From the NCBI GenBank assembly GCA_012960975.1, contig DUAE01000001.1, positions 39,544 to 103,543 of the forward strand: 64,000 nt of DNA, given 5' to 3'. The translations under genes were made by a program, and so were the position numbers. Below, piece after piece: positions 1 to 64,000 of the stretch. Source of the DNA: Candidatus Poseidoniales archaeon. GTDB lineage: Archaea; Thermoplasmatota; Poseidoniia; Poseidoniales; Thalassarchaeaceae. Within the stretch, counting starts at the first letter, position 1; every line of letters starts with the position of its first letter. The notes under the pieces are model-generated. The model was given only the letters and a program-made list of their open reading frames with translations. It did no database searches and was not told the DNA's origin.

Positions 1-1264
<1,264 letters not shown>

Positions 1265-1450
1265 TTATGCGAGGGTTCCCGTAGGGAACCCTCAACCACT
1301 CTACTAAATACCTGACGTTGGGGGTTATTGAATGCTTCTTATTGGGGGTTTGGAAATGGCTAAATCAGCAGTTTTTGGAGATAACAAGATTATTTATTCT
1401 GGACAATTGACTCGACACGATTAAACAGACTACGATTCTGCCTCGGCTGA

Positions 1451-2260
1451 ATGGGCCTACCTCTCACCTGCGTCACACTCTCTGGGTGCACTGTCGACGA
1501 GATGTTGAAGGATGCAGCTAGAGCAACTGCTGTTGGAGCTGATTTAGTCGAAGTACGCCTTGATAAATTGTGGGTACTGAAGCAACAACCGGAACCTGTT
1601 GAGAAGATTATTCCGACTCCCAATAAACCCCGGCCTCGTCCAGTTTATATCGCTCCAGAATACACTCCTCAACCCATGGATTCAGTCGATCTTGATTCTG
1701 CAATTATTTCATTCAAAGCCGGTATCGAATTACCTGTCATTATGACCTGTCGATCCAACCACCAGGATGGTTATTTCCCAGGTTCGGAAGATGAACGGAT
1801 TGAAGTTCTCACCAAGGCGATTAAAAGCGGCGTAAGTTGGGTTGATCTAGAGATTGACATCGATTCTAAAGTTCGCAAGAAATTGATGAAGTTAGCTGGA
1901 AAAAATACCAGCATCATCGCTTCGCTTCATTCCGATGATTCCGTGTTTTCATCTGAGGAGATAATTCAAGAAGTCGAAGAGAATCAATCCGCTGGTGAAG
2001 TCATAAAAATGTGTTTCAAAAGCACAGGGAAAAATGATGGACTCCGAATCTTCAAAGCGGCATGGAATTTCAAAGAATCAGAGATAAAAACCGCGATAAT
2101 GGGTAGTGGTTTAGGAGGCGATTGGAGTCGAATTCATGCTCCTCTCCTCGGTCAACATTTGGTTTATACTACAATGGAAACAGGTTGGCATCTATCACAG
2201 GAAGGCCGAATTAATGCAAGCGATTTGAAAACTGCTTGGAAATTATTAGAATATTCTTAA
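1451..2260 (+). CDS. aroD: 3-dehydroquinate dehydratase, type I
   Basis: ADLVEVRLD near the N-terminus, PVIMTCRS, SIIASLHS and C-terminal MGSGLGGDWSRIHAPLLG typical of type I dehydroquinases. Confidence 0.85.
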   Translation: MGLPLTCVTLSGCTVDEMLKDAARATAVGADLVEVRLDKLWVLKQQPEPVEKIIPTPNKPRPRPVYIAPEYTPQPMDSVDLDSAIISFKAGIELPVIMTCRSNHQDGYFPGSEDERIEVLTKAIKSGVSWVDLEIDIDSKVRKKLMKLAGKNTSIIASLHSDDSVFSSEEIIQEVEENQSAGEVIKMCFKSTGKNDGLRIFKAAWNFKESEIKTAIMGSGLGGDWSRIHAPLLGQHLVYTTMETGWHLSQEGRINASDLKTAWKLLEYS

Positions 2261-2262
2261 TT

Positions 2263-3180
2263 CTAATCTTCCATTTTTTCTTCTTCGCCTTCGTGTTGTT
2301 CTAATAATGGTACTGAATTAACTTCTGAAGCACTCTCATTGAGCCCAAATGCATGGTATCTATTGTGTAGAACCATCGGTACGATGAGGAAAGAAAGTGG
2401 TAGAATACTAACCAAAATATAGGCTGTAAATTTTGGCAATGTCAATCTATCCTCAACATCGATGAGTACCTCTACATTCATATCGCCTCCTGCTGTGCCT
2501 GCATCAGTGTGCCTCGTGTTATCCCAATTATCGAAAACGAGGTAATACAATGGATTTGAATCGAACCAATTAGTATTCCAAACTGAACCATCTGTATCAA
2601 TTGCGACGGAAAATTCTACGGTTTGACGATCTTCATATGCGTGTACATCTCGAAATGGTAGCCACATGACTGTATCTCTCCATTCTACTGGGATAGTCTT
2701 CAGATTAAGAAAATCACTCCATCTCTCATTTCTCTGGTCATAATCTACATTATATCTATCCCAATTTCCACTTGATAAAAGATAGACATCACCTTCGGAA
2801 CCTTTCGATGGCGGGTTGCTCAAATCTGGGCTGAAAGTTATACAGAAAGTGTATGAATAGCCGGTAGTCAAACGCAAACTCAAAGCTTGTCCGGAGTCAT
2901 TTTTTAATTCCATCTCAATGCTAAGATCTCTAAACAAGGCGACGTTATTTTGTGAATTTGAATCATCAGACGCTTCCCAATTAAACCATGAGTCTTCGCC
3001 GACACGATGGGTATCTACAGATGTGTATATGTCCCAATCATTGCTGGCCGGAACTTGACAACTACTGTCTGCTGAGGCAGTAGGGGCGACTATAATCGCA
3101 ATAACAACGGCGAAAATTGGCGTCATCAAACATGTGTTGAGAAATAGGGCAACTGATTTTTTCTGGAGCCCGTCTTTCAT
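2263..3180 (-). CDS. Secreted/membrane-anchored protein of unknown function (signal anchor and C-terminal TM)
   Basis: 305 aa; hydrophobic N-terminus, C-terminal TM (FTAYILVSILPLSFLIVPMVL) and acidic tail; 1-nt overlap with the upstream metalloprotease gene. Confidence 0.6.
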   Translation of the reverse strand: MKDGLQKKSVALFLNTCLMTPIFAVVIAIIVAPTASADSSCQVPASNDWDIYTSVDTHRVGEDSWFNWEASDDSNSQNNVALFRDLSIEMELKNDSGQALSLRLTTGYSYTFCITFSPDLSNPPSKGSEGDVYLLSSGNWDRYNVDYDQRNERWSDFLNLKTIPVEWRDTVMWLPFRDVHAYEDRQTVEFSVAIDTDGSVWNTNWFDSNPLYYLVFDNWDNTRHTDAGTAGGDMNVEVLIDVEDRLTLPKFTAYILVSILPLSFLIVPMVLHNRYHAFGLNESASEVNSVPLLEQHEGEEEKMED

Positions 3181-6100
3181 TATCGTCTCCTCGTACGAAT
3201 TGGGCGGATATATCCTGATTCCTTATCCCTTCGCTCTTCGACTGTCAGATACTTAGGTTGTGGAGGAGGTGAATGTTGGTCCATTCCTGGCAAGTTCCCT
3301 TCTGCGACTACCTCTTGCACATCGTAGGTTTCTTGCATATTTTCGGCGTCGAGTTCCTCTTCATCTTTCTGTTTCATAATGAACCAACCGAGAAGAAGAA
3401 CTGTTGCTACTAATACGAGTAAACCTGCGCTGCTAGCGTTGGGAACTAAATCTTGCCATGTCAAATCGGCAAGAGTTATTTTTTTATTCTCTTCTTGTAT
3501 TCCAAGAATAGTAATTACGAAATCTTCTGATGTACAAACTCCAACTCCGTCACAGACTTCCATGATGATTCGGATCTCACCTGGTTTCGTCCATGTTTGT
3601 TCACCCCATATGAAATCGTTACGCATATCACCATCAAGATTAGAATCGATTAAACTGTTCAAATCCCAGCGAATCGTCAAATTAGATGAAAGGAAACGAT
3701 CTCGATCATTCGCAGGATTCCCATCTCCATCTGAATCCTCATCCGCATCAAAATCCATCCATGCTAAGATGCCATTTTCTAAGTCGTGGTCGATTGCTTC
3801 TGAATCGAGCATGACTAAATCATTGACGAAAACATAATCCGCGCCGATAGGATTTGTCGTAATTATTTCCGGCGCGTGCGAAACATGAACTAACATTGTC
3901 GTAGAATTGGTTTCTCCGGCTTCAAAACCATCGATAACAGTCAATGTGACAAGATATGTTCCTGATAATTCGTAATGGTGCCAAACTATTGGGCCTTCGA
4001 CTTGCGGAGATGCATCCCCGAAGTCCCAAATCCATCTGGATATTCCATTCCATTCTGAGTCGGATTGTTCCGTGGATGTTCTCCCAACGAAGAGTGGATC
4101 AGCATCATAACTCTTTGAGCCATCGAATTGTAGTGGCATACCCGGTGCGATGAATGCATTTCCGAACTCGGTCTGAGATACTTGCCAAGTCACAGTCGTT
4201 TCGTCAGAAGGGATATAATCAATGATGGACCCATTAATGCTTGGTTGTCTGAAATCTAGCATAGGAACTGGAAGTGGATTGGCTATTCTAATTGAGTATG
4301 ATTTCATTGCGGATGCGGTTCCTCTCTCATCCACAACAACTAAGCTCACTGTATAAAGACCGGGTTCAAGGAAGGTTTGATGTATAGATGAGATATTATA
4401 AATCGGTTCATCGAGACTAGAAATGTTCCAAATCGTCTCCAGAAGTGAAGTGTCTCCATCTGGATCGAACGAAATGCTTTCGAATCGATATTCAGTCTCA
4501 ACTGTCCCGTCGGCGGGACGAGCGAAAACAGCAACTGGTCGCTGATTAGTTACATGAACCTCAAGGTTTGCGACCGAGGAATTTCCATCATCATCGGTAA
4601 CCTCTAGTATGATATTCTTGATTCCAGGTGTTTTCCAACCAACAATTGGATTTATTTCAAAAGATTCGGTTGCGGAGAAATCAGAGGTCAATGTCATTCC
4701 AGACCCTCCAAGATTAACACCTTCTTCGAAGGTCCACCGATACTCGACAATCAATCCGTCGAGGTCTTCGAAGATATCTGGCATTTCGAGAGGAGTCAAA
4801 GTGAATGTTTGTAATGTTTCATCGAATATTTGTAGAGGAACGCGGTTTAGAATTCTGATGTAAAGTGTATGTTCAACAAAATGTGTTCCGTCATCGACAG
4901 TTAAGGTCAGCGTGTAGATAATTCCGTCTGCACTTCCGTCGACCCAAGCATGCCCTGCCTCGACTAATCCTTGGCCAGTCTCAATATTGCTATCTCCCCA
5001 ATCCCAAGTGAATTGTAGTTCACCAGTAGGGACGTTGTCAATTGTATCATGAGCAGAAAATTGAACCCGTTGGTTCGTTTTCAAAACTAATTCATCGTTT
5101 TGAACAACGCCATCGACGGATATAATGGGAATTGGTTCAGAGGTATCATCGACGTCGATTATCCAAGATTGCGGTTCAGAGAAATATCCACCTTGATCTT
5201 GGATGGTTAGGACGACTACATATTGGCCTGCATTGATGTAAGATTGAACTGGGTTTTTTAGACCAGAACTGGTGTTATCACCGAGGTCCCAGAAATATGC
5301 CATCGGTGTTTCGTTATGGCTGAATGTTCCGTTTAATTGCGAGAATCCCCATGCATCATATCCAGAACCAAACATACTGACTGGTAGCCAAGTTTGAGTT
5401 ATATTTGTCGAGAGTGAACCAGATGCCACCGGCTCCATATTTGCTAGATTAATCGGTAATGCAAATGCTTGGTCAACGAGCGCCCCGGTAACGTCGGTGA
5501 TGCTTACTCCAAAGGTCCAATCACCAGTCTCAGGCGGTGTGAACCATACGTTTTTCTCTGATACGACGCTATTTCCTGCAGTAATATCGAAAGTTACCGT
5601 ATCTTTCAGTGTATTATTTAGGAATGCTTCGACCTCAACTTCAAGAATCTCAAAGAAAGCATTCGAAGTCACTTCAAGTTGGATTTCAATGCTATCATCG
5701 AGAAGGTTCCCATCTCTATCGAATGGGATAATATTATCAATTTGGATTTCTGCTGGGTCAGTAATCAATCCAGCTTGAACTGTTATTGCTGCTTCTGGAT
5801 AAGAGCCGGTTGTGATTCCGCAACTTGCAAAATTGTAATCACAATCATCTACTAGAGATTCATACCAAGTAATCAACCAAACTTCATCGGTAAAATTTCC
5901 AAACCCATGAACTAGACCGGTTGCAGCACCGCTAGCTGGGTCGATTCGAAGTCGATTCAAACTCCATGTTCCCGTCGCTGATTCTTTCTGCACGACCACT
6001 CCTTCAAAACCGAATTGAGTTGGTGAAACCATCATGTTGAGAGGTGCTCCAGAACCTTGAGAGAACTTGTATGAGCGCATCCCCCATCCTTCGATAGATT

Positions 6101-7295
6101 GAGAACCGCTAGACCAATCGTTAACCCACTGGTCGTTGAAACCGCTCATCTGAACTTTACAAACCTGTGAAGCGGTGCAGGATGATGCTAGGTCGAGATT
6201 TGAAAATCCGAATGCTCCTTGTGCACTATCAAGAGTAACTGCTACGCTGAAATTTGCAAAAATCTCACTCATAGTCGTTCCAATAGAAATCGACCCTGGC
6301 TGTGGATTGGCTGCGAGGTTGACGATTCCAGCTCCGCCAGTAGCTGTGTCTGCAATCAAACTAGCAATCGCTGCGCCACCACCCAATTTGTCAGCTAGAT
6401 ACATCATGAACATGAAGCCAGCACCGTAATCAGCGATTCGTTGATTCCACCAGCGAACGCTAAGGTTGGAATTTGCCGACCATTCATTTGCATGACCTGT
6501 CAAGGTGCTGGTCACACCAAAACAAAGGTAAGCGGCCATGTCAGCTGCTCCTTCATCAATCCACAAATGTTCGTAAGGGTCACGAGCACTGTGCAAAAGA
6601 TGTTCTAACTCGTGAGATAAAATTGTATTTCGCCAATTCATGTCGTCAGCATCGATGAAAACAGATTCCCTACTAGACGCAATACCTGGTGAAAAATATC
6701 CTCCAGTCCCACCGGCTCCATCCATTGCAATGATTACTATCTCTACCTGACAATTATTGTCCACATCCGGAGGCGTTCCGAAATATGTTGTGTCAGTAGG
6801 AAAAATTGTCGTTTCAAAAGTCGAAGCTATGTCGTTGAGAGTCGTTGCTGGAATAACTTGTCCATTTTGGACAAAAATCGCCGAATTAGTTGAGGTTTTT
6901 TGCACCGTCGCATCGACGGTGCCGCTGGCGGTTGGAATTGTATCGGTATCGCCCTGACTCCAAGCATTTGTGCAATTTCTCGCAGACGACCGAGAATTGC
7001 TGTAAGACTGCGAAAAAGGTAAAATCAAATTAGGGTAACCAGCTTCGACCCATTGCTTTTTCAGGTAACTAGTAGCCGAAAAGACTGGTTCATCATTATT
7101 GGTAAACATGTATTGATTACCTTCAAGTGTCGAATCGAATTCATCCAAATCGCCCGCAATGAACTCTGAAACCACATTCTCACTGACCGGCACAGCCAGT
7201 GCCATCGGAGACAAACTAGCCACTAACATCAACGAGACTAGCAACAACGTAGTTGTTGTGCGTCGAGAGGGGCGTGCGGTCAACATGGGTAACAC
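3180..7295 (-). CDS. Large secreted zinc metalloprotease-like protein with multiple PKD-type domains and C-terminal TM anchor
   Basis: HELEHLLH (HExxH) followed by WIDEGAADMAAYL; repeated PKD signatures (YFWDLGDNTSSGLKNPVQSY, FTWDWGDSNIETG, WIWDFGDASPQVEGPIVWHHY); TM AGLLVLVATVLLLGWFIM near the C-terminus. Confidence 0.8.
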   Translation of the reverse strand: MLPMLTARPSRRTTTTLLLVSLMLVASLSPMALAVPVSENVVSEFIAGDLDEFDSTLEGNQYMFTNNDEPVFSATSYLKKQWVEAGYPNLILPFSQSYSNSRSSARNCTNAWSQGDTDTIPTASGTVDATVQKTSTNSAIFVQNGQVIPATTLNDIASTFETTIFPTDTTYFGTPPDVDNNCQVEIVIIAMDGAGGTGGYFSPGIASSRESVFIDADDMNWRNTILSHELEHLLHSARDPYEHLWIDEGAADMAAYLCFGVTSTLTGHANEWSANSNLSVRWWNQRIADYGAGFMFMMYLADKLGGGAAIASLIADTATGGAGIVNLAANPQPGSISIGTTMSEIFANFSVAVTLDSAQGAFGFSNLDLASSCTASQVCKVQMSGFNDQWVNDWSSGSQSIEGWGMRSYKFSQGSGAPLNMMVSPTQFGFEGVVVQKESATGTWSLNRLRIDPASGAATGLVHGFGNFTDEVWLITWYESLVDDCDYNFASCGITTGSYPEAAITVQAGLITDPAEIQIDNIIPFDRDGNLLDDSIEIQLEVTSNAFFEILEVEVEAFLNNTLKDTVTFDITAGNSVVSEKNVWFTPPETGDWTFGVSITDVTGALVDQAFALPINLANMEPVASGSLSTNITQTWLPVSMFGSGYDAWGFSQLNGTFSHNETPMAYFWDLGDNTSSGLKNPVQSYINAGQYVVVLTIQDQGGYFSEPQSWIIDVDDTSEPIPIISVDGVVQNDELVLKTNQRVQFSAHDTIDNVPTGELQFTWDWGDSNIETGQGLVEAGHAWVDGSADGIIYTLTLTVDDGTHFVEHTLYIRILNRVPLQIFDETLQTFTLTPLEMPDIFEDLDGLIVEYRWTFEEGVNLGGSGMTLTSDFSATESFEINPIVGWKTPGIKNIILEVTDDDGNSSVANLEVHVTNQRPVAVFARPADGTVETEYRFESISFDPDGDTSLLETIWNISSLDEPIYNISSIHQTFLEPGLYTVSLVVVDERGTASAMKSYSIRIANPLPVPMLDFRQPSINGSIIDYIPSDETTVTWQVSQTEFGNAFIAPGMPLQFDGSKSYDADPLFVGRTSTEQSDSEWNGISRWIWDFGDASPQVEGPIVWHHYELSGTYLVTLTVIDGFEAGETNSTTMLVHVSHAPEIITTNPIGADYVFVNDLVMLDSEAIDHDLENGILAWMDFDADEDSDGDGNPANDRDRFLSSNLTIRWDLNSLIDSNLDGDMRNDFIWGEQTWTKPGEIRIIMEVCDGVGVCTSEDFVITILGIQEENKKITLADLTWQDLVPNASSAGLLVLVATVLLLGWFIMKQKDEEELDAENMQETYDVQEVVAEGNLPGMDQHSPPPQPKYLTVEERRDKESGYIRPIRTRRR

Positions 7296-7344
7296 TTCGT
7301 GTTCAGAACAAGTTCAAGCCCGTTTGGGACCTATTTTAACATCG

Positions 7345-8352
7345 ATGGAGCATCGTTCGGACATGATTCGGCTCGGTTCGGCGCCACACGTATTCCCGGC
7401 TCTGCTGGTCGTACTGCTTCTGACATTCGCACCTGTCGCTGCTGAAGGTAGTTCAGAAGTAACTGAATTGCATGTCATCTCATCTCATTCCCACGACGAG
7501 GGAGCGTTCACTCAGGGATTAGAGATGCACGAAGGTTCACTTTACGAGAGCACTGGTCTGTATGGCAGTTCAAGTCTTAGGGAAGTGGATCCATCGAGTG
7601 GGGAGGTACTACGCCAAACACAACTCGACCAGAGCCTGTTCGGAGAGGGTATCACCATTGTCGGGGACACTATCGTGATGCTCACTTGGAGGGAGGAGAT
7701 TGCCTTGGTTTTTGACATAGTGACGTTCGAGATCATTGCTAATCACACATACTCCGGTGAGGGCTGGGGGCTGTGCTACGACGGAAACCATCTGGTTATG
7801 TCAAACGGAACTTCAGATTTGACTTTCAGGAACCCATCCGACTTCTCCGTTGAAGCAACGCTCCTCGTAACTAATCAGGGCATCGGGGTGGATTTCCTCA
7901 ACGAGCTCGAGTGCGTCGGTCAGACGGTGTATGCGAACGTGTGGGGCAACGATTCCATCATCGCTATCAACAAGACCACCGGAGAGGTCGAGTCAACCAT
8001 AGACGCCTCGGTTTTGGCCGAGAACGAGTCCGACGGTTACAATGACGTGTTGAACGGGATAGCCTACTTCCCAGAGCGGGATGCATTCCTGATTACCGGC
8101 AAGAACTGGACCTCGATGCATCTAGTTTCGTTCGAGAACTCTCAGACACCCTCTGACGGCAATATCTCAAAACCTCTGCCGTTGAACTTTCTGAAGGGGA
8201 TATTGCCGTTTCTCCTGATTGCAGCCTTTGTCATAATCCTCAGTTCCATGCGTCTTCTGAGTGTAATCATACGATTCCCTCTTCTGATAATCGCTAGGCG
8301 ACAAACTGAGAAGCCTCCTCCACCCACGGATGGAAGGAGTAGGGGGGAGTAG
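7345..8352 (+). CDS. Glutamine cyclotransferase-like (glutaminyl-peptide cyclotransferase) secreted protein with C-terminal TM
   Basis: FTQGLEMHEGSLYESTGLYGSSSLREVD...LTWREEIALVFD...GEGWGLCYDGNHLVMSNGTSDLTFRNP...NELECVGQTVYANVWGNDSIIAINKTTGEV matches the glutamine cyclotransferase family. Start moved from 7159 to ATG 7345 (or 7363) so the signal peptide is N-terminal. Confidence 0.85.
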   Translation: MEHRSDMIRLGSAPHVFPALLVVLLLTFAPVAAEGSSEVTELHVISSHSHDEGAFTQGLEMHEGSLYESTGLYGSSSLREVDPSSGEVLRQTQLDQSLFGEGITIVGDTIVMLTWREEIALVFDIVTFEIIANHTYSGEGWGLCYDGNHLVMSNGTSDLTFRNPSDFSVEATLLVTNQGIGVDFLNELECVGQTVYANVWGNDSIIAINKTTGEVESTIDASVLAENESDGYNDVLNGIAYFPERDAFLITGKNWTSMHLVSFENSQTPSDGNISKPLPLNFLKGILPFLLIAAFVIILSSMRLLSVIIRFPLLIIARRQTEKPPPPTDGRSRGE

Positions 8353-8354
8353 CC

Positions 8355-9098
8355 ATGGATAATGACGATTTTTCTCGCCATTCGCGTACCGAATTATGGC
8401 TTTACGATCTCTCACTCGACCCTGCAACTCGCATTGCCGGAGCACTTCTGATCATTATTGGTAGTGCGCTCGGTGCGATGCTTGGGATATTATTGATTTC
8501 GGCAGATCCGTCTGATATTCTCGGTACAATTGATGATTCTAGCGGCACATCTGATGTTGACGGGTTGGTTATCTCCGCCTTGCTTGATAATAGTTCAGGC
8601 GGAGATCCGGTTGAGGGCGTTGTAGTCCAAATTCTCGATATGAATCGGCTCGAAATTTCTCGTGATACGACGGACTCAGGAGGCCGTTTTTCATTAGATG
8701 AAATCGCTCGCCATTCCTCGATATTACGAATTGAACATCCCGATAATGTCACTGTTGAGATTCTTCTCATTCCGGGTGATTACGCTCAAATCTCAATCAC
8801 ATTAACACCCGGTTCTGGTCTTTATGAGGAAGACATGCGGGGGGAGAGCCATTTAGGAGAATCTGTATTTATTGGCACATTTATTGCTGTCATTACTTTA
8901 CTCGTAGGATTAGCTGGAATCTCCGGTGGTTTTGCGGCATATAGTGGTGACCATTATCGTCGAACTTGGTGGTTGACTTTCTTCGGGCTTTTTAGTCGAG
9001 GGATGATTTTCATTGGTCCACTCCTCATTCTTATCGGGCTTGGTATGATATATCTTTGTCGTGACCAATTCACCGATTATAATCCGGTTGCCGACTGA
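8355..9098 (+). CDS. Membrane protein with carboxypeptidase regulatory-like (beta-sandwich) domain
   Basis: TM near N-terminus, region VDGLVISALLDNSSGGDPVEGVVVQILDMNRLEISRDTTDSGGRFSLDEI, two C-terminal TMs. Confidence 0.5.
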   Translation: MDNDDFSRHSRTELWLYDLSLDPATRIAGALLIIIGSALGAMLGILLISADPSDILGTIDDSSGTSDVDGLVISALLDNSSGGDPVEGVVVQILDMNRLEISRDTTDSGGRFSLDEIARHSSILRIEHPDNVTVEILLIPGDYAQISITLTPGSGLYEEDMRGESHLGESVFIGTFIAVITLLVGLAGISGGFAAYSGDHYRRTWWLTFFGLFSRGMIFIGPLLILIGLGMIYLCRDQFTDYNPVAD

Positions 9099-9106
9099 GG
9101 TGAATT

Positions 9107-10450
9107 ATGTATCTAATCACGGTTGAAGGTGGCGATGGTAGCGGAAAAGGTCTCGCCACAAAAGTGATTGCAGAAGTCCTCGAAAAGGAATTTTGCTTCA
9201 CTTCTGTCGATATCACCAGTGAGCCTCGCCGAGAGCACCCTCTAGGGCGGCTCGCTATCGATGCAGTTCGAACAAAAACCACGACACCTGAAAGTGAGGC
9301 TGGACTATTCGCAGCCGACAGAGTCGACCATTCACATAGCTGGATTTTACCCCGACTTGAGGAGGGGACAATAGTTGTTTCTGAACGTAATGTACACTCA
9401 TCATTAGTATACCAAGGAATCGTCGGAAATCTTGGCGTAGATCGAGTCGCACACATGAATTCTGCAGCCCTAATTCCTGACCTTTGTGTTTGGGTGGATT
9501 GCGACCCTGAAGTTGCATTGAATCGCATTAAAAGTGGTACACTAAGAGCTCATTCTGAAAAAGAGGAATACTTTGAAACCAGCGAGTTGCAAAAACAAAT
9601 CCGCGCAGGTTATCACCAACTCCTATCGGGTAAGATTGAGATGCCGACCCCATTCGATATGGGTGCTGTAATTGGTCCGGTTTTGAATGAAGGAACAGAG
9701 GATGAATTTAAGCGAAAATTAAAACTTAGAATTCGACGTTTTATTCACTCTCACCCATCACCTTTGAACGTAGATACGGAAATCGTTGAACAGCATTTAA
9801 TCAGAAAATTGTTGCAGGTCGCAAAAGGTCAAACTATGCTTACAGGATTAGGCGTAAAACCAGCAATCAATCATTATGATTGGTTGGCTGGCAGCAAACC
9901 ATGGCAAGTTCTCACAGGCGCTGAAAAATTGCATCAAGAGAGTTTGTTGAGAACGCGCGAGGGCGGAAGGATGGACGTACCGAAGAGTGTTCTTGCCCAT
10001 TCAATTTCATCTATTTGTGGGACTCTTTCTCTATTATCATCAGCAAATATCGGTGACATACGTGCAGGGCAAGGGCCAGTACGTGCAGTTTCAGAGAGTC
10101 ATTCTCATAAAATCGTTCGTTATCTCGCGGAGGAATTAGATTGGATCCATCAGCATAAATCTCTATTGGGCCGAGACTCAACACGCAATCAATTGAAGGA
10201 GTCAATTCAGCCTTTTGGTATTCTTTCTTTGGTGATTTGGCCGTTGCGAATAGCGATTAGAAAGTGGCAAATCGCCAATCCAAAAACCCACCTTCGTTTT
10301 GCGATAGGTCAAATTATTCGTTCTCAACATCACTCAGTTGCAGTTGAAAATACGATGCAACGTTTAGCGATTCTTGGCGCTGGGAAATCTGACGGAAAAT
10401 TACCAACAACAACGACGGAATTAGTCGAATGGTGGCAAGGCTCACTGTGA
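9107..10450 (+). CDS. tmk: Thymidylate kinase fused to a C-terminal domain of unknown function
   Basis: N-terminus MYLITVEGGDGSGKGLATKVIAEVL (P-loop), ITSEPRREHPLG, LFAADRVDH, VSERNVHSSLVYQG: dTMP kinase motifs. About 230 further residues not assignable to Tmk. Confidence 0.85.
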   Translation: MYLITVEGGDGSGKGLATKVIAEVLEKEFCFTSVDITSEPRREHPLGRLAIDAVRTKTTTPESEAGLFAADRVDHSHSWILPRLEEGTIVVSERNVHSSLVYQGIVGNLGVDRVAHMNSAALIPDLCVWVDCDPEVALNRIKSGTLRAHSEKEEYFETSELQKQIRAGYHQLLSGKIEMPTPFDMGAVIGPVLNEGTEDEFKRKLKLRIRRFIHSHPSPLNVDTEIVEQHLIRKLLQVAKGQTMLTGLGVKPAINHYDWLAGSKPWQVLTGAEKLHQESLLRTREGGRMDVPKSVLAHSISSICGTLSLLSSANIGDIRAGQGPVRAVSESHSHKIVRYLAEELDWIHQHKSLLGRDSTRNQLKESIQPFGILSLVIWPLRIAIRKWQIANPKTHLRFAIGQIIRSQHHSVAVENTMQRLAILGAGKSDGKLPTTTTELVEWWQGSL

Positions 10451-11284
10451 TTATTTGACTACTAATTTTGCATTTGCCGGCAATTGTACCTGTTCGGGTC
10501 CATCAAAATATTGTGAACGTGAACTGAACGAAGCAGAGAACCACCAGCCGGTGACTAATCCAGCGCTCAATCCTGTGATCACCCTGATGAAATTTGTCGA
10601 TTCATAGGAGGTGAGTAATTGGGTGAAACCATCGATTGCTATCGGTATAAGTCCGATTCCACAAAGTGCAATCATTGCTAGTAGGCGTCGATCATTTTGA
10701 TAAAAATCCTCTATCGTTTGGTCTTGAAAAATCGAAAGGAAACTATCTCTTGTTGTCCATCGATTCAATCCTCGTCGGCTCCAAATAAATGCCCCGACGA
10801 TAACTCCGAGCATGATTCCGATATCTCGAGTACACATCGCTAGTTGATTGTCATTTAATTCCCAAGAACGCTCATGTTTTTGATGACAATTCAAATCGCC
10901 AAAAGCGTATACGAATGCTGCAACTGGATTGAGTTCAGACCAAGCAAAGTCGCCACCATGAAGTGATTGATCGTGACCGATTTTGGAATTTTCACCATTA
11001 TCGTTATTTCCCCATGATGCCCAGTCATCTTGAGTAGCATAGTCAAATTGGTTTGCTCGACCGGATAATTCTGGAATTGAATTTGTTGGTAAAATGAGTG
11101 GAATTATCACCATCAACAATAGGTAAGCGCCGATAATTCCAGCGATTATTCGGCCAATTTTTTCTTCACGTTTACGCTCAAATCGACCATTCGCTAGAGC
11201 CTCCATGATACTTTCAAAGCAATTCTCCCCATCAATGCTTCTTCGAATTGAGATTCTCAGTATTCTGGAAATACGCAGTCTCAA
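10451..11284 (-). CDS. DUF2085-like predicted membrane protein
   Basis: Motif FGDLNCHQKHERSWELNDNQLAMCTRDIGIMLG and later GIGLIPIAIDGFTQLL typical of DUF2085; several TMs. Start could instead be ATG at 11206. Confidence 0.65.
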   Translation of the reverse strand: MRLRISRILRISIRRSIDGENCFESIMEALANGRFERKREEKIGRIIAGIIGAYLLLMVIIPLILPTNSIPELSGRANQFDYATQDDWASWGNNDNGENSKIGHDQSLHGGDFAWSELNPVAAFVYAFGDLNCHQKHERSWELNDNQLAMCTRDIGIMLGVIVGAFIWSRRGLNRWTTRDSFLSIFQDQTIEDFYQNDRRLLAMIALCGIGLIPIAIDGFTQLLTSYESTNFIRVITGLSAGLVTGWWFSASFSSRSQYFDGPEQVQLPANAKLVVK

Positions 11285-11343
11285 TTCACTATTTTAATCA
11301 AATAGCACCATTGGTATATTGAACGACTCGTCATGCGCTATAC

Positions 11344-12132
11344 ATGGTTCGGGTAGGTGTAGGTGATGCTTTCATGCTTGCACTTGTTGTAAGCGCGATG
11401 GTCACTGTCATGGCTACAATCATTACAATAATTGCTACCGACATGGTCGAACCAGATATTCCTCAAACCATACAGATGGGATTAACCGCGGGTGTCATCA
11501 GTTTTGTTTTAGTCGCATCTTTGGCCTTAATGAGATTAAGAAATCTTTCAATTAACGAAAAAAATCCAGCAGAAATCAAACGTGTGGAATTGGAACGTAC
11601 TCGAGCAATTCTAGCAATGATAGAAGATCGCGGGCCGACTGATGCAGCGGGTGAGCCAATCTGGCAAGTTTCTGAGAAAGTATTTCGAGAGCGAGGAGTG
11701 CTCAATATTGATTTGCATGGATTAGACCCTCCTTCAGCTGCGGCGTTAACTGAAAGGCTACTTGAGCGGCGATCGGATCTTCGCCGATTGCGTTTGATTA
11801 CCGGCCGTGGTGAATCTCACAATGAAGATTCAGCAGATCCTGGTATCAGACCTATCGTTTTGCAAATACTACAAATTGGTGCAACTAGAGTTGATTGGCA
11901 AGTGATAATCAGATCGAGTTCGGTAGTTTTGCGGCCGATGGGAATTGCCCCGACGCCGAGAATTTGGGTCGGTCGATTTGTGATTTATTCAATTCCGATT
12001 ACTGGTGTTATGGGCTTAGCCTTTCAGGATTTAGCTGGAAATGGCGTTGGCAATCAAGGATTGTATTTCGGAATTGGTGCTGGATTGTTGATGACCGCGT
12101 TGGTCGCATCATACAGAGATCGTCGACCTTAA
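11344..12132 (+). CDS. Membrane protein carrying an Smr-like domain
   Basis: NIDLHGLDPPSAAALTERLLERRSDLRRLRLITGRGESHNEDSADPGIRPIVLQIL matches Smr DLHGL...TGRG...R; TM pairs on both sides. Confidence 0.7.
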   Translation: MVRVGVGDAFMLALVVSAMVTVMATIITIIATDMVEPDIPQTIQMGLTAGVISFVLVASLALMRLRNLSINEKNPAEIKRVELERTRAILAMIEDRGPTDAAGEPIWQVSEKVFRERGVLNIDLHGLDPPSAAALTERLLERRSDLRRLRLITGRGESHNEDSADPGIRPIVLQILQIGATRVDWQVIIRSSSVVLRPMGIAPTPRIWVGRFVIYSIPITGVMGLAFQDLAGNGVGNQGLYFGIGAGLLMTALVASYRDRRP

Positions 12133-12140
12133 TTGGAGCG

Positions 12141-13262
12141 TTATCGTTTCAGAATTGATTGATAATTTCCGTTCGCTAATTGTTTGGTCAACCAGTGGTG
12201 AAGTGTAACGCTCCCCATCTCACAAAGTGTCGAATTCAAGAAGGCAGAGATTAATGCAAATTTTGCCTCATCTGGGTGAAACCCTCTCGATTCAAGATAA
12301 AATAATTGGGCATCATCAACAGGTCCATTCGCGGTACCATGTCCACAACCAACAACATCAGATTCACTTACTTCAAGCTCTGGAATACTGTCCGCTTCCG
12401 CCTTATCTGACAATAATAAATTGTGGAATAACTGACCCGCATCCGCACCTCTTGCACCTTTTGCTACTCTTAGCATTCCTGTGCCAATTGTACGGCTTTC
12501 TCCATCACAAGCTGAATGCCAATTCAATCTACTATAGGTTTCTGGTGCGTGATGGAGAATCTCGATGTGATGGTCGATTTGCATTTTTCTACTGCTTAAA
12601 ATCGAACCTAATACTCGTAAATGTCCACCTGGTTCGTCCATTATGTAACGCAGGTCAGATTTTGTTCGATCCGACCCTGAACTAATCGTTCCAACTTTCA
12701 CCTGCGCGTCGCGCCCAATGTTGATAGCATCGATGCGGAGTAAAATACCTGAATCGGTACTGCCTACTAGGACATCATTGAGAATTGTTCCATTACCGAC
12801 ACTGCCACTTCGTAAAAATCCAAACCATGGTGCTGTACCAATAATTAGTGTGATAATTTCAAATTCACAATGCTGACCAATATCTAATGAAAGGTGTAAT
12901 CCACTATTGACATCGTCTGTTTGAATTTGTAGAATGATTGGCTGTTCACTTGTGAAATTTTTTTCTACCTTCAAAGTAAAGGTAGAGTTCTTGGTGACTG
13001 CACGCAAAAAATTCACTGCAACCGGGTCATTTCGGTCATCGATTTCAACCTTAGCCCCGGTCTCGATTCCGATACCTGCTGGTACTGGTGTTCCATCCAA
13101 CATTGTCAGGCTTAATTTTGGTGTGACAATGTCTTCGGGAACTTCGTCAACATTCCCTGTTGGATGTACTCGGCGCCATGGAGTATATCGCCAAAGGTGG
13201 TCGGCCTTCTTTGGTGAATTAATCATGAGATATGTTTCTGCAGAATCCATTTTTTTCACCAA
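12141..13262 (-). CDS. sufD: Fe-S cluster assembly protein SufD
   Basis: SufB/D-type beta-helix protein (VSESDVVGCGHGTANGPVDDAQLFYLESRGFHPDEAKFALISAFLN) in sufC-sufB-sufD order. Confidence 0.88.
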   Translation of the reverse strand: MVKKMDSAETYLMINSPKKADHLWRYTPWRRVHPTGNVDEVPEDIVTPKLSLTMLDGTPVPAGIGIETGAKVEIDDRNDPVAVNFLRAVTKNSTFTLKVEKNFTSEQPIILQIQTDDVNSGLHLSLDIGQHCEFEIITLIIGTAPWFGFLRSGSVGNGTILNDVLVGSTDSGILLRIDAINIGRDAQVKVGTISSGSDRTKSDLRYIMDEPGGHLRVLGSILSSRKMQIDHHIEILHHAPETYSRLNWHSACDGESRTIGTGMLRVAKGARGADAGQLFHNLLLSDKAEADSIPELEVSESDVVGCGHGTANGPVDDAQLFYLESRGFHPDEAKFALISAFLNSTLCEMGSVTLHHWLTKQLANGNYQSILKR

Positions 13263-13264
13263 TA

Positions 13265-14680
13265 TCAGCCAATGCTACCTTCCATTTCAAAAGCCATTAA
13301 TTTGTTTAATTCAACTGCATATTCCATTGGAAGTTCACGGGTGAACGGCTCGAAAAATCCGTTGACAATCATTGCTAAAGATTCACTTTCAGTGTGACCG
13401 CGACTCATCAAATAGAATAATTGATCATCGCTCACCTTCGAAACGCTTGCCTCATGTTCACAACGCGCGCTTTGGTTTGCCACTTCCATCGTTGGATAGG
13501 TGTCGCTGCGACTCGCTTCATCAAGAATGAGTGCGTCACAAACAACATTTGTTTTGCAACCTTTTGCCTTTGGCGAGACGGTCACCATTCCGCGATACGA
13601 GCCGCGCCCGCCGTCTTTTGAAATCGACTTTGAAAGTATAGTGCTAGTCGTATTGTCTGCTAAATGATGAATTTTTGCTCCGGTATCTTGGTGCTGTCCC
13701 TTACCAGCGTAAGCGACGGAGATGACTTCTGCATGAGATCCTTTTCCCTTCAAAATCACAGATGGATATTTCATTGTTAACTTCGAGCCAATGTTTCCAT
13801 CGACCCACTCAATCTTGGAGTTCTCGTGGGCGATACCGCGCTTGGTCACCAAATTGTAGACATTCACGCTCCAATTCTGCACCGTACTATAGCGGATGTG
13901 AGCGCCAGGCAGTGCTATTAGTTCCACAACTGCGGAGTGTAATGAATCGGTCGAGTAAGTTGGAGCAGTACAGCCCTCTACGTAGTGAATTGAACTTCCC
14001 TCATCAGCGATAATCAATGTTCGCTCAAATTGGCCCATATTCTTTGCATTGATTCTAAAGTATGCTTGAACCGGCATTTCTACGTGTACGCCTTTTGGAA
14101 TATATAGAAAAGATCCTCCAGACCATACCGCAGTGTTTAGGGCAGCAAATTTATTGTCTGAATAAGGAACTACTGAACAGAACCATTTTTTGATAATTTC
14201 AGGATATTCCCTGAGGCCTGAATCCATATCCAGGAATATCACTCCCTGTTTTTCTAAATCTTCGCGAATTGAATGATAAACAGCTTCTGATTCGTACTGT
14301 GCGGTTACTCCAGACAACCATTTTTGTTCAGCTGCTGGAATTCCTAATTTGTCGAATGTGTTCCGGATATCTTCGGGGACATCGTCCCAATTGTTCTCAG
14401 TGGCTTTAGAGGATCGTAGGAAATAACAAATGCTATCGAAATCAATTTGCTTGAGCATAGACATATTCCCCCAAGTCGGCATCGGTCGGCTCTCGTAGTG
14501 ATGAAAGGCTTTAACCCGTATATCTGTCATCCATTTCGGCTCGTTTTTCAGCGCAGAAATGTCTCGAACTACCTGTTCACTCAAACCAAAATCAAAGCGG
14601 ATAGTAGCATTTTCAGGGTCGTGCCAACCGGCCTTGTAATCGCCAATAACTTCACGTGCATCTTGATTTGTATTTGTCAT
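13265..14680 (-). CDS. sufB: Fe-S cluster assembly protein SufB
   Basis: [74 protein letters not shown] is diagnostic for SufB. Confidence 0.97.
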
Positions 14681-14715
14681 TTTTCATATCCCTATCTTTC
14701 TTGTATCGTAGTCAT

Positions 14716-15522
14716 TCAATCAGTTATCTTTACGGTAGATTTGTTTTCTTCTGAGTCGGCGTAATTGTCATCATTATCGAGCCATTCATAACCGCGTTCT
14801 TCCAATTCAAGAGCTAACTCTGGACCACCTGTTTTGACAATTTTCCCTTTGATTAAAACATGAATTTTATCAGGTTGAACATGCTCGAGAATTCTTGAAT
14901 AATGTGTGATGATTAACGCACCAGAATCGGTTCCACGAATCGCTGTGTTGATACCTTTTGCTACCGTTCTAATTCCATCGATATCGAGACCAGAATCGGT
15001 CTCGTCCAAAATTGCCAATTTCGGTTCGAGTAACATCAATTGTAAAATCTCGAAGCGCTTCTTTTCCCCACCACTAAATCCATCGTTAACATAACGTCCG
15101 AGAAAGGAACGAGAAATGCCTAGTTCTTGCATTGCGTCTTTGAGACCTTTTCGAAAAGCAGGTCCTTTTGCTGCATCTTCACCTCGAATTGCTGCAACCG
15201 ACTTTCTCAAAAAATTTCCAACTTGTAAACCGGGCACTGCTTGAGGATATTGGAAGGAGAGGAATACACCAGCCCGGGATCGCTCCCATGTTTCCATTTC
15301 AAGTAAATCTTGTCCGTTAAGACTGACTGAGCCAGCAGTGACATCGTAATCTGGATGCCCCATGATGATGTTCGCCATTGTGGTTTTTCCACTGCCATTT
15401 CGGCCCATAATTGCATGAATTTCTCCTGGTTTAATCTCAATATTAATCCCGTTCAAAATTGGTGTATCATCAATTCCCGCATGTAGATTACAAACCTCGA
15501 GTAAATTAGTGTTCGAACTCAT
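14716..15522 (-). CDS. sufC: Fe-S cluster assembly ATPase SufC
   Basis: ABC ATPase IMGRNGSGKTTMANIIMGHPDYDVTAGSV...FLSFQYPQAVPGL...FSGGEKKRFEILQ...LAILDETDSGLDIDG. Confidence 0.97.
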   Translation of the reverse strand: MSSNTNLLEVCNLHAGIDDTPILNGINIEIKPGEIHAIMGRNGSGKTTMANIIMGHPDYDVTAGSVSLNGQDLLEMETWERSRAGVFLSFQYPQAVPGLQVGNFLRKSVAAIRGEDAAKGPAFRKGLKDAMQELGISRSFLGRYVNDGFSGGEKKRFEILQLMLLEPKLAILDETDSGLDIDGIRTVAKGINTAIRGTDSGALIITHYSRILEHVQPDKIHVLIKGKIVKTGGPELALELEERGYEWLDNDDNYADSEENKSTVKITD

Positions 15523-15650
15523 AGTCTCAACTCAACCTTGCGAATGGAGTTCGACTTATCAAGTTTAACTATTATTTAGGGTCGCCTAAACCTAGGGTAT
15601 TTGAAGGATTTTCGGTCATCCTCAAGTGAGATTGCTTGCTCGGCTGAACG

Positions 15651-16148
15651 ATGGAGAGGGATTCAGCCAACGGATTGCCAATCACCGATGAGTTATCTGA
15701 GTCTTATCGTCAACAAATTGATGCGGCTATGAAAGCTGAATCTGAACGCCGCATCACCGAGAATCACGACCCCATTGAGCTGAAAAGGCTTCGAGGCCTT
15801 TCTCTAATCGATTTGCTCAATTCTAATGATCAGGAGATTATCCCATCTCTAATGGCCCGTTTAGGACCTGTTCGTGCTGCGTTAGATGATCATGGCGGTG
15901 GATTAATTATTTCTGATGCTGAAATTGAAGAATTAAACAATGGCAAGGAGGCAATATCACTGATTCTTGATTTAGACGGTGCATGTATCTCTTGTGGTGC
16001 TGCACCCGGGACTCTACGTGGTATTCAAGATGATTTATTGATGGATGATGAAGTAATTTCTGTTCGATTCGCCGCCTCGATGTTGGAATGGTTTGATGAA
16101 TTACAACGAGAATTTGTTCTCGCTCATGGCGGCGTCACATTTGTTTAA
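15651..16148 (+). CDS. NifU C-terminal-domain-like protein
   Basis: RAALDDHGGGLIISDAEI...ISLILDLDGACISCGAAPGTLRGIQDDLL resembles the NifU C-terminal CxxC scaffold domain; divergent from the suf operon. Confidence 0.75.
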   Translation: MERDSANGLPITDELSESYRQQIDAAMKAESERRITENHDPIELKRLRGLSLIDLLNSNDQEIIPSLMARLGPVRAALDDHGGGLIISDAEIEELNNGKEAISLILDLDGACISCGAAPGTLRGIQDDLLMDDEVISVRFAASMLEWFDELQREFVLAHGGVTFV

Positions 16149-16154
16149 TTAGAC

Positions 16155-16808
16155 TCATTCAAGTAGTTGAACTAATGATTTTATAGCTGATGGAGCGAAT
16201 CCTAAAACTGTGATTTCCTCTCCTTTGATAAGTGTTGCAAATTGGCCAGCTGGTCCTGCCAAGTCATAGGCTCCTGCCTTTCCTTCCCATGATCTATTTT
16301 CAATTAGCCCTACTACATCGTCTTCAGATAATTTTTCGAATTCAACGAGGGCAGATTCTGTCCAAATATCAGCGCTCCATCCTCCATGAAGCCTTTCAGA
16401 CCCCCTCTCATCATTTGGATAAATTATTGCTGTCGAAGACCAAACTCTGTGGCGACTATCCGATAATCGTAACAACATCATCGTAGCAGAAGCAGCATTA
16501 ATCGGTTTACCCAAAGGGACCTTTGAATCATCTGGATCTTCAACGACTGTATCCGCAACAAGAATATAGTCTGGATTTTCTTCTCCACTTTGGGAGATCA
16601 TAATCCATTCCATGACAGCAGCTCGTGCCTTGAATAAGCAGGTGGCCTCAGTTTGTTCTCCAACCTCTTTTCCTACAATTAATCCCGATTCTTCTGTTAG
16701 TAAGGCCCTTGTTGAGACTGAGATACCTCTAATGGAATCCAAATGTTTCTGTAACCAATCTTGTCGTCTTCGTGATGCGGATGCCAATATGATCTGCATC
16801 TTCTGCAC
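16155..16808 (-). CDS. Maf-like nucleotide pyrophosphatase
   Basis: IILASASRRRQDWLQKH..., ILVADTVVEDPDDSKVPLGKPINAASATMMLLRLSDSRHRVWSS match Maf family motifs. Confidence 0.88.
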   Translation of the reverse strand: MQKMQIILASASRRRQDWLQKHLDSIRGISVSTRALLTEESGLIVGKEVGEQTEATCLFKARAAVMEWIMISQSGEENPDYILVADTVVEDPDDSKVPLGKPINAASATMMLLRLSDSRHRVWSSTAIIYPNDERGSERLHGGWSADIWTESALVEFEKLSEDDVVGLIENRSWEGKAGAYDLAGPAGQFATLIKGEEITVLGFAPSAIKSLVQLLE

Positions 16809-19800
16809 CTAGAGGTCTATTCGTTCATCACAAATCGGACATTTCACCATTTTCAGGTTTGACCCTACTTCGAATCGACCATTACACTCATTGCAAATTA
16901 CCGGTTGATTCATTACAGGAAGTGCTGGCATCCCAGGGATTGGAGAAGTTCCAGAGGTTGGCATTACCGGTGATGCAGGTACCGGCATGTCAGGTAATGA
17001 ATCCGCTATTATCGTTGTATGACTTCGCGTCTCTCGGCGTTTTTTTCTTTCGCTCGCACCTTCGGTTAATTCTGGTTCGACCAGCTCTACCTCACTTGAT
17101 TTAACGGTAATATCAGTCTCTTCAATTACATCGACAACATCTTCCTCGAGCATAACCGTAGCCGTAACAACTCGGCCTCTTCGTTTCCCGAGGTATCTAA
17201 TAGCTCGAATTGAAAGCATCAACAAAACTAGGGTGCTGAGCAATAAAATTGCAATCGCAACTCCAGCAGCTAATATTTTGAAATTTTGCTCATCTAATCC
17301 GAGTGCAATTCGCAATTGCTCACTTATCGGAGTATTCTCATTGTTCAAATCCCAATCATCGATTAACGCTCGAATTTGCCACCCTGATGTCTCATGCCAG
17401 GAGAGAATAATTACTTCGTCACTCCCTGGACTTCTATCGGCAGCACCTAAGTGGGTTTTACTGGTAGTTATTCGATTTGAAAGTCCAATCCAACCTTCTT
17501 CTGCATTTATTATTCCATATTGAATTTGAGTGCCACTCGGACCGACAAAGTCATAGAAAAGTTGCGCGCCACGATATGTTTCGATAAGTACAATCGAATT
17601 CAATCCTCGAGCAGGAATTTGTAAACTATTATTTTCAATTGGCATAAATGTCGAATCAACAATCTTAGCAATCAATTCGGCTTCTGCAGGGACACCTTCT
17701 CGCCAGACGACGGTTAGGTGATCTTCTCCATCGATCAAATTGACAATCATCTTCTGGGAACCAGCTTCATCGCCAACCGTTTTCTTGTATGCCCAAGATG
17801 ATTGGCGTTCATCACCATGAGCATACCAAAGCCCTAATCTATCAATTCCAGTTGTATCATTCCTCACCGATTGGTAGAGAAGATGTGCACCTTCTTCACC
17901 AAATTCGATTACGAGAGGGTCGGCTACAGTCGAACTAATTTCAATCTCGCCGATAACATTTGGCGTATATCTCCAATCCGATGATTTTGTTGGTGCATCA
18001 GCGCTGAGCAAGAAAATGCTCGTTTGGTCTTGGAAGGTACCACCCGTAGTAATATCACGATGATAACCTGCAACTAAGAGTTCATCTCCTTGTTTGTCAA
18101 TGTCGATTCCGAAATATTTTCCATCAGAGAGCAATATTGGCTCCATCAAATCTTGAATCGGCGTCATTGTGCAGGTTGCATCTATTGTCGAATAACTAAC
18201 GGTTTGTTGGAAATATCCATCATTATCTATGTATCTTCGAGTCCAGGCAATATGAGCAATCCCATCATCAGTACTCCAGGTAGATAAATCTCCAGTCCAC
18301 ATTTCTTCGAGTAAATTAGTACAGGCGGTCAAGGCTCGATTCGAATTTATTCTATAGAGGGCCAACCCCCCATCTTTCTCACTAATTACCAAACCTTCCT
18401 CACCTAATTCGATTATCTCAATCGGGTTTTCACCATAACTGAAAGTAGTTTCTCTGATTCCAGAAAGTGTCGATTCATCGACCAAAATTGTCCATTCAAT
18501 CTCATTATTTTCCCAATTTAGGTCGGCTAAACCTTCGCCCTGAACGGACACTCTCATCTCGATGGGGCCAGATTCAGTTGCTATGTGGGCGAAGGCAATT
18601 TGTGATGCGCCTTGGCCAACTACGAGGGATATCGTTGTCGATAGCACAGCTTCCCAACCGTGTTCGGTGTTGAATTCTAGTGTCGCTTCTACAGAGGTTG
18701 CATCGGTTGAGCCTAGGTTATCTATTCGTGCGGTAATGAGAAATTGTTCGTTTGGCCGAGGTATCGAGGGTTCGGTACGTATCGCTCCTTCACGGAATAC
18801 CAAGTCGATTCCTTGCGGTCTGGCTAATACTGGGAATGTGATAGATAGATCATTATCGGTCTCATCCGTTTCGTTGATTTGAAAACTAGGATCTAATGAA
18901 ATCGTTACCAATTTGTCACCAACAGTGGCCGGATTCCATGATAGTGAAATTTCCATAATATCACCACTACCAATATATTGAACCAATACTTCATCTTTTC
19001 TTGCACCATCTTCAAGAAGGTAAATTTTGAAATCTTCAGCAGAAATATCTCCGATGTTTCGAATTTGTGTTTTTACTTCAAGGAATGTATTGACATAAGA
19101 TTCAGAAATTGGAACCCCAAATTCTTGAACCGATAATCCACTTCTGAACATTAAATCAGCAGAAGGTGGATTATTGTCGATTTCGACAGTCGTTCTAATC
19201 TCTTCGGAGATGACCCCAACTCCACTGACAAAGCGGACTGAGAATCTATGAATTCCGTCGGGAAGTGTCGTAGTATCCCATATGTGAGACCAATCCATTT
19301 CCTCGGCACTATTACCCCAATAATTGGTTATATTCCCCCATGGGTCAGTTCCAATTCTCCATTGTATTTGAGCTCCGTTAACCGTTTCTAGAGTGCCGTG
19401 GACTTGAACATCTCCGCTGACTGCCGATTGTCCACTTGGAGCATTAAGAGTGATAGTTACGCGCCCTACCAAGTAAGTGCGTTTCGTGGTATTACTCCAT
19501 TGGTCAAATTCATTTTTGACTTTCACTTCGATTGTAATTGATTCAGCTTCAATATCATCATCTGCAAAATTTGGTAGATTTATCGGGGTTGACCAATTGA
19601 CTTTTCCATATGTTTTGTGCCAATCTACGAGTACGCTATTTGAGAGCGGCCCCCCATCACTTGGCCGATATTTATAGGTCACTCGAAGATGTACTTCTTC
19701 AGTCGAACCATTTTCTTCAGCGGCATCGGTAATATGGCCGCGGATATTGTAAACTTCACCTTCGATAACCCAATCGCCTGTTGGGTTTTCGAAGACGGCC

Positions 19801-21590
19801 CAATCTCCAGCTCCTGTTGGTGGTGGGGGTTCAGTAGAGTTGTTTCCACCGCCGCCACCACCGTCACCAATCAATTCCTGGAGCAAGAGGTTACCATCGA
19901 CGATGCCAAAGCCGTACTTGTCGTTCCACTTGTCAGTGATCTCCGGCTTCGATGCACTGCCGCGCATCTCTGAATTATTTCTCAAGAGATCCTTGACTTC
20001 TTGAGGGGATAGGTCCTCATCAATTTCTAAAATCACCGCAACTAATCCCGCAACAGCAGGACAGGCCATACTGGTCCCATCCATGTTGACATAATCATCA
20101 TCTGCAAGATCTGATGAGCCTTGACCTGGAATGGGGGAAGCAGAAGCAGCATGTTGAGCAGACATCATCGAAGAGCCAGGAGAAACAACATCAGGCTTCA
20201 ATTCGTCCCATTGATTATCGTCGCCATCATCCTCTCTCGGCCCGGAATTTGAGTAGCTGGCAATTTCATCGTCATCACGGATAATTGTATTTTTATCCTC
20301 AATAGAACCGACAGTAATCGCCGAATCCGCCGCTCCTACTGAAGTAACACGGCGATATCCATCATTACCGATAGCCGCAATCGGAACGATTCCGGCTTCT
20401 GCTGCTTGATTGACCGCACGAGCCTCAGCATTGGTCCCGTTATCGCCGGGGTCTTCTCCGGTAACTGAACCAGCACTACCAAATGACATCGTCATAATGT
20501 CTATACCTCGGCTTGAATCATTATTTCCCCAATCTGTATTTACATTCTGGATTACCCATTCGAGCCCCCTCAAAATTTGACCTGAATTTCCTCCACCAGC
20601 ATCCGTCATCACCTTGACATCGACTAGGTAAGCGCCAGGTGCATATCCTTGATTTATTCTACGCGAATCGCCAGTTCCGAGAGCAATCCCTGCTACGTGA
20701 GTGCCATGACCTGCTCCATCGTCTGGGTCGTAAGTACCATCGTTACAATCGTCAGAATTCCAAGATGTAGCATCACAACCACCGAGCCATTTTGGATCAG
20801 CTAAATCATTTGGTTCGTTGGTATTATCTGTGTTATCATCAGAAAAATCATCGAGAGAAAAATGCTCGTTATCAACTCCTGAATCGATGACAGCGATGAC
20901 TACTCCTGATCCATCATAGCCGAAATCTCTCATAGTTTCATCATAAATTGATGAATCGCGAACCTTTGAGCCACGAGTTGCTTCAGATAGGAATGGTATG
21001 ATGACATTCTGTTGTTCAACCATGACCACACCATTGAGTTGCCAAATTTCAATGAGAGCACTAATCGGCACATGGTCAACTACGATAGAATCCAAAATCT
21101 CCATTGGGAAGAACCAAGATCCTTCTCGATGCCATCCATGATCGGCTAATATTGCCATCAACGCTTCCTCATCACTTTGGCCGGCATGCCATGAATAATC
21201 GATTACTATCGCAACTGTTTTTCTTCCATCTTCACCAGTAATTTGACTTAAAGAAACCGATTCAGTATCGCCAGTAATTATCCGTTGAAGCCGATCATCC
21301 ATACCATCGGAATCCAAATCATACCAATAATTGAACCACCAATTTACATCTTCGACGGGGGGACCTGCATCCCAAGATGGGAATCCCGGTGAGCGATCGA
21401 TGGGGGCACAGATTACTTCTCCACACCTCATGGCTGGAGGAAGCCTTGAATCCGGTTCAGTTTCGTTATCAGTATCATTCTCGATGATTGAGTCGACAGG
21501 TATCATTGCCGCAGCGCCGACAGAGAAATCCATAATCAGCAATATCGCCAAAATAAGCAGTGGACTCGTTGGAATCGCTCGTCGACTCAT
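16809..21590 (-). CDS. Large membrane-anchored subtilisin-family (S8) serine protease with CARDB-like domains and C-terminal cytosolic zinc ribbon
   Basis: Intact triad regions: VVIAVIDSGVDNEH (Asp), GAGHGTHVAGIALG (His), MDGTSMACPAVAGLVAV (Ser). C-terminal TM FKILAAGVAIAILLLSTLVLLML and CNECNGRFEVGSNLKMVKCPIC. Start moved to ATG 21590 (MSRRAIPTSPLLILAILLIM) because the upstream ORF extension overlaps the rhomboid gene. Confidence 0.9.
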   Translation of the reverse strand: MSRRAIPTSPLLILAILLIMDFSVGAAAMIPVDSIIENDTDNETEPDSRLPPAMRCGEVICAPIDRSPGFPSWDAGPPVEDVNWWFNYWYDLDSDGMDDRLQRIITGDTESVSLSQITGEDGRKTVAIVIDYSWHAGQSDEEALMAILADHGWHREGSWFFPMEILDSIVVDHVPISALIEIWQLNGVVMVEQQNVIIPFLSEATRGSKVRDSSIYDETMRDFGYDGSGVVIAVIDSGVDNEHFSLDDFSDDNTDNTNEPNDLADPKWLGGCDATSWNSDDCNDGTYDPDDGAGHGTHVAGIALGTGDSRRINQGYAPGAYLVDVKVMTDAGGGNSGQILRGLEWVIQNVNTDWGNNDSSRGIDIMTMSFGSAGSVTGEDPGDNGTNAEARAVNQAAEAGIVPIAAIGNDGYRRVTSVGAADSAITVGSIEDKNTIIRDDDEIASYSNSGPREDDGDDNQWDELKPDVVSPGSSMMSAQHAASASPIPGQGSSDLADDDYVNMDGTSMACPAVAGLVAVILEIDEDLSPQEVKDLLRNNSEMRGSASKPEITDKWNDKYGFGIVDGNLLLQELIGDGGGGGGNNSTEPPPPTGAGDWAVFENPTGDWVIEGEVYNIRGHITDAAEENGSTEEVHLRVTYKYRPSDGGPLSNSVLVDWHKTYGKVNWSTPINLPNFADDDIEAESITIEVKVKNEFDQWSNTTKRTYLVGRVTITLNAPSGQSAVSGDVQVHGTLETVNGAQIQWRIGTDPWGNITNYWGNSAEEMDWSHIWDTTTLPDGIHRFSVRFVSGVGVISEEIRTTVEIDNNPPSADLMFRSGLSVQEFGVPISESYVNTFLEVKTQIRNIGDISAEDFKIYLLEDGARKDEVLVQYIGSGDIMEISLSWNPATVGDKLVTISLDPSFQINETDETDNDLSITFPVLARPQGIDLVFREGAIRTEPSIPRPNEQFLITARIDNLGSTDATSVEATLEFNTEHGWEAVLSTTISLVVGQGASQIAFAHIATESGPIEMRVSVQGEGLADLNWENNEIEWTILVDESTLSGIRETTFSYGENPIEIIELGEEGLVISEKDGGLALYRINSNRALTACTNLLEEMWTGDLSTWSTDDGIAHIAWTRRYIDNDGYFQQTVSYSTIDATCTMTPIQDLMEPILLSDGKYFGIDIDKQGDELLVAGYHRDITTGGTFQDQTSIFLLSADAPTKSSDWRYTPNVIGEIEISSTVADPLVIEFGEEGAHLLYQSVRNDTTGIDRLGLWYAHGDERQSSWAYKKTVGDEAGSQKMIVNLIDGEDHLTVVWREGVPAEAELIAKIVDSTFMPIENNSLQIPARGLNSIVLIETYRGAQLFYDFVGPSGTQIQYGIINAEEGWIGLSNRITTSKTHLGAADRSPGSDEVIILSWHETSGWQIRALIDDWDLNNENTPISEQLRIALGLDEQNFKILAAGVAIAILLLSTLVLLMLSIRAIRYLGKRRGRVVTATVMLEEDVVDVIEETDITVKSSEVELVEPELTEGASERKKRRETRSHTTIIADSLPDMPVPASPVMPTSGTSPIPGMPALPVMNQPVICNECNGRFEVGSNLKMVKCPICDERIDL

Positions 21591-21658
21591 GGCTCTCAAA
21601 GAGAGCCAATCTAACAATGGGTATAATTTATACCGGTGGGGGTATCGTTGTTTCGGTC

Positions 21659-22711
21659 TTATGGCCACTTTATGTGTGCATTCGAAAGGTTGCATCTTAA
21701 TCGACAAATTTCACCGTTTATCTCTGTAAAAATCTCACCTTCACAAATAGGGCAAATCGTTTGTTCCGCCAACTCTTCTAGCCAAGCTTGTCTAGTTTCG
21801 AGTTCGTCACCCTCCGCTCTTAGTCTTTCTAGAATTCGAGCAGCCTCTGCCTGCAATGGTTTTCCTGCCTCCATCCACGGATCATTATCGAGGCTTCCCA
21901 TCTTTTCTCGAGCTCGCTTACGAATAGATTCAGCACCGGATTCCGAGCTCGAACTACTACCGATTGTTGTAGTTGAATCAAGTGAACTCGGCGCCCCTTT
22001 TGCTATTGGTCTAGCAAGAGCATATGCTAGGAAAAATCCACCAACATGTGCTAGATGAGCAATATTTGTTGAGCCGATAGTTCCTGCCTCAATCGAATAC
22101 ATTTGATAGACTTCAAGTCCGAGTCGAACTGCAACGATAATCCATATCGGCCAGGGTCGAATAAAAAATAGAAGTGGAAATTCGACTTCATCATTCGGCC
22201 AGCACGCCATATAGGCTCCTAATAGGCCGAAAGCGGCACCGCTGGCGCCAAGAGCTGGAACAAATGAATTCGGATGCGCGGCAACCCAAGCAAGGTTACC
22301 GCCGATCAATCCGAGAAAGTAAACTGCCAGCCATCTTTTCCCCCCCAGTCGTTGTTCTAATGGGACGCCGACGAGGCCGATTACAATGATATTTGAGAGT
22401 ACATGAAGCCAATTAGAGTGGAGCCAAGCGGCTGTGATGAATCTATGGAATTGGTCGGGTTCTGTCACTAAAGCAGGTATCATTGCAAATAGATGAATTT
22501 CTTCGAATCCGAAAATATTGACAGCATCAAGAAAAAACCTTAGGAACATTATGAGCATAGTTGAAAGAATCATCGCTAAAGCCAGACTAGTTTTTTGCTT
22601 CCACGCAGAAAAGAATGGTGCTACAGCTACTCCAATGAAAATTGCTACCCAAACATAGTCGGTCGACTCCAATTGCGACCAGAACACATCGAGGTCAACC
22701 GACTCTTCCAC
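21659..22711 (-). CDS. Rhomboid-family intramembrane serine protease with C-terminal zinc ribbon
   Basis: HVLSNIIVIGLVGVPLEQRLGG, ALGASGAAFGLLGAYMA (GxSG-type), NIAHLAHVGGFFLAYAL; C-terminal CPICEGEIFTEINGEICRLRC. Start codon GTG. Confidence 0.88.
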   Translation of the reverse strand: MEESVDLDVFWSQLESTDYVWVAIFIGVAVAPFFSAWKQKTSLALAMILSTMLIMFLRFFLDAVNIFGFEEIHLFAMIPALVTEPDQFHRFITAAWLHSNWLHVLSNIIVIGLVGVPLEQRLGGKRWLAVYFLGLIGGNLAWVAAHPNSFVPALGASGAAFGLLGAYMACWPNDEVEFPLLFFIRPWPIWIIVAVRLGLEVYQMYSIEAGTIGSTNIAHLAHVGGFFLAYALARPIAKGAPSSLDSTTTIGSSSSSESGAESIRKRAREKMGSLDNDPWMEAGKPLQAEAARILERLRAEGDELETRQAWLEELAEQTICPICEGEIFTEINGEICRLRCNLSNAHIKWP

Positions 22712-22794
22712 ATCTATGCACGCTCGGTCTTAGTGCATAGCCGCTTCCCTGCGCTGACGAACGACTCAAACGATGATGCAGTATCCGATGGAGC

Positions 22795-24210
22795 ATGGAA
22801 GCGGCGAAATTGCTCTTTGCTTCCAACCTTGACGTCTATCGAGGTAACCGGTTGGTTTTGTCAAATATTGAATTGAGTCTGAATGAGGGAGAGGTTGTCG
22901 CTTTGGTCGGACCGAATGGTAGTGGAAAGACGACTTTACTGGAATCTTGTGCTGGAATGCATCGAATGACTTCGGGTAAGGTCGAATGGAGAGATGATCA
23001 TGGCGTAGTTCGAATTGTTCGTGACTTTGAAGGTCGGCGCAAAAGATTGCCACCGATGGGATTGACCTTACAGAAGGATGGAATTTGTGGCGAAGAAACC
23101 ATTGAAGAGCGATTAAGCACTGCTTTATCGATTAGTGGGCGCGCACCATCTTCTTCAGACCTCTACCAGATGTTATCTGCTTGGGGATTAGACCATCGAG
23201 CCGTTGAGCGCACCGCTCAACTTTCCGGCGGTTTACGACGACGATTAGCAGTTCTCTGCGGATTATCACCTGCGGTAATGTCAGCAAATCCTCGCGCAAT
23301 TCTTCTCGATGAGCCATCTGAAGGCCTCGATGAATCTGCGAGAGGATTATTGGTAAATTGGATGCGAGCCCTCGCTGCTCAAGGGCATGGAATCCTAATC
23401 GCAACCCACGATCCTGAGATGATTGCAGCTTCAGACAGAATCGTTTCTGTTCTTGAGAACGGTACGCTGAGCAGCGAAACTCAAGATTGCCTTGCATTCG
23501 CAGGCGAACTTCCAGATCCTTGCCCTGCGATTGAACCAAATCCCCTTGCCAGCCATTTGCGCTGGGCATTTCGAATGGAAGTGCGTAATCCAATCGATAC
23601 GATTAGTCGTCTACTTCCAGCGTTAATTTCACTTCTCCTCATCCACACTTTTGTCGGAGAGAAAGAAATACTCGTCTCAGGTAATGATTTTCTCGCCGCA
23701 TTAATTATCGCACCGGCTTTCATCTCAGTTCTCGTTGCACCCGCGCTGATCAAACGCTACGCAGATTCGGATTGTGGGCGCTGGTGGTCTGCATTGCTTG
23801 GACCAATGCACCGAATTTCATCATCTTTCATAGGTTCATCACTAATCTTACCACTCCCATTGATATACATTTCATGGTTAATTCTCGGTGACACTGCTCC
23901 AGCAGAAACTTCCCAAGATGTTCTCGAATCAATTTGGATAATTGGGTTATCATTGATTGATGTCGCCATCGCTGCTGCTGCCGTTCATCTTTTGGTTGCA
24001 GATTTACATCGATCAAACGCCGCTGCAGCCTCTCTCTTACTGCTGATTCTCGTCTGGCCATTCATCGAATTAACAGACGCACTTACGATTATTCTCAATG
24101 ATGGTATGACATTTGGATTGGGGATGGAAGAGCCGTTCACGATGATTTTATTGGCGAGTTTAACAAGTGTTTTGATTTGGTTAGTTGCAGTATTTTTGCC
24201 GGATGTGTGA
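22795..24210 (+). CDS. Heme exporter ATP-binding protein fused to permease (CcmA-CcmB type fusion)
   Basis: N-terminal ABC ATPase (LVGPNGSGKTTLLESCAGMHRMTSGKVEW, LSGGLRRRLAVLCGL, AILLDEPSEGLD) followed by about 230 aa CcmB-like polytopic segment; next gene is CcmC. Confidence 0.8.
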   Translation: MEAAKLLFASNLDVYRGNRLVLSNIELSLNEGEVVALVGPNGSGKTTLLESCAGMHRMTSGKVEWRDDHGVVRIVRDFEGRRKRLPPMGLTLQKDGICGEETIEERLSTALSISGRAPSSSDLYQMLSAWGLDHRAVERTAQLSGGLRRRLAVLCGLSPAVMSANPRAILLDEPSEGLDESARGLLVNWMRALAAQGHGILIATHDPEMIAASDRIVSVLENGTLSSETQDCLAFAGELPDPCPAIEPNPLASHLRWAFRMEVRNPIDTISRLLPALISLLLIHTFVGEKEILVSGNDFLAALIIAPAFISVLVAPALIKRYADSDCGRWWSALLGPMHRISSSFIGSSLILPLPLIYISWLILGDTAPAETSQDVLESIWIIGLSLIDVAIAAAAVHLLVADLHRSNAAAASLLLLILVWPFIELTDALTIILNDGMTFGLGMEEPFTMILLASLTSVLIWLVAVFLPDV

Positions 24211-24232
24211 GAATAGACTTATTGAATAAGCG

Positions 24233-24958
24233 ATGTTTGGCATTGTTGTGATTTCACGTAAGCACGTTGGCTGGGCGTTTACCGGACTGGGTTCACTCGG
24301 TGCAATAATTACCGCAATTTTGGGTTATACTTACGCTCCAGGAGTAGATCCTGAAGCTTGGAATGCTCCCGAAGCCTACCGGATTTTGTTCTGGCACGTA
24401 CCTTTTGCGTGGACCTCATTTGTCGCTTATACAATTTTGTTTATCGGCTCGATTGCATGGTATGCTCGGCGTAAAGAATGGGGATGGCGCTTGGTCGCGA
24501 CAGGATCAGATCTTGGTCTATTATTTGGGCTCGGAGTAGTAATTTCTGGTCCGATTTGGGGTGCTGCTGAATGGGGGGTTCCTTGGGATTGGGGTGATTT
24601 ACGACTGAATACGTACGCTTTGTTGACCGGCGTGGCGCTGTTTATTGTTCTCTCACGCCGGTCGCAACCCGATGGAATTAATACTCGTGATACTCTTTCT
24701 ACTGTCGGATTATTTGGCTTTGCTTTGGTACCAATAACTGCTCTTGCAACTACTTTGTACCGTGAACGCCATCCAGGTGTTGTTATTATTAAATCTGAGG
24801 ATTCAGGTCTCGACCCAGAAATTAGTAGAGTTTTATTAATTGGAGTGTTATCATTTTCCCTATTGATGATTGGTTTATCAATTTTAACAGAATTATCTTA
24901 TCGATTACATGCTGAATTGGTCGAATTACAACAACGTCTTGACGAGGTGGTACATTGA
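24233..24958 (+). CDS. ccmC: Cytochrome c biogenesis protein CcmC (heme exporter subunit)
   Basis: RILFWHVPFAWTSFVAYTILFIGSIAW...GPIWGAAEWGVPWDWGDLRLNTYALLTGVALFIVLSRR: tryptophan-rich heme-handling motif of CcmC. Confidence 0.9.
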   Translation: MFGIVVISRKHVGWAFTGLGSLGAIITAILGYTYAPGVDPEAWNAPEAYRILFWHVPFAWTSFVAYTILFIGSIAWYARRKEWGWRLVATGSDLGLLFGLGVVISGPIWGAAEWGVPWDWGDLRLNTYALLTGVALFIVLSRRSQPDGINTRDTLSTVGLFGFALVPITALATTLYRERHPGVVIIKSEDSGLDPEISRVLLIGVLSFSLLMIGLSILTELSYRLHAELVELQQRLDEVVH

Positions 24959-24963
24959 ACGGA

Positions 24964-25095
24964 ATGGGCTCATACATTGTAGTATACCTGACTTTAAGTG
25001 GATTATTGGTGCGATATATCTGGACTTTACACAACCGTCTTGTGAATTTAGAAAATCGAATAGCCGACGCAACTATTCGTCTTGAAGATGAATGA
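24964..25095 (+). CDS. CcmD-like small single-TM protein (43 aa)
   Basis: Translated by hand: MGSYIVVYLTLSGLLVRYIWTLHNRLVNLENRIADATIRLEDE*. One TM plus charged coiled tail directly after ccmC (alternative in-frame TTG start at 24955 overlaps the ccmC stop). Below the ORF track length cutoff. Confidence 0.65.
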   Translation: MGSYIVVYLTLSGLLVRYIWTLHNRLVNLENRIADATIRLEDE

Positions 25096-25170
25096 GTAGC
25101 ATCGTTGTGTTGTTTTTCTCAGCGCGAACCCTTCTAATGGAAGTGCTGAGCGGAAAAGCGGGGGAGTCAC

Positions 25171-26229
25171 ATGTCATCGGCCGCTTTTTGTATTGTTTGC
25201 GGAGGCGAACCTCCGCTTACAAGTGACAGAATGTGTGAAGGATGCCTCCGCAAACGAGTAATTTTGTCAAAAATTCCTGAAGTGATTCAGCAGCACCGTT
25301 GCGCTAAATGCAGTGCTTACGATATTCACGGCCGATGGTCAAAGATGGAGACCGATCCTCTTGCTGATTTACGGGTTCGAGATGCATTAGAAATCGATTC
25401 CCGTGCTGAAAATCTCAACATTGGATTCTCTGTCGAAATTATTGATGAGCGAACAAGTCGTATTCATGTCGATGTTTCCGGCGAAGTCGAGACTTTTGAT
25501 TTCGCAGATTCACATGAGGTTCTACTTCAGACTAGTAATGCGATTTGCTTACCTTGCACTCGAAAGGATGGTGCATATTTCGAGGCGATAGTCCAACTGC
25601 GTTCTGCCGGTCGTCGACTCGATAAAGATGAATTGAAATTACTTCGCTCAACCTTGGATCAAATGTTGGCTGGCATGGAGGCAGATACGATGTTTTTCAT
25701 CACCAAAGAAGGTCCAGTTACCGGCGGATGGGATCTTCAACTAGGTTCGAAAGCTATGGCAAGAATGTGGGGTAGAATATTGGTGAAGCAATTTGGTGGC
25801 ACCATCAAAGAAACCAATACTACAGTTGGAATGAAAGATGGGATTGAAATTACTCGACTAACTGTGAGTTATAGAAAACCCGCTTATGATATCGGTGATG
25901 TAATGAAACTCAAAAATCATTATTGGATGATTGATTCTTGGCAAAAAGACGGACCTATTTTGCGCCGTATGAAATTTTTTGAACGTACCGGTGCATCGTG
26001 GAGAGACATGGAAAAGGCTCGAATCATTTGTCCCGTAGCAGAACAGCATACAGTAGATATTCTCAATCGAGATAGTTCGGCTGCAGAGGTGATGGATCCG
26101 ATTGATTATCGGATGGTGACGGTAGGATTACCATACGATGATGACGGTAAAACGACGAAAATGCGCATCGCTTTGATAGAAGATAACTGGGTAGCGATGC
26201 CCGGAATCAGTGTGGAGGATAGCAAATGA
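25171..26229 (+). CDS. NMD3-family protein (60S export factor homologue)
   Basis: N-terminal zinc-binding CIVCGGEPPLTSDRMCEGCLRKR...RCAKCSAYDIHGRW and DTMFFITKEGPVTGGWDLQLGSKAMARMWGRILVKQFGG characteristic of archaeal NMD3. Confidence 0.85.
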   Translation: MSSAAFCIVCGGEPPLTSDRMCEGCLRKRVILSKIPEVIQQHRCAKCSAYDIHGRWSKMETDPLADLRVRDALEIDSRAENLNIGFSVEIIDERTSRIHVDVSGEVETFDFADSHEVLLQTSNAICLPCTRKDGAYFEAIVQLRSAGRRLDKDELKLLRSTLDQMLAGMEADTMFFITKEGPVTGGWDLQLGSKAMARMWGRILVKQFGGTIKETNTTVGMKDGIEITRLTVSYRKPAYDIGDVMKLKNHYWMIDSWQKDGPILRRMKFFERTGASWRDMEKARIICPVAEQHTVDILNRDSSAAEVMDPIDYRMVTVGLPYDDDGKTTKMRIALIEDNWVAMPGISVEDSK

Positions 26230-27293
26230 GTGAGAATCTTAGAAAGAGATTGAACGAGTCGGATATAGCGGCTCTTTTGTCTGAACTTGATAGCCGAGAT
26301 ATGGCCGGTTTCACTCGTAATTTTATTGACGATTTCGAAAAAGCGATTTCACAAACAGTCGATGTCGAAGCGGATGATGATTGGACAGGAGTGGTTTTCC
26401 TCGGCATGGGTGGCTCAGGCGCGGGTGGTATGTTCCTATCTTCCCTAACGGATCAAAATGGTGGGATGCCTTTCATTATTTGGCGTGATTATGGCTTACC
26501 TTCGTGGTGGGGTCCAGATTGGCTGGTTATCGCAACATCATATTCAGGAAATACCGAAGAGACTCTCGACGGAGTTCAAGAGGCCCTCGAAAATGGCGGA
26601 ACTGTTGTTGGAATATGCTCCGGTGGGGAATTACAAGAAATTCTTGAAAAGTCTGATGATTCAATTTGTCTTAATGTCCCGGGTGGCCAAATGCCTCGCT
26701 CAGCCTTTGGCCATTTATTTGGATCTCAACTCGCCGCTTGCTGGGCGATAGGATTGTTGGCGCGTCCTAGTCTTGATGAATTGTCAGCGATGCTCTCGAG
26801 GTTGCGCACCGCTTCGATTGAAGCTGATTTGAGCGGCGGTAATGGGATGACTGTCGCCATCGCTGAATCTTTCTTCGGAAAACAGATTGGAATCATTGCG
26901 CCATCTATGTTGGATGCGGCCGGACGTCGTTTCGCGAATCAATTGAATGAAAATTCAGACAGTTTTGCTCGGCATTCAAGCCTGCCTGAAATGAATCATA
27001 ATGAGATAGTCGCATGGGCTTCAGCAGATTCCACAGAACATGCATTGCTCTACCTCTCATGTTCTGGAATTCATCCACGAGTTGCCTCGCGTATGGATTG
27101 GATGTTAGAGAATGTTGATGTCGAGTCGTCATGGATTATCGATTGCGAAGGTGAGAGTTTACTCGAAAATTTGCTTTATGCCGCGCATTTGACAGATTGG
27201 ATTAGTATTGCGCTTGCCCTTATTGGAGGCGTCGACCCATCAGAGATGGGTTCGATAGATTCTCTGAAAGCCCATTTATCTTCAATTCAGTAA
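26226..27293 (+). CDS. Bifunctional phosphoglucose/phosphomannose isomerase family protein
   Basis: SIS-domain FLGMGGSGAGGMFLSSL, VIATSYSGNTEETLDGVQEALENGGTVVGICSGGEL, SAFGHLFG; 4-nt overlap with the upstream gene. Confidence 0.85.
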   Translation: MSENLRKRLNESDIAALLSELDSRDMAGFTRNFIDDFEKAISQTVDVEADDDWTGVVFLGMGGSGAGGMFLSSLTDQNGGMPFIIWRDYGLPSWWGPDWLVIATSYSGNTEETLDGVQEALENGGTVVGICSGGELQEILEKSDDSICLNVPGGQMPRSAFGHLFGSQLAACWAIGLLARPSLDELSAMLSRLRTASIEADLSGGNGMTVAIAESFFGKQIGIIAPSMLDAAGRRFANQLNENSDSFARHSSLPEMNHNEIVAWASADSTEHALLYLSCSGIHPRVASRMDWMLENVDVESSWIIDCEGESLLENLLYAAHLTDWISIALALIGGVDPSEMGSIDSLKAHLSSIQ

Positions 27294-27937
27294 ATTGGCC
27301 CGAGGACTAGCCTAGGGTCTGGGTGAATTGCGAGATATTTTTCTCGATTTTCCGGATCTACTACGCCTGGCATATCATGGCTTTGTGGTTCCTCAAATGA
27401 GAGTTGGAAGTGAAGGTGTGGTTCCCAACCACCGTTTTCGTGTTTATCTCCCATCCAACAGATTACCTCACCTGCAGAAATTGGTTGGCCGACTCGCTTA
27501 CCGGCAACAGAAGCAGAATCAAGATGACCATAAAGTGCCCAAATAGGCAAACCATCGAGGATGTGTTTTGTGATTACCACATATCCATAGTCCCCGTCAG
27601 CGGGATTGTATCCGAAGTGAGAAATTTCGCCATCTTCGAATGCCATACACGGTGTGCCGACAGGCGCACCGATGTCGATTCCTATGTGGAGGAATCGGTT
27701 TCCCCTGAATAGGTTGGTTGAATACATCCCCGGGCGTAGTTCATCATATCGCCCGATGTCATATACGTATTTTGAGGGTGAGTCGTCACCCGATGTGAAG
27801 TCTCGCACTTCATACTCATCAGGAAGATCTACGACTGGATGAAATTGATATGAGTCCCAGTCAATCATGATTCGCGGAAGAGGATAGAGAACATCATCCC
27901 TCCTCCTCTGCTTTTTCAGCAAGTTTACGAGCTCCAC
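27287..27937 (-). CDS. M23-family (LytM-like) metallopeptidase domain protein
   Basis: HIGIDIGAPVGTPCMAFEDGEISHFGYNPADGDYGYVVITKHI...WALYGHLDSASVAGKRVGQPISAGEVICWMGDKHENGGWEPHLHFQL. Start may be ATG 27868 (MIDWDSYQF), which removes the overlap with rmuC. Confidence 0.85.
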   Translation of the reverse strand: MELVNLLKKQRRRDDVLYPLPRIMIDWDSYQFHPVVDLPDEYEVRDFTSGDDSPSKYVYDIGRYDELRPGMYSTNLFRGNRFLHIGIDIGAPVGTPCMAFEDGEISHFGYNPADGDYGYVVITKHILDGLPIWALYGHLDSASVAGKRVGQPISAGEVICWMGDKHENGGWEPHLHFQLSFEEPQSHDMPGVVDPENREKYLAIHPDPRLVLGPIY

Positions 27938-29117
27938 TCTTCAGTCGTAGATCTTTCTTTGTTTTTGCTCCCAAGTCTTTCAACATCTCAGTTTGACGGA
28001 TTACATTTCCTCTTCCTTCAGTCAATCTATCTTTTGCCTTCTCGTAAGCGCTAGTAGCCTGACCTAATTCGAACCCTATCTCAGTAAATGATTCAATGAA
28101 GAGTACTACTTGGTCGTGAAGTGCTCCTGCTCTTTCGATTAATTTAATTTGATTTTTTGATTGGTTTTCTCTCTTCCATAATTCTTGAATCAACATTAAT
28201 GCTAACATGATTGTTGTACCGCTGACAATTTTCACTCTACGATTGCCTACAAGGTCGGTGTAGAGATCAGCATCATGGTGTAATGCAGCGATATATGCAC
28301 TCTCAAGTGGCACAACCATCAATACGAAATCCAAGGTCTGTATTGAATCCATGTGCTCATAATTTTTCGTCGATAATTCCTTTGCATGACCACGGATTGA
28401 TTTACACAAACCCTTCATTGCATTGTTAGCAGCAATATCATCTTCGGCATTTACGTATTCATTATAGGATGTGAGAGAGACCTTCGAATCGATGACGACT
28501 TGACGGTTATTTGGCAAATATATCACAAAATCAGTTCGTTTTCTGGTTTTGTCTATTGCTGTTTCCGACAATTGTTTGACATAATCTCGACCATCTACAA
28601 AACCCATGCTTTGGAGTAGATTTTCGACAACAACTTCACCCCAAGCCCCTTGAGCTTGAGAATCTCCTTTCAATGCCCTAGTCAAGTTCTGAGTATCTTC
28701 AGATAATTTTAGTCCTAAAGTCGAAATTGTTTGGACATTTTCTCGCAAGGCGGCCTCTCGTTCTATCCGTCCCTTGTCGATGCTGTCTAAAGCTCCGTGA
28801 TATTCTTTGAGAGATTTAGCAAAATCTTCTGTGACAGCTTTGAAAGATTGTTCTTTTTCTTCTCCAGCCAGTTTGACTGTTTCTTCGAATACTTCTTTCG
28901 CTGTCACTTTGAAAGCGTTCAACATTTGCTGATCATTTTTTTGAGTATTTTGACGTTGTTCATCAGTTTTGGCTTCCACTATAGCTAATGCTATTTCACT
29001 TTCAGACTTCGCTTCTTGCACCATTCTCTCAGTTTTTTGAGATAAAACCATCCACATTGCAGCAGCCGTTAAGAGAGCAGTAATTGCGATCAAGGCGAGT
29101 GTCAATGAATCGACCAT
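27894..29117 (-). CDS. rmuC: RmuC-family DNA recombination protein
   Basis: N-terminal TM and coiled coil, then ALKGDSQAQGAWGEVVVENLLQSMGFVDGRDYVKQ...RTDFVIYLPNNRQVVIDSKVSLTSYNEYVNA typical of RmuC. Confidence 0.92.
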   Translation of the reverse strand: MVDSLTLALIAITALLTAAAMWMVLSQKTERMVQEAKSESEIALAIVEAKTDEQRQNTQKNDQQMLNAFKVTAKEVFEETVKLAGEEKEQSFKAVTEDFAKSLKEYHGALDSIDKGRIEREAALRENVQTISTLGLKLSEDTQNLTRALKGDSQAQGAWGEVVVENLLQSMGFVDGRDYVKQLSETAIDKTRKRTDFVIYLPNNRQVVIDSKVSLTSYNEYVNAEDDIAANNAMKGLCKSIRGHAKELSTKNYEHMDSIQTLDFVLMVVPLESAYIAALHHDADLYTDLVGNRRVKIVSGTTIMLALMLIQELWKRENQSKNQIKLIERAGALHDQVVLFIESFTEIGFELGQATSAYEKAKDRLTEGRGNVIRQTEMLKDLGAKTKKDLRLKSGARKLAEKAEEEG

Positions 29118-29222
29118 GCAATACTGTAATCACTCAGGGTTATTGAACTCTTCAGAACCAATTCAATTTTTTCTTCTTCGACGCACCGTTTCGATTACAT
29201 AGGCAAGCCCATTACTATCGGT

Positions 29223-30371
29223 GTGGAAACATACGGCCGAGTGCATTGCGCCATTCTCGGATCGCGCGGTTTAGTCGCTCAACGCTTGCTTCAACGCTTG
29301 CTCAATCATAGTTGGTTAAACCCCGTTGCAGTCGTTGGTTCACCTTCGACAGTTGGAATGAATTTACGTGAACAAGAATGGTACCTCGATGAAGAGCGAC
29401 CAGAACTTCCTGAAATGGTTGTTAAAGGCCTTGTTGATATCGAAAATCTCATTGAAGAATTACATGAATTGGGAGTACAAATTATATTTTCAGCCTTACC
29501 TGATAATGTAGCTGAATTGGTCGAAGAAAAACTTGCATTCGCCGGATTTATTGTCATCAGTCACGCTCTTTTACACCGTCTAGAAAATCATGTGCCATTA
29601 GTTATTCCTGACGTAAACCCAAGTCATCTTTCATTGCTGAAATCGCAAGACTACGCTGCTGGAAAATTAATTTCATGTTCGAATTGCACCGTCGTCCCTT
29701 TAGCCCTTACAGTCGAACCCTTACACCGGAATTTCCCGATTGAGTCAATTCATATTACAACCGATCAGGCTCTATCTGGTGGTGGCCGTAAATTGCTTAC
29801 AAAAGGCCGTATGGGTGAACCGATTTCACCAATAATTCCCGGCGAAGCAGAAAGCGTAGAAAAAGAGCTTCGCCGAATTCTAGGAACCAATCTTCACGGC
29901 CGAATTATACCAGCTGAATTTAGCGTTACGGCAAAGTGCAAGAGAGTGGCACGAGATCATGGTCATTTAGCTAGGGTTGAGGTGAAATTTTTGGAGGAGA
30001 TTAGTGCACACGAGATTATTCGTGTCTGGCGACAATACTCTTCTAGAACTCAAGAACTTGAATTACCTTCCTCGCCAAATAAACCCATTATTTTCGTCGA
30101 TGGAAAGTTGGATATCGATGTGCATCGATGGGTAGGTAGCGATACAAAATGCCCTTCAGTAGATCCACTCGCAGCAATGTCAGTCGCTGTGGGTGAAGTA
30201 GAGGTTGTTGGTGATACTCTGCTTTACACCGTCGTTGCAGACAACACAATTCGTGGCGCCGCAGGGTACAGTGTCTTGTTAGCAGAACTTTTGCTTGTGG
30301 AGGGTATCCTTCACGATTCAAATACAATTCTTGAAAGCGAGCAAAGTAGATTAGATATGTCAATAAAATGA
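29223..30371 (+). CDS. asd: Aspartate-semialdehyde dehydrogenase
   Basis: AILGSRGLVAQRLLQRLLNH, SALPDNVAELVEEKLAFAGFIVISHA, LISCSNCTVVPLALTVEPL (catalytic Cys), TDQALSGGGRK. Confidence 0.9.
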   Translation: METYGRVHCAILGSRGLVAQRLLQRLLNHSWLNPVAVVGSPSTVGMNLREQEWYLDEERPELPEMVVKGLVDIENLIEELHELGVQIIFSALPDNVAELVEEKLAFAGFIVISHALLHRLENHVPLVIPDVNPSHLSLLKSQDYAAGKLISCSNCTVVPLALTVEPLHRNFPIESIHITTDQALSGGGRKLLTKGRMGEPISPIIPGEAESVEKELRRILGTNLHGRIIPAEFSVTAKCKRVARDHGHLARVEVKFLEEISAHEIIRVWRQYSSRTQELELPSSPNKPIIFVDGKLDIDVHRWVGSDTKCPSVDPLAAMSVAVGEVEVVGDTLLYTVVADNTIRGAAGYSVLLAELLLVEGILHDSNTILESEQSRLDMSIK

Positions 30372-30407
30372 GCAGCAATTCAAACGCAATCATCGTTTCG
30401 GCGAATC

Positions 30408-31022
30408 ATGCGCATCAGAAAGTTAGCGATGTTGTTATCGAAATTAGAACCTCATCCTTGCTTAGATGTCGAGTTGGAACAATATAGCACGGATGGAAAT
30501 CTAGCTGCAAGGTGGCTGACTGATATCGCTTCTTTCGGCGACCTCCCAGAAGGTTGTATCATCGCCGATTTAGGTGCTGGAAACGGCATATTAGGAATTG
30601 GTGCTTTGACTCTCGGCGCTGGTAAAACAATATTTGTTGAGAGTGATGAACAGGCTTGCAACATTACGAAACTGAATTTGAAAAATCATGGTTTCGAAGA
30701 TGTTGGCGAGGTAATTCAATCTAGTATAGGTGATGGTGAACAGTATCTCGAAGGTGTCGATTTGATTATTACAAATCCACCTTGGGGTAAACAGATTCCA
30801 AAAGCCGATCGTCCATTCCTACAATCAATTATCACCAGCGGCAAAACAGCTCATATTCTCCATAGTGCAAATGCTGTTCATATCGAACCCTTCTTCATCG
30901 CCGCTGGATGGAGAGCAGAAAAATACGGGGAGGCGGATTTTGCACTGCCGGCGAAGTATGCTCATCACAGTCGTCAACGTGACAAAACCAGAGTTGGCTT
31001 TTGGCGCATTACAATAAATTGA
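30408..31022 (+). CDS. SAM-dependent methyltransferase (METTL5-like RNA methyltransferase family)
   Basis: MRIRKLAMLLSKLEPHPCLDVELEQYSTDGNLAARWL, IADLGAGNGILGIGAL, LIITNPPWGKQIPKADRPFL. Confidence 0.82.
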   Translation: MRIRKLAMLLSKLEPHPCLDVELEQYSTDGNLAARWLTDIASFGDLPEGCIIADLGAGNGILGIGALTLGAGKTIFVESDEQACNITKLNLKNHGFEDVGEVIQSSIGDGEQYLEGVDLIITNPPWGKQIPKADRPFLQSIITSGKTAHILHSANAVHIEPFFIAAGWRAEKYGEADFALPAKYAHHSRQRDKTRVGFWRITIN

Positions 31023-31131
31023 AGCCAAAATTTGGCCTTGATTTTACTTCCTTAAATCACCTCTAGCCAAACTGAGCCTATGGCTCATCGATTCCGTCGC
31101 GTTCATAGGGGGTTGGTCGGTCGCGCGGTCA

Positions 31132-32451
31132 ATGAGTGCAGCAGTAGGTGACCTAGTGACGCCCGGCACAGCAGTCGAGATTCCATCAGGTGCCGAAGTA
31201 GGAGACGGGGTTCACGCCTCAGATTCTGGAGTTATAGCAACACTTACCGGAAAACTAGTTGAAAATGATGGTACTATCTCTGTTCAATCCAACCGCCCAA
31301 CTGCAAATATGCCTAAAATCGGCGATATTGTCATCGGTCAAGTAAATCGCTTGAATGCAAAGACCGCTGAAATCAGAATTCTTCACATCGAAAACAAGGA
31401 GGGCGGCGAGAGGGGCGTTCCGGCATTGAAATTATTTGCCGACATTTTCGTAACTGAATTTGTTGACCGATATATGCCATCAGCAGGAGATGCGATGCGC
31501 TCGCGAGATATCGTTCGCGCAAAAATTACTCAATTTGAACCGATGCTGAAAGCGAGTACTCGAAACGATCCAACCCTCGGTGTCTTGCATGCGATATGTC
31601 CGCCTTGTGGCGAACTTCTTGTGACCAGTGATAAAACTCCTGATTTCAATGTAGAATGTCCTCGTTGTGATTATACCGGATACCGTGTCCTTTCGAATGG
31701 CTTCGGTTATGGCCACGTTCTCCCTGATGGAGTTGATATTCAGTCACTGAATCGCCCCGGCGAGCGTTGGTCACCTGCTGCTGAGGGTAATCTCGGACAC
31801 GACGGGGCGCGACCATATCTCTCAGTCGTTGCAGATCATCGCCGTGGATTGGAGCATGAAATGCCTGCTAGCGCGGCGAAGATGCGCGGTGGCCGGGGCG
31901 GCGGCCGCGGAGGGCGCAGTGGAGGTGGAGATCGCCCACGCCGAGAAATGCACAAGACGGTCTGTACGATGTGCAGTTCCAAAACAGAAGTACCATTCAA
32001 ACCTACACCAGGTAAGCCAATCCGTTGTAGAGATTGTCTCAACAAGGTCAACGATGGTGAGGCAAGCAAGGAAGAATTAGCAGCAGAGCGCGAAGTATTG
32101 AAGGTAGCACGAGCGAAATCTGATGCTAACATGCCGATGAAACTCTTCGTCGGCAGCGTATCTTGGGATGCGAGTGAAGACGATTTGAGAAAAGTCTTCG
32201 CAGAGCATGGTACAGTAACTGAAGTTCACATAGCCAAAGATCGTGAAACCGGTAAATCACGTGGATTTGCTTTCATCTCTTTCCCAAACAAGAAAGAGGG
32301 TGCTGCGGCTGTGAAAAAGCTCGATGGTGCTGAATTCTTCGGCCGCAAACTGAGCGTTCAGGAATCTAATGCTGGCGGTGTTAAGCGTGGTGGAAATCGT
32401 GGTGGAAATCGTGGTGGCCGAGATGGTGGACGTCGTCCACGCCGAAACTGA
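31132..32451 (+). CDS. csl4: Exosome subunit Csl4 fused to CxxC-x17-CxxC zinc domain, RRM and RGG-rich tail
   Basis: Csl4 part: VTPGTAVEIPSGAEVGDGVHASDSGVIATLTG...IGDIVIGQVNRLNAKTAEIRI...SRDIVRAKITQFEPMLKASTRNDPTLGVLHAICPPCGELL...CPRCDYTGYR. Then CTMC-17 aa-CRDC, RRM with RNP2 LFVGSV and RNP1 SRGFAFISF, and tail GGNRGGNRGGRDGGRRPRRN. Confidence 0.88.
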   Translation: MSAAVGDLVTPGTAVEIPSGAEVGDGVHASDSGVIATLTGKLVENDGTISVQSNRPTANMPKIGDIVIGQVNRLNAKTAEIRILHIENKEGGERGVPALKLFADIFVTEFVDRYMPSAGDAMRSRDIVRAKITQFEPMLKASTRNDPTLGVLHAICPPCGELLVTSDKTPDFNVECPRCDYTGYRVLSNGFGYGHVLPDGVDIQSLNRPGERWSPAAEGNLGHDGARPYLSVVADHRRGLEHEMPASAAKMRGGRGGGRGGRSGGGDRPRREMHKTVCTMCSSKTEVPFKPTPGKPIRCRDCLNKVNDGEASKEELAAEREVLKVARAKSDANMPMKLFVGSVSWDASEDDLRKVFAEHGTVTEVHIAKDRETGKSRGFAFISFPNKKEGAAAVKKLDGAEFFGRKLSVQESNAGGVKRGGNRGGNRGGRDGGRRPRRN

Positions 32452-32503
32452 GTTGAATTGACTCGGTTCTAAGCGAAGTCGTGAAGGCAGAACACCTTCA
32501 CGA

Positions 32504-34297
32504 ATGGTTGGGATTCGAATGGAGGGCTGGCTTGTACTCGATGGATACGAGGACGAACCAGCTGCATTCGGTGTACCAAATTATGTCGGTTTTCATATCA
32601 GATATGTCTGTGGTGTTCTCGAAGCGCGAGGAGTTCCTTACACTTACATGACAATCGATCAGTGGCGTTTGAGCCACAAAAAACGTCTCGAAGATACTGA
32701 AGGACGAGCCCAAATTAAACGCGAGTTGAGCGAACTCGATGGTGCGATCGTTTTAGCAGGTGCAATCGTGCCGGGAAAGTATATTCGTGGAACTCCTATT
32801 TCACGTGGCGAACTAGACAAATTTTTGGCGATTTTTCCATATGAACAACCGGTGCTCTGTGGCGGTTGGGCAATCAAGCATTGGCGATATGATGGATGGA
32901 CTCCTCTTCGCTCGAAATTGTTTTGTGCAGTAAATGATGTCGATGCTTCACTAGATCATTATCTCTCAACAGGTGAGTGGTCTCATAGTAAGCGCACCGC
33001 TGAGCAATGGTCCGAATGGGCGCTTGCTGGTGCGCGCTCAAAAGCAGTGACCACGCATCCTGATTTATTGACTGAAGATGGACGCGCAGGTCCATTGACT
33101 TACGAGTTGGAATTGTATCAAGGATGCGTTCGGTTCAAGCGCGGTTGCAAGTTTTGTATCGAACCAAAAAAAGGCCTACCACTATGGCGCGAAGAATCAG
33201 AGGTTTTGTCTGAAATCACAGCTGCTCTCGATAGCGGTGTCAATCACATACGTATAGGTGGCGCGACCGATATTTACACCTACAAGGCTGAAGGGGTACG
33301 CGATCTAGAATATCCGATTCCGAATCCCGAGCCGATTGCTAAAATTCTACATGGTGCTCGCGAGGATGAGCGACTCAAAATTTTCCACGTCGACAATGGC
33401 AACCCCTCTATCGTAGCAGAAAATCTCGAACCTGCTACCGAGATAACGAAAACGATGGTTAACACTCTAAGTGATGGCGCGGTTCTATCTTTTGGACTCG
33501 AATCAGCCGACCCGACCGTCCATGAAATAAATTGGTTAAATTGCAATGCTGAGCAACTTACAACTGCCATTCGCCACATCAATGAATTCGGTAAAGGTCG
33601 TGGCGAACGCGGTCTCCCTAAACTCCTACCTGGACTCAACTTCATCGCCGGTTTGAATGGTGAAACCGACAAATCTTACCAAATGAATCTAGAATTATTG
33701 CACAACCTACGTAGCCAAGGCCTGTGGTTACGCAGAATCAACATCAGGCAAGTCGAAGGGCGCGGATTTCAAGATATCTCCGAAGAACCATTCCGTGCTT
33801 TCAAAAAAGCCGTCAGAGAAGAAATTGACACAATTTTACTCCAAGAAATGTTCCCGCTCGGTACCAAACTTTCCGATGTATGGTGGGAAGCACACGAGAA
33901 CCGTATTCGTCGACCAGAACAGGTTCTTGACCCAAGTCATCGAGCCGAAGTGATTCGCGGAAAGGCAGGAATTACCTTCGGTCGTCAGATTGGAGCCTAC
34001 CCAATCCTTGTCGGGTTACCATATCTCGTACCACTCGAGGCTGGCTCCGACATTATCGTTACTGGTCATGGGGCGAGAAGCATCTCTGGAGTTGAAGCAA
34101 ATCTTTCGATAAACAAGGCAACTCAATCTCAATTGGAGGCAGTTCCAGGAATTGGGAAGAAGGCAGCTTGGCGCATTGTCAGTACACGAGCAAAAGCTAG
34201 TAGAAAATCCAAAATTCCATTCGATTCTGTGGAGGCTGCCTTTCAGGCAGCGGGCATACAAACTCCTGAGGTGGCAAAACAAGTGTTCTCAATTTGA
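32504..34297 (+). CDS. Radical SAM protein with C-terminal helix-hairpin-helix (COG1031-like)
   Basis: LYQGCVRFKRGCKFCIEPKKGLPLWREESEVLSEI, HIRIGGATDIYTY, LLPGLNFIAGLNGET, and C-terminal INKATQSQLEAVPGIGKKAAWRIVSTRAK. Confidence 0.8.
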   Translation: MVGIRMEGWLVLDGYEDEPAAFGVPNYVGFHIRYVCGVLEARGVPYTYMTIDQWRLSHKKRLEDTEGRAQIKRELSELDGAIVLAGAIVPGKYIRGTPISRGELDKFLAIFPYEQPVLCGGWAIKHWRYDGWTPLRSKLFCAVNDVDASLDHYLSTGEWSHSKRTAEQWSEWALAGARSKAVTTHPDLLTEDGRAGPLTYELELYQGCVRFKRGCKFCIEPKKGLPLWREESEVLSEITAALDSGVNHIRIGGATDIYTYKAEGVRDLEYPIPNPEPIAKILHGAREDERLKIFHVDNGNPSIVAENLEPATEITKTMVNTLSDGAVLSFGLESADPTVHEINWLNCNAEQLTTAIRHINEFGKGRGERGLPKLLPGLNFIAGLNGETDKSYQMNLELLHNLRSQGLWLRRINIRQVEGRGFQDISEEPFRAFKKAVREEIDTILLQEMFPLGTKLSDVWWEAHENRIRRPEQVLDPSHRAEVIRGKAGITFGRQIGAYPILVGLPYLVPLEAGSDIIVTGHGARSISGVEANLSINKATQSQLEAVPGIGKKAAWRIVSTRAKASRKSKIPFDSVEAAFQAAGIQTPEVAKQVFSI

Positions 34298-34356
34298 TGC
34301 AGAGACTGGCCATTGAGGGGGAATAGTCATAGCCTCAACTTACTCGCTCATGGATA

Positions 34357-37300
34357 ATGTCTGATTCCAATTCGAAGGGTCGAATCGTAGCGCTGTCTAT
34401 TTGCTTACTATTTCTTGGAATACCCATTCTGGGAATAATTTCCGCAGATTTTTCTCAAACGGAACTTCAAAATGAAAATAAAAAGTTACTTACCCACGTC
34501 GATTCGACTATAATTCACGAGCCTGGTTCTGCTCATGGACAGGTTTTCAGCAACTCTGTTTTCGAACTGAATTCTTACTCACCGAAACTGATTATGGGTA
34601 ATGGTAGTTCGGTTGAATTCAGTTCGGCAAGCGCGGTTTTGACAACTGATTCAGTTATTTCAACCGCTGATGATTGTTCTCTTTTAGCAAATTTATCACT
34701 ATACTGTGACGGATTGAATAATTATGGTCAACTCGGTATCGGCAACACCCAACTGTCGAGTGGATATGTTAATTTCGGTGGAAAAATTCCAGCGGCACTC
34801 AGCGATGGTTCAGATCATTATTGTGTAATTCTTGATGATGGGTCGGTCAATTGCTGGGGTCGAAATAATAAGGGCCAAATCGGCGATGGGACGAATATCA
34901 ATAGGAATTCACCTGTGGCGATTGACCTTGGAACAAATAAGACAGCAGTATCGATTTCAGCCGGTCGAGATTTTACCTGCGCTCTATTGAATACTGGAGA
35001 AGTTTCGTGCTGGGGAGATAACTCATATGGCATTCTCGCTGACGGAACTACGACCGATTCTAACTCTCCGATAGTCTCCAATCATTCAACTGGACTCAAC
35101 GCGGTGGCAATTACGACTCCAGGATACAGCGTTTGCGCTATTTTCGACAACGCTTCAATTAGTTGCTGGGGGAAGTCCTACACTGTATTTTCTGTCAATG
35201 GAGCGGTTAGCGCAGGTTCAGCACAAATTGCACTTGCTAGCGGACGAACAGCCGTTGCCATCGATGGAATTAATTCCCATACTTGTGCAATTCTCGACAA
35301 CGGCTCAGCGAATTGCTGGGGAGTGAATACCTACGGGCAATTCGGTAATGGCGAGTGTTCTTCAGTTATCGTAGGAAGTGGATGTACTGGCTCGAATGGC
35401 AATATGCCAATCGAAGTTAACATGACTGGAGCGGGTTCGGTCTCTTCACTAATTGCAATCTCTGTTGGAACTGATTCAACCTGTGGGATTAATTCAGGAT
35501 ACGACCTATATTGCTGGGGCAGGCAATCAGGTGAATTCGATGGTACTAACGATTCTCTAACAATGCCTCATCTTATGAATTTCAGCGATGGTTCATCGAT
35601 AGCTTATTCGGATCAAGATATGGATAATGATGGTACGGTCAACATTCTTGATGTTCATATGGCTGGAGATGCAGATGGTGATGGGATTCCGAGCCCGACC
35701 GATCCATATCCAAACAATCCTGCACGATGGATGAATTGTGAGGAAGGGGAGTGGGGGAGACTTACTTGCACTGAGGCGAGTCCTGGGCATTATGCACCAA
35801 ACGGTGCGCTCTACCACTCAGAATGTACTTTTGGAGAATTCCAACATGCGAGTGGCCAGCCGAGTTGTAACTCAGCTTCAGCCGGACATTATGTCAATCG
35901 GGCCGCATCGAATCTTCAATACCAATGTGATCTAGGGAGTTACCAAACTGATGTGGGGCAATCCTCTTGCACTAATGCAACAGCAGGAAATCATGTCCCT
36001 CTCTTCAGTGGTGAATCCGGTGATGATGCCGGAAACTCGACCCACCTTTCCCCGATGAGTGCTGATTATTCTGCGACCATCGCTACCGATTCAGATTTAT
36101 TTGATTATTACAAGATCACAGTCCCGAAGAGTTCTGGAATTTCAGTAAATCTTTCTACTTTCAGCTCTGCTGAAGTTGACCTAATCCTCTACAATTCAAG
36201 CTTAGGCGTAATCGCTTCATCTTCCAATTCTGGATTCTACGATGACGCGAACACGAACGCAACTTCATACAGTTCAGCGTTCGATGTTTATATCGCCGTC
36301 GAGCGAGTAAACGGAACAGGCGCTTACTCATTCAAAATTTGGCTTTTCAATACCGCTGACGGAACATTGATCGGTGACCCAACTTATTCGTTAAACGTCG
36401 AATTTAGCGCACGCCAAATCGAGTGCTCAACTGGAACTTATCAACCAAATGCTGGCAGTGATTCATGCGATTTAGCAGATCCAGGATACCATGTTGCTGG
36501 AGTTGGGGCTACATCTCAAACTGCTTGTTCTGCGGGTACTTACCAACCTCAGTACGGCCAAATAAGTTGTGTCACCGCTTCGTTAGGTCATTTCGTTCCA
36601 GCTGCTGCTTCGTCATACCAAACACCTGCGAATGCTGGGTATTACGTTGCGTTGCTCGGTGCTACCTCAGAAACACCGTGCAGTGCCGGAACATATCAAC
36701 CATTGACTGGACAGTATTTCTGTAATGATGCTGATGCTGGATATTATGTCGCAAGTAGCGGCTCCGATGCACAATTCGCTTGTGGCCTTGGCACCTACCA
36801 GCCGAATACTGGCGAGACTTACTGCTTGAATGCTGCAGCGGGATATCATGTTCCAACAACGGCTGCAACAAGCCAAACCGCCTGCGGACCTGGAACTTAT
36901 CAGCCGAGTGGCGGACAGTCGAACTGCCTCTATGCGAGTCCTGGATTTTTCTCTGCTGGAAACGCTTCGACCACTCAGACTCCTTGTGTTGCCGGCACAT
37001 TTCAACCAACTACTGGCCAAACTCGCTGTTTGAATGCTGATGCAGGATATTATGTTGACATCAACGCATCGGCAACACAATTCGCATGCGGGCTTGGTAC
37101 CTATCAGCCGAATACCGGCTCGATAGATTGTATGATTGCTGAGCCTGGCCATTACGTTGGAGTTACAGGCTCACCAAGCCAGACGCCTTGCGCGGCTGGT
37201 ACATATAATCCGAATTCAGGTTCAACGTCATTTTCGGATTGTATCGCAGCGTCTACCGGCCATTATGTTCCAAATTCCGGTAGTGATGCAGAATTAGAAT

Positions 37301-39246
37301 GTGGAATTGGAACATATACAGACCAAACCGGTCAATCAACATGTACAGATGCAGATGCTGGCAATTATGTTGATTCAACAGCAGCAGAATCGCAAACAGA
37401 GTGTGCAGCCGGCACATACCAACCTCAAGCAGCTCAAGCCGGCTGTTACGATGCCGATCCTGGAAATTTTGTTCCTTCACTTGGTTCAGCACTACAAACA
37501 GAATGCTCAGCTGGAACTTACAATCCAATGAGTGGTTCATCGCTGTCTAGCGATTGCCTACAAGCGATGGCTGGATACTACGTCGCAAATTCTGGTTCCG
37601 CTGACCAAACTGAATGCGGCGTTGGAACTTATCAACCAGTGATTGGTCAATTGAGTTGTATTGATTCACCAGCTGGAACATATATCTCAACAACTGGCCA
37701 AACTGGCTATATCGAGTGTCCAGTAGGACGTTACCAGCCGGCTCAAGGTTCAACTGAATGTGTGAATTCAGAGCCAGGGAATTATGTTGCTTCTTTGATG
37801 GCGACGGCACAAATTGAGTGTATTTCTGGAACTTATCAACCTAATTACCAAGCGACAGATTGCATTGAAGCAGATGCTGGATATTATGTTGCAAGTGACG
37901 GTTCAGCATCACAAACGATTAACCCTCTCGATTACTACACCGACTCAAATGGCAGTTCTTACCTGACGAATTGTCCGAATTTTTACATTACTCTTGAATT
38001 AGGAGCCGATTCGATTGCTGATTGTGTTCTCGATACCGATGGTGACAGGATAATCGACGAAAACGACCCTGATGATGATGGAGATGGAAGATTGGACCTC
38101 ATCGATGATTGTTCGCCGGGATTAACCGGCTGGATCAGCAATGTCGAGACAGATGCTGACGGTGATGGATGCCAGGATGAGGGAGAAGATTCTGATGATG
38201 ACAATGATGGCGTCGAAGATACCTACGACTCCTTCCCTCAAGATAATCTAGAGTGGGAAGATACCGACGGAGATGGAATCGGAAATAATGCTGACATTGA
38301 TGATGATGGCGATGGTTGGAGCGATACGATCGAAGCGATTTGCGATACCGATTCTGAACTCATCGGTGACGTTCCACTAGATACCGATGGGGATGGAATC
38401 TGCGATAAGTCCGATACCGATGATGATGGTGATGGATATTCCGACATCTCAGATTGGGCCATACTCGATGCTATGGAATGGGTCGATACCGATGGAGACG
38501 GTATCGGAAATAATGCTGACACTGATGATGACGGTGATGGTTGGTCAGATGAGAAAGAAATTCTAGAAGGCACAAATCCCCTCTACGCAGATAGCGATAA
38601 TGATGGGGTGATCGACCCAGAGGATGCATTCCCAAACGATATTCATGAGACCCTAGATGATGATGGGGACGGAGTCGGGAATAACCAAGATTCTCACCCT
38701 AATAATGCTCGATACCAGACCACATTCGACTTATTGATTGATATTATGGCAGGAATTGCAGCTCTTGTCGTGATTGGCGCTGCTGCAGTATTCGGCTTGC
38801 GCCAGAAATCAGAAGATAGTGAAGAGGAGGATCCCACTCCTGAGTCCCAAGGTCATGTTGGAGTTGGAATAGGTGAATTAGAACCGATAGAGATGGCTGG
38901 AGTTTCAACTATCTCTGATTCAGCAACCGAATCCGGTTTCAGTGATGATGACGTTGCATCTGAGGCTGACCCGATTTTACAGTACACACAAGAACCGGTT
39001 GCAGAACCTGAACCTGAACCTGATCGGGAATTCGATGTAGGAAGCATGGAAGACCTAGATGATTTGTTATCAGAATTACCGGCCCCGCCAAAACTGGTTA
39101 TCGCACCGCCTGCGGGTACGCCGATTAACGCAAATGGTCAACAGGTTTGGAAGGATGAAACAGGGCAGGTTTGGTGCATGAATATGGATGGAACCATCCT
39201 CAAACATGATGCTGCAACTGGTGGATGGATTACTTACCATAACTGA
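34357..39246 (+). CDS. Giant surface protein: RCC1-like propeller, cysteine-rich GCC2/GCC3-like repeats with inserted PPC-like domain, Ca-binding TSP3-like repeats, C-terminal TM and cytosolic tail
   Basis: Signal segment, repeated CAILDNGSANCWGxNxYGQxGNG units, about 17 units CxxGTYQPxxGQxxCxxADAGYYVxxxxxxxQTx, then DTDGDGIGNNADIDDDGDGWSD repeats, TM LIDIMAGIAALVVIGAAAVFGL. Confidence 0.85.
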   Translation: MSDSNSKGRIVALSICLLFLGIPILGIISADFSQTELQNENKKLLTHVDSTIIHEPGSAHGQVFSNSVFELNSYSPKLIMGNGSSVEFSSASAVLTTDSVISTADDCSLLANLSLYCDGLNNYGQLGIGNTQLSSGYVNFGGKIPAALSDGSDHYCVILDDGSVNCWGRNNKGQIGDGTNINRNSPVAIDLGTNKTAVSISAGRDFTCALLNTGEVSCWGDNSYGILADGTTTDSNSPIVSNHSTGLNAVAITTPGYSVCAIFDNASISCWGKSYTVFSVNGAVSAGSAQIALASGRTAVAIDGINSHTCAILDNGSANCWGVNTYGQFGNGECSSVIVGSGCTGSNGNMPIEVNMTGAGSVSSLIAISVGTDSTCGINSGYDLYCWGRQSGEFDGTNDSLTMPHLMNFSDGSSIAYSDQDMDNDGTVNILDVHMAGDADGDGIPSPTDPYPNNPARWMNCEEGEWGRLTCTEASPGHYAPNGALYHSECTFGEFQHASGQPSCNSASAGHYVNRAASNLQYQCDLGSYQTDVGQSSCTNATAGNHVPLFSGESGDDAGNSTHLSPMSADYSATIATDSDLFDYYKITVPKSSGISVNLSTFSSAEVDLILYNSSLGVIASSSNSGFYDDANTNATSYSSAFDVYIAVERVNGTGAYSFKIWLFNTADGTLIGDPTYSLNVEFSARQIECSTGTYQPNAGSDSCDLADPGYHVAGVGATSQTACSAGTYQPQYGQISCVTASLGHFVPAAASSYQTPANAGYYVALLGATSETPCSAGTYQPLTGQYFCNDADAGYYVASSGSDAQFACGLGTYQPNTGETYCLNAAAGYHVPTTAATSQTACGPGTYQPSGGQSNCLYASPGFFSAGNASTTQTPCVAGTFQPTTGQTRCLNADAGYYVDINASATQFACGLGTYQPNTGSIDCMIAEPGHYVGVTGSPSQTPCAAGTYNPNSGSTSFSDCIAASTGHYVPNSGSDAELECGIGTYTDQTGQSTCTDADAGNYVDSTAAESQTECAAGTYQPQAAQAGCYDADPGNFVPSLGSALQTECSAGTYNPMSGSSLSSDCLQAMAGYYVANSGSADQTECGVGTYQPVIGQLSCIDSPAGTYISTTGQTGYIECPVGRYQPAQGSTECVNSEPGNYVASLMATAQIECISGTYQPNYQATDCIEADAGYYVASDGSASQTINPLDYYTDSNGSSYLTNCPNFYITLELGADSIADCVLDTDGDRIIDENDPDDDGDGRLDLIDDCSPGLTGWISNVETDADGDGCQDEGEDSDDDNDGVEDTYDSFPQDNLEWEDTDGDGIGNNADIDDDGDGWSDTIEAICDTDSELIGDVPLDTDGDGICDKSDTDDDGDGYSDISDWAILDAMEWVDTDGDGIGNNADTDDDGDGWSDEKEILEGTNPLYADSDNDGVIDPEDAFPNDIHETLDDDGDGVGNNQDSHPNNARYQTTFDLLIDIMAGIAALVVIGAAAVFGLRQKSEDSEEEDPTPESQGHVGVGIGELEPIEMAGVSTISDSATESGFSDDDVASEADPILQYTQEPVAEPEPEPDREFDVGSMEDLDDLLSELPAPPKLVIAPPAGTPINANGQQVWKDETGQVWCMNMDGTILKHDAATGGWITYHN
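35730..37925 (+). repeat. Protein-coding tandem repeat block (about 33-35 aa, roughly 100-nt units; about 17 units)
   Basis: Aligned by eye from the ORF translation, e.g. CGLGTYQPNTGETYCLNAAAGYHVPTTAATSQTA / CGPGTYQPSGGQSNCLYASPGFFSAGNASTTQTP / CVAGTFQPTTGQTRCLNADAGYYVDINASATQFA. Confidence 0.85.
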
Positions 39247-39358
39247 AATCACAAGTAAGAATACTCGTAAATACAGGATAACCTCTACTGTCGTCTCAGT
39301 CATGGGCTAGGCTAGCATTGATAGACAAACACTCAATGCGCTTATCCTGTGGTGACAT

Positions 39359-39817
39359 ATGAGTGAGAATAAGCCAACAAATGAGATGATACTAACAATT
39401 GAAGCAAGCGCACATTGTGACGGGCCTTGCGGAGTCTATGATCCTGCGAGCGCTCGTATCGCAGCAGAGGCTGTACAATCTATGACCCTGAAGATGATTG
39501 CACTGATGAATGATGAAGCGATGGCGAACCCACAAAATGTGATGACATTGAATCGCTATTCATCAATCAAGGAAGAAGAATCACAAAAGTGTAAGGATGA
39601 ACTTCTAATTCTATGGACTGATTTCTTCAAGCCTCAACACCTCGATGCGAATCCTGATTTACACGATACTTTCTGGCAGGCAGCAAAACTTTGCTCAGCC
39701 TGCAAGGTCGAAGTTTCTGAGCAACATGCTCAGGAATTGATGGACGCAGTCGAAGCGATTCACCACATATTCTGGACCGCGAAAGGTCGTGATGTTCCAT
39801 GGATCCGCGCTTCCTGA
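39359..39817 (+). CDS. sodN: Nickel-containing superoxide dismutase
   Basis: Nickel hook HCDGPCGVYDPASARIAAEAV (canonical HCDLPCGVYDPAQAR) preceded by an 18-aa propeptide; followed by SodX-like peptidase. Confidence 0.92.
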   Translation: MSENKPTNEMILTIEASAHCDGPCGVYDPASARIAAEAVQSMTLKMIALMNDEAMANPQNVMTLNRYSSIKEEESQKCKDELLILWTDFFKPQHLDANPDLHDTFWQAAKLCSACKVEVSEQHAQELMDAVEAIHHIFWTAKGRDVPWIRAS

Positions 39818-40104
39818 ATGTAGTAGTTAACGGCGACTCGATGTGGCCGACTTTAGCGAATGGTGCCTCCGCTCGATTCGAGATGATCGATGCGACTGTT
39901 CACGATGGACTGAAAGTGGGACAAATTGTATTGCTCGACCATCCGTTCCGGTCTGAACTGCGAATTATCAAACGAATTCAAACGATTTCGAATGGAAAGG
40001 CCTTTCTCATCGGAGATAATCCTGACCCTACGGCGAGCGAAGATTCACACAATTTCGGAGCGATCGAGATTGCGTCAATTTTTGCAATCCTTTCACAAAA
40101 TTGA
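39799..40104 (+). CDS. sodX: Nickel-type superoxide dismutase maturation protease (S24/S26-like)
   Basis: VVVNGDSMWPTLANGASARFE (Ser motif), LRIIKRIQTI (Lys region), FLIGDNPDPTASEDSHNFGAI; overlaps the end of sodN. Confidence 0.88.
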   Translation: MDPRFLNVVVNGDSMWPTLANGASARFEMIDATVHDGLKVGQIVLLDHPFRSELRIIKRIQTISNGKAFLIGDNPDPTASEDSHNFGAIEIASIFAILSQN

Positions 40105-40119
40105 ATTTCTAAGTTTTCC

Positions 40120-41100
40120 TCAAAACTGAATGACGTTTGCGCCCCAAGCAAGACCGCCACCGAATGCGGCGGTGACCACCAAATCACCTTCTTTGATGAG
40201 TCCATCATCCATCGCTTCGCGCATAGCGATAGGCACACTCGCACCAGCAGTATTGCCATACTTGTGCAGATTTGTGAACGTCTTCGACATCGGCAGACCG
40301 AGCTTTTCCATTCCCGTTTTGATGATGTTGATATTAGCTTGATGGGGGATTACGAAATCGACATCCTCGATTGTCTTGCCAACCCGAGCCAAAGCCCCGT
40401 GAACAGCCTGTGGAAACGCCTCGATTGCAAAATTCCAAACCGCACGGCCGTCCATGTGGAAATATTGCATCCCCTCCTCGAAATTCTCGCTCGGAATTGG
40501 CACACGAGTCCCCCCGGCGGGGATCTCGATAACCGATGAGCCTGAACCGTCACTCATCATCCAGGAGCCAAGAACTCCCTTGCCTTCGGGAACTTTACCC
40601 AGAACTGCAGCTCCCGCTCCATCGCCAAACAGAACGCAAGTGGTTCGGTCTTTCCAATTCAAAATTCGTGAATAAATCTCTGAGCCGACAACCAAAACAT
40701 TGTCGTAACCGGGAGTGCCAACGTAGCGAGCACCGATATCCAATGCATGGACCCAACCGGCGCAGACCGCGTTAATGTCGAAAGCGCCACAATCAACACA
40801 GCCCAATTTGTGCTGAACAATGCCAGCAGTAGAAGAGAGCGGGACGTCAGGAGAAGAGGTAGCGAGAATCAACAAATCGATGTCGGAAGCAACCAAGCCT
40901 GCATCATCAAGAGCGCGGTTGCAAGCCTCTACCGCTAAGTCTGAAGTGTTCGTATCTTTATCGGCAATTCGGCGATGTTTCATCCCTGTTTTCGTGGTGA
41001 TCCACTCATCACTAGTCTCGATAATCGCCTCCCAATCAGAATTGCTCATTTCGTTCGGCGGCACATACGCGCCAAGTCCAATGATGCCTACCGAAACCAT
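40120..41100 (-). CDS. 3-oxoacyl-ACP synthase III family protein (KAS III / FabH-like)
   Basis: DEWITTKTGMKHRRIADKDTNTSDLA, NAVCAGWVHALDIG (Cys), VIPHQANINII (His), LHKYGNTAGASVPIAM (Asn). Confidence 0.88.
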   Translation of the reverse strand: MVSVGIIGLGAYVPPNEMSNSDWEAIIETSDEWITTKTGMKHRRIADKDTNTSDLAVEACNRALDDAGLVASDIDLLILATSSPDVPLSSTAGIVQHKLGCVDCGAFDINAVCAGWVHALDIGARYVGTPGYDNVLVVGSEIYSRILNWKDRTTCVLFGDGAGAAVLGKVPEGKGVLGSWMMSDGSGSSVIEIPAGGTRVPIPSENFEEGMQYFHMDGRAVWNFAIEAFPQAVHGALARVGKTIEDVDFVIPHQANINIIKTGMEKLGLPMSKTFTNLHKYGNTAGASVPIAMREAMDDGLIKEGDLVVTAAFGGGLAWGANVIQF

Positions 41101-41173
41101 GTTCTCAAGCCCATTGCGGGCGTGTTTCTCTTTCAGTTGTTCCTACGGAACATTATTTTATTCTGCAATTTGT

Positions 41174-42694
41174 TCAGTCGTGCTTGAGGCAGATGTTCAT
41201 CGCCTCTGAGAAAAAGCCCAAACTCCAGCGGCCACCCTCTCTGCCTACGCCGCTGTCCTTGACACCGCCAAACGGCACTCTGAGATCGCGGTGTAACCAT
41301 GTGTTGACCCATACCATTCCAGTGTGGATATTCTCGGCGACACGACGACCCTTGTCTAAGTCGCCGACCCAGACGCTTCCAGCCAAGCCGTAGCGCGTAC
41401 CATTTGCGATAGCTACAGCCTCATCCTCAGTCTCAAATTTGTGGAGTGTGACAACGGGCCCAAAGATTTCCTCAGTTGAGCAGCGTGCATCGGTGGCAAG
41501 TCCTTCAATCACAGTCGGAGAAAGCCAATTTCCATGTTCAAACTCACTCGGCAAGCAGGGTCGGCCACCGGTCAGCGTAGTTCCTCCTTCTTCCTTCGCA
41601 AGTGCGACATAGGACTCAACTTTTTCCAAGTGGTCTGTCGAAATAAGTGCGCCCAGTTCGGTGGTTTCATCGCTTGGATCTCCGATTTTCATCGATTCTA
41701 CTGTGTCGACGAATTTTGTCACAAATTCGTCGTAAATCCCTGATTGAATTAGGATGCGCGAGCCACATAAGCAGACTTGGCCTGAGTTAAGGAAACTCGC
41801 GCGGACAACGCCTGAAACTGTTTCTTCGAGGTTGCAATCGTCGAAGATTATGCTGGCATTTTTGCCACCGAGTTCTAAACTGAGTTTCTTGAATTGAGGT
41901 GCGGCGACTTCAGCCACTTTCGCTCCGGTTGCAGTTCCGCCAGTGAATGAAACCAAATCAATATCTACGTGAGAAGTAAGAGGCCCTCCCGCTCCAGCAC
42001 CGTCTCCGTGAACGAGGTTAACTACACCTGCTGGAAGACCTATTTCGTCCAATGTTTCCATCAGTAAATTTGCCGTCATCGGAGTCAATTCAGAGGGTTT
42101 GCAGACTACTGTATTTCCCATGCCGATGGCCGGTGCAACCTTCCAACTCAATAAGTAGAGCGGAAGGTTCCAGGGTGTGATTAGGGCAGCCACACCAACT
42201 GGATTTGAGATGACAATATTTGTCGCATCGTCCATCTCGAAGTGCTCTTCTGCCTCTGTTTCCTTTTCGCGAATCAAGCCAGCAAAAAATCGGAAATTAG
42301 CGACTGATCGATAAGCGTCAACATCACGGGCGAGCGAGATAGGTTTGCCGGTATCACGGCTTTCTAGTGCAGCGATTTCTTCATATTTAACTTCGAGAGC
42401 ATTGGCGATTTTTTCGAGCCAATCTGCTCGCTCGCCAAAACTTAGTCCGCTCCATTCAGTCTGAGCATCTCGCGCAGCAGAAACTGCCGCATCGACATCA
42501 TCTGTGCCGGACAGTGGAACCCTCGCGAAACGGTAGCCGGTCGCGGGTTCAAGCACATTCAACCAATCATCATTTGAGTGAGGAACAAACTTGCCGTTCA
42601 CATAATTTTCGAGGTCGAGAGGAGTCACTCCTTCACGATCCCGCTCGCAAGGAATGCAGCCCGATTCACAGCACTTCTCGGGCTCCAATATCAT
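41174..42694 (-). CDS. Aldehyde dehydrogenase (ALDH8A1 / 2-aminomuconic-semialdehyde dehydrogenase-like) with N-terminal Cys-rich motif
   Basis: TPWNLPLYLLSWKVAPAIGMGNTVVCKPSELTP, FTGGTATGAKVAE, LELGGKNASIIFDD, NSGQVCLCGSRI, VWVNTWLHRDLRVPFGGVKDSGVGREGG; N-terminal PEKCCESGCIPC. Confidence 0.88.
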   Translation of the reverse strand: MILEPEKCCESGCIPCERDREGVTPLDLENYVNGKFVPHSNDDWLNVLEPATGYRFARVPLSGTDDVDAAVSAARDAQTEWSGLSFGERADWLEKIANALEVKYEEIAALESRDTGKPISLARDVDAYRSVANFRFFAGLIREKETEAEEHFEMDDATNIVISNPVGVAALITPWNLPLYLLSWKVAPAIGMGNTVVCKPSELTPMTANLLMETLDEIGLPAGVVNLVHGDGAGAGGPLTSHVDIDLVSFTGGTATGAKVAEVAAPQFKKLSLELGGKNASIIFDDCNLEETVSGVVRASFLNSGQVCLCGSRILIQSGIYDEFVTKFVDTVESMKIGDPSDETTELGALISTDHLEKVESYVALAKEEGGTTLTGGRPCLPSEFEHGNWLSPTVIEGLATDARCSTEEIFGPVVTLHKFETEDEAVAIANGTRYGLAGSVWVGDLDKGRRVAENIHTGMVWVNTWLHRDLRVPFGGVKDSGVGREGGRWSLGFFSEAMNICLKHD

Positions 42695-43869
42695 TCCTCC
42701 AAATTACCTTCATTTGAGTTAGGGTCTATGCGTGTTCGAGAGGTGATATATTCTGAATAATCGAGAGAGAAGCGGTCGCGGTCAGGATCCCATTCATCCC
42801 AAGTTACAACCTTTTCAAGTTCATTTTGGTAGCTGTCAGGAACAATTCCCGGGACGATAAACGCCTTTTGCCTGTGTAGCGGATATGGGTTGCGAAGTTG
42901 TATCCCCAAAACACCCAATACAGCACGTGCCACATACCATGTTGCCTGAGAATTCCAACCGTGTGCAATCTTGATTACAATTCCCAAACCTTTGGGCCAA
43001 TCCGGATGATCAATCGCTAATCCAAGCAGACCATCCGCACCTTCTTTTGCGATTAATTTTCCTTCTCCTGCTTTCAGGCAGGTTGAGTCGAGTCGATTGA
43101 AACCACCGATTAGGTCTGGATGCTTATTCATAGCCTCCCAAATCCAATCTTCATCTCGCTTTGTTGCTAATCCTGCAAACATAACTGCAAGTTCGTCGAC
43201 GGTGTTTGAGACGGTAGGGAAACCGCAGCCATCTTTGGCAACACGGAGTGGTTCCCAGTTAGGCTTGTGCATATAGTTACGTAAAGTATCGAGATACATC
43301 GGGAACCAAGGTGAGCTCGGCAGGGTGTAGCCAGCGCGGTTCATGCCCATCACACGCATTGCCTTGAGAATTGCAGCGTGTTCACCTGAACAGGTATGGA
43401 ACCAACGGCGAGGACGACGGACTTGGCGTCCGAATTGGATTAGTGGGACATCGAGCGGGCATTGCATCAATCCCCATTCTGATTCGGAAAGCAGAGATTG
43501 CGCAGCTGCGACGTGTTCGGTATCACCATTGTGTGAAGAGCAGGAAATTGCCCTTTGCTCCCAATCGAGGTCTGCGAGTGCCTCGGTGAATGCCTTGATC
43601 ATCAGCGGCTTCATCATCGAGCGGCCATAGACTAGGACATTTCCACCGAATGAGTGGATAATCTCGTCGCCATGCGCCCAAGCGATGGCGCCGTGTATTG
43701 TATTTTCAGAAACGTCCATTCGACGAAAATCAACTAGAGGTTCCCACTCGACATCGCGACCGGTTGCGATTCCTTCGTGATGTTCGCCAAGTGGATTGGT
43801 TGGGAATACACCTGAGCCTGGTCTGCCGGGTGCGACGCTCGAAGGTTGCTCGGTTCGGTGTGCTGACAT
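42691..43869 (-). CDS. L-asparaginase II family protein
   Basis: GNVLVYGRSMMKPLMIKAFTEA, ISCSSHNGDTEHVAAAQSLL, HTCSGEHAAILKAMRVMG, KDGCGFPTVSNTVDELAVMFAGLA. Confidence 0.82.
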   Translation of the reverse strand: MSAHRTEQPSSVAPGRPGSGVFPTNPLGEHHEGIATGRDVEWEPLVDFRRMDVSENTIHGAIAWAHGDEIIHSFGGNVLVYGRSMMKPLMIKAFTEALADLDWEQRAISCSSHNGDTEHVAAAQSLLSESEWGLMQCPLDVPLIQFGRQVRRPRRWFHTCSGEHAAILKAMRVMGMNRAGYTLPSSPWFPMYLDTLRNYMHKPNWEPLRVAKDGCGFPTVSNTVDELAVMFAGLATKRDEDWIWEAMNKHPDLIGGFNRLDSTCLKAGEGKLIAKEGADGLLGLAIDHPDWPKGLGIVIKIAHGWNSQATWYVARAVLGVLGIQLRNPYPLHRQKAFIVPGIVPDSYQNELEKVVTWDEWDPDRDRFSLDYSEYITSRTRIDPNSNEGNLEE

Positions 43870-45138
43870 TTACTCGCCTCCGTTCACGCGGGGCGCGACC
43901 TTTGTCATGAATGCGTCCATGTTTCTTTGAACGCGCGCTGAGTCGTGATTAAAGAAATCGAACCAGCACATTATCCGGTCATCAGGATGAAAACGTTCGC
44001 GGATTTGTACGGCTACCTCTTCGACATTGCCGATTACCGCATTGTCAGTTGCCTTCGCTACCTTTGCCGGGTCAATCGTGCCTTCCAATGCATTCCAGTA
44101 AGTTGTCAACGCGGCATTAGCCTCAATTTTTGCAGCCACGCTACGCTCTTCTGCGGTCAGCCCTTCCTCATCGTTGACAAAGACCATGACCGTTCGTGGC
44201 ATCATTGAGCGTTGCCATTTTCCACCGTTAGGGTGGTAGTGCTCAGTCATTCTTTCATGCGTCGCGTTAATCAAATGTGGCGGTGTAATCGAGAGGTTGA
44301 ACACCTGTACTGGTGCCCATTTGTTTAACTCAATCTGCAATCGCGGATCGTGACTTCCGAGAATTAAATTCAGTAACTCGCGGCGCCATTTTTGTGGAAT
44401 TGTTTTGATATCCTCAAAATTGTAGCGCGGTGCGATGTCAATTGATTCAGGCACCGTGTCTAAGTCGCCCAATTCGACAGCTGCATCCTGCACGTCTTTC
44501 CAATCTTCATCGGAGCGGAAGTTAGCACGGGTGAGAGTGGTTTTGCGAATTTTTTTGGTTGAGATTATTTCACCATTCAAAAGGCGTAGGAAAATCTCCG
44601 ATGCCTCAGCAAAAATTTGTCCCCTAAGTGCGGACCATGCCGCTTCTTCGACAATATCTCTCGGGGAAATCCCGTATGGGCGTGCCATGAATTCAAAGCG
44701 GCCGGCCGAAAAACCGATGTGCAACTTGCGAGATTCATCTGGATTCATCCCATGTAATGCTAAAAAGGAGCCAACCCGTTCAGCTTGAGGAATAGGTCCG
44801 CCTGAAGCGAGAATTGACATTACTGCACTGCCAACTTCGATATTTTTTGTTCGAGCCAACATTTTTTGAGCTATCTGAAAGAAGTCGGTGCAAAGCCCAA
44901 CTTCACCTGGATAATGTGGTACAACAGGCTTTGAATTGCTCTTTTGCACCTCAGTTGAGAGGTGTGCTTGAGCTACCCAAGCAACTCCGAATCCAAGTTT
45001 GTCAGCCATCTCTACTTGCTCGAAAAAATTGGTAAACATTTCATTCTCGGATGGTGTATGACCGGATGTGTCTGGTGTTTGAGATATTGAAAAGAAAATA
45101 TCAAAATCCATTTCGAAAACCCTCCAGTAATGTTTCAA
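43870..45138 (-). CDS. LLM-class (luciferase-like) flavin-dependent oxidoreductase
   Basis: EMFTNFFEQVEMADKLGFGVAWVAQAHLS, IEVGSAVMSILASGGPIPQAERVGSFLALHG, LHIGFSAGRFEFMARPYG, EEAAWSALRGQIFAEASEIFLRLL. Confidence 0.85.
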   Translation of the reverse strand: MKHYWRVFEMDFDIFFSISQTPDTSGHTPSENEMFTNFFEQVEMADKLGFGVAWVAQAHLSTEVQKSNSKPVVPHYPGEVGLCTDFFQIAQKMLARTKNIEVGSAVMSILASGGPIPQAERVGSFLALHGMNPDESRKLHIGFSAGRFEFMARPYGISPRDIVEEAAWSALRGQIFAEASEIFLRLLNGEIISTKKIRKTTLTRANFRSDEDWKDVQDAAVELGDLDTVPESIDIAPRYNFEDIKTIPQKWRRELLNLILGSHDPRLQIELNKWAPVQVFNLSITPPHLINATHERMTEHYHPNGGKWQRSMMPRTVMVFVNDEEGLTAEERSVAAKIEANAALTTYWNALEGTIDPAKVAKATDNAVIGNVEEVAVQIRERFHPDDRIMCWFDFFNHDSARVQRNMDAFMTKVAPRVNGGE

Positions 45139-45947
45139 ATCGAGCGCATTCTGCCACCATCGACAGCCAGACTAACTCCTCTAATTGCACCACTTGATGG
45201 TAAACAGAGGAAAGTAACGGCGGCTGCGGTCTCAACTGGATCGACCAGCCGCTGAATAGGTACAGAATTCATCCAAGTTTCTCGAACCTCTTCGACGGTT
45301 TTGCCAGTACGCTCAGAGATTGAGCCAGCCAGTGAGCCGAGTCGGGCGGTATCGGTAAATCCTGGCATGATGTTGTTGATGGTCACGCAAGGGTCAAGCT
45401 CGCGAGATAGTGATTTTGACCACGAAGCCATAGCCCCGCGCAGGGTATTTGATAGTCCTATATTGTCGATTGGTTCGCGAACCGAAGTCGAAATTATATT
45501 GACAAATCTGCCGTATCCAGTAGCTGCCATTCGTGGTGCAAGAATCTGCGCAATTGTGTGTGCTGCGTGCAAGTGACGAGCAAAAGGACCTTCGAATTCA
45601 TCCAAATTATTGCCCAACAGCGGTCCTCCTGGTGGTCCGCCAGCATTATTGATGACAATATCTACAACTCCGAGGCCGAGTACAACCTCTCTAACTGCCT
45701 CGACATCCTCCAAATCAAGCACCAATGTTTCATGTCCAGATCCATGTAATTCGCCAATCAATTCGTCGAGAACTTCAGCCGAGCGGGCGCAAGCGATGAC
45801 GCGAGCACCTGCTCGAGCTAGCATCATCGCGCTGGCACGGCCTATGCCTTTTGACGCACCGCAAACGAGAGCGGTGCGACCAGCGAGTATATTTTCGGCG
45901 TATGGAAAGTTATCATTCAGCAGGTCAGTCATTTGTATTCCTCTCAA
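45135..45947 (-). CDS. Short-chain dehydrogenase/reductase
   Basis: ALVCGASKGIGRASAMMLARAGARVIACARS, IVINNAGGPPGG, C-terminal FLCLPSSGAIRGVSLAVDGGRMRSI. Confidence 0.88.
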   Translation of the reverse strand: MRGIQMTDLLNDNFPYAENILAGRTALVCGASKGIGRASAMMLARAGARVIACARSAEVLDELIGELHGSGHETLVLDLEDVEAVREVVLGLGVVDIVINNAGGPPGGPLLGNNLDEFEGPFARHLHAAHTIAQILAPRMAATGYGRFVNIISTSVREPIDNIGLSNTLRGAMASWSKSLSRELDPCVTINNIMPGFTDTARLGSLAGSISERTGKTVEEVRETWMNSVPIQRLVDPVETAAAVTFLCLPSSGAIRGVSLAVDGGRMRSI

Positions 45948-46717
45948 TCGATGTAGTGCGCATAGGTGTGGTCAGCCAATTTTTGGTCAACAACTTCGAG
46001 AATTTCGGGTCCTGCGTTTCTGAACGCCGGGTGTTCAGCTTCTCCTTGCGGGTGGCGCATCTCAGACCAGCGTCCGGCGGTGTAAGCCATCAGTGCTTCC
46101 TTCATTAGGACTCCAGCCAAAACTAAAGTTTTGTAGCACAAATCCTCGTAAGTCATGCCCTTGGTTACCGGAACTTCTCGCCGTAGCAACAACTCACCTG
46201 TATCTATTCCGTTATCGCAGAAATGGGTCGAGGAGCCGACAGGAATGTCGTGATAGACGCTCCACGCAGGAGATGCGGATCCTCGGCAATCCGGCAGTAG
46301 GCCGGGGTGGCTATTGATTACGCCATCCGTGGGGTGGTCGAGAATCTCGCCGCGGATAATTCTGGTCCCACCAAATACGATTAGATCAAGGGGTAGATTC
46401 TCCAAATATGGCATCACGTGTTCTGTGTTATGGCGTAGGACTTCGATGTGTGGAACACTGAATCCTTGGCTTTCCAAATTGGCTAATTGAGACTCGATTG
46501 TTGGTGCGATATCGTTGCCTTCAATACGTTTGAGGAACTTCTCACGTTCTTCGTCGCTTATTGCAGAATCTTCACTGATGACGATTGTTGGGACATAACC
46601 TTCTGAGAGAATTTGGCGAAGCATTTCTCGGCCATATGGGTGTTCTTTCAGGAGCAGGAATGCAAATCGAGGCTCGGCGGACATGGTAATCTCTGAGCCT
46701 CGGAAGAGGTTGCACAT
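45944..46717 (-). CDS. Formyltransferase-domain protein
   Basis: PLDLIVFGGTRIIRGEILDHPTDGVINSHPGLLPDCRGSASPAWSVYHDIPVGSSTHFCDNGIDTGELLLRREVPV matches the formyltransferase HPGLLPxxRG...HxxDxxxDTG pattern. Likely start ATG 46684. Confidence 0.8.
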   Translation of the reverse strand: MCNLFRGSEITMSAEPRFAFLLLKEHPYGREMLRQILSEGYVPTIVISEDSAISDEEREKFLKRIEGNDIAPTIESQLANLESQGFSVPHIEVLRHNTEHVMPYLENLPLDLIVFGGTRIIRGEILDHPTDGVINSHPGLLPDCRGSASPAWSVYHDIPVGSSTHFCDNGIDTGELLLRREVPVTKGMTYEDLCYKTLVLAGVLMKEALMAYTAGRWSEMRHPQGEAEHPAFRNAGPEILEVVDQKLADHTYAHYID

Positions 46718-46732
46718 ACCCGTTCTTTTCGG

Positions 46733-48142
46733 TTAAGGTGTAACTCGACTGCGGTCGCGAGGGAACAGTACGACTTCTCTGACATTGCCCGCTCCAGTCA
46801 GAACCATCAGCAGCCTCGCAACTCCCAATCCCCAACCTGCGTGGGGTGGCGCGCCGTAGCGGAATCCATCGGTGTAGAAAGTGAAATCCTCTGGGTTAAG
46901 ATCCATATTTCGCAGATTTTGTTCGAGAACATCGACTCGATGTTCACGCTGTCCTCCACTAGTCATCTCATCGCGGCCATAATTGAGGTCGAAACCTCGG
47001 CTCAACTGACCTCCAGTCGCGCCTTTTTCATCCTCGTTGTGGTAGATGTAGAACGGTTTCATCGCCATCGGCCATTGCGGCAAAAAGTGGAATCCAGGAT
47101 GCTCGGCAGCGATGATATCGCAGTGGTGACTCTCGATATCGTTACCCCACTCAATCTCGCCGCCGCCATTTTGTACAATTTCAATCGCATCGCAGTAAGA
47201 TATGCGGGGGAATGGCAGTTCGGGAACGTCCACAGTAACCAGTTCTTCGCCCTGGCTGGTTTTGTATTCATTGATGACATCAATCAAATGTTGGTCTTTG
47301 GCTGCAACTTCAGTCCAAATGTGGTGAATCATTCGCTCTTGCACGCACATAACATCTTCGTCATTCATCCACGCACCTTCGATATCGAAAGATATGAATT
47401 CGTTCAGGTGACGGTATGTATCGTGTTTCTCCGCCCTAAATGCTGGTCCAATCTCAAAGACTCGCTCAAGCCCGCCCAAAACAGCTAGTTGTTTGTACAG
47501 TTGAGGGGACTGGGAGAGGAATGCAGGTGTGTCGAAGTACATCATCGGGAAGAGATTGGTCCCTCCTTCACTTGCCGATGCGATAATTTTCGGCGAGTTC
47601 ATTTCGTTGAACCCTTCACTAATCAGGTGGTCTCTGCCATATTGCAGGACTTTACTGCGTAGTTGGAACATTGCGTTGACATGTGCTCGACGCAGATCTA
47701 GATATCTATTGTCTAATCTAATGTCTAACCCTACCTTCACGTCATCTGTAACTCCTACAGGCAAAGGTGTGGCGGCACTCGAAAGAATGGTGGCCGATGA
47801 AACTGTTACTTCGTATTCGGCAGGCGGAGTCGGCGCCCCTTCTTTTTGCTTCGGTGGCCGCTTCTGGGCTACCACGCCGGTGACTTGGATGGTTGATTCG
47901 CGGGTAGCCGATTGCAGAGCTTCGAAAGTTACTTCTTCCATGTTGTCGCGCTTGGCGAATGCTTGGATGTGACCGGTACCATCGCGCAGCATGATGAAGG
48001 CGATTGCACCGCGTCCGCGGACTGTTTCTGCGTAACCGGCGACTGAAACTTCTTCTCCAACAAGATCTGCTCCCCCACTCACAATTTGTCCAATGGTGTG
48101 TGTGCGGTAAGAGGTCGGAAGCCAATCTGTGCTGTCGCGCAT
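46733..48142 (-). CDS. aspS: Aspartyl-tRNA synthetase
   Basis: Class II motifs FLSQSPQLYKQLAVLGGLERVFEIGPAFRAEKHDTYRHLNEF, SRGFDLNYGRDEMTSGGQREHR, FRYGAPPHAGWGLGVARLLMVLTG. Confidence 0.93.
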   Translation of the reverse strand: MRDSTDWLPTSYRTHTIGQIVSGGADLVGEEVSVAGYAETVRGRGAIAFIMLRDGTGHIQAFAKRDNMEEVTFEALQSATRESTIQVTGVVAQKRPPKQKEGAPTPPAEYEVTVSSATILSSAATPLPVGVTDDVKVGLDIRLDNRYLDLRRAHVNAMFQLRSKVLQYGRDHLISEGFNEMNSPKIIASASEGGTNLFPMMYFDTPAFLSQSPQLYKQLAVLGGLERVFEIGPAFRAEKHDTYRHLNEFISFDIEGAWMNDEDVMCVQERMIHHIWTEVAAKDQHLIDVINEYKTSQGEELVTVDVPELPFPRISYCDAIEIVQNGGGEIEWGNDIESHHCDIIAAEHPGFHFLPQWPMAMKPFYIYHNEDEKGATGGQLSRGFDLNYGRDEMTSGGQREHRVDVLEQNLRNMDLNPEDFTFYTDGFRYGAPPHAGWGLGVARLLMVLTGAGNVREVVLFPRDRSRVTP

Positions 48143-48231
48143 GACCTTGCGTCATGCCTTCAATTTATGAATCAAATCGAGAAAGTCTGAGACATTCTAG
48201 CCTCTTGTACTGCTCTGCGCAGGTAGAGGAG

Positions 48232-48714
48232 TCAAGATTGTCCGAGTTCTACACCATTTCGACTTCTATCGAGTTCGGGCGGGAATGCGAGCCAGCGGAT
48301 GAGGACGAAATTGAGAAATCCGAATACGCAGGTGTTGAATAGCCATGCGAGATAGTGGTTGATGTGCCACAGTTCAATCAGGAGATATTCCATGCTTGTG
48401 GTGACAACAAGCAGACCAGTGTAGCACCAGAAAGCGCGGTTCAGACTCGTAGAATATTTGAAAGTTGACTTGAAGGTGAATTTATAGTGCATGAAATGTG
48501 CTTCTATATTGCCAATTATACTTGAAACCACCCAAGCTGCCACTGCAGTATGGGCATCCCAGAGATTGATTTGATAGAGGATGTAGTACAATAGAAACCC
48601 GAATGCAGAATTGAAGCAACCGACGAGGTTGAATTTCATGAACTCGTTGAAGACGACTCTTGCGGACCAACCGACCTCGTCGACTCTGGTTCTGAAATCG
48701 GCAATCCAATCCAT
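48232..48714 (-). CDS. GtrA-family membrane protein
   Basis: FMKFNLVGCFNSAFGFLLYYILYQI...SIIGNIEAHFMHYKFTFKS, four TMs. Confidence 0.75.
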   Translation of the reverse strand: MDWIADFRTRVDEVGWSARVVFNEFMKFNLVGCFNSAFGFLLYYILYQINLWDAHTAVAAWVVSSIIGNIEAHFMHYKFTFKSTFKYSTSLNRAFWCYTGLLVVTTSMEYLLIELWHINHYLAWLFNTCVFGFLNFVLIRWLAFPPELDRSRNGVELGQS

Positions 48715-48877
48715 TCGTTACACACACACTTGAGGTTTGGCCAACACCTCGTCTCTTGAATGTCGCGCACAGGACTTCATAGACTTGATTTTGAATTCAT
48801 CATGGTATGTTGTTATACTCAATAATCGAAGTTGTGGCTAAGCGAATGCTTGAGTAGTTGAGTGTCTACCCCAGACC

Positions 48878-49963
48878 ATGACTTCCGAATCGATGTACCA
48901 CAGAATGATGGGAAATACTGGAATGCAAGTTTCGATACTTTCCTATGGATTTTGGGCAACCTATGGTGTCAAGGAGCGCTTATCTGGTGATGATGGAATC
49001 AATACTGCAAAGGAATTGATGACAATCGCTCGCGAAGCCGGCGTAAATTGTTTTGACCACGCCGAGGCATATGGAAATCCTCAAGGTGAGGCTGAGCGTA
49101 TTTTTGGTATTGCACTAAAACAACTTCAGGAAGATGATCCAGTGCTATGGCGTCGCTCCGAACTCGTGATTACAACCAAAATCTTCTGGGGTGGCTCAGG
49201 TGTTAACGAATCTGGATTATCGACTAAACACTGCCGAGAAGGAATGAATGCATGTTTGTCGAGATTACAACTCGATTATGTAGACATGGTTCTCTGCCAT
49301 CGTCCCGATCCTTTCACACCAACGATTACAGTTGTCCGGGCGATGACCGATTTGGTCCGAAACTGCAAGGCATCTTCTTGGGGTACGAGTGAATGGTCAG
49401 CTCAGCAGATTACCGAAGCCTTTTGGATCGCTAAAACCGAAGGTCTCGAACCTCCTCAATATGAGCAACCGCAATACAATATGTTGCATCGTCAGCGATT
49501 TGAGGAAGAATATTTTCCGCTTTTCAACCCACCATATTCACTCGGCACAACGACTTGGAGCCCATTACGCTCCGGCTTCCTGACTGGAAAATATATCGAT
49601 GGAATTCCAGAAGATTCTCGACCAACTCAACCAGGATATGATTGGTTGCTCACAGATTTGGAAGAAAGAAAAGCCCGTGGAGAATATGAAATCGTCAAAA
49701 ATTTAGCAAAATATGCTACCGATAACTTCGATTGTACTACAGCACAATTGGCTCTTGCTTGGTGTTTGAAAAACCCGAATGTAACCACAGTTCTAGTCGG
49801 TGCTACGACGGCTGCACAACTCCGTGAAAATTTGGGTTGTATCGATGTTGCTGTCAAAATTACAGAAGATGATATGGTCGCACTGGATGATATTTTGGGG
49901 AATAAACCCGCTGATTGGATAGGGCCTGGCGGAGTCGGGCCTAGGGACTTGAAAACGCTTTAA
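48878..49963 (+). CDS. Aldo/keto reductase (Kv-beta-like)
   Basis: MMGNTGMQVSILSYGFWATYG, GVNCFDHAEAYGNPQGEAERIFG, LDYVDMVLCHRPDPFTP, SSWGTSEWSAQQITEAF, QYNMLHR. Confidence 0.9.
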   Translation: MTSESMYHRMMGNTGMQVSILSYGFWATYGVKERLSGDDGINTAKELMTIAREAGVNCFDHAEAYGNPQGEAERIFGIALKQLQEDDPVLWRRSELVITTKIFWGGSGVNESGLSTKHCREGMNACLSRLQLDYVDMVLCHRPDPFTPTITVVRAMTDLVRNCKASSWGTSEWSAQQITEAFWIAKTEGLEPPQYEQPQYNMLHRQRFEEEYFPLFNPPYSLGTTTWSPLRSGFLTGKYIDGIPEDSRPTQPGYDWLLTDLEERKARGEYEIVKNLAKYATDNFDCTTAQLALAWCLKNPNVTTVLVGATTAAQLRENLGCIDVAVKITEDDMVALDDILGNKPADWIGPGGVGPRDLKTL

Positions 49964-49966
49964 AAT

Positions 49967-50269
49967 TCATTTTATTCCGCCGGAATTCTGTCGGATAACT
50001 TCACAAACCTGTATCTTGAATTCATCGTAAAATGTTGTTCTTCCCAAATTCATCGCTACTCTGTGCTCAGTATTTTTACGCCATGCATTTTGACCTTCCA
50101 TCGATTCAAATTCGACGATTGTCACCCGCTCACCATCTGCTGCTGTGAATGATTTATGTGATATATAACCGGGTATTGTTTGTGCAAGCTCACTCATTCG
50201 ACCTGCCATATTTGCATATTCTTCGCCCGCTTTTTCACTCAGTCGGCTTCGAAAGACCGTGACTATCAT
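49967..50269 (-). CDS. Antibiotic biosynthesis monooxygenase (ABM)-like protein
   Basis: MIVTVFRSRLSEKAGEEYANMAGRMSELAQTIPGYISHKSFTAADGERVTIVEFESMEGQNAWRKNTEH. Start set at ATG 50269. Confidence 0.75.
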   Translation of the reverse strand: MIVTVFRSRLSEKAGEEYANMAGRMSELAQTIPGYISHKSFTAADGERVTIVEFESMEGQNAWRKNTEHRVAMNLGRTTFYDEFKIQVCEVIRQNSGGIK

Positions 50270-50310
50270 AGTAAGGCAGGTGAGGTAGAAGTCAATCAAG
50301 ATTGAGTGGA

Positions 50311-51153
50311 TTATTCCTCTTCTTCGAGTTCATTGGAAATTTTTGCTGAAAGGAGGAGGAATGCAGTGTGTCCCATCGGCTGATTGCCAGGCCTCACTCC
50401 GCCCTTTGCAGCTTTGACCCAGCGGCGTTCAATCATCTCACCGGCGAATTCAACGACAAGACCCGCTTCCTCGACCGCGTTCCATGATTTTTCCAATTGT
50501 GCGGTCGTCGGACAATAACATGCCATTCTCCCGCCTATTTTGAGAACACTTGCAATTTCTGGAACAACTTCCCAAGGCTCAGCAACATCGATGATTGCAG
50601 AATCGATTTCGCCACAGATTTCTTCGACTTTTTCAGCCGCTTCAGCAAGATCACCTTCAATCAAATGCCAATCCGGAAATTCGGCTGAAAATTCAGCCAT
50701 TCTGTCCATATTTTGGCGACCGACAGAAGCATGTTCTGGACGTACTTCGACAGAGATTAAAGTCCCTGCATTTCCCATTACATTCGCCAAATGCATTGCT
50801 AATCCAGCAGAGCCGTGACCACCTTCCAGTACACGGCTTCCAACACCAATTCCCATCCACGAAATCAGAAATCCGGAATCTTTGATGCCAATCGTTTGAG
50901 CTCTGCGGAACATATTCCTACGCGCCTCCGGAAGAGCCGCGTCGACAATTGTCAGAGATTTCTGCCCTACCATGATTCGTTCACCGACCGAATATCCATC
51001 CAAAAGTTGGCCAACATCGAATCGACCGAGCCCCTTCACTTTCACTTCACCAGCAACTCGGTTGAGCAGGTAAGCCCGCCCGTCGTCCTCTCGTAGAGCC
51101 ACCCAATTTGGTGTTAGTGGATCCGAACCTGTCTCGCCTGTAGAGCCTACCAT
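50311..51153 (-). CDS. trmI: tRNA (adenine-N1)-methyltransferase, TrmI family
   Basis: RRAQTIGIKDSGFLISWMGIGVGSRVLEGGHGSAGLAMHLANVMGNAGTLISVEVRPEHASVGRQNM, DSAIIDVAEPWEVV. Confidence 0.85.
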   Translation of the reverse strand: MVGSTGETGSDPLTPNWVALREDDGRAYLLNRVAGEVKVKGLGRFDVGQLLDGYSVGERIMVGQKSLTIVDAALPEARRNMFRRAQTIGIKDSGFLISWMGIGVGSRVLEGGHGSAGLAMHLANVMGNAGTLISVEVRPEHASVGRQNMDRMAEFSAEFPDWHLIEGDLAEAAEKVEEICGEIDSAIIDVAEPWEVVPEIASVLKIGGRMACYCPTTAQLEKSWNAVEEAGLVVEFAGEMIERRWVKAAKGGVRPGNQPMGHTAFLLLSAKISNELEEEE

Positions 51154-51298
51154 TATTTCCTGCGCACCTCCCCTTCCGCTTCAATACCTTCGATTGAAGT
51201 CATGATATATTATGGCAGGTTTACGACCCTTAAGGGTCGATAATTCTACAAACGTGGATAGGTTATCATTATACCATGCCTATTATCATCAGATGATT

Positions 51299-54200
51299 AT
51301 GGTTAGAGTTCATCGTAGGGCGGTTTCAGCAATTTCATTTTCAATAATGATGATTGTTATGAGTATGTCTGGAATAATTGGACTGAATGAATTCGAATCG
51401 GATCGCAAGGAATTGCAACAAGAACCGGCTGCGCTTTACGCAACTAGCCCGGGTCATGTTGTATTCGCTCAGTACATCACTTCAACTAATTGTGGATTCT
51501 GTATGGACTACGGTAGTCCAGGTCATGATCAATTGAAGAATAATTTCCCTGATGATTATGTTTACATCTCTCTACACAGTGCTAGTTATGGCAATACTGC
51601 TGATTCTGAAGCCGGTAATATAGCACCAATTTTCGCGGTCACTCATCTAGGTGAGACCGGAGGTGCACCGAAGACTGCATTTGGCGATAGCTCCTCAAAT
51701 ATGGCAGTTGGATGTGGAGCTAATACCTGCTGGGACTCATTTTTCAGTAATGGTGGTTATATGCCATCAAATGTCAATGATTTCGGCATGGCAATTACTC
51801 AAACCGATAATGGCGATGGAACTGCAAGTGTTACGATCGGCGCTAGATATCTCGGTAGCGGAACTCCCCCTGCAAATCTCAAAGTTTACGCTGCAGTTAC
51901 CGACATGAATTGTGAGGCCCACCCTTATACAAATGGATACAAGGGCGGGAATTGTTGGGAAGCATGGTTGTTGAACAATGCTGATTATGCTAGCAACAAT
52001 CATGCTGCAACCACTGGGACCGGTTTTGAGACAATTAATTTGGCTTCAAATGGAGGCTGGTCGAATACAACTTGGACCGTGCCAATCAATCTAGTTGCAC
52101 AAGGATTTAGCAATTTCAATACCGTCGCAGCACTTTATTCAGATTACCAAACCACAAATGCAGATGAGTCGGTTTATGCTGCGATAGATGCGACGATGAT
52201 GCCTCTTATCGATATAGGAATCACAACCTTTGAAACTAATAATGAGGGTGGAACTCAAGGCTTCATCGCAGGAGATATGATTTCTCTCGAAGTAACTTTG
52301 ACAAATAACGGTGAAAATAACTACAATGAGGGGGGAAATCTTGAATTCTTCTTCCTTGATGGTTCGGATGAAACAAGCCTTGGCAGTTATTCTCTCAGCA
52401 ACTTTGCGGTTGGCGCAACTCAGGTTTACTCAGTTGATTTCGATTCGACTGGATTAACCTTACAACCATCGGGGACAACTACTTTCCGAGCTAGGTTATC
52501 AAATATTGAAGGAGACCGTGTTTCTTCCAACGACATTAGCGACGCACTTGCCTTCCACGACATGCCGCCTGTTGCGAATACTCCAACTTCAATTAGTTCT
52601 CCAACAATTTCTAGAGGAAGTCAAATTCAATTTGAAGCCAATGCAATTTCTAACGATTTGGTCGATGACATGAGCACAATGATACCTACACTGGAATCTT
52701 CTGTAGCGGGAACAAATTCTTGGTCCAACGTTTGGGTGACTGAAATGGAATTAGTTGGAACCGGCGGTAATGCACATTATTTATTCACAATCCAAACTCC
52801 TATGAATGCTGATACTGGATCTTATCATCTTCGTATCATGTGGACAGACGAAGCCGGCCAATCAAGTGGATGGTTGATTTCACAAAACGCCTTCTTCCTC
52901 GAAAATTCTTTGCCTCGTCTTCTCACAAATGGCGATGATGAATATGCTGGAATGCCAACCGTGAAGGTCGAGACTGTTGAATCGGTATCGATCCTTGGAT
53001 TAATCACCGATTCTGAAACCCCCCTCTCAATGCTAACAATCACCAGTGAATCCCCTGAGTTCATTGGTTGGGATTCATCAACACTTTCGATATTGGTTGA
53101 GTTTAGTGCGGTTATTCGAGATAGTCACGGCAGTCCTTTACCACAGGGTATTCATGTTGTAGTCGGTGATGGTGATGATACAAATTCAGGAATATTACTT
53201 TTCAATGTAATCGAAAATGGAGCTCCTCGGTGGTCGCCGATTCCAACTCAGTCATTCGATGAGGGTGGAGAAGGTGCATTTTCTTTGACTAATTATTTGT
53301 CAGATACTGATGAAAATGGTCAACCAATATCGGTTGTTGGCCTATCTTTGTCAATTATCAGCATTTCCGATGAGACTCTAGCTACTGCTGAGCTCAGCGG
53401 CCATTCGCTTTTTGTTTCGGCCGTTGACGATGATTCGTTTGGTAATTTCGATATCGTTCTTCGTGCTAGCGATGGAAATATGTTCTCCGATACGACCGTT
53501 ACCTTTGTCGTACAAAACATCAATGATGCACCTCGTATAGATTTAACAGAATATGAAGAAATAACCATTCAAACCGGGGAAAGAGTATTCTTAGAGTTAA
53601 TCGATTTGGTTACAGATATCGATAATCCCGATGATGAAATTTGGATTACAGCGATGACATTTGTTCCAGGTGCAGTGCAATACAATCCAATTTCAGGAAC
53701 TTTGACAATGAGTTGGGACGAAGCTGGAACTGAACTTGTCACCATCAGTGCAGAAGATCGCCATGGTTCTTCTTCTTCCAAGGTGATTACTGTCTCAATC
53801 GTCGATGATTTACCACTTTATTGGGAAAATAATGGGTTAGGAGATTTATCAGTCGAAATTGACACTATGGATTATTATTCAAATCCTGAAATTACAATTT
53901 CCAATATTGGTGAACTATCCTTAAGTGAAATTAAGGTGCTTTGGAGCGTTTGTAATAGTGTGACGGGCATTTGCCATTCTGCTGGGACTTCGTATAATTT
54001 CGGGCCGTTCATCGTTAATACGGTTAGCGGAGATGGCCTTGGTGTCGGCGACTATCTGACTCTTGTCGTAACCGCAATTGATGATTCTGAAATGGATCGT
54101 GTTTCTGATGAATGGAAGCAATATGCGGTTGAACCAACCGAAGATGTGGAGCCAAACGAGCAAATTGATGAGGGTCAATCAGTGAAAAAATTCAGCACTT

Positions 54201-54502
54201 TTGTAACCGTTGGAATGATTGGAATTGTTTTACTCACTATGGTTTCTATAGTTCTTGTATTAATGATCACGCTTCGTCGTCAGAAAACGGTTCAAGCCGT
54301 TGATTGGTCAACGCATGCCTCGGTGAATAATGATGAGGAAACTTCCGTTGACACTCCTAGAGAAGAAGCACCAAACCTCCTCTCTAATGTTCCACCACCA
54401 CCACTGATGAACCCTCCATTACCTCCTGAGGGATTACCTGCTGGTTGGACCATGGAACAATGGCATTATTACGGTGCAGAATACCTGAGCCGACGTGAAT
54501 AA
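51299..54502 (+). CDS. Large secreted protein: Omp28-like thioredoxin-fold N-terminus, cadherin-like domains, C-terminal TM and proline-rich tail
   Basis: VVFAQYITSTNCGFCMDYGSPGHDQLKNNFPDDYVYISLHSASYGN (CxxC), cadherin-like QSFDEGGEGAFSLTNYLSDTDENGQPI..., TM VTVGMIGIVLLTMVSIVLVLMITL, tail PPPPLMNPPLPPEGLPAGWTMEQWHYYGAEYLSRRE. Start likely ATG 51299 or 51293, not 51212. Confidence 0.75.
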   Translation: MVRVHRRAVSAISFSIMMIVMSMSGIIGLNEFESDRKELQQEPAALYATSPGHVVFAQYITSTNCGFCMDYGSPGHDQLKNNFPDDYVYISLHSASYGNTADSEAGNIAPIFAVTHLGETGGAPKTAFGDSSSNMAVGCGANTCWDSFFSNGGYMPSNVNDFGMAITQTDNGDGTASVTIGARYLGSGTPPANLKVYAAVTDMNCEAHPYTNGYKGGNCWEAWLLNNADYASNNHAATTGTGFETINLASNGGWSNTTWTVPINLVAQGFSNFNTVAALYSDYQTTNADESVYAAIDATMMPLIDIGITTFETNNEGGTQGFIAGDMISLEVTLTNNGENNYNEGGNLEFFFLDGSDETSLGSYSLSNFAVGATQVYSVDFDSTGLTLQPSGTTTFRARLSNIEGDRVSSNDISDALAFHDMPPVANTPTSISSPTISRGSQIQFEANAISNDLVDDMSTMIPTLESSVAGTNSWSNVWVTEMELVGTGGNAHYLFTIQTPMNADTGSYHLRIMWTDEAGQSSGWLISQNAFFLENSLPRLLTNGDDEYAGMPTVKVETVESVSILGLITDSETPLSMLTITSESPEFIGWDSSTLSILVEFSAVIRDSHGSPLPQGIHVVVGDGDDTNSGILLFNVIENGAPRWSPIPTQSFDEGGEGAFSLTNYLSDTDENGQPISVVGLSLSIISISDETLATAELSGHSLFVSAVDDDSFGNFDIVLRASDGNMFSDTTVTFVVQNINDAPRIDLTEYEEITIQTGERVFLELIDLVTDIDNPDDEIWITAMTFVPGAVQYNPISGTLTMSWDEAGTELVTISAEDRHGSSSSKVITVSIVDDLPLYWENNGLGDLSVEIDTMDYYSNPEITISNIGELSLSEIKVLWSVCNSVTGICHSAGTSYNFGPFIVNTVSGDGLGVGDYLTLVVTAIDDSEMDRVSDEWKQYAVEPTEDVEPNEQIDEGQSVKKFSTFVTVGMIGIVLLTMVSIVLVLMITLRRQKTVQAVDWSTHASVNNDEETSVDTPREEAPNLLSNVPPPPLMNPPLPPEGLPAGWTMEQWHYYGAEYLSRRE

Positions 54503-54573
54503 AGCAGTTTTTCGCACTCGTCTTTTCTTACGCACCTTCAAGAAGGTGCCTGAGGCACGAACATCCCCGGGGG

Positions 54574-56652
54574 ATGCAAATGTCAAGCGATGAGCAAAAA
54601 ATTGAGTCTGCTGAAATCGATTCAAAAAACGATTCATTCGAAGATGTTGATCCACTCGATTCATGGGCCGATGGTGTCGCCTTTGGCGTTGCCGAAGATA
54701 AAGATTCAATCTGCCCTGTTCCTGTTGAAAGTTGGATTGAGTCGATAAAAATCGACTCGACTGTCGATGTACCGATTCCAGAAAAATTGGTTGACCAGGT
54801 TATCGGTCAAGAAGCGGCGGCGATAGTTGTCCGTAAAGCGGCTGAACAACGTCGCCACGTCATAATGGTCGGCGAGCCAGGTACTGGAAAGTCTATGCTG
54901 GCTCGCTCGATGACAGAATTCCTTCCCAAAGAACAATTGGAAGATGTCCTGATGTATCGGAATCATGATGACGAAAATGAACCGAAGGTGCGCACAGTTC
55001 CCGCTGGACGCGGTTCTAGAATCATTTCTGAGCGTAAAGCACACATTAGTCAACAGCGTGAGAAAACTAATCGAACACTGCTGTTTATCGTTCTCGTAGT
55101 CGGCGCCGCTCTCATTCTCGCTACTATTTCTAGTGGTGAAATTATGACTTTAATTTTTGGCGGATTCCTTCTCGTCTTCGGATATTTCTTCCTACGCACT
55201 CGTCTATCCGCGGGCGATGAGGGAAACATCCCGAAATTGCTTGTTAAACATGACAGGGATGAGAATCCACCGTTTATCGACGCGACCGGTACTTTAGCTG
55301 GCGCTTTACTCGGCGATGTCCGCCACGACCCGTTTCAATCTGGGGCGGATTTGGCGACCCCTGCTCACGAGAGGGTCGAGCCTGGTGCGGTTCACCGCGC
55401 CAACAAAGGTGTGCTTTACATTGACGAAATTCGTATGTTAAGAATGGAGGAACAACAAGCATTACTCGTCGCTATGCAAGAGAAGGCATTGGCGATTTCG
55501 GGACGCTCAGAGCGATCCAGTGGAGCTTTAACTAAGTCTGAGCCTGTTCCAACCGATTTCATTCTCATAGCATCTGGAAACCTTGATTCAATTCAAAATA
55601 TGCATCCTGCTCTTCGCAGCAGAATTCGCGGTTATGGCTACGAAGTTTACGTCAATACCGACATGCGCGATACAGAGAAAAACCGACGCAAACTTATCCG
55701 ATTTATTGCACAAGAAATCAGAAACGAACAAAATAAAGGTTCTGGTAAACCAATTCCTCATTTTGATCGTGGCTCTATAGGTCTAATTTTGAAAGAGGCC
55801 CAACGTCGTAGTGGTCGAAGAGGAAAACTTTCACTGCGGCTGCGTGAATTGGGCGGACTCGTCAGAATTGCAGGTGATCTCGCTGCCGAAGAAAATGCCG
55901 AGTTCACATCAACTAAACATGTCGTGCGCGCACGCATGATTGCAAAACCGCTTGAGCAACAGGTAGCCGATAGATATCTCGAGCGGCAAGCAGATTACGC
56001 TATGTTAGTCAACAAAGGTACGAGAATTGGTCGAGTCAATGGACTCGCTGTTCTCGGCGCGGATTCAGGTCTTTCTGATTACTCGGGTGTTGTCTTGCCA
56101 GTAGAAGCGATGGTAACTCCTTCACAAGGTCGTTCCGGACAAGTTATTGCGACCGGTGGTTTGTCTGATTTAGCGAAAGAATCCGTTACGAATATCACTG
56201 CAGTCGTCAAAAAATTGACTGGAAAAGATATCAAAGATTACGACTTACATGTACAATTTCCGGGCACTCATAATGTCGATGGTGACAGTGCATCTATCAC
56301 TATGGCGACCGCGATTATCAGTGCATTTGAGGGTGTTCCAATTGAACAAAACCTCGCAATGACTGGCTCACTCACTGTTCGTGGTGAGGTTTTGCCGATA
56401 GGCGGCGTTTCAGCAAAGATTGAAGCCGCCGCAAAATCAGGAATTAAGAAAGTCATAATTCCTCGCTCAAATATGCAAGATGTTCTCATTGATGAGAAGT
56501 ATGAAGAAATGATTGAAGTGATTCCTGTAGATTCCCTCGACGAAGTTTTACTGCACGCTTTAGTCGGTGCAGACAAAGTCGGAATCGTTGAGCGTTTGGC
56601 GAAGGTAATCGACACTATCTCAAATACTGGTGATATTCAACCAAGCGCCTGA
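54574..56652 (+). CDS. lonB: ATP-dependent protease LonB (archaeal membrane-type)
   Basis: VDQVIGQEAAAIVVRKAAEQRRHVIMVGEPGTGKSMLARSM, internal TM pair, GVLYIDEIRMLRMEEQQALLVAMQ, proteolytic domain HVQFPGTHNVDGDSASITMATAIISAFEGVPI...GGVSAKIEAAAKSGIKKVIIP. Start may be ATG 54580. Confidence 0.93.
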   Translation: MQMSSDEQKIESAEIDSKNDSFEDVDPLDSWADGVAFGVAEDKDSICPVPVESWIESIKIDSTVDVPIPEKLVDQVIGQEAAAIVVRKAAEQRRHVIMVGEPGTGKSMLARSMTEFLPKEQLEDVLMYRNHDDENEPKVRTVPAGRGSRIISERKAHISQQREKTNRTLLFIVLVVGAALILATISSGEIMTLIFGGFLLVFGYFFLRTRLSAGDEGNIPKLLVKHDRDENPPFIDATGTLAGALLGDVRHDPFQSGADLATPAHERVEPGAVHRANKGVLYIDEIRMLRMEEQQALLVAMQEKALAISGRSERSSGALTKSEPVPTDFILIASGNLDSIQNMHPALRSRIRGYGYEVYVNTDMRDTEKNRRKLIRFIAQEIRNEQNKGSGKPIPHFDRGSIGLILKEAQRRSGRRGKLSLRLRELGGLVRIAGDLAAEENAEFTSTKHVVRARMIAKPLEQQVADRYLERQADYAMLVNKGTRIGRVNGLAVLGADSGLSDYSGVVLPVEAMVTPSQGRSGQVIATGGLSDLAKESVTNITAVVKKLTGKDIKDYDLHVQFPGTHNVDGDSASITMATAIISAFEGVPIEQNLAMTGSLTVRGEVLPIGGVSAKIEAAAKSGIKKVIIPRSNMQDVLIDEKYEEMIEVIPVDSLDEVLLHALVGADKVGIVERLAKVIDTISNTGDIQPSA

Positions 56653-56719
56653 TTTATCACCGGTTATTATGCTCCCTCAAGTATAAGACCCTTTGACTTG
56701 GCCCTTAGCAGGGATTCGA

Positions 56720-57547
56720 ATGGTTAGAGCAGCAGTAGTCGCACATGGTGGAGCAGGACCTGGACCAGACCGCCTTGCTAATCTAATCCCTTGTCTTGAA
56801 CGAGCTCGAGAAGTTCTCGAGCTTGGTGGCTCTGCGATTGAAGCTGCGGTCGAAGCATGTGTAATCCTTGAAAATGATCCCGTCTTCAATGCCGGAACTG
56901 GAGCGGTCCTTCGAACCGATGGTTCGGTTCTTACCGATGCCTCTCTGCAAACGGGAGATGGTAAGTTAGGATTCGTAACATGTATGCCCAATACCCCCAA
57001 TCCGATTCGAATCTGCCTTGATTTACTCGATGAAGAAATCAATGGTCTTGCAGGAACTGGAGCCAGAGATTGGGCGGATGAACGCGGCCATAAGAAAGCC
57101 CATGTGGTAGGCCGCGCTCCAAAAGGTCAAATCGGTGATATTGACGCTGAAATCACTGGCGATACTGTCGGGGTTATCGTGCGTGATCGCCATGGAAAAA
57201 TTGCTGCTGCAACCAGTACCGGCGGTTGCAGTTACCGGCCGGCCGGCCGCGTCGGCGACGTCCCTCTTCCAGGATGTGGATTTTGGGCGGAAGATGGTTT
57301 AGCTGTCGCTGCAACCGGAATAGGCGAAGCAATTACTTGTGCATTGCTTTCAAATAGAATCTACGAGCGAATTCGGATAAGTGACAACTTTTCGCTTGAA
57401 TCACTCAATTTAACAATAAAAAGCACCATAGATGACCTAATCAATCCAAAATACCAGGTCGGTGTAATCGTTTTAGGACCTAGTGGAGAAGGAATTGGTG
57501 TATCGAATACGGACATGCCTTGGTCGACTTGGCAAGCGGATTCCTAA
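56720..57547 (+). CDS. Isoaspartyl peptidase / L-asparaginase (Ntn-hydrolase, T2 family)
   Basis: VVAHGGAGPGPDRLANLIPCLERAREVLELGGSAIEAAVEACVILENDPVFNAGTGAVL...GDTVGVIVRDRHGKIAAATSTGGCSYRPAGRVGD (Thr nucleophile). Confidence 0.9.
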   Translation: MVRAAVVAHGGAGPGPDRLANLIPCLERAREVLELGGSAIEAAVEACVILENDPVFNAGTGAVLRTDGSVLTDASLQTGDGKLGFVTCMPNTPNPIRICLDLLDEEINGLAGTGARDWADERGHKKAHVVGRAPKGQIGDIDAEITGDTVGVIVRDRHGKIAAATSTGGCSYRPAGRVGDVPLPGCGFWAEDGLAVAATGIGEAITCALLSNRIYERIRISDNFSLESLNLTIKSTIDDLINPKYQVGVIVLGPSGEGIGVSNTDMPWSTWQADS

Positions 57548-57612
57548 ATCGAGTAGGATTTTTCATGGGATTCGCTTAAAGACAACCCCTCGGTCGCCGG
57601 CTCAGTGATATC

Positions 57613-57888
57613 ATGTCAGACTTCGAGACTCGCATTCTGCAAATCGCTGGCGTTCTAGGTCAGCTCGACGACTCTCAAGTTCCACGAAACATTCGTGCAT
57701 CTATCAAAGATGGCGTCGACAAGTGGCTTCTCAACAAAAATAAGGAGATGGATCTCCGTCTCGGAATGACTGCTTCAATGCTCGACGAAGTCTTCAACGA
57801 TTCAAACCTTCCACTTCACTTTGGCCCACTCTGCCTCCAAATTCAGACTGTGCTCGAGACGATGTTAACTGAAGTTCGTCGAAGCTAA
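57613..57888 (+). CDS. UPF0147 family protein
   Basis: LDDSQVPRNIRASIKDGVDKWLLNKNKEMDLRLGMTASMLDEVFNDSNLPLHFGPLCLQI matches this archaeal family. Confidence 0.85.
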   Translation: MSDFETRILQIAGVLGQLDDSQVPRNIRASIKDGVDKWLLNKNKEMDLRLGMTASMLDEVFNDSNLPLHFGPLCLQIQTVLETMLTEVRRS

Positions 57889-57952
57889 TTCACTCACTTG
57901 CCCACCTTGTCGATTCAGAACGTTCTAACTTGTCCGATGGGGTGTCTATTTG

Positions 57953-57960
57953 TTTTTTTT
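57953..57960 (+). terminator. Oligo-T tract (T8) downstream of the UPF0147 gene, overlapping the end of the convergent LysE gene
   Basis: Read directly: ...tctatttgttttttttag; archaeal intrinsic termination uses oligo-U tracts. Confidence 0.45.
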
Positions 57961-58567
57961 AGATTATAGAGAAGAGAATTGCTCCTGAGATGATGAACAT
58001 TAGCGCTGCAATTGAAAAATCGATAATTTTCCAAGCCTGAGGGTCTTCCATTATCGGAGAGAGTAAGCGCGCTCCATAACCGAGGCTAAAGAAGAAAATT
58101 AGTGATGCGAGCGCGGCTCCAATTCCAAATAATTCGCGTTCGGCGCCTTGGTAGCGAGAAGAGGCACTGCCGAGAAGCACCAACGTGTCGAGGTAAACAT
58201 GTGGATTTAACCAGGTAAATGCCAAGGTCGTGATTACGACCTTGCCAACGGATTCGCTCGAATGTTCCGAGAGAGTAAGCCCCTCTGGACTCAATGCAGA
58301 GCGAATCCGTATAATTCCATATATTACGAGAAAGATTACTGCAAACATCGATATCCAAAATTCAGCTTCTTCAAAATCTGCTAACCACGCACCGACGCCA
58401 AATACTCCAGCAGTGATTAACAAGGCGTCGGAAATTGCACAAATTGTGCAGACTACTAAGATATGAGATCTCAAAAGACCTTGGCGCAAAACATAGGCAT
58501 TTTGAGCACCGATAGCAACGATAAGGCTGAGACTTATCGCGAATCCTTCTATCGCCGATGTGAACAC
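57959..58567 (-). CDS. LysE/ArgO-family amino acid exporter
   Basis: FAISLSLIVAIGAQNAYVLRQGLLRSHILVVCTICAISDALLITAGVFGVGAWL...TTLAFTWLNPHVYLDTLVLLGS. Confidence 0.9.
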   Translation of the reverse strand: MFTSAIEGFAISLSLIVAIGAQNAYVLRQGLLRSHILVVCTICAISDALLITAGVFGVGAWLADFEEAEFWISMFAVIFLVIYGIIRIRSALSPEGLTLSEHSSESVGKVVITTLAFTWLNPHVYLDTLVLLGSASSRYQGAERELFGIGAALASLIFFFSLGYGARLLSPIMEDPQAWKIIDFSIAALMFIISGAILFSII

Positions 58568-58676
58568 AACTCGATGTAATAATCGGTTACTGAAAACAAT
58601 TGAGGTTTAGCCGGATAAAAATTACTGTAATCACACAGCATTATCGTGTGCTAAAGGGATGAAGCAGCCTTCAAAA

Positions 58677-58832
58677 TCAGGTGCTTCGGCGTTCTGTAGC
58701 CTTCGGGCGCAAGTTGGTGTACTTGCACTTACGGCAAGATCGTGGCTTAGATCCACGGTGGGTTGCACTACACTTCATGCAAATCCACTTCTTGAGGAGG
58801 CGAGCCTCTGCTATAGGGTGACGTGTTGCCAT
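58677..58832 (-). CDS. rpl40e: 50S ribosomal protein eL40 (L40e), 51 aa
   Basis: Translated by hand from the reverse complement: MATRHPIAEARLLKKWICMKCSATHRGSKPRSCRKCKYTNLRPKATERRST*. Below the ORF track cutoff; the track instead lists an antisense ORF 58659-58862. Confidence 0.92.
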   Translation of the reverse strand: MATRHPIAEARLLKKWICMKCSATHRGSKPRSCRKCKYTNLRPKATERRST

Positions 58833-58955
58833 GTGTCCCGCCGACCTGACAACCCTTCATAATCACTTTGCAATCAATTTTGGTGCCCGGGGATAATAAT
58901 AAGCACATTTCTGAACCTAACTATTCATACACCTTCGGCGAACGGGGAGGCTACG

Positions 58956-60302
58956 GTGCCAGCAAGTATCGTTCTCGGAGCCCAGTGGGGAGACGAAGGA
59001 AAAGGCAAAGCCATCGACCAATTAGCCCCTCATTCTTCTTGGGCGGTTCGCTTCCAAGGTGGTAATAATGCTGGACATACTATCGTTCTCGGTAATACCA
59101 CCATCAAACTGCATCAGATTCCTTCTGGCGTCACCTCAATGGACTGCAATTTGGTTCTCGGTGATGGGATGGTCATTGATCCATGGGTGCTTGAGGAAGA
59201 GTTGGATCGGTGGTATGGATTGAGTGGTGAGCGACCTGAGGGGAAGCGGTTGTTCATATCCGAGCGTGCATCCGTGATTTTGCCGTTTCACCGTCTGTAT
59301 GATTCTGCTGACAAGGTTGTTGGTACAACCGGTCGCGGGATTGGTCCAGCTTATCGCGACCGAATTGAGCGAGTTGGAATCCGCTTTGCGGATATTCCTG
59401 GCGTGCTCGCCGATGAAAAGAAAATCGAATCTCAAATTTCACGAATGAATCATCAATTGAATACTGTAAAAGTAGATCAACAAATTAGTGTAGGAGATTT
59501 GAAGGCTAATCTTCAATGGATTCTCGACCGATATAGTGATGCAATAAAGCCGACTGGATTAATGATTGATATGGCACTTCGAAATGGTGAACAAATTTTA
59601 CTCGAAGGTGCTCAAGGGGCCATGCTCGATATCGATCAGGGCACCTATCCATTCGTAACATCAAGTGTTGTTGGTCGAGCGAATGCGACTCACGGCGCAG
59701 GAATTCATCCTGGATGGATTGAGGAATGCTTTGGAATAACCAAAGCATACGTCACTCGCGTCGGAAATGGCCCGATGCCTACTGAACTCGTTCTCGATGC
59801 GGGACCAGGCGAACACATGGCTAGAATTGGTCACGAGTACGGCACAACAACCGGTCGGCCCCGCCGAACCGGCTGGCTCGATATCATCGCTCTAAAGGAC
59901 GCCCACCGAACGAGTGGTTACACTGGATTAGTAGTGACAAAACTCGATGTTCTAGGTGGACTCGATGAGATCAAAATATGTGTCGGTTACGAATTAGATG
60001 GCAAACACATCACCTACTTCCCAACTCTCGCCGAAGATATCGCTCGATGTATCCCAATTTACGAAACTCACCAAGGATTCCCTGCACTCTCTGATGAAGA
60101 ATGGATTGCTATGGCTGACCGTTCAAGAGCAGAAGAAATCGGTTATGCGGCTATGCCTGAAGGTGTGCGAAACATCGTCAAGCGAATCGAATATCTATCT
60201 GGAATCCCAGTGGTTAGTGTAGGAATTGGCCCGGACAGAAGGGCTTCGATTGCGAAGAAAGGCGGAGCATTCGATAATCCAGAGACAAAGGCAAGTTTCT
60301 AA
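58956..60302 (+). CDS. purA: Adenylosuccinate synthetase
   Basis: IVLGAQWGDEGKGKAIDQLAPHSSWAVRFQGGNNAGHTIV, GTTGRGIGPAYRDRIERVGIR, EGAQGAMLDIDQGTYPFVTSS. GTG start codon. Confidence 0.96.
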   Translation: MPASIVLGAQWGDEGKGKAIDQLAPHSSWAVRFQGGNNAGHTIVLGNTTIKLHQIPSGVTSMDCNLVLGDGMVIDPWVLEEELDRWYGLSGERPEGKRLFISERASVILPFHRLYDSADKVVGTTGRGIGPAYRDRIERVGIRFADIPGVLADEKKIESQISRMNHQLNTVKVDQQISVGDLKANLQWILDRYSDAIKPTGLMIDMALRNGEQILLEGAQGAMLDIDQGTYPFVTSSVVGRANATHGAGIHPGWIEECFGITKAYVTRVGNGPMPTELVLDAGPGEHMARIGHEYGTTTGRPRRTGWLDIIALKDAHRTSGYTGLVVTKLDVLGGLDEIKICVGYELDGKHITYFPTLAEDIARCIPIYETHQGFPALSDEEWIAMADRSRAEEIGYAAMPEGVRNIVKRIEYLSGIPVVSVGIGPDRRASIAKKGGAFDNPETKASF

Positions 60303-60325
60303 TCGGGACACTAAGGGGACAAAAC

Positions 60326-60613
60326 ATGGGATTCAAAGCGAACGCTAACAAGCGACGTAAAATCGCTGCGGCAGCAAAAGGTCCTGGTGAGAAAAAGAAG
60401 ATGGAATTCGAAGGCCAAGTGCCTTGCGATATCGCCGAATGTAAAAATTGGGCTGATAAGAAAATCGGTGGCAGAAAAATCGCCTTCGACCGTGCTGCAG
60501 ATATTTTCGGCGAGGATAGTTTGCTCGGAAGCGCTCGCCGAGTCAGCGTCTGTAAGTCACATTACCGCGAATGGAAGAAAGAAAGAAAGGACGAAATGAC
60601 CGAGTGGTCATGA
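60326..60613 (+). CDS. Small basic protein with potential Cys/His metal site, unknown function
   Basis: 95 aa MGFKANANKRRKIAAAAKGPGEKKK...CDIAECKNW...CKSHYREWKKERKDEMTEWS; ordinary start spacing after purA. Confidence 0.65.
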   Translation: MGFKANANKRRKIAAAAKGPGEKKKMEFEGQVPCDIAECKNWADKKIGGRKIAFDRAADIFGEDSLLGSARRVSVCKSHYREWKKERKDEMTEWS

Positions 60614-60671
60614 ACTCTTCACCTGAATCCAGCGCCCTAGGCATTTGATTCAGAAATATCATTCCATCCTG

Positions 60672-60679
60672 TTTTTTTT
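60672..60679 (+). terminator. Oligo-T tract (T8) after the purA / 95-aa gene pair
   Basis: Read directly: cctgttttttttctgctc. Confidence 0.4.
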
Positions 60680-60739
60680 CTGCTCAATTTGCTAGGTATG
60701 AGGCAAAATGATGAAAGACGGCTGGTTGAGGCAGAAGGT

Positions 60740-62362
60740 ATGAGTCACCCTGCAAATGAGCCAATTCTTGGATATGCACCTGGAAGTGAAGAAAGAAACG
60801 CATTATATGCTGAACTTGACAAACAGATGTCTGAAGTCGTTGAAATTCCTTGTATCATCAACGGTGAAGCCGTTTACACTGGCACGACCACCACACAGGT
60901 GATCCCTCACAAGCACGGCCACATACTCGCCAACGTCCACTTGGCTAGTCGAGTTGAAATGGAAGCGGCTTGCGAGGCTGCGGTAAATGCTCAGCAGGCT
61001 TGGATTGAGCTTGGAATAGAGGCTAGATGTGAAATTTTCGAGCGTTGTGCGGATTTATTGGCAGGAGATTGGCGAATGCGAATCAATGCGTCAACGATGT
61101 TGAATCAATCGAAGACTGCTTACCAGGCTGAGATTGATGCGGCTTGCGAGTTGATTGACTTCTGGCGATTCAACTGTCATTATGCTCGGGGGTTCCACGA
61201 TTATTTGCAACCGCTTGTATCACCTGCGGGTGTTGAGAATACTACTGAAGTTAGACCGTTAGAAGGCTTTGTATTATCGATTACTCCCTTCAACTTCTCG
61301 AGTATAGCAGTAAATTTGCCGAGTGCTCCGGCTATTGTTGGCTGCACTGGTGTTTGGAAGCCGAGCCGCAATTCGTACCTCTCCAATTACTTCTTGATGG
61401 AATTAATGATGGAGGCAGGTTTACCTGCAGGAGTAATCAATTTCGTGCCGGGTTCTGGTGCTGAAATCACCGAGGTTTGTTTGGATAATCCCGATTTTGC
61501 TGGACTTCATTTCACCGGCTCTACCCGAGTTTTCCAAGGCCTATGGCAAGAAATTGGACTGGCTTTGCCAAACCTCAATTCCTATCCGCGAATTGTGGGT
61601 GAAACCGGTGGAAAAGACTTCGTCGTTGCTCATTCTGATTGCGACCGCCAAGGATTGCTCGTCGCATTGCTCCGCGGCTCTTTTGAGTATCAAGGCCAGA
61701 AGTGCTCCGCTGCAAGTCGCGCATATGTTCCACGCTCTGTTTGGGATGCAATTTCGGATGATTTAATCTCCGAAATTGCAAAGATAAAGATGGGTGATGC
61801 TCGTGATTTCACCAATTTTATGACTGCGGTTATCGACCAGCGAGCATTCGATAAGATCAGCGGGTATATCGACCGCGCTGCAGCTCGAGATTGCTGCGAA
61901 ATCATCGTCGGCGGAGGCCACGATGATACGTCTGGATACTTCATCGAACCTACGATTATCGTCACAACAAACCCAACCTCTGAGACGATGGTCGAGGAAA
62001 TCTTTGGACCGGTTTTGACAGTTTTCGTTTACGAGGACGACAAATTCGACGAGGTTTTGACAATGTGCGATACTGCTTCGCCATACGCACTTACAGGAAG
62101 CATTTTTTCGAGTAACGAAGATAATATCCAGAAGGCATTCGCCGCACTCCGCTTCACCGCAGGAAATTTCTACATCAACGACAAGCCAACAGGTGCAGTA
62201 GTCGCTCAGCAACCGTTCGGTGGAGCTCGTGCATCTGGGACCAACGATAAGGCAGGAGGGCCACTCAATTTGTTGCGATGGATCAGTCCTCGCTCGGTCA
62301 AGAGAACTCTCGATACGCCACAGACTTGGGATTATCCGTTCTTACAACCTGATAACTCTTGA
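60740..62362 (+). CDS. L-glutamate gamma-semialdehyde (1-pyrroline-5-carboxylate) dehydrogenase, ALDH4-like
   Basis: MSHPANEPILGYAPGSEERNALYAELDKQMSEVVEIPCIINGEAVYTG..., VLSITPFNFSSIAVNLPSAPAIVGCTGVWKPSR, GETGGKDFVVAHSDCD, YQGQKCSAASRAYVP, NDKPTGAVVAQQPFGGARASGTNDKAGGPLNLLRWISPRSVK. Start set at ATG 60740; ORF extends to 60689. Confidence 0.88.
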   Translation: MSHPANEPILGYAPGSEERNALYAELDKQMSEVVEIPCIINGEAVYTGTTTTQVIPHKHGHILANVHLASRVEMEAACEAAVNAQQAWIELGIEARCEIFERCADLLAGDWRMRINASTMLNQSKTAYQAEIDAACELIDFWRFNCHYARGFHDYLQPLVSPAGVENTTEVRPLEGFVLSITPFNFSSIAVNLPSAPAIVGCTGVWKPSRNSYLSNYFLMELMMEAGLPAGVINFVPGSGAEITEVCLDNPDFAGLHFTGSTRVFQGLWQEIGLALPNLNSYPRIVGETGGKDFVVAHSDCDRQGLLVALLRGSFEYQGQKCSAASRAYVPRSVWDAISDDLISEIAKIKMGDARDFTNFMTAVIDQRAFDKISGYIDRAAARDCCEIIVGGGHDDTSGYFIEPTIIVTTNPTSETMVEEIFGPVLTVFVYEDDKFDEVLTMCDTASPYALTGSIFSSNEDNIQKAFAALRFTAGNFYINDKPTGAVVAQQPFGGARASGTNDKAGGPLNLLRWISPRSVKRTLDTPQTWDYPFLQPDNS

Positions 62363-62396
62363 AATCAGGAATGTTGAATAAGTTGATTATTGACAA

Positions 62397-62484
62397 GAAC
62401 TTGCAGGGGAGAATTTTGCTGAGAGGTCACTTTCGGGTGACGACCCGTTGACCTGATCTGGGTAATGCCAGCGGAGGGAGAAAT
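62397..62484 (+). promoter_or_regulatory. TPP (thiamine pyrophosphate) riboswitch
   Basis: Consensus core read directly: gcaggggagaattttGCTGAGAggtcactttcgggtgacgACCCgttgACCTGATCTGGgTAATGCCAGCGgAGGGAgaaat, with P3 hairpin GTCAC/GTGAC, immediately upstream of the symporter ATG. Confidence 0.95.
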
Positions 62485-63912
62485 ATGGAAACAAATATAG
62501 CATATTTATTGATGATTGTAACACTTGGTTTTTTTGGCTATGTTGGCTACCAAGTAACGACGAATGAACAAATTGACGGAGATTCTTATCTATCTGCCCG
62601 TGGTTCACAAAACTCGATTCGAATCGGTTTGAGTCTCTTCGCATCTGGCATGGGTATTTGGGTTCTTTTCGGCCCCTCTGAGGTGGGTTACTACGGTGGT
62701 TTTTGGGATGTTACTGGTTATGCGGTTTCAGCTGCTACGCCTTTTCTTTTACTCGCTTATGTTGGTCCAATAATCCGCGAGCGTTTGCCGTCGGGGGTTA
62801 CTCTTGCGGACTATGTTCGCATGCGACTCGGCCGGCCTATGCAGGTTTATGTTGGTCTCATTTCAGTGCTATACATGTTCACTTTTCTGTTTGCAGAATT
62901 TACTGCAATCGGCAAAGGGATGGGTTTGCTAGCAGGGGTTGAACCTATCATTCCGATTCTAGCTGTTGCGATAGCTACTGCGGGATACACAGCCTATGGT
63001 GGATTGCCGGCATCTCTGGCTACCGACCGGATTCAAGCATGGATTGTTCTGTTTTTGATAGTCTCCTTGCTGCTATTCCTCTTTGGCGGCGATATAGGTG
63101 GACTGCTCAGTGATGCCAAAGCGTATACTCCGGAAGATATTCAGTGGGAATGGTATCATGGAAGCATGTCAGATATGAGCACTTTCGAGTCAGGTTTGGC
63201 TCTGGTGATTGCGATAACTGCAGCTGAAATGTTTTCTCAAGGCAATTGGCAGCGCGCTTGGGCATCAGAATCTGACGAGGCGCTGAAGCAAGGTGCTTGG
63301 ATGGCAGCAGCACTAGTTCTTCCATTGGTTTTCGTGATGGGAGTTCTCGGTGCTGCTGTTGCCGGGCAAGGTGCAGTTGAAGACCCAGCTGCCGCATTTT
63401 TCTATCTCATAGAAGACGCTGGTCCACTATTCATTGCAGCATTTATCGTGCTCGCGGTGGCGTTAGTTGCTTCGAGTGCAGATACTTTGCAAAATGCGAT
63501 TGTCGCTTCAATTTCTCGAGATCTATCTGATGGAAATATGGGAATTAAAGGTGCGAGGATTTGGACTATTACACTGATGATCCCAGCAATTTTTCTCTCT
63601 ACCGGGCCAACTATTGGAATCTTCGAAATTTTCCTTTTCGCTGATCTTCTGGCAACCGCTACCGTCGCCCCAGTTTTGCTAACTCTTTGGGATAAAGTGT
63701 CGGCTAAGGGGGCACTTTCCGGAGCACTTTCAGGTTTACTCTCAGTGGTGATTTATGGTACTGTAACAGCTGATGTTTCAGCAGGATTCAATTATATTCT
63801 TCATCCAACAAATGAGCTAGGACTCGCGAATCTCCGGGTCTTTCTCGCAGCACTTATCGGCTCAGCATTCGTTACAGTGGTAGGTTCTTACGCCATGCCC
63901 GATGAGTCCTAA
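62485..63912 (+). CDS. Sodium:solute symporter (SSS) family transporter, predicted thiamine/thiamine-precursor uptake
   Basis: About 13 TMs; YVGPIIRERLPSGVTLADYVRMRLGRPMQVYVGLISVLYMFTFLFAEFTAIGKGMGLLAG..., GYTAYGGLPASLATDRIQAW, MFSQGNWQRAWASESDEALKQGAW, SSSP-type motifs; preceded by a TPP riboswitch. Confidence 0.85.
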   Translation: METNIAYLLMIVTLGFFGYVGYQVTTNEQIDGDSYLSARGSQNSIRIGLSLFASGMGIWVLFGPSEVGYYGGFWDVTGYAVSAATPFLLLAYVGPIIRERLPSGVTLADYVRMRLGRPMQVYVGLISVLYMFTFLFAEFTAIGKGMGLLAGVEPIIPILAVAIATAGYTAYGGLPASLATDRIQAWIVLFLIVSLLLFLFGGDIGGLLSDAKAYTPEDIQWEWYHGSMSDMSTFESGLALVIAITAAEMFSQGNWQRAWASESDEALKQGAWMAAALVLPLVFVMGVLGAAVAGQGAVEDPAAAFFYLIEDAGPLFIAAFIVLAVALVASSADTLQNAIVASISRDLSDGNMGIKGARIWTITLMIPAIFLSTGPTIGIFEIFLFADLLATATVAPVLLTLWDKVSAKGALSGALSGLLSVVIYGTVTADVSAGFNYILHPTNELGLANLRVFLAALIGSAFVTVVGSYAMPDES

Positions 63913-63915
63913 TCA

Positions 63916-64000
63916 ATGTCAGATTCGAACGATGATCCGCTGATGCCGGTCGTTTGCGCTCCTGAACACCCTGACCCTGACTTCGTTTCTCCTTGTGCGA
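63916..64000 (+). CDS. Partial ORF, unknown, runs off right edge
   Basis: ATG 4 nt after the symporter stop codon: MSDSNDDPLMPVVCAPEHPDPDFVSPCA...; open to the window end. Confidence 0.45.
   Translation, partial: MSDSNDDPLMPVVCAPEHPDPDFVSPCA

Follow-up and report, generated by a model that had tools for sequence, protein, structure and literature searches.

Archaeal Csl4, as described for A. fulgidus AF_0206 (PDB 2ba1, NCBIfam NF034126), comprises an N-terminal domain, an S1 domain and a zinc ribbon and ends at about 180-200 aa. Two kinds of free protein carry other domains relevant here: the small CxxC-x17-CxxC zinc finger proteins of Thermoplasmatota (TIGR04272, PF23477) and the prokaryotic single-RRM proteins (NF058537; RRM_1), which have a canonical RRM with RNP1 and RNP2. 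In eukaryotes, RBM7 of the NEXT complex is an exosome adaptor whose RRM brings RNA to the exosome via a helicase, as a protein separate from the exosome. A precedent is the engineered Csl4-NT protein of S. solfataricus, in which the DnaG N-terminal domain was attached to the C-terminus of Csl4; Csl4-NT gained RNA binding in vitro and gave the fastest Sulfolobus exosome, better than the Csl4 exosome plus DnaG (PMC4227792).

The locus described here lies in a 64,000-nucleotide stretch of DNA, referred to as the window, from a Candidatus Poseidoniales archaeon of the family Thalassarchaeaceae. It encodes a protein with the three domains of known Csl4, but a conserved extension, an RGG linker, a zinc finger, an RRM and a tail are added where known Csl4 ends. 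The layout is that of Csl4-NT, with a predicted RNA-binding domain on the Csl4 C-terminus; whereas Csl4-NT is man-made and uses a DnaG domain, the fusion here occurs naturally, with a zinc finger plus RRM in place of that domain. The zinc finger is an internal module of Csl4 rather than a separate protein, and the RRM is, unlike that of RBM7, a covalent part of a cap subunit. The RRM also differs from the free single-RRM proteins in being fused to Csl4, and it scored 83.1 bits against the RNA-binding regulator model NF058537, below the cut-off of 100. Our survey of the architecture covered Thermoplasmatota. No published description of a Csl4-zinc finger-RRM protein was found in the open-licence literature, and as far as searched there the architecture is previously undescribed.

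Domain architecture of the reading frame

The 439-aa ORF occupies 31132-32451 of the forward strand as a single frame with zero internal stops, and its domains run from archaeal Csl4 through an RGG-type linker, a CxxC-x17-CxxC zinc finger and an RRM to a basic Gly/Arg tail (Table 1). The Csl4 profile NF034126 matched residues 8-191 of 439 with 97.9 bits (cut-off 90) and was covered from position 2 to 178 of 180, so the initial annotation was right to call the Csl4 complete; PDB 2ba1 aligned with residues 10-194 (E 9e-13). The zinc finger (residues 271-305) exceeded the cut-offs of both TIGR04272 (49 bits against 36) and PF23477 (46.8 bits against 27), with exactly 17 residues between C281 and C299, and the RRM_1 profile matched residues 338-407 with 68.3 bits (E 5.5e-19). 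These matches bear out the CTMC-x17-CRDC motif and canonical RRM that had been read from the sequence, and they support the proposal that this exosome cap subunit carries extra modules of RNA-binding type.

Table 1. Features of the fused csl4 locus and its neighbours, in window coordinates
Feature	Position	Strand	Basis
Upstream neighbour, small methyltransferase (MTS fold)	30408..31022	+	PF05175
Csl4 body (N-terminal domain, S1 domain, zinc ribbon)	31132..31716	+	NF034126 match, 2ba1 alignment, CPPC...CPRC at residues 156-179
Lineage-specific Csl4 extension, residues 196-248 (LNRxGxRWS...LGHDGARPYLSPxADxRRG)	31717..31875	+	Conservation within the family
Gly/Arg (RGG) linker, residues 249-270	31876..31941	+	45% Gly, 27% Arg
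CxxC-x17-CxxC treble-clef zinc finger, residues 271-306	31942..32049	+	TIGR04272 and PF23477, both above cut-off
Helical connector between zinc finger and RRM, residues 307-335	32050..32136	+	Modelled helix 313-332
RRM, residues 336-412; RNP2 KLFVGSV, RNP1 KSRGFAFIS	32137..32367	+	RRM_1 profile, Foldseek
Basic Gly/Arg tail, residues 413-439	32368..32448	+	37% Gly, 30% Arg
Downstream neighbour, radical SAM protein with C-terminal HhH motif	32504..34297	+	PF04055 at cut-off, PF12836 just below

A structure model of the protein was confident over residues 271-412 (block pLDDT 80-90), which take in the zinc finger (pLDDT about 80-86), the connecting helix (connector block 82-87) and the RRM. The Csl4 half was modelled too poorly for use, with pLDDT mostly below 50 from a 14-row alignment of close sequences. 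Foldseek searches with the model returned solved RRMs, with TM-scores on the target mostly of 0.8-0.95, and among the many RRMs that it resembles are those of glycine-rich and cold-inducible proteins, CIRBP and GR-RBP1 for example.

The methyltransferase-csl4 adjacency is kept in the same family, in its sister family and in the sister order, and the csl4-radical SAM adjacency in the two families; these conserved neighbours indicate that the csl4 loci are orthologous. Further downstream in the window, 34357-39246 encodes a predicted surface protein of 1629 aa whose translation reads as RCC1-like repeats, Asp-rich repeats, a long Cys-rich repeat array (GTYQP...C...AGYYV) and a C-terminal hydrophobic segment.

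Conservation of the fusion and its segments

A match was found in 60/60 Thalassarchaeaceae genomes searched, though a few of the matches were faint or truncated where a contig stops. From these, 42 intact loci were extracted (42 genomes, 11 genera), and Csl4, zinc finger and RRM lie in one frame in every one. The same architecture was recovered from named genome records by a scan with patterns able to find close relatives only; these include AG-313-L18, AG-319-P11 and AG-447-I14, presumably single-cell genomes to judge by the style of their names, and a Candidatus Thalassarchaeaceae MAG. One relative, NZDA01000003.1 (G003), reads as two ORFs, as if the fusion were two genes joined by an assembly error or a frameshift. 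In that sole split the frame shifts by one base next to an ambiguous N, and the contig is rich in Ns; all 42 intact loci are fused across independent assemblies, and the sister family includes a genome in one contig that carries a Csl4-RRM-RRM gene. We therefore rejected an artefact, which we regard as having practically no chance of being the explanation. The in-frame fusion claimed by the initial annotation survived the search for a frameshift, a join or separate genes in relatives, and the ORF is confirmed as Csl4 fused in frame to a zinc finger and an RRM.

Conservation extends to individual residues. A fixed-position search found the paired CxxC of the ribbon in 40/42 proteins of the family and 15/16 of the sister family; the two exceptions in the family are N-terminally extended ORFs in which the searched stretch is displaced. 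The CxxC-x17-CxxC motif is intact in 42/42, the aromatic residues of RNP1 and RNP2 are kept in nearly all relatives, and the zinc finger-RRM connector measures 19-25 residues in relatives. Compared with congeners that are 67-74% identical across the whole protein, pN/pS was 0.16-0.28 for the Csl4, zinc finger and RRM parts, which are under purifying selection, and 0.4-0.7 for the linker and tail (tail 0.48-0.66), the least constrained parts.

The RGG content of the linker and tail was evaluated separately, as these had been put forward as a defining and possibly condensate-forming feature reminiscent of eukaryotic proteins. Six RGG triplets occur in the 439-aa protein, and every other reading frame of at least 100 codons in the window has at most one. 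Together with the long RGG tails of some other Thermoplasmatota Csl4, this is what speaks for a scaffold in which the RGG segments would cause RNA decay factors to phase-separate. Across the 42 proteins of the family, however, RGG counts vary from 0 to 6 per segment, only 6/42 have at least two in both linker and tail, and the tails of most species of the same genus are Asn/Ser/Arg-rich with one RGG or none. RGG repeats, whose conservation marks an RGG/RG protein with condensate function, are not conserved across these 42 relatives, and the segments concerned are those under the least constraint. We rejected RGG content as the central feature because of this variability, and consider a condensate scaffold very improbable; since long RGG tails also occur on other Csl4 that have no RRM, a condensate role is a weak guess. 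Nor is the resemblance specific to eukaryotic proteins, as free archaeal proteins of the phylum already pair a Gly/Arg tail with the zinc finger and long RGG tails without an RRM occur on some other Thermoplasmatota Csl4. Linkers and tails are strongly basic across relatives, and the linker varies between species; what these segments share is a basic, flexible character, not RGG content.

Related Csl4 loci and the origin of the fusion

The order contains a sister family, which we take to be Poseidoniaceae, and there Csl4 is followed by two RRMs and the zinc finger is absent in 16/16 loci examined (8 genera), the one-contig genome among them. In the sister order, which belongs to the same class, Csl4 is bare and the RRM is encoded by a gene of its own (84-94 aa); the Csl4 ORFs are 182-184 aa (two read out), in open frames of 185-214. 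One sister-order Csl4 (L047) has lost most cysteines of the C-terminal zinc ribbon (CDVTHD...WSEELRR), unlike its relative L044. Outside the class, RRMs were found in 17/205 sampled Thermoplasmatota genomes, as short separate frames, in keeping with the earlier statement that RRMs are uncommon in archaea, at least for these related archaea.

Elsewhere in Thermoplasmatota the zinc finger is a free protein, mostly of 55-80 aa, that has a PREMHK motif and an N-terminal tail rich in Gly and Arg. The zinc finger was absent from the genomes listed for the sister family and the sister order, and in Thalassarchaeaceae itself it occurs only inside Csl4. The stretch of the ORF formed by the RGG linker, PRREMHK and the zinc finger matches the whole free-standing protein, because the free proteins already carry the Gly/Arg tail. 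This match supports a scenario in which the linker and zinc finger represent one entire small protein absorbed into Csl4.

The 50-residue extension is conserved in the family, and its LNxxGxRW (LNxxGKRW) motif is common to both families; the extension is absent from sister-order Csl4 and from the other Thermoplasmatota Csl4 compared. Its presence in both families and absence beyond them fits a single fusion event that would predate their split. An RRM tree of 81 columns separates the fused RRMs from the free ones by a branch with 100/97 support, the root being unplaced. This short, unrooted tree does not show the free RRM of the sister order to be the direct source. A free RRM in a sister-family genome (G091, locus L088, contig 15, 1843-2067) was set aside, as its translation reads as eukaryote-like and the contig is probably a contaminant.

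Twelve long Csl4 open frames from other parts of the phylum were also examined. Most were due to a spurious upstream open frame, and four (L136, L137, L138 and L140) carry C-terminal RGG-type tails of 54-131 aa without an RRM; these Csl4 appear to have been extended independently at the same end.

Proposed role at the exosome

The genes for Rrp4, Rrp41 and Rrp42 lie side by side in the same genome, next to SBDS and proteasome alpha; they score below the NCBIfam equivalog cut-offs, yet these are clearly their best families. DnaG is also present (339 bits against a cut-off of 300), so there is an exosome for the fused Csl4 to join. Besides Rrp41 and Rrp42, the genome has a third RNase PH-type gene (L111:2059-2919; G000 contig 27, around 17448-17837), which best matches bacterial-type RNase PH (TIGR01966, 255 bits against a cut-off of 141.5); a third match was found in 7/7 genomes of the two families tested and in 0/2 sister-order genomes.

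The ORF probably encodes a cap subunit of the exosome to which arms that recruit substrates are covalently joined, a reading that carries our reasonable confidence and in which exosome assembly, RNA binding and recruitment are inferred. It draws on membership in the Csl4 family, the partner genes, purifying selection, the retained RNP and zinc-binding residues, the conserved fusion, its stepwise relation to genes that are separate in other lineages, and the Sulfolobus precedent. By homology, the Csl4 N-terminal and S1 domains would seat the protein on the Rrp41/Rrp42 ring, and the flexible basic linker would tether the zinc finger and RRM covalently to Csl4. The arms would then project from the cap, capture RNA and feed its 3' end into the pore. 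In this way they would increase the affinity for substrates and might also determine which are chosen. They may act alongside DnaG or partly replace it, and the fusion would guarantee one set of arms per Csl4.

Some RRMs bind proteins rather than RNA, and in eukaryotic complexes some act as tethers in this way. The RRM and zinc finger could likewise bind a protein partner, such as a helicase, the ribosome or an assembly factor, and so tether the exosome to it. Several of the best fold-matching solved RRM chains do sit in protein complexes (RES, ASAP, EJC and the spliceosome), and the exosome genes adjoin the ribosome-assembly factor SBDS. We nevertheless think such an adaptor unlikely, as nearly all relatives retain the RNP1 and RNP2 aromatic residues with which canonical RRMs stack on RNA, and the linkers and tails are strongly basic. 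Slightly less likely again is that the zinc finger-RRM half is first of all a general RNA chaperone, for example in cold stress, with the fusion mainly securing its expression or placement and having little effect on decay. The similarity of the RRM to CIRBP and GR-RBP1 would suit a chaperone, as would the small size of the free RRM and zinc finger proteins of relatives and the Gly/Arg-rich composition of the latter, but a strict fusion to Csl4 across the order, with two different sets of arms, points to a role at the exosome.

The exosome of this order may have captured the free RRM of the genome, and in one family the zinc finger protein as well, as fixed substrate-receptor arms, a history to which we give an even chance; in that case targeting would have evolved by repeated C-terminal additions to Csl4. 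The RRM pairs, the zinc finger plus RRM and the long RGG tails would then be lineage-specific RNA-binding modules added to the Csl4 C-terminus, and an archaeal counterpart, made in cis, of the eukaryotic exosome adaptors. Fusion to Csl4 also suggests, by the Rosetta-stone argument, that the free RRM and CxxC-x17-CxxC proteins, two poorly understood archaeal small-protein families, likely act in exosome-linked RNA metabolism. The naturally occurring forms (zinc finger-RRM, RRM-RRM, RGG tail and bare) are ready-made variants for comparing the effects of cap-attached RNA binders on decay. Most of what is known of substrate choice by the archaeal exosome comes from work on Rrp4 and DnaG in Sulfolobus, and a natural, order-wide fusion of predicted RNA-binding modules to Csl4 would represent a different solution in marine archaea.
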